A DNA stretch of 34,047 bases from a virus: the IMG/VR virus record IMGVR_UViG_3300021076_000018, positions 1 through 34,047 of that record; one strand, 5' to 3'. Every line of letters begins with the position of its first letter. Positions within the stretch are counted from its first letter, which is position 1. The notes beneath the pieces were generated by a model. That model saw only the letters and a program-made list of their open reading frames with translations, had not been told where the DNA came from and made no database searches. Positions 1 to 34,047 of this stretch are shown piece after piece. A program made the translations under genes and the position numbers.

Positions 1-309
1 CTAGTGGGTTCGGAAGTGAGGTCACTAGTGGGGTCGCAAGTGGAGTCGGAAGTGGGTTCGGAAGTGAGGTCACTAGTGGGTTCGGAAGTGAGGTCACTAG
101 TGGGGTCGAAAGTGTGTTGGTAAGTGTGGTCGAAAGTGGAGTCGGAAGTGGGTTCGCAAGTGTATTCGCAAGTGTATTCGCAAGTGTTGTTGAAAGTGGC
201 GTCGAAAGTGGATTCGAAAGTGGGGTCGGAAGTGTTGGCGGAAGTGTTGGCGAAAGTGAGGTCGGAAGTGGATTCACGAGTGGGGTCGAAAGTGGAGTCT
301 GGCTTGAGA
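1..309 (+). repeat. 12-nt tandem repeat encoding tetrapeptides
   Basis: About 25 imperfect 12-nt units run from the window edge to about 309. In the frame starting at base 1 each unit reads roughly TCG-XAA-GTG-NNN, giving a Ser-(Glu/Gln/Lys)-Val-X tetrapeptide. The XAA and NNN codons vary most. An identical 24-nt double unit occurs at 7-30, 55-78 and 79-102, so part of the array looks recently duplicated. The frame is open from base 1 except for one TAA at 121-123. The array is likely to continue to the left of the window. Confidence 0.9.
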
Positions 310-933
310 AATGATCGCGGCGGCGCGTTTTGGGTGTCCTGGTGCGCTTATATTTCATTTTTTAGGGATAAAATGCAGTGGGAAAATGAAGTTCTTGAAA
401 AGTTCAAAATAGATGAAGACCTGGCTAAGTCCTGCGGCTGGGTTTGGTGGCACGAAAACGTGCTGGCGATCAGTGATAGGCCGGCAGAACTTCATCGCGA
501 CGCAGCAGGAAGGTTGCATGGTGAAAAAGGGCCAAGCATCGCTTATCGTGATGGCTGGAGTTTGTATCACTGGCATGGAGTAGCAATCCCCGAGGAATGG
601 GTTAAGGGCAACCCGCCAGCGCCTCATGACGCACTGACCTGGAAGAACATTGAGCAACGCCGTGCAGCTTGCGAAATAGTTGGTTGGGCGAACATTCTTA
701 AACAGCTTGATGCGAAAGTGATTGACGCTGACAGGGATGCCGAAATAGGTACTTTGCTGGAAGTGAATTTGCCAGATAGCGGCAAAGAACGGTTTTTGAA
801 GGTGAAGTGCGGCACCGGCAGAGAGAACATCGTTTTGCCAGTGCCAAAAGAAGTGAGGACGGCGCTGGAGGCTAACGCATGGTCTTATGGCATTGAGGAT
901 TTGAACTCTTTTAAACCAGAAGTGAGAACCTAA
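124..933 (+). CDS. Tetrapeptide-repeat protein with DUF6745-like C-terminal domain (possibly 5'-truncated)
   Basis: Function unknown. The first 60 or so residues are Ser-X-Val-X tetrapeptide repeats. They are followed by a junction ([17 protein letters not shown]) and a globular part containing [35 protein letters not shown] and [13 protein letters not shown]-type segments. From memory these match the DUF6745 family, which often carries the same kind of repeat. The GTG at 124 directly follows an in-frame TAA at 121-123, and the repeats remain open upstream to base 1. The intact gene may therefore start outside the window and be interrupted by this stop, or it may reinitiate here. It ends 11 bases before the preferred start of the next plus-strand gene, which may be its functional partner. 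No catalytic motif is recognised. Confidence 0.7.
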
Positions 934-944
934 AGGAAATGAAA

Positions 945-1298
945 ATGAAAACATTCGTAAATCGCGCTGCGCAAGGTGACTTGTACATCCGGCGTATTGA
1001 AAAACTACCTGAAGGCGTCAAGCGGATTGATGCCGAAAAAGGCAAGTATGTCGTCGCCCATAGCGAGACTGGCCACAACCATGTCATTGCCGAACGCCCG
1101 AATGTCACCCTGTATTCCAGTAGCGACCCACTGGTGAGCTACCTGCAAGTGATCGAAGCTACTGACGAAGCGGAAACGCTGCTTGAACACCTGCGCAGCT
1201 TCGACACACACGAAACAATCAAACTGCCGGTCGGCACGTTCGAAATTCGCCGCCAGCGTGAATACACACCCGAAGGATGGCGGCGCGTGGAGGACTAA
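945..1298 (+). CDS. Conserved hypothetical protein, likely partner of the DUF6745-like gene
   Basis: A 117-residue protein of unknown function. It begins KTFVNRAAQGDLYIRRIEKLP, has a central VVAHSETGHNHVI segment rich in histidine, and ends with a basic EIRRQREYTPEGWRR motif. An in-frame ATG at 939 is possible, but the AAAGGA at about 932-937 is better spaced to the ATG at 945. From memory, small proteins with the AHSETGHxH and REYTPEGWRRV motifs recur directly after DUF6745-type genes in phages and bacterial genomes. The two genes probably form one operon. The clustered histidines could bind metal, but that is a guess. Confidence 0.7.
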   Translation: MKTFVNRAAQGDLYIRRIEKLPEGVKRIDAEKGKYVVAHSETGHNHVIAERPNVTLYSSSDPLVSYLQVIEATDEAETLLEHLRSFDTHETIKLPVGTFEIRRQREYTPEGWRRVED

Positions 1299-1328
1299 GA
1301 ATGCAAATCGACTATCGGAGCGAGCAGA

Positions 1329-1628
1329 ATGAAACTTCCACCAGTACCGAATGAATACGATCGCTCACCGCAAGCCGGGCCAGCCTACTTTGATTACACG
1401 GATATGGATGCCTACGGGCTGATGTGCTATAAGGCGGCTGCGGCGGAACCATGCCAATTTTGCTTTGCGAGTGATAACAAGGTTTTTGAGTTGCGTAAGG
1501 CATTTGAGTCTCTGCGCGCCTTGATGATCGAGGCTGAATCGTCCAATACTGAAAACGACCATGAGTTGTTCGTCTTGCGGGATTTCTACTGGGCTGTTCA
1601 CGCGATTGTTTATGGGGAATTGAAATGA
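1329..1628 (+). CDS. Hypothetical protein
   Basis: A 99-residue acidic protein, not recognised. It has a CQFC pair near residue 42 and a helical second half (FELRKAFESLRALMIEAE). A GGAGCGAG ribosome-binding site lies just upstream of the ATG at 1329. It follows the previous gene by about 30 bases on the same strand, suggesting co-transcription in the accessory block. A single CxxC pair is not enough to call a zinc finger. Confidence 0.55.
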   Translation: MKLPPVPNEYDRSPQAGPAYFDYTDMDAYGLMCYKAAAAEPCQFCFASDNKVFELRKAFESLRALMIEAESSNTENDHELFVLRDFYWAVHAIVYGELK

Positions 1629-1679
1629 CATACCGGATTGCGATTTATAAATACGACAAAATTTATTGGGGAAGTAATT

Positions 1680-2282
1680 ATGGCTTATCAAGGAAATAAC
1701 CGTGATCCATATCTTGCCGCATGGGTGGCAGAAAAACAGGGATGCCAGCCGGGAAAAGAACAGCTTGAGAAAATGGCGGCTAGCCTTTTGCAAAACGCTG
1801 GTAGCACTAAGCAAAGCACCGACGAGCAGATCAGCGAGGCCGAGCAACCTGAAGCCAACAAGTTGGTTGCGGAGCCGGTGGCGTGGATCAGAATGCTTAA
1901 TGGTGAAATTGATTGGTCTGAAGATTGCCTAGGTCAAGATGCTGGGCAAGCTATTTCATGTTATGCAGACGACGCTGGACAGGGCGAAATCTACACTGCT
2001 GCGCCGCTCTACATCAATTCAGACAGCAATGCGTTGGATGCGGAACGGGTGGACTGGCTGGAAGCCACGATGAAATCGGATAGTGTTGAGCTTGGCGTTT
2101 CTTTGTACCCAGGATCAAAAACGCTAGATGGTGTAGTTGATAAAGTGGTTTGGGTCGGTGCGCTAGATAGCCATCACTGTGATGGGGCATGCACTTTAGG
2201 CGATGACTTTGGCGAAGGAAGGACTTTGCGCGAAGCCATCGACGCAGCAATCGCGGCAATGAAAGAGAAGGAGCAACCTTGA
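1680..2282 (+). CDS. Hypothetical phage accessory protein (Ea22-like composition)
   Basis: A 200-residue protein of unknown function. The ATG at 1680 is preferred over an upstream TTG at 1638 because GGGGAAG lies 5-6 bases before it. The N-terminal third is polar and glutamine-rich. The middle has an EPVAWIRM segment and an AAPLY segment, and the C-terminus reads DFGEGRTLREAIDAAIAAMKEKE. The EPVAW...AAPLY pattern is typical of small phage proteins loosely called Ea22-like, but this is resemblance only. The stop codon lies exactly at the end of the IS element next door (near 2280), so the last residues may have been changed by the insertion. Confidence 0.6.
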   Translation: MAYQGNNRDPYLAAWVAEKQGCQPGKEQLEKMAASLLQNAGSTKQSTDEQISEAEQPEANKLVAEPVAWIRMLNGEIDWSEDCLGQDAGQAISCYADDAGQGEIYTAAPLYINSDSNALDAERVDWLEATMKSDSVELGVSLYPGSKTLDGVVDKVVWVGALDSHHCDGACTLGDDFGEGRTLREAIDAAIAAMKEKEQP

Positions 2283-2420
2283 CATCCTCCCCGCCCTAAA
2301 GGACGGAGATTCCTACAACTAGCCTGTCATGTCCGACAGGGGATCTGAACTTTTTAAGAATATTTTTAGCGGCATTCACATCACGATCATGTTCACATCC
2401 ACATTCCGAACAAGTCCAAT
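2281..2420 (-). ncRNA. Candidate omega RNA (reRNA) at the tnpB 3' end
   Basis: In IS605-family elements the guide RNA for TnpB overlaps the 3' end of tnpB and the right end of the element. Here the minus strand reads through the tnpB stop at 2296 into CCGTCC-TTTA-GGGCGG at 2306-2291, then GGAGGATGTCAA up to the border. The guide would come from the flank, about 2279 downwards, inside the neighbouring gene. The 5' limit is not visible and is only a guess. Confidence 0.45.
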
Positions 2421-3363
2421 TCCTTATTCCAAGGTCTGCGATACCTTTCGGCCTCGAATCGGGCAGAGCGCCGCAATCCGAACAGACTTGGGAGGTAAAT
2501 CTTTCGTTCACTTCTTCAAACCATGCGCCATGCTTAACAGCCTTGTACGCCAGTTGTGTTCGGAAGGACGACCAACCCGCATCGAGTACGGACTTCGCCA
2601 TGTTGGTCTTGGCGAGTCCGGCGGCATTGACATTGCCGACCGCGATATAGTCAAACTCTTGAACGATGCGCGTCGAGAGTTTGTGGTGAAAATCGTTTCG
2701 TTGATTCTTGATCTTGGCGTGAATCGACGTAACGCGGCGCTTCTTATTCGCCCTTTGCGCAACGGCCAGCGATTTCTCTTCGCCCCGGTAGATGCGCTGC
2801 GCCTCGATCTTCTCGCCAGTAGACAACGTGGCGAAGTCCTTCAGGCCAAGGTCGATGCCGACGCCGCGCACTGGTTGGCGAACGCTGGTGGCATCAACAA
2901 CCACATCAATCACGATGTTCAGGAACCAATTGCCGCGCGAGTCTTGGGAGAAATTCGTGCCGTCTTTGATCTTACCTTCCGGCAGGGCGCGACTGTTAAA
3001 CACACGGAAGGTGTTTCCAGCAAACCGGAAGGCATCGCCTTCGCGCTTCAACTCGCGGCCCTTGAGCGGCACCCAACCAAGGTTCTTCTTGCCACGGTAA
3101 CGCAGGTACGGGCGTTTCTTCTGCGCTCGCGACTTGGCATATTGCTCGCAAACAGCATTGATAGTGCCGGAGTGCAAGCCAAGTTCTTTGCTGCTGCCAG
3201 CGGTGAGCTTGTTCAGATCAAAGCCGGTATGCCAGCGCCGACCGAATCGCAAAGCATCTTTTTGCCTATCGTTACAAAAATTGAACACGTAATTTACTGC
3301 ACGCGCCTGCTTATTCAGCAAGCCGTTCAGAGATTTTACGCGGTAACGATAGACAAGGATCAT
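2296..3363 (-). CDS. tnpB: TnpB RNA-guided endonuclease, rearranged RuvC site
   Basis: A 355-residue TnpB. The RuvC-I aspartate is at about D171 in GVGIDLGLKDF. A zinc finger has C294, C297, C318 and C321. The last aspartate is in HDRDVNAAKNIL near D328. The usual RuvC-II glutamate position (xxEDLN) reads AVGNVNAAGL, with glycine at 243. Glutamates instead occur at 283-287 in FEEVNERFTSQ, matching described TnpB groups with a relocated catalytic glutamate, so the protein may be active. The ATG overlaps the stop of the ribbon-helix-helix gene (ATGA), suggesting coupled translation. The family cuts DNA under omega-RNA guidance and helps retain the element. Confidence 0.9.
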   Translation of the reverse strand: MILVYRYRVKSLNGLLNKQARAVNYVFNFCNDRQKDALRFGRRWHTGFDLNKLTAGSSKELGLHSGTINAVCEQYAKSRAQKKRPYLRYRGKKNLGWVPLKGRELKREGDAFRFAGNTFRVFNSRALPEGKIKDGTNFSQDSRGNWFLNIVIDVVVDATSVRQPVRGVGIDLGLKDFATLSTGEKIEAQRIYRGEEKSLAVAQRANKKRRVTSIHAKIKNQRNDFHHKLSTRIVQEFDYIAVGNVNAAGLAKTNMAKSVLDAGWSSFRTQLAYKAVKHGAWFEEVNERFTSQVCSDCGALPDSRPKGIADLGIRNWTCSECGCEHDRDVNAAKNILKKFRSPVGHDRLVVGISVL

Positions 3364-3491
3364 TTTTGCTTTTTCAAATATTCGTCAATAGCACGACGAA
3401 CTAATTCAGCGACCGACAATCCGGTTTTATCGGAGAGTGATTTAAGAGCAGATTTTAATTGCTCTGGTAGGTATATATTTGTACGGTTCAT
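3360..3491 (-). CDS. Ribbon-helix-helix (CopG/Arc-type) DNA-binding protein upstream of tnpB
   Basis: A 43-residue protein starting NRTNIYLPEQLKSALKSLSD and ending AELVRRAIDEYLKKQK. This is the classic ribbon-helix-helix pattern: a short beta strand with alternating polar residues (RTNIYL) followed by two helices. Its stop overlaps the tnpB start by 4 bases. Such proteins bind DNA as dimers and usually autorepress. The probable job is to repress its own operon and so limit TnpB. It lies inside the element's ends, so it belongs to the IS and not to the phage. Confidence 0.85.
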   Translation of the reverse strand: MNRTNIYLPEQLKSALKSLSDKTGLSVAELVRRAIDEYLKKQK

Positions 3492-3504
3492 GGTACTATT
3501 GTAC
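3486..3504 (-). promoter_or_regulatory. Candidate operator and -10 box of the RHH-tnpB operon
   Basis: The minus strand reads GGTGTACAATAGTACC just before the ATG at 3491. Two GTAC palindromes spaced 4 bases apart surround a TACAAT -10-like box. That arrangement suits a ribbon-helix-helix dimer pair covering the promoter. No good -35 is seen. The -10 box lies only about 6 bases from the ATG, which would give a nearly leaderless transcript. Confidence 0.4.
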
Positions 3505-3587
3505 ACCATTTTAAACCGGAGTTCGGAAAATTTAAAACCGCCTCCTTACCTCCCTGGCATGAATGCCAGGGTTTCACGGAGACACTG

Positions 3588-3962
3588 ATGAGCAAAGCAC
3601 AATTTCTGCCGGAAAACCAGCGGCCCGGCGAAGTTTATTCCGGCCTGATCCTTGGTGAAAACGGCGAGGATGATTATCACTTGTTTGTTATGCCGTTTGA
3701 GTATGGGCATGTCACTCGGCGTCAAGCGAAAGAGTTTGCGCTGAGGGATGGCGGTGATTTGCCGACACGACGCGAACAGCACGTTTTATTCGCAAATGCG
3801 AAAGCAGCATTTAAGGCTGAGGTCTACTGGTCAAGTGAGCTCCACGCACAAGACAGCAATTATGCCTGGTGTCAGAACTTCAACAATGGCTACCAGTTCC
3901 CCACCCAGAATGGCAATTGTTTACATGCGCGCCCAATCCGCAGATTGCCGATTAAGGAGTGA
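3588..3962 (+). CDS. DUF1566-like small phage protein
   Basis: A 124-residue protein with the segments GEVYSGLILGENGEDDYHL, GGDLPTRREQHVLFAN, YWSSELHAQDSNYAWCQNF and ARPIRRL. This is the DUF1566 (formylglycine-enzyme-like/C-lectin-like) pattern found in many small phage proteins. The fold is used elsewhere for surface binding, including diversity-generating retroelement targets. No reverse transcriptase or template repeat is visible here, so diversification is not supported. A GGAGAC site precedes the ATG. The 3' end overlaps the convergent lipase gene by 11 bases. Confidence 0.75.
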   Translation: MSKAQFLPENQRPGEVYSGLILGENGEDDYHLFVMPFEYGHVTRRQAKEFALRDGGDLPTRREQHVLFANAKAAFKAEVYWSSELHAQDSNYAWCQNFNNGYQFPTQNGNCLHARPIRRLPIKE

Positions 3963-4635
3963 ATTCAAGCTGTGGATAAATCTTTGAATATGCTGGATAC
4001 ACGGTTGCCGACATATGCCACGAAAGCGGCAAAATGTCCTCTAAACCGCCAGGTGGCGCATTCAACTCCAAATCCGTTTTTGGGTATGTTCGTACCCACG
4101 GCGGCGGCGGCAACGATGGAACTGGATCAAGACCGTTCCTTGTGCAAGTCAGCACGTTGATTAGTCCGGATGCAACCATGCGATTCGCCCAATCGCTGTA
4201 CTGCTGACAGCCGAAGTTTGCTGCTTCAAATGTCGATAGATTAGTTTTAATTCCGTCAAGCGCGCAATGCGATGCAAGTGCATCGGCCAAGGTGCCGGCG
4301 CGAGAGTGTCCTTGAATGAAAACGTCGTGACCTTTGGTGATCGCATCAAGCGCAAGCGGCTTGACTGCTTGATAAATTGCCAGTAAAGCATCGTAAAAAT
4401 CCTGATGAACATCGCCCCATATCGGATGCGAGAATGCCGGCAACCAATCAAAATCCTCTAGCCATCCTTTGCCGTTGTAGGTTCCCTCCGGAGTAATCGT
4501 AAGTGTGTCATTCACTGTCAAAATGCCGACAACATCGTTCCCGACATTCAATAACTGATCGAATTGGCTTGCTCGCTTATCGTCGGCGTAAATCGCCTCC
4601 ATCGCTAACCATGCGGCATATTGTCGAGTGATCAT
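3952..4635 (-). CDS. Class-3-type lipase/esterase of the lysis cassette
   Basis: A 227-residue alpha/beta-hydrolase of the class-3 lipase type. The nucleophile elbow is GHSRAG near residues 109-114. A likely acid lies in NGLDPVP and a likely histidine in SWHMSATVYP. The N-terminus (ITRQYAAWLAMEAIYAD) matches the opening helix of phage class-3 lipases. No signal peptide is seen, so it would reach lipids only after the holin has opened the membrane. Its ATG overlaps the stop of the upstream coiled-coil gene by 4 bases, and it is the last gene of the cassette. Likely substrates are membrane or outer-membrane lipids; none is shown by the sequence. Confidence 0.8.
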   Translation of the reverse strand: MITRQYAAWLAMEAIYADDKRASQFDQLLNVGNDVVGILTVNDTLTITPEGTYNGKGWLEDFDWLPAFSHPIWGDVHQDFYDALLAIYQAVKPLALDAITKGHDVFIQGHSRAGTLADALASHCALDGIKTNLSTFEAANFGCQQYSDWANRMVASGLINVLTCTRNGLDPVPSLPPPPWVRTYPKTDLELNAPPGGLEDILPLSWHMSATVYPAYSKIYPQLEFTP

Positions 4636-4838
4636 AATCGCGCCTCTGCTAATTTCTTTTCAACGAGTTTCAATCTTTCATTCAATGCCAGAATCGATAC
4701 GTTTTGAATTTCGACCAGCTTGAAGATTAGATGCATCGATTCGGTGCCGCCGTGCGCAAGCTCAAGCGCGGCCTTAGCGTGCATGTCGGCAATCTCTAAC
4801 CGTGTCATGCGGTCGGCGATATTGAATACTTCGCTCAC
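4632..4838 (-). CDS. Small helical (coiled-coil) protein in the lysis cassette
   Basis: A 68-residue, fully helical-looking protein with heptad-like spacing in ILALNERLKLVEKKLAEARL. There is no membrane segment or signal peptide. It overlaps the lipoprotein gene and the lipase gene by 4 bases on either side (ATGA), so translation is probably coupled. Function unknown. The position suggests an accessory lysis role, which is inference only. Confidence 0.65.
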   Translation of the reverse strand: MSEVFNIADRMTRLEIADMHAKAALELAHGGTESMHLIFKLVEIQNVSILALNERLKLVEKKLAEARL

Positions 4839-5158
4839 AGCAACATTCCGGCAGGCTTACAAACCGCATCAACTTTGGATTGTTCGATGGCGACGGAGCG
4901 GGAGAATTGCATCGTGAACAGGATGCCTAATTCGCCCTTGGCTGCGCCGATAGCGGCAATTGATGCCTTGACCTGCGTCCAGCATGGAATCGCTGCAGCG
5001 TCGTTTGTAGACTTGGCCAGAGCCAATGCCGCATCAGCATCGGAACTTACCCATTTGCCTATCGGCGTTGAATCAGCGACTCCGGCATTGAAGGTGTCGA
5101 TTGTGCCGCAGCCCGACAGCGCAATGGCCAATAGCACATAAATTAATGTGTTTTTCAT
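4835..5158 (-). CDS. Small lipoprotein of the lysis cassette (spanin-like position)
   Basis: A 107-residue protein with a lipoprotein signal: KNTL, a hydrophobic stretch YVLLAIAL, and the lipobox LSGC with Cys17. An upstream in-frame start at 5221 would bury this signal. The ATG at 5158 overlaps the previous stop (ATGA) and is clearly better. The mature part is alanine-rich and helical, with two cysteines (PCWTQ and VCKPAG). The position after the endolysin and a membrane protein is where o-spanins occur, but 90 mature residues without proline-rich sequence is not a typical Rz1. It could equally be a superinfection-exclusion lipoprotein. Confidence 0.75.
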   Translation of the reverse strand: MKNTLIYVLLAIALSGCGTIDTFNAGVADSTPIGKWVSSDADAALALAKSTNDAAAIPCWTQVKASIAAIGAAKGELGILFTMQFSRSVAIEQSKVDAVCKPAGMLL

Positions 5159-5532
5159 TTCCCGCTCCATGTATAAGCAATCATTTTCAGTGTCCACCAG
5201 ATCACGAAGCCGAGCACGCAAATATAGAAAAGCGGCAAGACTACGAACAATCCAGCGGTGCGAAGCAAGAACGCTTTCACGGCACCTTGCAACTTAATAG
5301 CAGTCCCTCGGCGCTCTCCGGAAATATTGTCAGCAACATCAACAATCATCCGTGCAGTTGCTTCTGCCCACTTTTCCGCAGGATGAGGTCCGCCGTTTGT
5401 AATCATCAGCATGCCGCCATTGACTAAAGACGGTCCTTGAAAAACTTGCTCGGTTTGTTGTTCTTCAACAATAGGTTTATCAGATTTTTTGCTGAATAAA
5501 TAACCTATATGTTTTGTCCAAAAACTAGCCAT
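5155..5532 (-). CDS. Membrane protein of the lysis cassette
   Basis: A 125-residue protein whose start is taken at the ATG at 5532, overlapping the previous gene by 8 bases. The first 80 residues are soluble and polar. Near the C-terminus is one long or two close membrane segments (AGLFVVLPLFYICVLGFVIWW) followed by TLKMIAYTWSGK. Part of the soluble region (PHPAEKWAEATARMIVDVAD) looks amphipathic. The protein could be part of a two-component holin or an inner-membrane spanin partner for the following lipoprotein. The sequence does not decide. Confidence 0.65.
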   Translation of the reverse strand: MASFWTKHIGYLFSKKSDKPIVEEQQTEQVFQGPSLVNGGMLMITNGGPHPAEKWAEATARMIVDVADNISGERRGTAIKLQGAVKAFLLRTAGLFVVLPLFYICVLGFVIWWTLKMIAYTWSGK

Positions 5533-5707
5533 TTTGCGCCCCTGATTTATATGCGTTTGCACTGTGTCCAACTAAGCCGCCAAGCGAAACTTGAATGAAC
5601 ATCAGCAATGCCTCGGCGTTTTGCGGTGGAAAATAAGTCAAAAAAATCCATGTGCCAAACAAAATCAATCCGATTCCAGATCTTACGAGTATTTCGATTT
5701 TGCTCAT
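5525..5707 (-). CDS. Holin-like small membrane protein
   Basis: A 60-residue protein with two hydrophobic segments, LVRSGIGLILFGTWIFLTYF and LLMFIQVSLGGLVGHSANAY, separated by a short turn. The ATG at 5707 overlaps the endolysin stop by 4 bases, so an upstream in-frame ATG is rejected. The size, two segments and place directly after the endolysin fit a class II holin that would permeabilise the inner membrane. The family was not recognised by name. Confidence 0.65.
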   Translation of the reverse strand: MSKIEILVRSGIGLILFGTWIFLTYFPPQNAEALLMFIQVSLGGLVGHSANAYKSGAQNG

Positions 5708-6240
5708 ACGACACCTAAAGATTTCTTTGCCACATTCCATCTTGCAGTACGGTCTGCAAGCCCATTCTCTCCACCATTTATTCGACGCGTGCATGTGACG
5801 ATATCACCAGTATCAGCATATTGGTTAAGATTTTTCTCATGCCAAAACCACGCGCTAACCATTGCTGCGTTTTCCGGTTCTTCAAGCAATGCAGGATTGT
5901 CTAAGCAGTCTATATCAAGGGCCATTGATGCCGCTGCATAGTTTGCGCGTCCGGTTATCTGAATCAGACCTCTTCCACGATAAAGCGATCCGTCGCCAGG
6001 CTGAGTATTTCCAAGATCGGCGCGGCCTTCATATCCTGATTGCGATGGAGTTGGACCCCATATTTCTTTTACGAAAATAAGGCTATCGCTTTCATGCCCT
6101 ATTTGAGCAAGAAACATAGCCTTACGCTGTGGAGTATCAATTCCGTATGCATCCATTGCATCGTTTATGGGCATCATCCATGTAGCTGCGCGAAGTATTG
6201 AACAACCAGTGCATGCAGCGCATTGCTCGACGGTGATCAA
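5704..6240 (-). CDS. GH19 chitinase-type endolysin
   Basis: A 178-residue glycoside hydrolase family 19 endolysin. The catalytic region includes FLAQIGHESDSLIFVKE, with the glutamate of GHES as the likely acid and the second glutamate in VKEIWG. Further along are GRGLIQITGRANY and the C-terminal TRRINGGENGLADR segment, all hallmarks of phage GH19 lysozymes that cut peptidoglycan. No signal peptide is seen, so it depends on a holin. The start is a TTG at 6240 whose bases overlap the upstream stop (TTGA). AAGGGGAAG lies a little upstream. Confidence 0.92.
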   Translation of the reverse strand: MITVEQCAACTGCSILRAATWMMPINDAMDAYGIDTPQRKAMFLAQIGHESDSLIFVKEIWGPTPSQSGYEGRADLGNTQPGDGSLYRGRGLIQITGRANYAAASMALDIDCLDNPALLEEPENAAMVSAWFWHEKNLNQYADTGDIVTCTRRINGGENGLADRTARWNVAKKSLGVV

Positions 6241-6596
6241 AACAGCTTCCCCTTAATTGCAGATATAGTCAAAGAAATAGTACCAGCAACCGATACTATG
6301 AATATCGCCAGTTTTCCAAGCCAAACCATAAAACTATTTGCTGCTTTCCATGATTGCAAAATATTCAAAACTTCAGCATTAGCATCGGTTAGAGTACCAA
6401 GACCGGAATCAACCTTCATCGTAACTTGTGTATTAGCCTGCAAATCACGATGGAAATCATTCATGCGTTCATCGCCTTTGCGAAATTCTGCAATCGTATA
6501 TTGTCGCAAAAGCGCTAAATCATCGGCTACTACTTCGACGGTGATTTTATTAGAAATATGGTCACTTGCTCGTCTGCGAGGGAATTCATGGTCCAT
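6237..6596 (-). CDS. Membrane-anchored coiled-coil protein, possible holin or antiholin
   Basis: A 119-residue protein. The N-terminus is basic (PRRRASDHIS), the middle is helical and charged, and the C-terminus has a single strong membrane segment (FMVWLGKLAIFIVSVAGTIS). The layout (soluble helix then C-terminal membrane anchor) resembles XhlA-type holin accessories. It directly precedes the endolysin with a 4-base overlap. AAAGGAC stands before the ATG. Confidence 0.65.
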   Translation of the reverse strand: MDHEFPRRRASDHISNKITVEVVADDLALLRQYTIAEFRKGDERMNDFHRDLQANTQVTMKVDSGLGTLTDANAEVLNILQSWKAANSFMVWLGKLAIFIVSVAGTISLTISAIKGKLF

Positions 6597-6608
6597 CTTG
6601 CATGTCCT

Positions 6609-7094
6609 TTATTGTTGTTCGTCGCTGTAATCGTGGTGAATAATTTCAATGTCTGAAAACTTGTATCCATCTTTTCCATATCGTTGCGCAAGCCAAACAG
6701 GTTCCGGCAAATCATGCACTCCCTCATCTTTTCCGATATGATGCTTTTTGCATAACAACCGTCCATTAACATTCATGTCGTCAACGAATGTATATGGATT
6801 CGATTCGTCAAAACTTCCCCATCCGAAGTTCGGAAAATCCTTGCGAATTTGCGAACCTGGAGACCAATCAACCATCTCCGCAAAACTTCGTTCTATCGGA
6901 TAATGGTGCGCCTCGATCGGATGACCAGTTTCTTCGGCAGTGCAATTGCAAATGAAGCAGCGCCCTCCATCACGATCAAGTAAATGCAATCTAGATTTAC
7001 GGAATAGTGGCGTTGTTACGCGAGGATCATGTCCAGGGATATACACGTCAACAGATAACGTGTTTTTCTCTTCATGATTTTCGGTCACAGACAT
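6609..7094 (-). CDS. HNH-like zinc-binding protein
   Basis: A 161-residue protein with CFICNC near residue 45, then PIEAHHYPIERSF, and later LLCKKHHIGKDEGVHDLP. The Cys pairs and histidines form the treble-clef arrangement of HNH proteins. From memory, proteins with the EAHHYPxERS and KHHIGKDEGxH motifs occur next to lysis or tail genes in many proteobacterial phages. Whether it still cuts DNA is unclear. The ATG at 7094 has a good AGGAGAT site, unlike the upstream TTG-type extension. Confidence 0.75.
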   Translation of the reverse strand: MSVTENHEEKNTLSVDVYIPGHDPRVTTPLFRKSRLHLLDRDGGRCFICNCTAEETGHPIEAHHYPIERSFAEMVDWSPGSQIRKDFPNFGWGSFDESNPYTFVDDMNVNGRLLCKKHHIGKDEGVHDLPEPVWLAQRYGKDGYKFSDIEIIHHDYSDEQQ

Positions 7095-7105
7095 TATTTT
7101 ATCTC

Positions 7106-8587
7106 CTAGACAATACCTGTCCAACTACCTGTGCGATGCTGATAAATCGTCGTCATCGAACCGCCATCCGACCGGAAATAAATATCTCCGTCATTTCCAT
7201 AACTTGAATTCGGAGCACCAGACCCGCCCCAAATAGCAGTATTTGATTGCTGCGCACCGCCGGCGCCAGCAAGAGCGGCTGGATAGAACGGAAGGAATGA
7301 ATTTACTTTTGTTCCCTGAAATTTCATCACTCCTATGCCGGCCGCTTGAACCCATGATGAATTTCCGCCAGCGGTTCCATATATACCGTCGCCAGCAGAT
7401 GTTCCTGTGAAGAAATCATTGGTATTAGCTGCAACCGCTAATCTGACTTCCCTCGAAGTCCTGCCAATATCAATTCCCCAATAAAGATTCGAAGCACCGC
7501 TTGATAAATAATTTAAATTAGAAACTCCAAATAGGCTTACTTGTTGAATCACATCGCCCAATTTCAATGTATCTTCGAAATAGGCGCTGTATTGAGATCC
7601 AACTAGATTTGAACAATTTGCAGAAGCAACGTGAATACCGTAGTAGTTTCCTAAACTAGAACCTGTATATACTGCTTGTGGAATATAAAGACCCGTCGCG
7701 TTCCCAATCGCCGTGGTGCCAGAACTACCTGTTACGATATTAATTCCCCATAGATCCGTGACTGTTCCACCGTCCGAATTTGTGGTTGTATCAAATTCCG
7801 CAGCGCTGAGTCCGGTTAATGTTCCGGTTAGTGTTCCGAATGTAGAGGCAATTGTTTGCGTTCCTTCGCTTTCAGCGCCACCTGTAGCCAATGCGCCAGA
7901 AACACGAGTAGAGAATATACAAGCCGCCGCCGATCCATTTATCTGATTTGTTATGTCATTCAATACCAAAAATCTAACTTGACCATTCGAATCCGAACCA
8001 CCATAAACTATCTTTCCACCAGATAGCGGAGTTCCTGATCGCAGATCAACAACATTCACGCCTGGAGCATATGTAGTACCTTCTCCAGCTCCCATTGATG
8101 GAGGAATAACGACAATTCTGCTATCAGCAGCAGCAATCGCCGCATCGATCTTATTTGCGACAGTCACGCCCGAATAATTGTCTGCAAATATCCATGCATC
8201 CTCTAGCGCTTTTTGAACTGTTCCTGCGACTGAATTATTTCCGGACGGTATAAATCCAATCATCGTGGCACCACTTGTCGTATCGCTTGAAGCAGACGCC
8301 AAAGCAGTTTGCAATACTCCGGCCGCATCACAGTATGTCACTTGATCCCAAATAGTATTTCCATTCGAATCTTGCACTATTTGACGATAGTTTCCGCTAC
8401 CCCAGATAATTGCGCACCCATTTCCATCTAAAGCAATAGGATTTGCATTCGCAACATTACCTGCCTGGGTCGTATATGTATTTTTTGGAGTCATGGTAGT
8501 CGGAATATAAAATCCAACCATGCCATTTACCAAAGGCGAACCATTAGCATAAAAAAACTGTTGTTCTGCGTTTGGCACGAGTTCCAT
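7106..8587 (-). CDS. Tail fibre/tailspike-like receptor-binding protein
   Basis: A 493-residue virion protein. The N-terminal 100 residues (GSPLVNGMVGFYIPTTMTPK, then PIALDGNGCAIIWG, then YRQIVQDSNGNTIWD) match the head-binding domain that joins P22-type tailspikes to the tail. The rest is Gly/Ser/Thr-rich and probably beta-structured, with no sugar-cutting motif recognised. It follows the transglycosylase ejection protein immediately (TAA then ATG), the same relative place as the P22 tailspike after gp16. It is the likely host-recognition protein. Confidence 0.8.
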   Translation of the reverse strand: MELVPNAEQQFFYANGSPLVNGMVGFYIPTTMTPKNTYTTQAGNVANANPIALDGNGCAIIWGSGNYRQIVQDSNGNTIWDQVTYCDAAGVLQTALASASSDTTSGATMIGFIPSGNNSVAGTVQKALEDAWIFADNYSGVTVANKIDAAIAAADSRIVVIPPSMGAGEGTTYAPGVNVVDLRSGTPLSGGKIVYGGSDSNGQVRFLVLNDITNQINGSAAACIFSTRVSGALATGGAESEGTQTIASTFGTLTGTLTGLSAAEFDTTTNSDGGTVTDLWGINIVTGSSGTTAIGNATGLYIPQAVYTGSSLGNYYGIHVASANCSNLVGSQYSAYFEDTLKLGDVIQQVSLFGVSNLNYLSSGASNLYWGIDIGRTSREVRLAVAANTNDFFTGTSAGDGIYGTAGGNSSWVQAAGIGVMKFQGTKVNSFLPFYPAALAGAGGAQQSNTAIWGGSGAPNSSYGNDGDIYFRSDGGSMTTIYQHRTGSWTGIV

Positions 8588-11227
8588 TTATTGCGCCCCT
8601 TGCTGTTGATTTTGTTGGTTGACGTTATTTAAATATGCTGATCCTGCTCGTTGCCCTAGATTTTGTCCCGGCCCTGCAAGTGGTTGCAATGGATTGGTGC
8701 GAGGCGTATAAAGTTTCGGATTGATCGTTTGATCAATTAGATTTGCCGCACGTCCGCTTTGCACCGCGCCTTTTGCCGCATTTGTTGCCGGAGAAATAAT
8801 CTGCGCACCTGGTATTTTATTCACTGCATCAAGCAAAGCGTTAGTATTGCCGCCTTGAATCTCTTCCGTAATAAGATTTTTTGCCGCACTTGCTGTATTG
8901 GAGCGATTGACGAACGCCGTTCCTGGAGCATGCAGCGCATTTTGCATGACATCATGTAGTTGCCTAAATTGTCCCATCTTTTCAGGGCCGAGAACAGCCT
9001 CAAGACGTTGTGACATATAAGGGTCGTTCACAAAATTATTGAGAACGTTTTCCGACATTGTTGTATTATCTCCGCGATTTTTCGTCGCTGCTCCCTTGAT
9101 CATGGCCATGACCTGATTTTGTAATGCAGTCACTGCTTCAGGTGATTGCTTTTGCAAAACACTCATCATATTCTGAATTTCCCCGATGTTTCCATTCATC
9201 ACATATTTTTGGATGAATTGATCCGGTTGAACTCCTTTGATGGCAGCAGAAAGAGATGGAGTAGCATCAATTTGATCAAAACGGGCCTTTGCCGCTGCGC
9301 GCGCTTGCTGCGCTAGTGCCTGAGCCTCTGTTCCAGTTGCGTCGCTTCCAGCGCCTTCTGTAATAGCTTTCTGAACGCTTTGTTTTAATTGGGATAGAAC
9401 GGTATTCACAGGTCCGTTACCAGAAATGTAGTTATCGTTCAAATCCCGAATCAATCCTTCGGCCTGTTCAATATTAAAAGTTTTTTTCTGAGTTCCAGAC
9501 ATCAATCCAAGGTTATCGAATAATTGAGTAGGGATTCCGGCTTTTGTTTGCGCGCTAGCCTTGCTCATGATGTTTGCATAATCCTGTGCAATTCCTTGCA
9601 GCGGGACATCCAAATCCTTGCCAGTAGAAGCCTTGAAAGCATTATATGCATCCGCAACGCCTTGTTTTGCCTGTGCGTCTGATGCTTGCAGTGTTTTTAT
9701 CGCACTCGATCCTGCTGCAATCGGATCATTGACAACGTTCTTTGCTCCCATCGCATCAAGATTTTGTATGAATCCATCATTGATGTTTTTCAGAGCGTCA
9801 TTGACAGGCCTTCCAATTGATTGATCCTTGGCTAGCTCAAGGTCTTTCGTATATTCCATTCCGTCGCGAGTTAGCATACCGCGCAATAGATATATCGGAA
9901 CTGGCAATGACTCCGCTTGCGCTTTGCGCGCCAAAGCCGCAGTGTCCAAAGGTTGTCCGGAATTGAGTGCCTCCTGCACGTTTTTTTGCAATCCTGCGGT
10001 TATTTGCGGATTAACCGTGCTGGCATTAACGCCAATATTTTCTAAAGTCTGATTGACTGTATTCTGTGCAGCTTGTGACGAGGCATCCCCACTAATTAAT
10101 CCTGTCAATTTATTAAATCCAGTCTTAGCAGCATTGAGTCCTGCTGAACCTAAAGCTAGTCCACTATGCACAATACCGCTTCCACTTGCACCGCCAATTG
10201 CTCCAATTCCTGCCTGTTGGGCTTTCTCAACCATGAAAGATTGATTTGGATCAGTTGCTGGATTTGTGATCATATTTTGAATCGCGCCTTGCACCAAACC
10301 TTTGCCGGCAGCGCCAACAATAGTAGTGGCTGGACCTCCAAGACCAGGAACTAGTTTATTGACAGGACTTGCAACAATTCCTGCGACGTTCCCAGCAAGA
10401 TTTGTTTTTGGATTTGCGTTTTCATAATCCTGATTCGATGCCGTGAGCTTGTTCGATCCCTGAATCGCATCTTCATTCATGAAATTTCCAACACTTTGCA
10501 ACATGTTTTGTTCCCATGGCGTTGCATTTTGATTTCCAAAATAATTTCCAACAGCGCTAATACCCTTTCCAGCAATTTGCTGTAGACCTAATGCAGATTT
10601 TCCAAATCCTGTAGCCGCTCCTGATAATATAGAAGTCAAGTTATTTGAAGGTCCAAAAGCCAGCTTTTCAGGACTATACGGATTGTTTTCTGCCGGCGAG
10701 GAAGTGGTTGCAGGAGATGTAGTGGTTGTCGCTGCTTGCGCTTTTGGAATTGCTGCGATAGCCGAATTCATATCGTCAAGCAATGTAGATTTTTGCGCAG
10801 GTTGCGACACTGATGTGGTAGGCAGAACTCCTGCCATTACCTTTCCGACATAAGCAGATGGATCTTTAGTAACGAAACCTCCATAAGACGCCATCGCCTT
10901 ATTGATGTCGCCGCCATTCTTGGCCGCTAATTGCTGAATATAATAATCTGCCGCATTGCGCGATTGTTGCGGATCGAACGGATCAAACTTGATGCCTTGT
11001 TGATGTAAAGATGCGATTGTTTGCGGCATGAACTGATACGGACCCATCGCCTTAGTATCGGAATTGATAGCATAGGAATTCCCGCTACTCTCTGTTTGCT
11101 TGAGATTGTCAAGCAATTTTGGAGGAGTGCCATATGATTTCGTTGGATCGAATGGCGGTAAAGTTACTGCCTTCGGCGTTGAATCCGCCGAAGGAGAAGC
11201 TTCTATCATGTCGTCATAAACGCTCAT
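8588..11227 (-). CDS. Ejection (internal virion) protein with lytic transglycosylase domain
   Basis: An 879-residue protein. Residues about 35-110 form an SLT-type lytic transglycosylase domain. The catalytic glutamate is in LKQTESSGNSYA, followed by AMGPYQFMPQTIASL and ADYYIQQLAAKNGGDINKAMASYGG. The long remainder is alanine/glutamine-rich and helical with glycine-rich hydrophobic stretches around residues 280-370, as in proteins that insert into the envelope. In P22 the equivalent place is held by gp16. The role inferred is local peptidoglycan opening and DNA passage. It overlaps the upstream gene by 4 bases. Confidence 0.88.
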   Translation of the reverse strand: MSVYDDMIEASPSADSTPKAVTLPPFDPTKSYGTPPKLLDNLKQTESSGNSYAINSDTKAMGPYQFMPQTIASLHQQGIKFDPFDPQQSRNAADYYIQQLAAKNGGDINKAMASYGGFVTKDPSAYVGKVMAGVLPTTSVSQPAQKSTLLDDMNSAIAAIPKAQAATTTTSPATTSSPAENNPYSPEKLAFGPSNNLTSILSGAATGFGKSALGLQQIAGKGISAVGNYFGNQNATPWEQNMLQSVGNFMNEDAIQGSNKLTASNQDYENANPKTNLAGNVAGIVASPVNKLVPGLGGPATTIVGAAGKGLVQGAIQNMITNPATDPNQSFMVEKAQQAGIGAIGGASGSGIVHSGLALGSAGLNAAKTGFNKLTGLISGDASSQAAQNTVNQTLENIGVNASTVNPQITAGLQKNVQEALNSGQPLDTAALARKAQAESLPVPIYLLRGMLTRDGMEYTKDLELAKDQSIGRPVNDALKNINDGFIQNLDAMGAKNVVNDPIAAGSSAIKTLQASDAQAKQGVADAYNAFKASTGKDLDVPLQGIAQDYANIMSKASAQTKAGIPTQLFDNLGLMSGTQKKTFNIEQAEGLIRDLNDNYISGNGPVNTVLSQLKQSVQKAITEGAGSDATGTEAQALAQQARAAAKARFDQIDATPSLSAAIKGVQPDQFIQKYVMNGNIGEIQNMMSVLQKQSPEAVTALQNQVMAMIKGAATKNRGDNTTMSENVLNNFVNDPYMSQRLEAVLGPEKMGQFRQLHDVMQNALHAPGTAFVNRSNTASAAKNLITEEIQGGNTNALLDAVNKIPGAQIISPATNAAKGAVQSGRAANLIDQTINPKLYTPRTNPLQPLAGPGQNLGQRAGSAYLNNVNQQNQQQGAQ

Positions 11228-12726
11228 TGGATTAAGTGTAGTAGTACCGCTTGGTCTGCTTTTTGTTTCAGTGCCTGTGCATCAGGTTGTTTTGCCATGA
11301 ATGCTGCTTTTGCCTGTTTATTAGGCAAATCTGCAAATTGCCAGATGCGAGGATCGGCAACGGCTTCGATTTTTTGTCGTTGCTGTTGATATCCTAATGC
11401 ATCTCCTGCTCCCCCATTCGCCATTTTGTAAGGACTAAGAGCATTCCTAATTGCCATTTGCGTTTTGACTTGCGACGACACTTGATCAACCGCTTCATTG
11501 ATCGCAGCTGCACTCATGGTTCCATGTGGGCGCGCAGCTTGAATGAGCATTTGTCCAGCATCAGAACGTCCAACTCCAGGCGTTCCAAGTGTTAATTGCG
11601 CCATGTTCTTTTCTAGCAAATCAGTGTCTTTCTGCAGATCACCAGTAGCTTTATCGCCAAGGTGCATCGCATTTAAAAGGCCGGTTACATAAGCCTGTCG
11701 TCCAGCTTCTGTTCCAGTGATTGCGCCCGGCACCAAACCTTTGATATTGCTCCCAAGGCTTTGAATCAGCGCGGCACCACTGGATTGATCCTGTAGACCA
11801 GCATAATGCCGATTCATCTCAGCGATATTGTTCTCAATATTTCCAGTAGCACCGATCGGCGCACTTGCCGCGACAGATTGATTTTCTTGTTGCTGACCTT
11901 GTGGTCCTCCTGCAGCCTGACCGACGAACTCCATTTGCTGAGTTGCAGGATTGTAGCGCTGCGTCGAAGGCGGCAAGGTATTGGTTATTGGTGCGTTAGG
12001 AGCGCCACCAGGAATTCCCATAGTAGGTGTTGAACCACCGACCGATGGAGTGATGACAATAGGTTGTGTGGCGCCTCCAGTATTCAATCCTTGTACTTGT
12101 GGCGTAGTCGCATTGAGTTGAGTATACGGAGATTGATTTCCTAGCAAGACTGTTTTTAGCCTCTGCGAAATCTCCCCCGGATTGTGAACCGACATAGCAA
12201 ATGGTGCAGTTGCAAGTAATGCCTGCTCTGGCGGGACACCCTTTTGAATCATGGATTGCTGCGCATCGGACAGTGCCTTTGCTGCCTGCTCTGGGTCGTA
12301 TTGCGTTTTAGGTTGTCCTGTCTTTGGATCAATCTGTGGTGAGATGCGTGGATCAGCTAACAATCCTACTGCCGTTTCATTAGCAATATTTGCATAGTCA
12401 TTATGCAATTTAAATTGTGATTGCTGATTTCCGATCTGCTGCCCTTGGATCTCTTGGTTTTTCGCTATTGATCCTTGTAATCCATAAGCTGCATTAGGAT
12501 TTTTGCTCACCAGAGCCTGATACTTCATTGGGTCGAATTGCCCTGTATTTGGATCGGTAGATTGTTGCACTGCCTGCGATTGTGCACTATTCGATGCCAT
12601 CGTTTGCTGTAAGTTTTGCCCTTGCAATGTAGCATTTCGCAAATTTTGCCCCTGCAATGCCATGGCTAACATGTTTGGCACTTGCAATGGTTGTACGCCC
12701 AAGCTAATTGATGGATCGATTGGCAT
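11224..12726 (-). CDS. Ejection-type internal virion protein (gp20-like position)
   Basis: A 500-residue Gln/Ala/Asn-rich protein starting PIDPSISLGVQPLQVPNMLA. It is low in charge, with repeated GQNLxxAxLQGQNLQQ-like segments near the N-terminus and a proline/threonine-rich middle. There are no enzyme motifs. Composition and place, directly before the transglycosylase protein and after a Gly/Ala/Asn-rich one, match the P22 gp7-gp20-gp16 trio. It probably forms part of the DNA-ejection conduit. The family call rests on synteny. Confidence 0.7.
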   Translation of the reverse strand: MPIDPSISLGVQPLQVPNMLAMALQGQNLRNATLQGQNLQQTMASNSAQSQAVQQSTDPNTGQFDPMKYQALVSKNPNAAYGLQGSIAKNQEIQGQQIGNQQSQFKLHNDYANIANETAVGLLADPRISPQIDPKTGQPKTQYDPEQAAKALSDAQQSMIQKGVPPEQALLATAPFAMSVHNPGEISQRLKTVLLGNQSPYTQLNATTPQVQGLNTGGATQPIVITPSVGGSTPTMGIPGGAPNAPITNTLPPSTQRYNPATQQMEFVGQAAGGPQGQQQENQSVAASAPIGATGNIENNIAEMNRHYAGLQDQSSGAALIQSLGSNIKGLVPGAITGTEAGRQAYVTGLLNAMHLGDKATGDLQKDTDLLEKNMAQLTLGTPGVGRSDAGQMLIQAARPHGTMSAAAINEAVDQVSSQVKTQMAIRNALSPYKMANGGAGDALGYQQQRQKIEAVADPRIWQFADLPNKQAKAAFMAKQPDAQALKQKADQAVLLHLIQ

Positions 12727-12729
12727 GAT

Positions 12730-13611
12730 TTACGCTTCCGTCAATGGATTATTTGGATCGGAAAATGTTGATGTGGACCCATTGTCATTCCATCCGCCAT
12801 TTTGTGTTCCATTCGCAGCATTATTAGCCAAGTTCAAATATTGACTTTGCAATCCGTAATTCAATCCACCGCCAATTGCATTGGTTAATGCGTTTGCACT
12901 TCCGACCGTTCCTGCGGCTTGCGCAGCCGCTCCGGATGTCATGAAGTTTCCTGCATTTTGCGCCGAAGCCAGTCCGGTATTTGCCTGCATTGCTGCGGAA
13001 TTTTGACCTGCCTGAACAAGTCCAGCGACGCGAGAAGCATTGTTCGCAGCGGCATTGTAGTTCGTTTGGAAGGTATTTTGCGCTTGGTTGTACGCTTGAC
13101 CATAGGTATTTTGAGCAAGCCCAGACGCATATCCTGCTGCATTCTTGACATCTGCAGATGATGTTCCAAGTCCTTGAGCCGCCGCCGAGTTATTGACTCC
13201 CAGAAGACCCTGCTGCAATGCAAACTGATATCCTGGATAGTTTTGCAAGTCGCTTGGATTGAAATTGAAAGTTTGATTCAATGGGGAATTAGGATTTTGC
13301 GTCAATCCAGTAAGATTTCCATTTGATCCATAGGTTGGGTTATAACCCATCGCATTTGTCAATGCATTGATCGATCCGGTTCCAAGACTTGTAAAAGGCT
13401 GAAGATTAGCGTTCTCGGTGTTGAACATTGACATCGTATTTGCCGATGCCTGATTCGCTGAATCGGCTTGCGTTTGTGCCGCAGACTTCGCTGCACTTGA
13501 TCCAATCAAAGCGCTTCCGATTCCACCAATAACTGCGGCAGCGACATTGCAATACCGATCTCCACCATTAAGATGGGAATCTTGCTTTAATTCGCCGCGC
13601 AATTTTTTCAT
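12730..13611 (-). CDS. Ejection/head-tail internal protein (gp7-like)
   Basis: A 293-residue Ala/Asn/Gln-rich protein. It has the segment AAAVIGGIGSALIGSSAAKSA, then LQPFTSLGTGSINALTNAMG, and many NNA repeats in the second half. An N-terminal hydrophobic Gly-rich stretch followed by a helical Ala/Gln region is typical of phage DNA-transfer proteins. The first 22 residues are more polar than expected, so the true start may differ, but no better ribosome-binding site is visible. It is transcribed ahead of the gp20-like gene with a 3-base gap. Confidence 0.7.
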   Translation of the reverse strand: MKKLRGELKQDSHLNGGDRYCNVAAAVIGGIGSALIGSSAAKSAAQTQADSANQASANTMSMFNTENANLQPFTSLGTGSINALTNAMGYNPTYGSNGNLTGLTQNPNSPLNQTFNFNPSDLQNYPGYQFALQQGLLGVNNSAAAQGLGTSSADVKNAAGYASGLAQNTYGQAYNQAQNTFQTNYNAAANNASRVAGLVQAGQNSAAMQANTGLASAQNAGNFMTSGAAAQAAGTVGSANALTNAIGGGLNYGLQSQYLNLANNAANGTQNGGWNDNGSTSTFSDPNNPLTEA

Positions 13612-13612
13612 A

Positions 13613-14068
13613 TTATTTCCCTAGCCACTTGCTATAATAAATTTCAACAGGTTCAGCTTTTAATCTTTTGAACAAGGCACTTGAATCTGCATGTAATTTT
13701 GAACCCATGAACCATCTCTGAACGCCTCGACGTCTTAATTCCTGCTCAACAAATCGAAATAAACGGATTCCGCTAGACCCTTTCCTATAATCTGGATGGA
13801 TATAAAAAATATCCATGGTGCATGTCAAACATGTTTTATAATGAAGTCCTGGTGCAATGAACCCGATAAAATACCCAATCAGATTTCCAAGTTCTCTAGC
13901 TGCTACAAAAATTACTTCCCCGCTTCTCTCGCGATGCAAATAAATGTCGTATTGCGGGTCAAGTGGAACATTATCTTTATTCAAAGCAAGTTCATTATAA
14001 TGGAGCGGTAGAAGCGCCTGCAACTCAGGAATAGCACTTTCGAACGATTGAATGTGAAAGGTGATCAT
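13613..14068 (-). CDS. GNAT-family N-acetyltransferase
   Basis: A 151-residue GNAT protein. The core contains VIFVAARELGNLIGYFIGFI, then TMDIFYIHPDYRKGSSGIRLFRFVE (the acetyl-CoA loop) and ELRRRGVQRWFMGSKLHA. The substrate is unknown. The start overlaps the stop of the upstream hydroxylase gene by 4 bases, so the pair is made together. It lies inside the structural module, where it may modify a virion or host protein; that is inference from position only. Confidence 0.85.
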   Translation of the reverse strand: MITFHIQSFESAIPELQALLPLHYNELALNKDNVPLDPQYDIYLHRERSGEVIFVAARELGNLIGYFIGFIAPGLHYKTCLTCTMDIFYIHPDYRKGSSGIRLFRFVEQELRRRGVQRWFMGSKLHADSSALFKRLKAEPVEIYYSKWLGK

Positions 14069-14634
14069 TTTGATGTTCGTATATCGATTATCAAATGAAT
14101 CCTATCATCCGAGCTGTTATTGATAACCTCGTGTTCTAGCTTGTTATTAAACCACCATCCCTCGCCGGTTCCCATGTAAATCTGTTCGTCTCCACAGCGA
14201 AATACGACGCCTGGATGACTTTGCAGAACGATATGAAAGCGGCTATAATAATTTGCATGATCAGGTGTATCTGCGTGAGGATAAATGCGTCCTCCTGGAG
14301 CTATTTTATTGATCATGGCACGCCCCAATCTCTCGCCTCCTACACGATTCATTGTTGCCATAATTAAAGGCCGAGCCTCTGTCAACGTCGCGTAATCTGG
14401 ATAATCGATGTTCTCATGCTGATCAAATGTACTTTCGTGCTTTTTTAGTTCTTCTTCAGTATCGAAAACGCTCTTTGTTGGAAAGCGCAACATAATCGAT
14501 TCAATGTCAGAGAACGGACCTTGCGGATAATCGCGTAAATAAGTATCGTGTTTCCAAATATCAGGGCGTCTCTTGATTGCCAGCATAAGAGGCGTAACAT
14601 CAATTCCGGTCGCGATCAACTGAAAGTTTTTCAT
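14065..14634 (-). CDS. Aspartyl/asparaginyl beta-hydroxylase-type Fe(II)/2-oxoglutarate dioxygenase
   Basis: A 189-residue protein with the metal-binding HAD (HxD) in RIYPHADTPDHANYYSR and the distal histidine in WWFNNKLEHEVINNS. It is followed by RIHLIIDIR, whose arginine probably binds 2-oxoglutarate. This is the pattern of the aspartyl/asparaginyl beta-hydroxylase family. Its target is unknown. It is coupled to the GNAT gene by a 4-base overlap. Such dioxygenases occur now and then among phage structural genes, and a virion target is possible. Confidence 0.85.
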   Translation of the reverse strand: MKNFQLIATGIDVTPLMLAIKRRPDIWKHDTYLRDYPQGPFSDIESIMLRFPTKSVFDTEEELKKHESTFDQHENIDYPDYATLTEARPLIMATMNRVGGERLGRAMINKIAPGGRIYPHADTPDHANYYSRFHIVLQSHPGVVFRCGDEQIYMGTGEGWWFNNKLEHEVINNSSDDRIHLIIDIRTSK

Positions 14635-14713
14635 AAGTTAATCATTCAATTTATGAATTTAGGCTTGACCATACTTGCCACGCTATATTTTTCACCAATC
14701 ACAAAGAAATCAA

Positions 14714-15058
14714 TCACACAATCTCCACGCCGCTGATATAAGCCGTAATATCTGAAGCAGATCCTGCCAACATTTGAATCGTTGTCCCTGGCGGCATTGT
14801 CTGCCCTGCTAATTCAGGTGATACATAAGGCACATTTCCACTTGCGGCGATCGGCAATGCACTGATAATTGTATTTCCATTTCCAATTGATCCAGCAGCG
14901 GCGACAATATAAACAGTAATTGTTACCGCACCATTAGACGTATTGGTAAAAGTTGCGCGCTTTATAACGCTGGTCGTATTTGCCGGAACCGTATAATATA
15001 CAGCTGCAGATCCCGTCAATAATTGCGGCGCTACCATTTGTTTTGCTGTGACTGTCAT
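14714..15058 (-). CDS. Small beta-rich virion protein
   Basis: A 114-residue Thr/Ala/Gly-rich protein with a hydrophobic alternating pattern (TTSVIKRATFTNTSNGAVTI, then GTTIQMLAG). It looks like a compact beta domain of the kind used in tail or decoration proteins. The ATG at 15058 overlaps the upstream stop (ATGA), so an upstream TTG is rejected. It belongs to the tail operon. Specific function unknown. Confidence 0.6.
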   Translation of the reverse strand: MTVTAKQMVAPQLLTGSAAVYYTVPANTTSVIKRATFTNTSNGAVTITVYIVAAAGSIGNGNTIISALPIAASGNVPYVSPELAGQTMPPGTTIQMLAGSASDITAYISGVEIV

Positions 15059-15936
15059 GAGCAAATCCCGTCAGATATAAGTGCCGATTGTAGTTTATTG
15101 ACCAAAGTAACGATGCTTTGTACTTGCGCTTGGCTATATGACGATCCTGCCGCTGTTGCCGAACTTCCAGAGGCATATGAACCCTGTGCGGATGCGCCAT
15201 TACATCCAAATCCAGCAGTAGCGATAAGTGTGCCGGTTATCGTCTGATTCCCCGTGAAAGTCTGCCCAGAATCCGTTCTAGCTGCAGTAAAATTCGCATC
15301 AGGCAGTTTAATTGTACGTCCAGTGGAAGGTCCGGTAAATGTCAGCGCCTGCGAAGCAATCGGTATAGTCGTATCATGTGGAATTGTCACTATACGCGCT
15401 CCGTCATTCATCACTATTTGTAGCAATCTGTCAGATGTGATTGCTTCGGATGATCCTATTTGCAGATCATAATTTGCGCCAGAGGATCGAATACCAAGCG
15501 GCGATATTGTTTTAGAAATAGCGCAATTCAGAATGGCCCCTCCGGTGATAGCAACAGCATTTGAATCCTGATTTGCCATCGAACGTATAACTTCAATCAT
15601 TGTAGCCTGTTCGACAATTGCACTTTGCAATGCTTGCATGGATTTATTGATTGCGTCTTGTCCTTGTTCCAATATCAAAGAAATATTTATTTCTGACTGC
15701 CTTACCTTGGATAGCAATGATGGAACTTGATCTCCCAAATCATTTGCTTCGTCGATTGATTCAAAAACTGCGGAATCAGCAGAACTTACTCCGGTAGTAC
15801 CGCCTGTTCGATTGAATAAATTCAAGAAAAACATCCACCAAGTTTTATCCCATGTCACTTGTCCCGTTGATGGATTTACAGTAAATGGCGCAGAATTGAA
15901 CTGCGGGAAATTCGCTTTGTTGATGTTTATAGTCAT
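15055..15936 (-). CDS. Tail-associated structural protein with central coiled coil
   Basis: A 293-residue protein. It begins TININKANFPQF, then VTWDKTWWMFFLNLFNRTGG, a WxxFFxxLFxRTGG motif common in phage tail proteins. Next comes a helical stretch of roughly residues 70-115 that could form a trimeric coiled coil, and then a beta-rich Ser/Ala/Gly region. Directly after the gp10-like gene is where P22 has the tail needle gp26, so a needle or short fibre is possible. The sequence itself does not prove that. Confidence 0.6.
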   Translation of the reverse strand: MTININKANFPQFNSAPFTVNPSTGQVTWDKTWWMFFLNLFNRTGGTTGVSSADSAVFESIDEANDLGDQVPSLLSKVRQSEINISLILEQGQDAINKSMQALQSAIVEQATMIEVIRSMANQDSNAVAITGGAILNCAISKTISPLGIRSSGANYDLQIGSSEAITSDRLLQIVMNDGARIVTIPHDTTIPIASQALTFTGPSTGRTIKLPDANFTAARTDSGQTFTGNQTITGTLIATAGFGCNGASAQGSYASGSSATAAGSSYSQAQVQSIVTLVNKLQSALISDGICS

Positions 15937-17390
15937 GACATTGCCTTGTGAAATTCAATCCACGCACCATTCAATGCAATGTCGGCAGGAACGGAATGCG
16001 AAGTTTCATAAACACGGCGTCGGCCGTAACCCATCCTCCACAACGAAGGACGTGTTTCGAACTTGCCAATTGCACCAAGTGCTACTTGAACTGGATTTCC
16101 CCATGTATTTCCGCCGTCATCAGACCAACGAATACTAACGGTTGGATTTTGATAGTTTCCGCTCGATGGCGCGTTCCCAGCGGTCATATCGAGAACTAAC
16201 TTATCATATACAATCCTGACTTCATCATCCAGCGTCGGAAATGACCGGATACGTGTTATTGGTTGTCCATTATCTGTAAAATTCAATGGATCAAGAATAT
16301 ACAGATTGCCATTTGTGCGATCTCCGCAATAGGTTGCGCCATAGGCATTTGTATAATAGAAGGGTAAAACAGCATTTTCATTTCCGTTATTGTCAGTGTA
16401 TGCGCGCTCATGCCAAACCTTCGTGTTAAGGTCATAAACCCATGTGGCATTTGCAGTGGGGAAAGTCAGCACATAAAACGGATGACCTTCAAGCTGATGC
16501 ATGCTTCCTACGGCGTCTGAAACCGTCGAATAAGACGATAAAACGTCCTCGATAGGATGCGTCGATATGCGAACAGCATTATAAGACTCTCCCATGAAAA
16601 CGATACAACGACCTGAATTTTCCTGACCGAGCCAGAACAATTTTATATCGAATCTGGCGACTGAATTTACTGCGGCAATCCCTTGCTGAATAAATACTCC
16701 TGGCATGATTGCATAAGCAAAAGTAGCGCCTCCGGCATTATAATAAACGTCGGTCGTGCGCGTTCCGAAGAGCCATATCTCACGATGCATAACTGCAAGA
16801 GTTTGCAAAGGATCGGCACCCCCTGCCTTACTGGCAAAATTAGGAACGTTCTGAAACGTTGAGGCGTTAATATCTGAGAGATACCATTGATTTGTATTCG
16901 GTTGATTGATGATGAAATATCCATCCGAGAACGCAATAGCAACGCCACCCATGAATCCAGGATCTACAAGTGGATCAATTTGTTGCCATGTCGATCCAGT
17001 CAAATCACTAAGTTTAAATCTGAATCCATTTGGACTTCCATCTACAACAATTGCCTGATTTCCTCCGTCAAGGCCATTATCTGCAATCATCGCCTGACCT
17101 GAATTTGTCAATAGATTACCGATTGCATAATGTGTTCCATTTGATGATATGGCATAAACCGTCTCGCGATTGATGCTATAGAGCTGTCCGTTGCTAGCGG
17201 TATATTTGCATCGCTCAGGTTGATTATTTGGCGCGGTAGATATTAAGGTGAGGCCTGGAGTAACATAGGTCGTTACAGACGATTTCGCGTCGTCTTGCGG
17301 ATTGATTTCGGGAAATTGGTTGACGCACCTTTGCGCATCCGCAATCGTTGAACGCGCTTGGTAGAAACCTCCTTTTAAGGTGAGTTTCAT
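15933..17390 (-). CDS. P22 gp10-like packaged-DNA stabilisation / tail-hub protein
   Basis: A 485-residue protein close in length to P22 gp10 (472). The N-terminal pattern GGFYQARSTIADAQRCVNQFPEI, then VTPGLTLIS, and the later DGGNQAIVVDG and FWLGQENSGRCIVF are characteristic of the phage stabilisation (PF11134-type) beta-propeller proteins. The family plugs the portal vertex with gp4 after packaging. It overlaps both neighbours by 4 bases. Confidence 0.85.
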   Translation of the reverse strand: MKLTLKGGFYQARSTIADAQRCVNQFPEINPQDDAKSSVTTYVTPGLTLISTAPNNQPERCKYTASNGQLYSINRETVYAISSNGTHYAIGNLLTNSGQAMIADNGLDGGNQAIVVDGSPNGFRFKLSDLTGSTWQQIDPLVDPGFMGGVAIAFSDGYFIINQPNTNQWYLSDINASTFQNVPNFASKAGGADPLQTLAVMHREIWLFGTRTTDVYYNAGGATFAYAIMPGVFIQQGIAAVNSVARFDIKLFWLGQENSGRCIVFMGESYNAVRISTHPIEDVLSSYSTVSDAVGSMHQLEGHPFYVLTFPTANATWVYDLNTKVWHERAYTDNNGNENAVLPFYYTNAYGATYCGDRTNGNLYILDPLNFTDNGQPITRIRSFPTLDDEVRIVYDKLVLDMTAGNAPSSGNYQNPTVSIRWSDDGGNTWGNPVQVALGAIGKFETRPSLWRMGYGRRRVYETSHSVPADIALNGAWIEFHKAMS

Positions 17391-18106
17391 GTCGTCCGGT
17401 CCGAATAAATATTGTAATGCCCACTGCGCAGCAAAGTCTGGTCAATGTGTAGCATTTGAATCTGAGTATTAGCGCGTTGCATCGCTTTTACTGCCATTGC
17501 GCGACGCATTTTCAAGTCTTGCGAAATCGGGAATGCAAACAATGTGCAAATCCGCATCGCCAATTCATATATCAGCGCATTCTGATAAACCGGAGGCATT
17601 GCAAAAGCATCATTCGAATAAACGAACTGCTGCAATAACGTCAAAATTTGCATCGTGATCGTATATGTACTGTTCGGAATCGGCCAAACGTACAAATTAC
17701 CTAATGGGTATTGCGTGTCGAGAAAAATATATTCAGGAAATGATGCCAGGGAAGGCAAAGCAATGTATGTTTTCCAATCTTCGTGCGAATGAATGATTCT
17801 CAGCGGATAAACGACGTTGTTTTGCGTGAATTGCGCACTTTCTAACTGCTTTGGCCATGGTGTATTGATCTGTCCTCCGACACCGATTGTGTATGATGTC
17901 GCGCCGGTCGCAACAAAACTAACATCAGTTAGACAATAAACATCATTTTTATTATTTGACCATTCATTCATCAACAGATTTAGCGTGTCGAAAATATCCT
18001 GAATATCTTCAGCCTGAAGCGTTTGCCCAATACCCAATATTCCAGCATTCTTCGCAGAAAGCTGAATCAATCGGTACGTGGTAAATGGCGTGGCTTGAGT
18101 TGGCAT
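17387..18106 (-). CDS. gp4-like tail accessory / head-completion protein
   Basis: A 239-residue protein. The N-terminal half includes LIQLSAKNAGILGIGQTLQ and DIFDTLNLLMNEWSNNKNDVY, a helical pattern found in portal-adapter proteins of podoviruses (P22 gp4, T7 gp11 type). A middle segment LYVWPIPNSTYTITMQILT is also shared by that group. It sits immediately upstream of the gp10-like gene, matching P22 order. It is longer than P22 gp4 (166), so the exact family is unsure. Confidence 0.7.
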   Translation of the reverse strand: MPTQATPFTTYRLIQLSAKNAGILGIGQTLQAEDIQDIFDTLNLLMNEWSNNKNDVYCLTDVSFVATGATSYTIGVGGQINTPWPKQLESAQFTQNNVVYPLRIIHSHEDWKTYIALPSLASFPEYIFLDTQYPLGNLYVWPIPNSTYTITMQILTLLQQFVYSNDAFAMPPVYQNALIYELAMRICTLFAFPISQDLKMRRAMAVKAMQRANTQIQMLHIDQTLLRSGHYNIYSDRTT

Positions 18107-19087
18107 TTAATACCCCATGCATGAAACTTCTACAACATCATTTGATGTCCAGGCTTGCGCTAATCCAGTAGTCAAAGAATAGTTTGTGATCGTCACGCTA
18201 GTAGTGCTTGCTGCTCCCGTCTGCTGCACATTAGCTGTAGTCGTGATATCCCTTGCCGTGCAATGCCATGAATGCGCTGCGGCCGGAAGTGTGAATACAA
18301 GAGGCTGACTGCCCGTACAACTTCCGCTATTGGTCACAGTGAATGCAGCAGTGCTATTTGCAGTCGTAATTGAAGCTGTTGAACATCCTCCACTCGCAAG
18401 AGTTGGAGCCGTACTGCTGACAATAAGGTTTCCAGCATGGTCCGAGTATGCATTTGCTGTTATTGGCGGAATCACGTTTAGAGCTGCACCTGTCAATGAC
18501 ATTTCGCTGGTGATCGTGGTGCTACTTGTCGGCGTGACTAAAAATTGAATAGAAGTACTGTGATCGCTTCCGGTCCACGTATTGACCGTGTTGAATTCAA
18601 TATCCGCTGCACGAGCAGACCATGCCGTTCCATCGAATCCATATGCGCGAATTCCCAATATATGTTCCGTTGCTTGCAATGCAGATTGCGATGCATTGGT
18701 GCCATCGGCACGATATCCATTGATCAGAGAGGTTCCAGCAAATGAAAATACATTTTGCGCTGTGTTTGTACCATCCGCAGCGCCAAGATTGAATACACTA
18801 CCAGCAATCGCCGATGGAACAGTTGGCAATCCTGTGATATTCGTATTGATGCCTTGAACAGAATTGAACGTCTGAGCAGTATTTGTTCTCGCAATTCCTG
18901 GACCTGAATAAGTCGATCCACCAGGTCCGGTAAATTGAATACTGTTGCTAAAACTTAAAGTACCTTGATTCACTTGGCCTGTTCCGCCATTTGCAGAAGA
19001 TACAGGCAAAGGAATCTGCGGAGGTGAAATTTGCGAGTCTGCAAATAGGCAAATACCAAATAAGAGTAATGCAATTAACTTGCGCAT
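18107..19087 (-). CDS. Fibre-like beta-rich protein with apparent signal peptide
   Basis: A 326-residue Thr/Ser/Gly/Asn-rich protein. The start at the ATG at 19087 is preferred to a GTG three codons upstream. The N-terminus (RKLIALLLFGICLFADS) has the charge and hydrophobic core of a Sec signal peptide, with possible processing near ADS. The body looks like a fibre or beta-structured surface protein, with SSANGGTGQVNQGTLSFSN and IQFTGPGGSTYSG and a cysteine-containing C-terminal part. A signal peptide on a protein within the head-tail operon is unusual. It could instead be a membrane-tethering helix. Confidence 0.65.
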   Translation of the reverse strand: MRKLIALLLFGICLFADSQISPPQIPLPVSSANGGTGQVNQGTLSFSNSIQFTGPGGSTYSGPGIARTNTAQTFNSVQGINTNITGLPTVPSAIAGSVFNLGAADGTNTAQNVFSFAGTSLINGYRADGTNASQSALQATEHILGIRAYGFDGTAWSARAADIEFNTVNTWTGSDHSTSIQFLVTPTSSTTITSEMSLTGAALNVIPPITANAYSDHAGNLIVSSTAPTLASGGCSTASITTANSTAAFTVTNSGSCTGSQPLVFTLPAAAHSWHCTARDITTTANVQQTGAASTTSVTITNYSLTTGLAQAWTSNDVVEVSCMGY

Positions 19088-19088
19088 T

Positions 19089-19475
19089 TTATGCACCTAT
19101 CACAGCAAATTTAGTGCTTGTTCCAGAGCTTAATCCATAGATAGCATTGGCTATTCCAAACGGCAAAGTAACCGATGCGGTAGGAAGCAATTCAATATCG
19201 TTCACAGTCGCCGGGTTATTCGCAGAAACATATAACACATTAGCTGGATCAACATTCTGAATCGTGACCTGTGAACTGAAAACGCCGGCAGCGACCAAAT
19301 TCTGCGTACCGGAGTTATTGACAGTTCCATTCTGGCTAATGATTGTTTTTGAAACAGATGCAACAGGTTGACTTACAACAAGTTGCGCAAAATATGATTC
19401 ATTTCCCGAAACATCTTTCCACAGTTGCGGTAGATTATTTTGCGTTTCCGGTATTGCTTGGATCACGTCTGCCAT
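19089..19475 (-). CDS. Small beta-rich head/tail structural protein
   Basis: A 128-residue protein. It begins ADVIQAIPETQNNLPQLWKD and then has an all-beta-looking domain (QVTIQNVDPANVLYVSANNP, then TASVTLPFGIANAIYGLSSG). A clear AAGGAGTTGTC precedes the ATG. Place between coat and gp4-like genes suggests a capsid decoration or connector protein. No family is recognised. Confidence 0.6.
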   Translation of the reverse strand: MADVIQAIPETQNNLPQLWKDVSGNESYFAQLVVSQPVASVSKTIISQNGTVNNSGTQNLVAAGVFSSQVTIQNVDPANVLYVSANNPATVNDIELLPTASVTLPFGIANAIYGLSSGTSTKFAVIGA

Positions 19476-19484
19476 GACAACTCC

Positions 19485-19958
19485 TTATTCAGTATCAGCC
19501 GGCTTTACTGATTCGATCGCTTGAATCAATCGCCCAACTTTCCATGTCGCTTTTGTTTCAATTCCCAAATCAGTAGCGATTTTTCGCAATTGAGCTGCGT
19601 TCATGTTAAGCAGATCTGGATTTCCTTCCTGCGGAATCTCTGATGCTTCTTTCGCTGCGCTTGGAGAATTATGCCAGCCAGGACCAAGATCGGAATCTGC
19701 TTCTGCATCATCGACTATGCAATAAGTGCCATCGATGTGATATTTGTATTTTGGATATTCAACGAACTCGGGAGATGCACTGATCGGCTCTGCAACTTTT
19801 TGCAGAGAACTTCCATTCTTTTCGTACCACTCTTCACCAAGGGCATCTTGTTCTTCGCGATCTTGAACAATGACAGCCTTCAATTCCTTGTGATATACCC
19901 ATTTCGGAAATTCGACGAATTTCTGTGTTTCATGGCCGCTTGGTTTATAACCTGACAT
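19485..19958 (-). CDS. Virion-region protein with two repeated motifs and a SAP/HeH-like C-terminus
   Basis: A 157-residue acidic protein. An imperfect duplication is visible: FVEFPKWVYHKELKAVIVQD...LGEEW and FVEYPKYKYHIDGTYCIVDD...LGPGW. Each copy looks like a small beta unit of about 33 residues. The C-terminus, NAAQLRKIATDLGIETKATW followed by KVGRLIQAIE, resembles a helix-extended-helix nucleic-acid-binding motif (SAP/HeH). The ATG at 19958 has TGGAGA upstream and is preferred to an in-frame start at 19997. It follows the coat gene. A head-tail connector or DNA-end-binding role is possible. Confidence 0.65.
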   Translation of the reverse strand: MSGYKPSGHETQKFVEFPKWVYHKELKAVIVQDREEQDALGEEWYEKNGSSLQKVAEPISASPEFVEYPKYKYHIDGTYCIVDDAEADSDLGPGWHNSPSAAKEASEIPQEGNPDLLNMNAAQLRKIATDLGIETKATWKVGRLIQAIESVKPADTE

Positions 19959-20025
19959 TGTAATCTCCAGTCTTTTAAAATACACCGGAACTTTCATCCC
20001 GGTGTGAATTGCTTACAACTGACAA

Positions 20026-21622
20026 TTAAATCTTGTCAGGAACACGAACGGCCCATTCCGGCCGCAGCAAGTGATAGCCGTACAGCACATCAAGACGAGT
20101 GATGAATTGATCCGTCTGGACATTGTAGGCCGTGATAATACGCAACGACGTATTATCGTAGACTTCGCGATATGCCTCATGGACGCCTTTTGGCAACTCC
20201 AAATCGGCAGTAACCATCGTAACGGCCTCCGGAACATAAGCCACGTTCATCCGGTATTGAGCCGCGGAATTAAAGTCGAACGTGATTTGTGCGCCGTTGA
20301 TCGGAGACGTGGTAACTGTCTGATATTGAACTGTCGAACCGCCGACAGGTGGAGTCAATGCCGGATAGATGGACAATGAAGTTGCGTTTGTCGCAGCAGC
20401 CGCAGTCACAACAAAGCGTTGCAACGATGCAGAGGTCTGTTTGGTAACGCGATTTACCGCATATACTCCGGCAATCGTGAAGGTATCGCCAGCAACGACA
20501 GGACCAGAAAGCGCCGATATCGTCAAAGTTGTACCTGTCTGACTACCGCCGCTCACGGTCGGATTGGTTACATAAGTACCAGTTGTGTGTGAAAGCGTGG
20601 TTTGATCCATCATCCAGTCGAAACCAAGCGCATTTTTCATCTGGCCAGTCATGTACTGATCAGATAACCCTGACGCCGGGTTAAACAACCCTGCCAAGCT
20701 GCCAACGATACGAGCTTGCGTGATCGGGTCAAGCAATATCTTGCGACGACCACCAGGTGCCGAGTTTTGATCCAGAACAGCGCCGGCGCCCAAGAATGTA
20801 TTGATATCCGGAGACAGAACATTGTTCGCACCATCAAACTTCGCCGAAAGACCGGAGCAAGGAGTTTGGTTATCAGTATAAAGCGTTTGCGACGGAATCA
20901 AACCATCGAATGCGCCCATAATGTCGGCCGCTATTTGGCCTGCGGTATTATTGATCGCAGGCATAAGAACACGTTCAGAGTAGTCATCAATCGACAGAGA
21001 GCGTTCTGCACTCGAAAATTGAATATCTACACCAACTTGATTAGCCATGACAAGACTAATCTTGGTTTCGTTCGTGCCTTGAACCGAAGCAGCAGGACCG
21101 CGACGGACTGTGAAGTCATTCGGCAAGCGGATACGCAAGCTGGAACCTATTTTAGCTCCAGAACGCGCAAAGTCAGCGTCATACTGACGATCGATTGATT
21201 TCAAGAAAGCATTGCTATTCTTAAAAAGACGCACCTTTTGTTCGCTCTGAGTCGCTATTTCAGAACCGTCCTTTCGGACTGCTGCATGTTTCCATGCAGA
21301 GCAGACTATCTCATAACCCCGAAGGGTTCAATGCACTTCGGATCGCTTGATCCTACGACCTTGCGGTCTAGTCGTTACACCTTTTCTGATGTGGACAAAC
21401 GCCTCCATTGAGATGTTTTCCAACATTGCAGTTTCTGCATTTCAGAACTTGGCTCGGTATTGTCATGATATTGTTATGATATGATTTTTGATTCTACATC
21501 ATAACAATATTTTAGAGTTCCACCGAATTCACACTGTTTTCATTCAGAGTTTCCTCTGAAAGGCGCAATTTTGTCTACGCCTCACGAGTTATCATATCAA
21601 TCGTGAGAATCTGATTACTCAT
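20026..21622 (-). CDS. P22-type major coat protein, interrupted by a group I intron
   Basis: Exon 1 is 21577-21622 (AGGAG ribosome-binding site, ATG at 21622; SNQILTIDMITREA plus one base). Exon 2 is 20026-21233. Joining them across the intron creates a leucine codon (T+TG) and gives 417 residues running ...ITREALRLFKNSNAFLKS. This replaces an unspliced reading that ends at TAG after 15 codons. The body (GAKIGSSLRIRLPNDFTVRR, then SIDDYSERVLMPAINNTAGQ) matches P22 gp5-type coats. An inserted beta segment (GDTFTIAGVYAVNRVTK) recalls the P22 I-domain region. It follows the scaffold gene with its ribosome-binding site inside the scaffold stop. Confidence 0.93.
21234..21576 (-). ncRNA. Group I intron (IA-like), 343 nt, without an ORF
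   Basis: Elements seen on the minus strand. P1: exon AGGCGU (21582-21577) pairs with GCGCCU (21566-21561), ending in the conserved U.G at the 5' splice site. P2: TCAGAG-GAAA-CTCTGA (21559-21544). P4: UUCGGU with ACCGAG. P5: extended by a 13-bp inverted repeat (21498-21510 with 21468-21480). P7: GACTA (21373-21369) with TAGTC (21308-21304). P7.1/P7.2-like hairpins, and P3 as CAGUGU with GCAUUG. P8: AACCC-UUCG-GGGUU (21328-21315). P9 and P9.1 have GAAA loops (21299-21282, 21279-21268). The last base is G (omega G), and only that junction restores the coat frame. Confidence 0.93.
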
Positions 21623-21627
21623 AATAT

Positions 21628-22425
21628 CTATCTCCTAATCGGCGCATCCCGATTTCGACGCTCCATGAAGGAATCCAAAGATGCCCTCGATAAATCATCG
21701 TTCGCTCCGACACCATTGATTTGTGTGATAGGTGCAGGCGCTCGGGATACAGGTTTCGTGGATGGCTTACCTAATGTTGAGTTAATCTCAGCCATTCTGA
21801 TAGCCAACTGTACAGGTGGAAGGTTCATGAGTTCGTTTGCCAGATCGAGATTACTTCCCAAGTGATGCAGTACACGATGTCCGTTGTCGAGAACGGTTGC
21901 CGCCTGAATAAATTCAGGTTTTACCTCTCCCAACATGCCGATTTGAGCTAACGCAGTATCGAAGGATAAACCTTCCCCACCTGTGAACTCTTTTTTTCCG
22001 GCTGAATACACTTTATTACACGCATCGTTGTAGGCCGTTTGTTGAGTTTGCTCCAAGGCTATTTGCTGAGCGCGCTCTTCAATGGTTCTTTCAATGTCAG
22101 GTGTACTTTGTGTCCGTGTTTCTTGAGTCGTTCCGGCACGAGCAGCGGCTAGATCAGCCTCTAATCGTGCAACATCTCGTTGTCTTGCTTCCTCTGCCGC
22201 CTTCCTCTCGCGTGTCAATTCGTTGATGCGATGTTGATACCACGGGGTTTTAGCCGGTTTTACCGGTTGTTCCGTATTTCCTGCATCTTCGTTTGCCTGC
22301 GAGGTCTGCTCAGTGCCGATTTCCGAGCTGTTTTCTGGCAATGCCTTCTGTTCCTGATTTTCATCAGACGTCGAGTTCACGCTTTCCTGTCCGGTTTCCT
22401 GGACTGATATTTCTTCACCTGCCAT
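21628..22425 (-). CDS. Scaffolding protein
   Basis: A 265-residue acidic N-terminal, helical protein. It has a central coiled-coil region (INELTRERKAAEEARQRDVA) and a short basic C-terminus (ASLDSFMERRNRDAPIRR). The PVSRAPAPITQINGVGA linker before that tail is typical of P22-type podovirus scaffolds. In P22 the C-terminal basic helix-turn-helix binds coat protein and directs procapsid assembly. It lies directly before the coat gene, whose ribosome-binding site overlaps the TAG. A similar tail occurs in three small proteins at 29930-31000. Confidence 0.85.
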   Translation of the reverse strand: MAGEEISVQETGQESVNSTSDENQEQKALPENSSEIGTEQTSQANEDAGNTEQPVKPAKTPWYQHRINELTRERKAAEEARQRDVARLEADLAAARAGTTQETRTQSTPDIERTIEERAQQIALEQTQQTAYNDACNKVYSAGKKEFTGGEGLSFDTALAQIGMLGEVKPEFIQAATVLDNGHRVLHHLGSNLDLANELMNLPPVQLAIRMAEINSTLGKPSTKPVSRAPAPITQINGVGANDDLSRASLDSFMERRNRDAPIRR

Positions 22426-22466
22426 GATTGAACTCCATCAAGTAAATTTACACGGTGTTCGCGCCG

Positions 22467-23177
22467 CTACGCTGCTGCTTGTTCCAAATATTGCCGATCT
22501 GATTCCTGAATCTTCTTGATCAAGTATTTCTCGAAATTGCCTTCCCATTTCTTCACGCCGATATGACTGCAAGTCATTGTGCGATCGACATAAATTGGGT
22601 ATCCGAGATCCTTCAGTTTATTGCAGACAATGTTGTCCTCACTTACCAGATCACCATTGACAATCTTAATGTCAAAAACCATGCGAGATTCGCGACCTTC
22701 ATTGCGATATACTTCGCTGATATTCCACAAATCCTGCAAGGCTTTTTTCGACAATCGAAGCATTCCAGTTCCAATACCATCAACAGGAATTAAGCCGTTT
22801 GTCGGATAATCCCACGTGTAGGGAGTTCCGAACTGCGCAATGTTATTGATTCGCACATTGTAGATTTCCTGTGCATCCGTCTTTTTAGGAACTGGCGCGC
22901 CGACAACATCAACTGGATGATCCAACATCCTAAATAGGCTTTCTGGTTTCCATCCCTGGTCAGAATCGATAAAAACCAAATCATCGAAATCGTTCTCAAT
23001 CGCCAATTTCACAATGTCATTGCGCGCTCTCTGTACCAGGGAGTCATAGGCCATGTAGACAACTTGCAAATCGATGTCCATCTTTAGCGCCAACCTGATG
23101 GAATTATTCAAGCTGTCGTTATACCAGACATCGGTTTTGCCGTCGTAACATGGCGTACCGATTAATACGCGGCGCAT
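22467..23177 (-). CDS. GT-A type glycosyltransferase
   Basis: A 236-residue glycosyltransferase-like protein. It has RRVLIGTPCYDGKTD at the N-terminus, YDSLVQRARNDIVKLAI, the metal-binding FIDSDQGW (DxD-type motif near residue 73), GIGTGMLRLSK, and SEDNIVCNKLKDLGYPIYVD with CSHIG later. Together these are the marks of a nucleotide-sugar transferase of the GT-A fold. The gene overlaps the fibre stop by one base and lies between fibre and scaffold, so it may glycosylate a virion protein. The acceptor is unknown. Confidence 0.8.
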   Translation of the reverse strand: MRRVLIGTPCYDGKTDVWYNDSLNNSIRLALKMDIDLQVVYMAYDSLVQRARNDIVKLAIENDFDDLVFIDSDQGWKPESLFRMLDHPVDVVGAPVPKKTDAQEIYNVRINNIAQFGTPYTWDYPTNGLIPVDGIGTGMLRLSKKALQDLWNISEVYRNEGRESRMVFDIKIVNGDLVSEDNIVCNKLKDLGYPIYVDRTMTCSHIGVKKWEGNFEKYLIKKIQESDRQYLEQAAA

Positions 23178-25672
23178 CAGTTCATCCTTTTCAATGCATT
23201 AACTTCCTTCGACAAGTCTTGAATTGCTTGCACCATGAACGGAATCAGACGACCGTATGTCATTTCCAATTGCTCTGGATTTTCATCGTTGACCAATCGC
23301 GCCCACTTGATGCCGTATTTTTCGACAATCGGTTGTACTTCTTGTGCGACAAATCCGACTTCGTATTGAACGCCTGCTTTCGATCCGTCGCGTTCTCCAC
23401 CTTCATACCAGCGGCGCATGTCCCATTTGAACCCAACGGGGCGCAGATCATTGATCAGAGACAGACCAACAGGCAAGCTACGCAAAGCTGTTTTATCGCG
23501 CAGATCAGAATATCCGGTGATCGAGGTGACCTGACAACGTAGTGCGGACACTGAAGTATTGCCAAGATCAATTTCATTCTGAGCGCCCGCGGCAGATGCT
23601 TGCGCACCGTATCCGATACATGTGACATTCGTTCCGGTCGTCAAGTTTGAACCTGCATTAACACCTACCGCAGTGTTTTGAATGCCGGTCGTTACAGATC
23701 CTAGCGCAGAGTTAGCTGCTGTGGCATGTCCACCAACTGCAGTATTGTCTGTGCCGGTTGTGCAAACGCTCAATGCCTGAGTGCCGATTGCAGTATTGCG
23801 GACGCCGACAGTGTTGATGACTAGAGCATTTGTTCCGACGACGGTATTTGCATCGCCCGTAGTCAGTGCCGCGCCAGCTTTATAGCCAACAGCCGTATTG
23901 TTAATTGTCGAAACCGCTGCGGCTAGAGAGGATGATCCAACAGCTGTATTGTTGATGCCGGTTGTCAATGCCACGCCGGCGGATGATCCAACGCAAGTAT
24001 TGTCGTTACCGGTCGTCAATGCTGTAAGCGAAATATTACCGATGCCAGTATTTCGTGTTCCAATTGTCGAAACCAAAAGAGATTCATATCCGACTGCGGT
24101 ATTCGAATCGCCGGTCGTCAAAGCGTGTCCAGCTTCGTAACCGACAGCGACGTTTTGTACCGTCGAAACTGCCGCCGACAAAGAACCAGATCCAACTGCA
24201 GTATTGGTAATACCTGTCGTCAACGCAGCACCTGCGTTATAACCAATGCAGGTATTATCGTTACCAGTGGTCAGCAAAGTAGCCGATAAAGTTCCAACTG
24301 CCGTGTTACGTGCACCGATCGTCGATGTGATTAAAGCATTCGTGCCGACAATCGTATTATTGTCACCGGTCGTCAGCGCATAGCCTGCTTTGTAACCTAC
24401 AGCGGTGTTACCTACTGTCGAAACTGCTGCATGCAAAGCCTGAGAACCAACCGCCGTCATATTCACGCCGGTAGTCGCCGCAGTCAATGCGAGATGCCCG
24501 ACAGCTACACAATCATTGCCAGTAGTAGAAGCCGTTAGAGCAGCATTGCCAAATGCCGTATTACGCGCTCCAACTGTGCTTGTTAGCAGGGCATTAGTTC
24601 CTACTGCCGTATTCTGATCGCCAGTGGTAATGGCGTTTCCTGCCGCATATCCGACCATCGTGTTAGCAATAGTGGAAACCGCCGTCGCTAACGCGGTCGA
24701 TCCTATTGCCGTATTTTGCACGCCGGTAGTCAGAGCAGTACCTGCGTTATAGCCTACAGTCGTGCAATCATTGCCGGTAGTGGATGCTTTTTGAGATCCG
24801 GAGCCAATTGATGTATTTCTTGCGCCAACCGTATTAACGAGCAATGAATTGGTTCCGACGGCGGTATTGTTGTCGCCCGTAGTGTCAGCATTCAAAGCCT
24901 TAAATCCGATAGCCGTATTGGCAACCGTAGAAACAGCAGATTGCAACGCGCCAGAGCCTACTGCGGTATTATCAATTGCAGTCGTCAATGCAGTGCCTGC
25001 ATTATAGCCAATCAGCGTATTATCATTTCCGCTCGTAGCTGCTACGCCGGAAAGAGAACCGATCGCTGTGTTACGAACGCCGCTTACCAAATTTGTCAGT
25101 GACGTATAACCAACAGCCGTATTGTTCGCGCCGGTCGTATCGCTTGCCAAAGCCAATCCACCAATTGCAACAAGATTTGCGCCAGTCGTCAAAGCACCTA
25201 GAGCGCCGTTACCTACCGCCGCATTCGTGCCTGTCTGAACAATACCAGTCCCAGTGATTACGTTGAAAGCGGTGATTGTAACGGCGACAGGATTTGCAAC
25301 CGATGTGCAAAGTACCTGCATCGTCACAGATTTAGATGCTGCGCAAGTCGAAACACCAGCCAAAGTGATCCCCGTACCAGCCGCGAACGTGGCCGTATAA
25401 GAACTGTTGTTGTTATAGGTGAAATAAAAACCTTGCCCTGCACCGATCAGCCCGACTTTCGCGAGAATATTCTGTGCCGTGTCGGTAGTGTCTACGAATG
25501 CTCCGGTAGGTCCGCTTCGATTTACCACGCCACCAACAATTCCAGCGGCCGTAATCGTTCCGGCACCAACTGTCGTAATATTTGTGCTTGCCATGTTTTG
25601 ACAAAATGTCGTCGCTGCTACCTGCCCTTGCACTGGTAGGTTATCAATTTCTACGCCAAGATAATTGGACAT
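23177..25672 (-). CDS. Repeat-rich tail fibre with C-terminal S74-type chaperone domain
   Basis: An 831-residue protein. Residues about 214-638 are five 85-residue super-repeats, each built of five units of the type NTAVGxxAxxxLTTGDx, recalling trimeric adhesin head repeats. The C-terminus from about residue 722 (SDLRDKTALRSL, then GFVAQEVQPIVEKYG) is a peptidase S74-like intramolecular chaperone. Its Ser722/Lys727 would form the cleavage dyad that releases the domain after trimerisation. TAAGGAG precedes the ATG. It follows the portal gene. The role inferred is receptor binding or a head fibre. Confidence 0.85.
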   Translation of the reverse strand: MSNYLGVEIDNLPVQGQVAATTFCQNMASTNITTVGAGTITAAGIVGGVVNRSGPTGAFVDTTDTAQNILAKVGLIGAGQGFYFTYNNNSSYTATFAAGTGITLAGVSTCAASKSVTMQVLCTSVANPVAVTITAFNVITGTGIVQTGTNAAVGNGALGALTTGANLVAIGGLALASDTTGANNTAVGYTSLTNLVSGVRNTAIGSLSGVAATSGNDNTLIGYNAGTALTTAIDNTAVGSGALQSAVSTVANTAIGFKALNADTTGDNNTAVGTNSLLVNTVGARNTSIGSGSQKASTTGNDCTTVGYNAGTALTTGVQNTAIGSTALATAVSTIANTMVGYAAGNAITTGDQNTAVGTNALLTSTVGARNTAFGNAALTASTTGNDCVAVGHLALTAATTGVNMTAVGSQALHAAVSTVGNTAVGYKAGYALTTGDNNTIVGTNALITSTIGARNTAVGTLSATLLTTGNDNTCIGYNAGAALTTGITNTAVGSGSLSAAVSTVQNVAVGYEAGHALTTGDSNTAVGYESLLVSTIGTRNTGIGNISLTALTTGNDNTCVGSSAGVALTTGINNTAVGSSSLAAAVSTINNTAVGYKAGAALTTGDANTVVGTNALVINTVGVRNTAIGTQALSVCTTGTDNTAVGGHATAANSALGSVTTGIQNTAVGVNAGSNLTTGTNVTCIGYGAQASAAGAQNEIDLGNTSVSALRCQVTSITGYSDLRDKTALRSLPVGLSLINDLRPVGFKWDMRRWYEGGERDGSKAGVQYEVGFVAQEVQPIVEKYGIKWARLVNDENPEQLEMTYGRLIPFMVQAIQDLSKEVNALKRMN
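23759..25033 (-). repeat. Five 255-bp tandem super-repeats in the fibre gene
   Basis: Each 85-residue copy opens with (S/T)GND, then NTAVG-type units of about 17 residues at fixed spacing, including an AVST unit, a TTGD unit and a VGAR-NTA unit. The five copies keep the exact 85-residue period while differing in sequence, so they are old duplications. Recombination between copies could change fibre length. Confidence 0.85.
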
Positions 25673-25682
25673 GCTTTACTCC

Positions 25683-27863
25683 TTATTGGATTGGTCCTGC
25701 TGGCGCAGGTTGATTTGGTGTTGCAGGTTGTCCCTGTGAGCCATTCACGGCTCCAGCGGATGTTTGTTGATTCTGTAAAGATTGCATTACTGCTAATGTA
25801 ATATCATGCACCGCTTGATGTTGATCCATTGCCGATTCATGGAGAAATTGAGCACGTTCCGTCTGTGCACGGAACACATCGGCACCGGCCTTTATCATCG
25901 TTGCATCATCTTTGTTTTTGTATTTCAGCAATTGATCAGACAATGTTTTAATGACCTGATCCATTTGTTGCAAGTGCTGTTGCAACTGCTGTACTTGCGG
26001 ATTCGGACCGTCATCAAGCAATTGAGGCGGCACGGTACGATGAAGTCGTTCGGCAATCTCTTGCGCCATCGGAAAATCTGCTGCTTTAAATAGCAGATCT
26101 CCGCACTCGTCCATCAACTTCGGATTGTTTTCCATAATCTGAGACATGGCCGCAAAAGCTTCTTGACGACGTGTCGCGTATGCTGGACCGACGTCGCAAA
26201 CAACATCGTAACGTCCGATCTTAGGATTCAGAATTTCTTTGACTTCTTGTGTCATGCCAATCTGTTTCTTTTGGTGTGATTGCGGCGCGGTAGGATCTAC
26301 ATGTATGAAGTCCTCTACGCCATCCTCGCCCAAAATGCGCATCATGCGTGGAGTATCGATTACGTGCGGCATCAAATCGACGATCTGCACCCCAGTAAAA
26401 CGAATAGCTAAAGCTAAATGATCAATATAGTGATAAGTCGCATTATCGCCCTGGCGCTGTCTTTGCGTGATCGCAACGCCGGAAGTTTCATTCGATTGCT
26501 GACCCATGACAGCCTGATATTGGCCTGAAACCATCATCATTTCACTGGCCGCGATCTTCATCCCTTCGACATATGCCGATGCCATTTGCGGAGGCGGTTC
26601 GCGCTGCGGACGCTGAATAGGATCGCCATTGTCGTCTTTCCCGTTATATGGCAAATAGGAATAATTGGTAAGATGCTGAGTATCCCAATATTGTTGATAT
26701 CCTTCAAACGCCTGCGCTTCGCCGACATATGGAGTTTTAGTCTGCAATGATGCCTGCTCAGTCGCTGAGCTAGACCAATAGTTATACATGCGCTGAGGGT
26801 CTTTAAGAGCGCGTGTATGGCCTTTTCGCTCCAACTTACCGTCAATGATCATTTCCTCGCCGACCACTCGGACGATCGGTATATAACGGCCAGGCCAAGG
26901 GCGACGATCTATTATCTTGTCGCCGGCAATCAAGAACCATTCGACTTTATCGGTATCAACCTTGCGCAATTGGATCATTTCGGGATTTTGTTTGGCCGCT
27001 GACTTGACCATATCCCAAATTTGCGGATCAACTTCATCCTCGATAACGACATTCGACTTGACTACATTCTCAAACAGCGGCATCAATTCAGCATCAATCG
27101 AAGCAATCTCTCGCTGTTTCGGCTTTTTCCTGAAATATTCGCATACTCGAATATGATCTTTTCCTTGCCACATTCCGCCTTGAGAAAGCGTAAAGGTTGC
27201 GGCAGCAACTTCCTCAGTTCCATATTTGCGCTCGAACTCTTTTTTTGTATAGTCTACAAAGATAAAACCAAACTTCGCATCCGAGCCATTAACTTCCTTT
27301 ATATCTGGATCAATATAGACGGTTAATGGATCTTTAATCCGACGAATAAAAATATCTTGGTCAAACGATTTATCGCTTGCATACTCAGTAGTGATTCTCC
27401 AATACCCGATGCCAGCAAATACCGCGAACTCTTCAGCCGTGTTATAAACGCTCTGAGCATGCGATGCGTATTCAACGTGTCGCACATAACCATCGATTAA
27501 TTTTGCCGATTCTACGGTCGCTCCAGAGTCAATTGGACGCACTTTTGCTTGCGGAGGATGCTGGCGAGAGTCATTGACTATCTGAAGGCAATGCTGCTTG
27601 GTCTTATTGATTGTCAAGCATGGACGGTCGTCAATCTCGCGATTATTACGAGTCGTATCCGGCCATTGGAACATGTTGTCAGAGTCGCCATTAACAAAGC
27701 GCAAATCATCAATAAAAAGCTTCCGAAAATCAGCCTCCCAATTGACGCACAACTCGAAATTGTCTTTGGCCTCTTGAACGATTTTATCGTCCGAAGTGGA
27801 ATCTCCCTTCTTGCCAGGGATGGCGGCCAAGTCTATCGAATCGTTTTTGCTCTTTCTAGCCAT
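25683..27863 (-). CDS. Portal protein (P22 gp1-like)
   Basis: A 726-residue protein, nearly the length of P22 portal (725). Segments seen are DLRFVNGDSDNMFQWPDTTR, DDRPCLTINKTKQHCLQIVN, FEERKYGT-type middle parts, YWSSSATEQASLQTKTPYVG and SGQYQAVMGQQSNETSGVAI. These are typical of P22-like portals. The C-terminal 130 residues form a long glutamine-rich helix (the barrel or crown region). It makes the dodecameric ring used for packaging and ejection. It overlaps the preceding small gene by 8 bases. Confidence 0.92.
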   Translation of the reverse strand: MARKSKNDSIDLAAIPGKKGDSTSDDKIVQEAKDNFELCVNWEADFRKLFIDDLRFVNGDSDNMFQWPDTTRNNREIDDRPCLTINKTKQHCLQIVNDSRQHPPQAKVRPIDSGATVESAKLIDGYVRHVEYASHAQSVYNTAEEFAVFAGIGYWRITTEYASDKSFDQDIFIRRIKDPLTVYIDPDIKEVNGSDAKFGFIFVDYTKKEFERKYGTEEVAAATFTLSQGGMWQGKDHIRVCEYFRKKPKQREIASIDAELMPLFENVVKSNVVIEDEVDPQIWDMVKSAAKQNPEMIQLRKVDTDKVEWFLIAGDKIIDRRPWPGRYIPIVRVVGEEMIIDGKLERKGHTRALKDPQRMYNYWSSSATEQASLQTKTPYVGEAQAFEGYQQYWDTQHLTNYSYLPYNGKDDNGDPIQRPQREPPPQMASAYVEGMKIAASEMMMVSGQYQAVMGQQSNETSGVAITQRQRQGDNATYHYIDHLALAIRFTGVQIVDLMPHVIDTPRMMRILGEDGVEDFIHVDPTAPQSHQKKQIGMTQEVKEILNPKIGRYDVVCDVGPAYATRRQEAFAAMSQIMENNPKLMDECGDLLFKAADFPMAQEIAERLHRTVPPQLLDDGPNPQVQQLQQHLQQMDQVIKTLSDQLLKYKNKDDATMIKAGADVFRAQTERAQFLHESAMDQHQAVHDITLAVMQSLQNQQTSAGAVNGSQGQPATPNQPAPAGPIQ

Positions 27864-28029
27864 TCATTCCACCACTACCAATTTTCTCTTTTGCATGTTC
27901 CAAGCTCTGCACCATTGCCCACAGCAATTGAGCAACCGCGTTCATATTTCCGTGTTGCAGTTCGATAAGTCTTTCCAGCGCTTTATCGCATTGTGCTTTC
28001 GCTGCAATCTTCTTTTCTACTGTGCCCAT
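27856..28029 (-). CDS. Small helical protein between terminase and portal
   Basis: A 57-residue helical protein (GTVEKKIAAKAQCDKALERL, then NAVAQLLWAMVQSLEHAKEK). The ATG at 28029 shares a base with the terminase TAA. The 3' end overlaps the portal start. There are no membrane segments. Function unknown. The tight overlaps on both sides support its being real. Confidence 0.65.
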   Translation of the reverse strand: MGTVEKKIAAKAQCDKALERLIELQHGNMNAVAQLLWAMVQSLEHAKEKIGSGGMNG

Positions 28030-29384
28030 TACCGCCCCATCCATTGAGAGCTACCAATCGTAGCTGGACCACGCTCAGGTTTCTTCATCTCGAATTTAGG
28101 TTTGTTGCGATCCTTAACGAGTCCGGGGAATATCTCACTCATTCCCCAAATCATCGCGTCTGCACGGTTAGGGCTTCGGTCTCCCAAATATCCCATCGTG
28201 GAAAATGCACATAGCTCATCTTCCAACTCTTGAAAAATGCCGACGTGGCGTATTTTGCCAACGTCGGCTAAGGCCGCAATCGGATCTGCCCGAACTGCTT
28301 TGCCACGTGAAGCCGTTACCATTTTAAAAGGAGTATTCGGGCGCGATGTCTGAATCACGTGCTTTACCATCGCACCACCATAATTTATTTCACCGACTAC
28401 GATATCGGCTTGGTGTCGGTCATAAGCCGCGGTTACTACATTACCCCAGGTAGACGGACCTGCTGTAAGAGTCAAGTCCTCCAACACATAACCGATTCCA
28501 TCAGTTCCGAGCGCAACAACGACAATCCCGATCGCATCAGCAGTCGAATTTTCATCGGCAGCACCGGAAGGATCAACTGAAATAATTACTCTCAGAAAAT
28601 CCGGCAATTCCTGTCCATCAACAACGCGCCATTTATCAATTTCGCTATCTGACCAAAGCGCATTAGGTGTTGCGTCGGCAAATTCTCCACGCAGGAATCG
28701 ACGTTGTAATCGCGCAGATTGCGATTTAAGAGTATCCAAATATCCTGCAGCAAGGTTGATAGCATTGCTTTCAGGATTGATCTGCATCGATACATAATCT
28801 TCGGGTCGCGGAAGATTCACACGTGTTTCAGGATCGCGTCGCTCGATGAAAATTCGATATGTCCAATGCACTTTTGATGTCGGGTTGCAATCATAAAACA
28901 TGCGTGGGATCATCGGTTTTTCCCTGCCATCAACGTTCTGCATGACCTTTTGAGCCAGACGAGTGACAGCAATATCTCTTGATGCGAGAGGAATCTGGCT
29001 ACATTCGTTCAAATAAATTGTGCTGAACTCTTGACCAAGAATCTTCTCCGTGCGTTCCTTGTCGTCCAACCCACCAAACCAAATTTGCGATCCGTTTCGA
29101 AACTCCGCATACCAATCTGTTTTATTTATCACGTATTCCGTATTAGGGAAACAAAGACGCATTACTTTTGGGAACGTGTCTTGAATAATCGAATTTTTAA
29201 CGTGATTAAATCGAAACCGCAAAATCGCATGACGACTTTTTGATGCTTTCAAAGCTCTTGCTATTACCGATCTTGTCAAAATGAATGTTTTTCCAGATCG
29301 TGCGCCACCCCAAAGCATGCCGTGCGTTGCCGTTCCGGATAGGAGCGACAATGCTTCGTGCTGCTTTGAGGTTAGCTCTAGCAT
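28029..29384 (-). CDS. Terminase large subunit
   Basis: A 451-residue packaging ATPase/nuclease. Walker A is GGARSGKT near residues 26-33, and Walker B is STIYLNECSQI (acidic E near 127). A motif III-like region follows in the ATPase half. The nuclease half starts at RVIISVDPSGAADENSTADA with an acidic residue, then DIVVGEINYGGAMVKHVI and ADAMIWGMSE. It drives DNA translocation into the procapsid and cuts the concatemer. It is transcribed just before the small helical protein and portal, in P22 order. Confidence 0.93.
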   Translation of the reverse strand: MLELTSKQHEALSLLSGTATHGMLWGGARSGKTFILTRSVIARALKASKSRHAILRFRFNHVKNSIIQDTFPKVMRLCFPNTEYVINKTDWYAEFRNGSQIWFGGLDDKERTEKILGQEFSTIYLNECSQIPLASRDIAVTRLAQKVMQNVDGREKPMIPRMFYDCNPTSKVHWTYRIFIERRDPETRVNLPRPEDYVSMQINPESNAINLAAGYLDTLKSQSARLQRRFLRGEFADATPNALWSDSEIDKWRVVDGQELPDFLRVIISVDPSGAADENSTADAIGIVVVALGTDGIGYVLEDLTLTAGPSTWGNVVTAAYDRHQADIVVGEINYGGAMVKHVIQTSRPNTPFKMVTASRGKAVRADPIAALADVGKIRHVGIFQELEDELCAFSTMGYLGDRSPNRADAMIWGMSEIFPGLVKDRNKPKFEMKKPERGPATIGSSQWMGR

Positions 29385-29385
29385 G

Positions 29386-29871
29386 TTAGCTGTAGTTCAG
29401 TTTTGGAGCGCTGACCAGAATCACCGGCGATGCGCCTGCGGTCTGAACAGCAAATTCCACTGTGTCAATATATCCAGCAGTGGTGGACAGCGTGCAAGCT
29501 CCGCCAACACGCAGGAAGATGGTCCCGGCTCCTGTCAAGGTTAGAGTGCGTGAACCAGTACCGTCCTGCGTGAACTGAACTACCCATTTTTGGCCAGCAA
29601 TTAGGTTTGTTGGCGTGGAAAATGTAACGTTGGCAGTCAGCGTTCCGAGGATTACCAATGAGTTATTGATCTGTGCGGCATTCAGGACAACCGTTGCCGA
29701 GAATGGAACCGATACTGTGGGAGGGGCGAATTGCGCCATGTTTTGAGTTGTTACATACTCATCTTGTGGAAATACACCACTCCCCAAATTAGTGCTGCAA
29801 GGAAAACGTTCATTGCCAGTGAGGGGCAATGTCACTGCCGGCATGTCGCCGTTCCCATCGAAGTATCCCAT
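29386..29871 (-). CDS. Beta-rich probable virion protein upstream of terminase
   Basis: A 161-residue protein with alternating hydrophobic residues (TVVLNAAQINNSLVILGTLT, then GQKWVVQFTQDGTGSRTLTL). It probably forms a beta sandwich or helix-like domain. From memory, similar Gly/Thr-rich domains occur in phage tail or decoration proteins. The CTAGGAG ribosome-binding site lies before the ATG, and the stop is one base from the terminase start. Function unknown. Confidence 0.6.
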   Translation of the reverse strand: MGYFDGNGDMPAVTLPLTGNERFPCSTNLGSGVFPQDEYVTTQNMAQFAPPTVSVPFSATVVLNAAQINNSLVILGTLTANVTFSTPTNLIAGQKWVVQFTQDGTGSRTLTLTGAGTIFLRVGGACTLSTTAGYIDTVEFAVQTAGASPVILVSAPKLNYS

Positions 29872-29929
29872 TTTTATTTCTCCTAGTTAATATGCCGACA
29901 ATCGGCGTTAAGTTACGATCATCGACGTC

Positions 29930-30187
29930 TTACTTTTTACCAGTCTTGTCACGTCGCGCTACAAAACTGTTCATTGATTCTTTTTTCTTTCCTTCGCCTA
30001 ATACTTTATTTGCCTTGGCATCAATCTTTGACTTCTCTCCATCAGATAGCTTGCCCTTTTCCTCCATCTGCGTTGCACGAGCCTTAGCGTTGGCTGCATG
30101 GCTTTTATCCGGCATTGGATAGGCACGCTTACTGGGTTCGCCGAATTCTTTCTTCGGCATCTTGTCGCGTGCTTTTGTGGTTAGCAT
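29930..30187 (-). CDS. Small lysine-rich phage protein with scaffold-like C-terminal tail
   Basis: An 85-residue, very basic protein. The front has KARDKMPKKEFGEPSKRAYP and PDKSHAANAKARATQ, a pattern conserved in small phage proteins near terminase genes. The tail ESMNSFVARRDKTGKK resembles the scaffold C-terminus. A GTG at 30196 overlapping the previous stop is an alternative start to the ATG at 30187. Function unknown; entry into the procapsid through the tail is suggested. Confidence 0.7.
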   Translation of the reverse strand: MLTTKARDKMPKKEFGEPSKRAYPMPDKSHAANAKARATQMEEKGKLSDGEKSKIDAKANKVLGEGKKKESMNSFVARRDKTGKK

Positions 30188-30192
30188 CACGG

Positions 30193-30462
30193 TCACTTAT
30201 AGGTTTTCTTTGTCTTTTCGCGCTTTGCTACCCACTGATCCATGCGCGAACCTTTTGGCTCAACCGGCGAAACCTTTGGCTTCTTTGACATCATTCCCGC
30301 ATCCTTGACACCAGATTTTAATGGTTTTGCATCGACTCCAGCTGCGGCTCCACCGCGTCCACCGGAATTGCCGATTCTCGTCGTATCCTTTCCGCCGTTT
30401 TTGTCGGTTGACTTCATTTTCTTTATTTCGCCATCGATCGGCTTACCCGTTTCCATCTTCAT
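30193..30462 (-). CDS. Small basic disordered protein with scaffold-like C-terminal tail
   Basis: An 89-residue Lys/Gly-rich protein, probably unstructured (RIGNSGGRGGAAAGVDAKPL), ending PKGSRMDQWVAKREKTKK. The ATG at 30462 has AGAGGTGAT upstream and overlaps the end of the preceding gene by 6 bases minus one codon; an earlier in-frame ATG is less well supported. The tail is nearly the same as in the next gene upstream. Function unknown. Confidence 0.65.
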   Translation of the reverse strand: MKMETGKPIDGEIKKMKSTDKNGGKDTTRIGNSGGRGGAAAGVDAKPLKSGVKDAGMMSKKPKVSPVEPKGSRMDQWVAKREKTKKTYK

Positions 30463-30466
30463 CAAA

Positions 30467-31000
30467 TCACCTCTTCGCGGTTTTATTGCGTTTGTCCATC
30501 CATTGATCAAGCCGACTTCCGGAAGGCTTCACTGGCGCTGGTTTTGGCCCCTTGGTTATCATCTTGCCGGTATTTTCTGCGGATTTTTTGATCGGCTTGC
30601 CGTCTTGTTTGTTGGCAGGCGATGTGGTGCTGAAATTGGTTGTTTTCTTCGGAGGAGATTCTTTTGTTGCCGCTTTTGTATCGCTTCCAGGGTTCTTTGT
30701 GGAAACTGCGCCGTCCTTGTCTTTGATCGGCGATTTCGTATCACCAACCATATTTGACTTGTCAGCATCAACCGAGATTTTTTTGGATTTTTCGATCACA
30801 GGAATATTAATTACATGGACTATTGCTGACATTTTCTGTAATTCTGTGTTCGCGTGTTTCTTTGCCGCCTTGTGCCGTTCTTTATCGGCATGGACTTCGG
30901 CGGCCTCCTTTAGCGTCTCCATGTCCCTACGAGCGCGATATTCCTTGCCCTCTTTGGTATCTTCCCATCGCGTTGGCTTCACAGCGATTTCTCCGTTCAT
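30467..31000 (-). CDS. Basic, largely disordered protein with scaffold-like C-terminal tail
   Basis: A 177-residue protein. The first 55 residues are helical and charged (TRWEDTKEGKEYRARRDMET, then VHADKERHKAAKKHANTEL). The rest is a Lys/Ser/Pro/Thr-rich linker. The last residues, SGSRLDQWMDKRNKTAKR, match the scaffold tail pattern. There is no obvious ribosome-binding site at the ATG. An in-frame TAA lies three codons upstream, so the start cannot be much earlier. It is the first gene after the terminator-like hairpin. Confidence 0.65.
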   Translation of the reverse strand: MNGEIAVKPTRWEDTKEGKEYRARRDMETLKEAAEVHADKERHKAAKKHANTELQKMSAIVHVINIPVIEKSKKISVDADKSNMVGDTKSPIKDKDGAVSTKNPGSDTKAATKESPPKKTTNFSTTSPANKQDGKPIKKSAENTGKMITKGPKPAPVKPSGSRLDQWMDKRNKTAKR

Positions 31001-31004
31001 GGTA

Positions 31005-31202
31005 GTTTAAAAGCGAAAACGCCGCTATCCGTATTGAACGGATGCGGCGAATCATTGAGAGTTGCATCTTTTCTCATGTTCTATTTCCATGGGCCGTTGC
31101 GGCTCTATCGGACTAGTTCTGCCATCCCGGCAGTACGTGTACAACTTTTAAGTAACGAATTTATCGTTACAAATTGCGACAAAAGGCGCTAAAACTCTGC
31201 GT
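31005..31202 (-). ncRNA. Candidate structured leader/small RNA before the late genes
   Basis: This is the only sizeable interval without a gene outside the intron. The transcript expected from the promoter at 31209-31238 would contain the hairpins GTAACGA-TAAAT-TCGTTAC (31170-31152), CTGCC-GGGAT-GGCAG (31133-31119) and GCCG-CAA-CGGC (31103-31093), and then a terminator. A 12-codon ORF starting near 31091 is present but unsupported. Length about 190-200 nt. Confidence 0.5.
31008..31049 (-). terminator. Rho-independent terminator-like hairpin
   Basis: The minus strand forms CGCCGC-AT-CCGT, loop TCAAT, then ACGG-AT-A-GCGGCG, an 11-12-bp stem with one bulged base (31049-31020). It is followed by GTTTTCGCTTTT. 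The T run is interrupted, so termination may be partial. It would end transcription from the promoter at 31209-31238 just before the gene starting at 31000. Confidence 0.65.
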
Positions 31203-31208
31203 AATCGG

Positions 31209-31238
31209 ATGATACTTGTGGATAAACATGGTTGTCAA
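31209..31238 (-). promoter_or_regulatory. Sigma70-type promoter
   Basis: A perfect TTGACA (31238-31233), an 18-base spacer and TATCAT (31214-31209) read on the minus strand. Start of transcription is expected near 31202. The -35 lies just after the stop of the small membrane-protein gene. This is the clearest promoter noticed in the window. Confidence 0.65.
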
Positions 31239-31243
31239 TAAAT

Positions 31244-31405
31244 TTATTTACAGCAAACGACAATAAAAGCCGCAATCACAATAGCGGTCGGCATGCTCAA
31301 AGGAAATAACATGAAGAACAATCCTAAAGCTGCAAGTACCGGTATCAGAGCCATGATTACGATCAATATGCGTATTCCCGATGGAATGGATTTCCAAAGT
31401 CTCAC
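31244..31405 (-). CDS. Small two-segment membrane protein after TerS
   Basis: A 53-residue protein starting with GTG at 31405, overlapping the small terminase stop (GTGA). After a short basic start (RLWKSIPSGIR) it is almost wholly hydrophobic, with segments ILIVIMALIPVLAALGLFFM and TAIVIAAFIVVCC. It is probably an inner-membrane protein. A holin-like or exclusion function cannot be told apart. The base overlap supports translation. Confidence 0.6.
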   Translation of the reverse strand: MRLWKSIPSGIRILIVIMALIPVLAALGLFFMLFPLSMPTAIVIAAFIVVCCK

Positions 31406-31746
31406 AGGTTTTCATCCACCGGCAAAAGTTGCACAATCAAAGCGCCATCTTTGCCGGACCCCTTGTGCTCAACTTGCGCTAATTTTGGATGTACGTAAGG
31501 CGCTGCGCTTTTTGCGGCATCAAGCCGGATATCATGCGGCAAATCCTTGTTACGCAGCGTTTGGAGAAGATATTCGAGTGGAGTGATACCGGAGGATTGG
31601 ACTGCTTCAATTATCGCCGCAGTGCGCTTGTTTGGCACCCCTGCCTTGCGTCCGGAGCCTGGCCGCTTGCCGCCTTTGGTTGACTTTTCTACTTTATCAA
31701 TCTTTTGGGCAACTTTATTTGTTTGTTTTGCAATAGTGCTATCCAT
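31402..31746 (-). CDS. Probable terminase small subunit
   Basis: A 114-residue protein. A basic N-terminal region contains GGKRPGSGRKAGVPNKRTAA, followed by helical parts ITPLEYLLQTLRN and IRLDAAKSAAPYVHPKLAQ. The GRKxGxPN and PYxHPKLA elements are common in small DNA-binding proteins annotated as phage small terminases. It would recognise the packaging site. The ATG at 31746 has GAGGAA 7 bases upstream; a GTG at 31749 is possible. It follows the GroES-like gene. Confidence 0.75.
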   Translation of the reverse strand: MDSTIAKQTNKVAQKIDKVEKSTKGGKRPGSGRKAGVPNKRTAAIIEAVQSSGITPLEYLLQTLRNKDLPHDIRLDAAKSAAPYVHPKLAQVEHKGSGKDGALIVQLLPVDENL

Positions 31747-31748
31747 CA

Positions 31749-32048
31749 CTATTCCTCGATAATCGCCAGGATATCCTCTTCCCGCATAATCTCTAAAGCA
31801 ACTTTCTCGCCGTCGCTATCGATCACCAAAGGCATCGAAGACTGTTTCATGAATGCAATTTTATCACCTACCTTGACGGATGGTGTGTGAAATATTCCGG
31901 TCATCAGAGGCATTCCAGGACCGACCGCCACTACATCCCCAAACACCAGTCCTTGCGGCGGCTGCCTTGGCATTACAAATCCAGGAATAATACTGTCGGT
32001 CTTAATTTCCCGTACAGCGATGCGGTTCAACAAGGGCTTAACGTTCAT
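31749..32048 (-). CDS. GroES-like cochaperonin
   Basis: A 99-residue protein of the Cpn10 size. NVKPLLNRIAVREIKTDS matches the GroES N-terminal strand. The region TDSIIPGFVMPRQPPQGL corresponds to the mobile loop. GDVVAVGPG, VKVGDKIAF and EIMREEDILAIIE match the core in order. No GroEL is present, so it would cap host GroEL, as T4 gp31 does. Coat proteins of this type fold with chaperonin help, so it probably aids virion assembly. AAGGAT precedes the ATG. Confidence 0.85.
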   Translation of the reverse strand: MNVKPLLNRIAVREIKTDSIIPGFVMPRQPPQGLVFGDVVAVGPGMPLMTGIFHTPSVKVGDKIAFMKQSSMPLVIDSDGEKVALEIMREEDILAIIEE

Positions 32049-32099
32049 TTTTATCCTTTTTTCTCTCTTTGTAAAGGCGATTATTCAGAATCTGTTTGC

Positions 32100-32201
32100 T
32101 TAACCATTGCCATCATCGAACCAAGTAGAAAATAAACTACCCACTAGTAGGGCCAAAATCACCCAAGTTATCATGCAAAGGATAATAGTCTCGGTAGTCA
32201 T
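32100..32201 (-). CDS. Tiny single-span membrane protein
   Basis: A 33-residue protein: TTETIILCMITWVILALLVG plus a short polar end (STWFDDGNG). The ATG overlaps the upstream stop by 4 bases, and GGAGG lies 5 bases before it, the best ribosome-binding site in this stretch. Function unknown. Confidence 0.6.
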   Translation of the reverse strand: MTTETIILCMITWVILALLVGSLFSTWFDDGNG

Positions 32202-32530
32202 ATATCCTCCAGAAGACGTGCGTTATAGGGTGGCAATAAAGCAACAATCAGCTTGTCGCACCATTCGTCGAACTTATCCTCTGATTTTTGATCTGTGATA
32301 TCACCTATCTTGCGAAAAATAAGTTCCTGGCGATTTTCGTTGATATACGCCAACTCCCGCAAAGCACGATACCTCTCCGCGTCTGACCAAGTTTCATTTG
32401 CCATTTTACATGCCTCCAATTCTTTATCAAGCCTAATCGCATCAACAATGCAAATATCTTCACCGAAGTACTTACATGCCTGAAAGTCTTTCCACTTTTG
32501 CCAATTTACAATTCTTTTTGCTGTGTTCAT
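32198..32530 (-). CDS. Hypothetical protein
   Basis: A 110-residue charged helical protein (WSDAERYRALRELAYINENR, then CDKLIVALLPPYNARLLEDI) with no recognised motif. It overlaps the genes on both sides by 4 bases. It belongs to the small-gene run before the cochaperonin. Confidence 0.6.
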   Translation of the reverse strand: MNTAKRIVNWQKWKDFQACKYFGEDICIVDAIRLDKELEACKMANETWSDAERYRALRELAYINENRQELIFRKIGDITDQKSEDKFDEWCDKLIVALLPPYNARLLEDI

Positions 32531-32697
32531 CGAATGTCCGGAGAATGATAGTTGACATTGGAAGAAGGTACGAATTCTGCCGATAATGGCCTTAATCTTG
32601 ATAAAGTATCACCATAAAACTTGCGAAGATCAATTTCCTTGTTAAAAACTGTGCTGTCTCTTGGTTGAACAATCTCAGGCTTTTTCTCGTCTTTCAT
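32527..32697 (-). CDS. Hypothetical small protein
   Basis: A 56-residue protein (KDEKKPEIVQPRDSTVFNKE, then LRKFYGDTLSRLRPLSAEFV). AGGAGA lies 7 bases before the ATG at 32697. The stop overlaps the next start by 4 bases. It is soluble and charged, with no recognised family. Confidence 0.6.
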   Translation of the reverse strand: MKDEKKPEIVQPRDSTVFNKEIDLRKFYGDTLSRLRPLSAEFVPSSNVNYHSPDIR

Positions 32698-32698
32698 T

Positions 32699-33052
32699 TC
32701 AGTCTCCTATAAAGATTTTTACGGATTTAGGTCCATAGATTCGATGCAAGGTAATCGGCCAGAAATGGCGGTCGTTCACTTTTAACGCTAGGGCAATTCC
32801 ATCGATGCTTGGCTTGAGCGCGGCAAGAAGGTTATCCGCGTCTGCGGCGCTTTCGTCGTTTGGTCTTACAAAAACAATTTTTATAGCGATATCGGTACCG
32901 CATGTTACAAAATCATTAAGCCTGTTATGCGTGACAGCCCATGCGAATTGCTTGGCCTTGTTGCGTGCGGCGTGCGTTTTTCCCCAATGTTGACCTTTTG
33001 TTTTATTTGGCATCAGCTCGGAGGATGGCCATGGGATATCAATTTGGATCAT
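32699..33052 (-). CDS. RusA-like Holliday-junction endonuclease
   Basis: A 117-residue RusA-family protein. It opens with IQIDIPWPSSELMPNKTKGQ. The acidic cluster ESAADADNLLAALKPSIDGI carries the catalytic aspartates of the family (DxDN..K..D). It resolves branched DNA, which for a phage means debranching replication intermediates before packaging. The ATG at 33052 is preferred to an extension at 33097. The start overlaps the HNH gene end by 14 bases. Confidence 0.85.
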   Translation of the reverse strand: MIQIDIPWPSSELMPNKTKGQHWGKTHAARNKAKQFAWAVTHNRLNDFVTCGTDIAIKIVFVRPNDESAADADNLLAALKPSIDGIALALKVNDRHFWPITLHRIYGPKSVKIFIGD

Positions 33053-33566
33053 TTGAGTCTTTCTGACAAAATATAGAATGCTGCTGCCGCCACTCAATAT
33101 TCAAGTCAATGTGATTTGAATATATTGACCGCTTTATGAATTGGCAATTCATGCAAAGTATTTGATACTCTTCAGGCCTATATTCTTCTTTTGCGCGGCG
33201 ATATGTACCTCGAATTCCAAGCTCTTCGCGCTCAATGTTGCCATTGTTATTTTTGTGATCCAACGACAAGGCCCTCATATCGTCAAATCCGCACATCGCG
33301 CATTTGCATCCGTACATTTCAAACAAAGAAAGTTTCTCTTTGATTTTCGCTTTCCTAGATTGGGCCTTGTATTTTTCTGGATTATCAGTGCGCAGCCGTT
33401 TCATCACCTCACGCTTTTGTTGGCGGGCGACTTCTTTGTTGGCCTCATACCATTTTTTATATGCTTCGGCAGCCTTCTCAGGATTTGCGTCTTTCCATTC
33501 TTTCCATCGAGAAATCGCACGTTCAGGATTTTTTACGGCCCATGCTTTATAACTAGTTGCGCTCAT
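33039..33566 (-). CDS. HNH endonuclease-like protein
   Basis: A 175-residue protein. The first 95 residues are a lysine-rich helical region (KNPERAISRWKEWKDANPEK, then VARQQKREVMKRLR) that probably binds DNA. The C-terminal half has CAMCGFDDMRALSLDHKNNN and later QILCMNCQFIKRS, the zinc-bound HNH nuclease pattern. Free-standing HNH genes of this kind are often homing endonucleases. The ATG at 33566 overlaps the methyltransferase stop (ATGA). Confidence 0.8.
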   Translation of the reverse strand: MSATSYKAWAVKNPERAISRWKEWKDANPEKAAEAYKKWYEANKEVARQQKREVMKRLRTDNPEKYKAQSRKAKIKEKLSLFEMYGCKCAMCGFDDMRALSLDHKNNNGNIEREELGIRGTYRRAKEEYRPEEYQILCMNCQFIKRSIYSNHIDLNIEWRQQHSIFCQKDSNDPN

Positions 33567-34047
33567 TTGAATCGCCCAGATAAGATATTGAATGCGACTG
33601 CACAAACTCTTGGAACTTGACCGTTTCCAAGGGCTTTAATTCTGTCCATTGCGCGGGCCACCCCATCAGCCATTCGACCCACTCCGGGTTCAGGCGGCCA
33701 TCCATCATACTTTCCGCCTCCGCAACCTGAGTTATCAATGGTTCCGATCCGATCGCGCTCATGGCTCTTGCCCCCCCCCGCACGGTACGTGAGTCGCGGG
33801 CCAGTGGCGTCGCCCACATCTTGACCGCTTGGTCCAGGCACAAATGGGCTTTCTTGCCACTCCGACGCACGAAGTGATTGCCATTCATTGTCAATGGCCC
33901 TGTGTTGCCGCCGAACGCTACATTTTGAGTCGGCCAAAATCCAGATGCGTTCTCGGATGTGTAGAGCGCCGGTATTTTCTGCTGAAATAATCCCCCATTC
34001 CGCATCGAACCCCATCTCGGCAAGATCAGCGAGGACTGTATCGAGTC
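33563..34047 (-). CDS. DNA cytosine-5 methyltransferase, C-terminal part (truncated by window)
   Basis: The frame is open to the window edge: about 160 residues, beginning LDTVLADLAEMGFDAEWGI. HIRERIWILADS corresponds to motif VIII, and DRIKALGNGQVPRVCAVAF to motif X of C5-methyltransferases. The stop overlaps the HNH start (ATGA), supporting this frame. A G9 run on the coding strand (33779-33771) splits it, and an overlapping frame (33553-34023) also looks protein-like. It modifies cytosines, probably to protect phage DNA from host restriction; the target is not known. Confidence 0.82.
   Translation of the reverse strand, partial: LDTVLADLAEMGFDAEWGIISAENTGALHIRERIWILADSKCSVRRQHRAIDNEWQSLRASEWQESPFVPGPSGQDVGDATGPRLTYRAGGGKSHERDRIGTIDNSGCGGGKYDGWPPEPGVGRMADGVARAMDRIKALGNGQVPRVCAVAFNILSGRFK

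Follow-up and report, generated by a model that had tools for sequence, protein, structure and literature searches.

The scaffolding protein of a P22-type phage and three small basic proteins encoded by adjacent genes of the same genome (sp1, sp2, and sp3) end in a common motif, [LM]-[DN]-x-[FW]-[MV]-x-[KR]-R-x-[KR]. We favor, as somewhat the more probable account, that a scaffold helix that docks on the coat has been appended to the small proteins, which would be co-assembled into the procapsid and freed there as cargo.

Head module and gene organization

The DNA analyzed is an IMG/VR virus record of 34 kb (34,047 nucleotides; hereafter the window) whose minus strand carries a P22-type head module. 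This module encodes TerS (31402–31749; phrog_15261 and phrog_641), the terminase large subunit (TerL; 28029–29384; phrog_979, E 1e-61), a P22-type portal (25683–27863; PF16510, E 3e-165), a scaffolding protein of 265 aa with a pI of 4.9 (21628–22425; phrog_8865, head scaffolding protein, E 1.2e-12), and a P22-type coat protein in two exons (20026–21622; PF11651, E 1e-30). Between TerS and TerL, on the same strand, lie the adjacent genes of sp1 (30467–30982; 171 aa, pI 10.0), sp2 (30193–30462; 89 aa, pI 10.2), and sp3 (29930–30187; 85 aa, pI about 10; phrog_16160, E 2e-24). Their start codons were judged solely from ribosome-site-like sequence: sp1 probably starts at GTG 30982, just downstream of a GGAGA ribosome site, rather than at ATG 31000; sp2 starts at ATG 30462 rather than TTG 30510, and sp3 at ATG 30187. 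An earlier note on this DNA had taken 21628–31000 as one feature, but this range separates into the scaffold gene (21628–22425) and the small genes (29930–31000), with the portal, TerL, and other genes in between.

The coat gene consists of the exons 21577–21622 and 20026–21233 (minus strand), which give a reading frame of 417 aa once spliced. They are separated by a group I intron of 343 nt at 21234–21576 (minus strand; RF00028, 67.6 bits, E 3e-15 at 21282–21586), which interrupts the conserved codons of the N-arm (REA^LRLFKN) and in which no internal endonuclease was seen. The boundaries of the intron were inferred from P1 pairing and from the uninterrupted coat homolog of a second phage, IMGVR_UViG_642555151_000004 (L208), which the spliced coat matches.

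Other parts of the record also deserve mention. A gene for a GroES-like co-chaperonin (MNVKPLLNRIAVREIKTDSIIPG...; 31749–32048, minus strand), identified by reading alone, lies just upstream of TerS, and phages PBR31 and DSL-LC05 likewise have an annotated GroES gene near the terminase. A repetitive protein of 831 aa (23177–25672, minus strand), whose C-terminus read by eye resembles an endosialidase chaperone, is encoded between portal and scaffold, an unusual location for a fiber-like gene. The record also encodes a TnpB/IS605 OrfB-like protein of 355 aa (2296–3363, minus strand) with a zinc-finger-like CSDCG...CSECGCEHDRDVNAAKN near its C-terminus, again read by eye, and its first 358 positions are strongly repetitive and of low complexity, with SGVGSGF and another 13-letter peptide in opposite frames.

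A shared C-terminal motif

The four tails, all encoded on the minus strand, are SLDSFMERRNRDAPIRR for the scaffold (21631–21681), which is conserved in relatives, SRLDQWMDKRNKTAKR for sp1 (30470–30517), SRMDQWVAKREKTKKTYK for sp2 (30196–30249), and ESMNSFVARRDKTGKK for sp3 (29933–29980); sp2 finally ends in ...KREKTKKTYK. The same pattern had been proposed for these four ends in the earlier note, and each is encoded where it was placed. The leading S-x of the proposed pattern holds for sp1 and sp2 (SRLDQW and SRMDQW) but not for the scaffold and sp3, in which S stands directly before L or M (SLDSF and SMNSF). The aromatic residue also differs within the window, being F in the scaffold and sp3 and W in sp1 and sp2. 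The tail of sp2 may be compared with SMDQWVKWRE in the scaffold of Pseudomonas phage PAE2, and upstream of the sp1 tail stands PKPAPVKPSG, which resembles the PAPIxPxG or APAPIKPxG conserved in an alignment of the scaffold family. The tails of sp1 and sp2 are related to each other (E 1e-8), and therefore the two are not independent events. A recent duplication of tail DNA was considered and rejected, because only 11–21 of 33 nt are identical among the tails; evidently, the tails are not recent copies, yet they are maintained at the protein level.

The relatives were sampled by TerL (80) and by pattern (47 loci), and a position-specific scoring matrix (PSSM) was trained on the scaffold tails of the relatives only, with the proteins of the window and of L208 excluded from training. 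The window's own scaffold tail scores 14.1, against 19.4 for sp1, 14.9 for sp3, and 13.7 for sp2. Scores among scaffolds are circular because the training tails were chosen from matches to related patterns. Against composition-preserving shuffles of each tail (20,000 per tail), the scores of sp1, sp3, and sp2 were reached in 0, 2, and 11 cases, respectively. The tail of the L208 sp1 homolog, taken alone, scores modestly (PSSM 7.3; 64 of 20,000 shuffles). Among 9,952 non-scaffold gene-like ORFs, with mechanical gene calls in the compared loci, just eight score at least 13.5, namely sp1, sp2, sp3, the sp3 homolog of L208, one scaffold fragment (L177), and three unrelated proteins that were taken as chance. 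Two non-scaffold proteins of about 580 aa have high-scoring ends that are probably due to chance (KMSIEEYIMTRLKQG..., PSSM 20.5, L035:2047–3792; KMNVEDYIMTRLKEG..., PSSM 15.2, L022:1522–3282; both minus strand). Likewise, a tail-like ORF of 32 aa inside the group I intron (MLENISMEAF...; 21328–21426, minus strand; score 7.9) was taken as chance.

A tail-only alignment was too variable to serve as a query for a collection search. A scan of all of IMG/VR for D[EQ]WMxxRNK gave 47 stretches; 21 of the in-frame cases lie at the C-terminus of a scaffold-like protein and three do not (L170, L173, and L190). Five of the proteins (L162, L192, L203, L181, and L207) were confirmed as scaffolds by PHROGs and others by phmmer as scaffold homologs, and those tested match phrog_8865 or phrog_3927. 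To judge from these sequences, the motif is a hallmark of the scaffold family to which the window's scaffold belongs.

Relation to the coat-binding segment of P22 gp8

A profile of 30 sequences of the scaffold family matches P22 gp8 (8i1v_H, E 8e-14) up to P22 residue 281, and on this evidence the window scaffold is clearly assigned as a homolog of gp8, despite the fact that Pfam PF09306 gives no match to it. In a Foldseek search, P22 scaffold structures were the best matches of the scaffold, with a probability of 0.99 but a weak E of 0.02. AlphaFold predicts an isolated C-terminal helix at residues 250–260 after an unstructured linker, with a pLDDT of about 85 over the block. The tail occupies the position of the coat-binding helix-turn-helix of P22 (...DVETYRKLKAKLKGIR; Y292, R293, and K296), of which R293 and K296 bind D14, E15, and E18 of the coat N-arm (PMC9965877). 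The earlier suggestion that the shared segment is scaffold-like is thus borne out: it corresponds to the helix at the C-terminus of a scaffold of the P22 gp8 type, placed where gp8 binds coat. The tail of P22 itself scores poorly in the PSSM (−3.5), and equivalence with P22 therefore rests on homology and position rather than on identity of the motif. The N-arm of the window's coat, MSNQILTIDMITREALRLFKN, retains acidic residues, is nearly identical in L208 and in a further phage, L209, and is where the tails are expected to dock. Homology and position support the putative docking of the scaffold tail on the coat.

The tail as an add-on to small proteins

The scaffold-like helical body is absent from sp1, sp2, and sp3, which share the tail alone and are missed by phmmer with the scaffold as query. 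sp3 belongs to a common family of small, partly helical phage proteins (phrog_16160) and overshoots the normal end of this family by 16 residues, which are the tail; AlphaFold predicts these as a separate helix (residues 75–85, pLDDT about 65). More than 60 sp3 homologs end without the tail, at ...KIDAKANKVLGKKK or at unrelated short ends, and among the listed homologs only those of the window and L208 have it. The tail on sp3 is therefore best described, from these alignments, as a separable add-on to a small basic protein, and it is retained in a second phage.

sp1 is composed of a conserved N-terminal small-protein domain, a K/S/P-rich linker of about 100 aa, and the tail. Homologs of the domain occur in L123, L046, L148, and L208–L211, and in other phages the domain stands alone as a protein of 63–76 aa. 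No PHROG match was obtained for sp1 or sp2, and the only homology found for sp2 lies in its C-terminal part, which is sp1-like. As queries, sp1 and sp2 gave no homolog in IMG/VR, nor did sp1 in INPHARED; when the genome collection was scanned with the sp1 family, a single locus was returned, and the tail is absent there. The description of the three proteins as Lys-rich and disordered suits their low-complexity linkers, but not the conserved, partly helical family of sp3 or the N-terminal domain of sp1.

Recurrence in related phages

L208, found by a search with the sp1 domain, encodes an sp1 homolog ending in GRETMDSFVARREGKKK and an sp3 homolog ending in KKESMEEFADRRNKEEKAKRR, and its scaffold ends in KASLDDFMERRNREAPVKR, which matches the tails of its small proteins. 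The scaffolds of the two phages are about 48% identical, and their sp1 proteins have linkers of different length and sequence but retain the tails. In L208 (12258–13937), the cassette of sp1, sp3, and a 161-aa gene is retained together with the head module of the window, and the large terminase looks to be of another type. The more distant scaffolds of L209 (GKESMEDFVRIRERQ...; GKESMEDF...) and L211 (GKESMDDFARKRAKQ...; GKESMDDF...) have tails of the sp3 type. A KESM-type pattern was found in IMG/VR in the L208 record and the L211 scaffold only, and a scan with an alignment of the window and L208 scaffolds returned the L208 record only.

In a within-genome comparison covering 99 scaffold-bearing loci, the last 22 residues of each scaffold were set against the ends of other genes from its own locus (2,414 genes). 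The top pair was sp3 of L208 with its own scaffold (52), followed by sp1 of the window (38); sp3 of the window scored 31 and sp1 of L208 26, where the background reaches about 35. No other convincing tailed small protein was found in the 99 loci, nor was a further convincing case found in annotated relatives (PAE2, PBR31, P26218, EBPR podovirus 1, DSL-LC05, and others). Tailed small proteins as a general feature of P22-like phages were thus rejected. Because only these two genomes have them and their head modules are related, the tails in the window and L208 may have one evolutionary origin. Evidence for covariation between scaffold and small-protein tails, which the earlier note proposed to look for across related phages, comes from these two related phages only, and the aromatic residue differs even within the window.

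In L210 (177–1201), the genes for sp3 and sp1 cluster with that of another small basic protein (MPLKKSSSKKAFSENVRAEVKAG...) upstream of the terminase genes, and all three proteins lack tails; L211 has a protein similar to this third one of L210. Thus, the gene cluster as such recurs, and what is new is the tails.

Assembly model and alternative explanations

In the model that we favor, the docking helix of a P22-gp8-type scaffold would have been appended through flexible linkers to sp1, sp2, and sp3 in this lineage. As the head assembles, the tails would attach to the acidic N-arm on the inside of the coat shell, beside the C-termini of the scaffold, and the small proteins would thereby be co-assembled into the procapsid. 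Remodeling of the N-arm on shell expansion is expected to free the docking site, and the basic proteins would consequently be released into the head, where their positive charge would favor binding to incoming DNA and retention as virion cargo. Coat binding by the three tails, encapsidation of the small proteins, their retention in the virion, and a possible part in the next host are all inferences. It is a tentative proposal, for which the chances appear slightly less than even, that the tail is a natural, transferable C-terminal encapsidation tag, copied from the docking helix of the scaffold, on several unrelated small basic proteins that become virion cargo and could coat or condense the packaged DNA or be delivered to the next host.

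Alternatively, sp1–sp3 could occupy the scaffold sites on the coat as assembly modulators that affect rate, size, or scaffold exit, acting as minor or competing scaffolds and leaving with the scaffold. The tail logic would then be that of SaPI1 CpmB and the 80alpha scaffold, which are bound to coat through a common C-terminal motif of 16 residues (PMC5644958), and proteins this small could exit through pores of the shell as scaffold does. However, the three proteins have unrelated bodies and are very basic (pI about 10), unlike CpmB, and the sp1 and sp3 families lack tails in many phages, which argues for a function of their own other than scaffolding; we consider this explanation unlikely. 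Retention with DNA is preferred because of the charge and the non-scaffold-like bodies of the proteins. It is less likely still that the tail binds a partner other than coat that is common to the scaffold and the small proteins, such as the portal, the terminase, the scaffold itself, or nucleic acid. The basic character of the tails, the position of the small genes next to the terminase genes, and the need of P22 ejection proteins for scaffold during incorporation (PMC8402733) are compatible with such a partner, but the position of the tail equals that of the coat-binding segment of P22, and a conserved aromatic residue in a fixed acid/base pattern exceeds what the shuffles give for a generic basic tail. 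As for a chance or convergent likeness of K/R-rich C-termini, the motif is short and three unrelated ORFs reach the same PSSM threshold; against this stand three adjacent genes with homologs in a second phage, the rarity of equal scores among the shuffles (0–11 of 20,000), and the absence of the tail from other sp3 homologs, so that this reading is already disfavored and highly improbable.

Comparison with known systems

The earlier note knew of no description of such tails. In a literature search that includes few subscription papers, we found no description of a phage in which natural copies of a scaffold tail are carried by its own proteins other than the scaffold, but SaPI1 CpmB, engineered P22 scaffold fusions, and the targeting signals of T4 and P1 are precedents for the principle. 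If correct, the model would provide a minimal tag, some 16 residues long, with which P22-like shells could be loaded, a rule at the sequence level (scaffold tail equals cargo tail) by which hidden head proteins may be found in phage genomes, and a first functional hint for phrog_16160 and the N-terminal family of sp1, both of unknown function.

CpmB of SaPI1 and the scaffold of 80alpha have a common C-terminal coat-binding motif (the RIIK helix-and-hook), whose partner in 80alpha is for the most part the N-arm of the coat (PMC5644958). As in the window, a small protein carries the short coat-binding element of the scaffold C-terminus, although the motif here is not RIIK. CpmB is a competing satellite scaffold that resizes capsids, whereas the tails described here belong to several unrelated basic proteins that the phage itself encodes, and the window, which has its own TerL, portal, scaffold, and coat, is unlike a satellite. 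Short peptides also direct phage proteins into the head in the case of the capsid targeting sequence of T4 internal proteins and of P1 DarB, of which residues 1–30 suffice to send a reporter into the head; these signals of T4 and P1 are N-terminal (PMC9024508) and are not described as copies of a scaffold coat-binding element, in contrast to the C-terminal element of the window. Similarly, the P22 ejection proteins gp7, gp16, and gp20 are non-scaffold proteins whose entry into the procapsid depends on the scaffold (PMC8402733), but gp7 and gp20 assemble through N-terminal parts, and a scaffold-like tail has not been described for them. In engineered P22 virus-like particles, foreign proteins fused to gp8 residues 141–303 or 239–303 are encapsidated (PMC9962691), and the scaffold C-terminus thus serves as an encapsidation tag on other proteins. 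That system is man-made and uses a larger piece of the scaffold, whereas the putative tags of the window are natural and comprise about 16 residues; if the model holds, they would represent a natural equivalent of P22 cargo loading by engineered fusions.

Follow-up and report, generated by a model that had tools for sequence, protein, structure and literature searches.

The window, i.e., the whole stretch of 34,047 nucleotides that was analysed, carries a promoter, a leader and a terminator in close succession on its minus strand. Read 5' to 3' on that strand, the order is terS, an A/T-rich stretch, the promoter, the leader, the terminator hairpin, the interrupted T run TTTTCGCTTTT and the first gene (Table 1). 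The preliminary description had proposed a near-consensus promoter TTGACA-18-TATCAT, and this was borne out at 31238-31209 on the minus strand, where a sigma70-type promoter matches the consensus at 11 of 12 positions. The A/T-rich stretch directly upstream of the -35 element may function as an UP element. Judging from the promoter spacing, transcription likely starts at about 31202, and the 3' end of the RNA likely lies at about 31012, which gives a transcript of approximately 190 nt. The strong hairpin with a broken T run and the three perfect hairpins in those 190 nt, also claimed earlier, were both recovered on folding, the latter with stems of 7, 5 and 4 bp. Less than 40 nt separate the terminator from the start of the first downstream gene. 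By eye, a candidate Q binding repeat was noted (TTTATTGACA and TTTATCCACA, 8 of 10 positions identical, 16 bp apart) that covers the -35 element and the spacer, and a candidate -10-like pause sequence, CAGAGT, lies near +4 to +9 (A2 and T6 are present; 3 of 6 positions match); neither could be identified as a true element.

Table 1. Features of the cassette, of the neighbouring genes and of example Q-like genes in related loci (L numbers).
Feature	Position	Strand	Basis
GroES-like co-chaperonin, directly before terS	31749-32048	minus	PF00166
Terminase small subunit (terS), upstream of cassette	31402-31749	minus	phrog_641, E 7e-8
36-codon very hydrophobic frame in the terS-promoter gap, no clear ribosome-binding site	31354-31244	minus	
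A/T-rich stretch, possible UP element	31239-31250	minus	sequence reading
-35 element TTGACA	31233-31238	minus	sequence
-10 element TATCAT, spacer 18 nt	31209-31214	minus	sequence
Transcribed leader, multibranch fold closed by pairing of the 5' and 3' parts	31056-31202	minus	RNA folding, z -2.9
Leader hairpin 1, 7 bp, loop 5	31152-31170	minus	folding
Leader hairpin 2, 5 bp, loop 5	31119-31133	minus	folding
Leader hairpin 3, 4 bp, loop 3	31093-31103	minus	read from fold
Intrinsic terminator hairpin, 12 pairs, one bulge, -20.5 kcal/mol	31020-31049	minus	folding
Broken T run TTTTCGCTTTT	31009-31019	minus	sequence
First gene past the terminator, 177 aa (p177)	30467-31000	minus	ATG 31000
Small lysine-rich protein, 105 aa (p105)	30193-30510	minus	ORF
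p88, phrog_16160	29930-30196	minus	E 2.1e-24
Terminase large subunit (terL)	28029-29384	minus	
Q-like gene, L032	638-1063		
Q-like gene, L093	2751-3125		
Q-like gene, L191 (KS9 gp47)	3007-3405		

For p177, a GTG start at 30982, with GGAG 8 nt upstream, appears more likely than the ATG at 31000. The products of p177, p105 and p88 (29930-31000, minus strand) are encoded in tandem, are lysine-rich and have a common C-terminal motif like MDQWVAKREKTKK; from their sequences, the three are probably related to each other. Further downstream, the same strand carries terL, portal, scaffold-like, capsid, tail, DNA-ejection and endolysin genes down to about 5.7 kb, and approximately 26 kb of late genes lie behind the cassette. 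As in the lambda type, a sigma70-type promoter heads co-directional late genes, although terS lies upstream of it, and an intrinsic terminator close to this promoter precedes the first of the late genes. The earlier placement of the cassette just ahead of the late block therefore stands in part: terL, portal and capsid genes follow it, but terS and the GroES-like gene precede it. The cassette is located inside the packaging genes, which is an unusual place. A phi29-like packaging RNA was considered for the position between terS and terL and was dropped, as the window has terS and terL genes of the ordinary kind and there is no other pointer to such an RNA. The window portal matches P22-type portals and has only one relative in viral_contigs, where the first downstream gene, p161 and the GroES-like gene have none.

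Several other features of the window were recorded. A group I intron (21282-21586, minus strand; Rfam RF00028, 67.6 bits) lies directly before the capsid ORF (20026-21234), which would leave a very short first exon for the capsid gene, and an endonuclease VII/HNH-like ORF (19485-19997) is found just after the capsid ORF. Near the left end there is a transposase-like ORF (2296-3363, minus strand; phrog_506, E 1e-67) surrounded by plus-strand ORFs of unassigned function. A very stable RNA fold (z -6.0) is predicted across the start of terL (29251-29397, minus strand).

The leader without the terminator has a folding energy of -42.1 kcal/mol and a z of -2.9 (-3.1 and -2.9 with repeated shuffles). 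When the minus strand was tiled in stretches of 147 nt, an equal or lower z was found in 7 of 226; one of these overlaps the leader itself, and the first-ranked one is the group I intron region. Eight cassette RNAs of relatives were also folded; the window leader is longer than these, and a lower z was seen in L032 only. Compared with the cassettes of relatives, the leader is unusually long and structured. Folding further showed that the 5' arm of the terminator is unpaired until its own 3' arm has been transcribed, and hence no antiterminator arm, riboswitch-like or otherwise, is seen in the leader. No Rfam 15 family matched the leader at gathering score, a blastn search of 31330-31000 against 169 loci returned chance matches and no relative of the leader, and a DNA search of the cassette region among phages gave no match.

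Taken singly, neither the promoter nor the terminator count is remarkable. On both strands of the window, one promoter with at least 11 of 12 matches was found (shuffle mean 0.6), as well as two terminator-like sites with a folding energy of -18 kcal/mol or lower (shuffle mean 0.6). A strict pair, defined as such a promoter and a terminator of -18 kcal/mol or lower lying 45-280 nt apart, was found a single time in the window, whereas 40 dinucleotide shuffles yielded none. With looser thresholds, the window holds one sense pair, which is the cassette, and one weaker antisense pair. In a 5-kb region, the stock promoter scan listed 10 sites where 7.5 would be expected. The hairpin at 31049-31020 was missed by the stock terminator scan, probably because of its bulge, and the scan made for this analysis is conservative, as it did not score lambda tR' at the expected place. 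A terminator-like hairpin with TTTTT (-20.3 kcal/mol) was also seen inside the terL coding sequence (28268-28239, minus strand).

The same kind of cassette was found in relatives, where a small gene whose product has a predicted fold like that of phage 21 Q (Q21) is followed by a promoter, an RNA of about 55-220 nt, a terminator and the first late gene. No common sequence was found in the RNAs between promoter and terminator, and their length varies. In L029, L031, L032, L043/L044, L060 and L076, the cassette stands directly before a p88 homologue, and in a second set (L203/L216, L219 and L220/L221), it is likewise followed by one. The window cassette also precedes p88, but with two further lysine-rich genes in between. 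Of 85 loci with a p88 homologue, only 7 have the cassette before p88; in other relatives, the Q-like gene and the cassette are placed before terS and terL. In the few TerL relatives in which both terminase genes were matched, little or nothing separates terS from the terL that follows it, unlike in the window.

A terminator within 330 nt followed 17 of 25 Q-like genes compared with 64 of 300 control ORFs, and a promoter plus terminator followed 13 of 25 compared with 8 of 300. The controls were sampled from 366 ORFs in the same loci, and the 25 genes include near-identical ones (e.g., L104/L106/L108/L110, L094/L095, L102/L149 and L138/L139). Because the families had been found partly via their cassettes, the test was repeated on fresh loci. 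A fresh scan yielded 26 loci, of which seven on contigs already seen were left out. Among the remaining 19, a terminator was present in 15 (29 of 200 controls, sampled from 222) and a promoter plus terminator in 12 (11 of 200 controls). Counted by hand per cluster of similar DNA, the values were 10 of 13 and 7 of 13, respectively. TerL relatives overall showed no enrichment of the cassette (5 of 66 sense, 2 of 66 antisense) or of terminators (30 of 66 sense, 25 of 66 antisense), and no Q-like ORF was found in 14 loci from bacterial genomes.

Isolated phages have similar layouts. In Burkholderia phage KS9, TTGCGA-17-TACACT and a terminator lie behind gp47. PAE2, with a portal 49% identical to that of the window, has PAE2_56 (phrog_3412) followed by TTGACA-17-CAGAAT and a terminator, and in EBPR podovirus 1, TTGACA-17-CAGAAT and a terminator are located directly before terS, with gp41, of no clear family, in the Q position. 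The protein in this position thus differs among isolated phages. In DSL-LC05, neither a promoter nor a terminator was found in one stretch scanned before terS.

The genes upstream of the relatives' cassettes fall into two unnamed profile families with products of 120-140 aa. The L032 type corresponds to phrog_19609, which has no assigned function and includes KS9 gp47. AlphaFold models were made from 10-row alignments for L093 (A1, pLDDT 79.5) and L032 (A2, pLDDT 72.8). Phage 21 Q (6p18_Q) was the best PDB match of both, with Z 9.4, rmsd 6.3 and 106 aligned positions for L093 and Z 10.8, rmsd 4.1 and 116 aligned positions for L032, although Z values of 9-11 are middling and can be common among helical proteins. 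For the L032 model, ranks 1-7 were taken by the seven Q21 entries, followed by structures of sigma region 4. In Foldseek, all E-values for the Q-like models were above 0.05 and thus non-significant. The L032-type (A2) profile matches SigW region 4 (E 6e-4), and L094 matches Sigma70_r4 (E 9e-4, below Pfam's cut-off). Both matches agree with the likeness of helices 3-6 of phage 21 Q to sigma region 4 that is described in the accessible part of the Q21 report (PMC6606751). A Q21 fold over the whole chain, as best PDB match, is thus predicted for the two modelled proteins, both of which come from relatives. On the basis of predicted fold and position, the two families (phrog_19609/KS9 gp47 and the L093/L104 type) are probably Q-class antiterminators. 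A literature search, which covered mostly titles and the openings of abstracts, returned no paper that describes this cassette or identifies phrog_19609 as a Q protein.

It had been stated earlier that no Q-like gene is visible in the window, and profile searches agree with this. PF06530 (Phage_antitermQ) had no match at E 1 in 35 records, the window among them, the phrog_19609 profile found nothing in the window, and the two custom profiles of the Q-like families gave best E-values of 0.16 and 0.37 against the window ORFs. The gene p110 (32198-32530) was considered as the missing Q and rejected, with E 0.37 to profile s1, no Pfam or NCBIfam family and a weak PHROG match only. The gene directly before the window promoter is terS rather than a Q gene; the cassette therefore does not conform strictly to the lambda layout. 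The 34-kb record may be a fragment, and a Q-class protein of this phage would probably be encoded in the part missing from the contig.

The best reading of the cassette, and a moderately probable one, is a lambda PR'/tR'-like switch, i.e., a late promoter and a terminator close behind it, under Q-type antitermination. Host sigma70 RNA polymerase would start at about 31202 and, unaided, would stop at 31020-31009 and release an RNA of about 190 nt. A Q-class antiterminator would load onto the polymerase at the promoter and allow read-through of the terminator, and the p177, p105, p88, p161, terL, portal, capsid, tail and lysis genes would then be transcribed. This supposes an active cassette, efficient termination and a Q-class protein encoded by the phage. 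Since the cassette resembles those of relatives in kind, stands before p88 as it does there and has about 26 kb of late genes behind it, Q-type control is the best explanation. The PR'/tR' logic put forward in the preliminary description can thus be kept in part: genes of Q21-like predicted fold precede the same cassette in relatives, but a Q gene is found neither in the window nor before its promoter. Lambda 6S RNA, with 194 nt, is similar in length to the RNA of the window. This agreement, to which attention had been drawn, is probably a coincidence, as the RNAs of related cassettes range from about 55 to 220 nt and no sequence common to them was found. The PR'/tR' reading, strong as an analogy but unproven in the case of this phage, is partly supported.

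The structure of the leader suggests a different possibility, namely that the cassette is the gene of a free phage small RNA, with its own promoter, a structured RNA of about 190 nt and its own terminator. Such an RNA would have host or phage mRNAs as targets in trans, or would serve as a decoy, with the downstream genes transcribed from elsewhere or by leakage. A leader that has a more stable fold than its shuffled versions even when the terminator is left out, closes on itself from 5' to 3' and exceeds the folded RNAs of relatives in length (and all but L032 in z) would fit this, as would the lack of an adjacent Q-like gene. This is nevertheless rather unlikely, since the leader has no relative in 169 loci and no Rfam family, and relatives keep the layout while the length and sequence of the RNA vary. 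The terminator, moreover, abuts the first gene, a placement that a free RNA gene does not need. The interruption of the T run, on the other hand, fits a leaky attenuator or insulator that works without an antiterminator: a constitutive promoter would be followed by a broken-U terminator that passes a fixed fraction of polymerases and also stops transcripts from terS, whose transcription could come in from upstream. The lack of a Q-like gene in the window would fit this as well. However, similar broken-tail terminators stand behind the relatives' genes of Q21-like predicted fold, and the hairpin within terL would cut the yield again without processive antitermination, so that this reading, too, is considered unlikely.

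In HK022, the put RNA consists of two adjacent hairpins that act in cis on the polymerase. The leader of the window, with three hairpins, the first about 30 nt into the transcript, and an unusually stable fold, might modify the polymerase in the same way as it is transcribed, and no Q would be needed, in keeping with the searches of the window. If so, this phage, with its cassette inserted between terS and terL, would have a second, RNA-based solution at a place where its relatives rely on proteins of Q21-like predicted fold. Known put elements, however, head early operons, the leader has no sequence relative in the 169 loci, and relatives with Q-like genes have shorter leaders; a cis-acting leader is therefore quite improbable. 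Least probable is classical attenuation, in which a leader peptide or a ligand would switch the terminator via an alternative antiterminator hairpin. A 12-codon frame was seen by eye in the leader, but no ribosome-binding site was seen before it, and no arm competes with the terminator.

Q-type control of the cassette, taken as the preferred reading, would extend the lambdoid late switch of promoter and terminator to uncultured phages with P22-like portal proteins. It offers a concrete function for unnamed genes, i.e., phrog_19609, KS9 gp47 and the L093/L104 type, and the probable Q-class antiterminators among such genes are more useful than the window element alone. An annotation rule follows: an unnamed gene for 120-140 aa, then a promoter, a short RNA and a terminator, may be read as a late switch, and the rule can be applied without sequence similarity to known Q proteins.

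Among known systems, AlpA of Pseudomonas aeruginosa is an antiterminator that recognises sites within the alpBCDE promoter, after which the polymerase can read through an intrinsic terminator close ahead of the first gene; in the accessible part of the source, AlpA is described as unrelated in sequence to lambda Q and to other antiterminators (PMC7969949). Unlike the window cassette, alpBCDE is a chromosomal cell-lysis locus. One AlpA entry is among the structure matches of the Q-like models, with a low Z of 5.2. Phage 21 Q is the best predicted-fold match of the proteins encoded upstream of the relatives' cassettes, at 11-17% identity in the structural alignments. Its binding element is given as a 6-bp direct repeat in the accessible part of the report (PMC6606751), and no element of this type was identified at the window promoter. 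In Pseudomonas phage YA3, the available text places a promoter after a Phage_antitermQ gene, a terminator 224 nt downstream and the late genes behind it, from which its authors inferred lambda-like control (PMC7326022). According to the same text, the Q gene of YA3 is present and adjacent and the lysis genes come first, unlike in the window. With respect to lambda itself, the window differs in having no adjacent or in-window Q gene and in having terS before the promoter; it shares with PR'-6S RNA-tR' and Q a sigma70 promoter, a short terminated RNA and a terminator ahead of the late genes.
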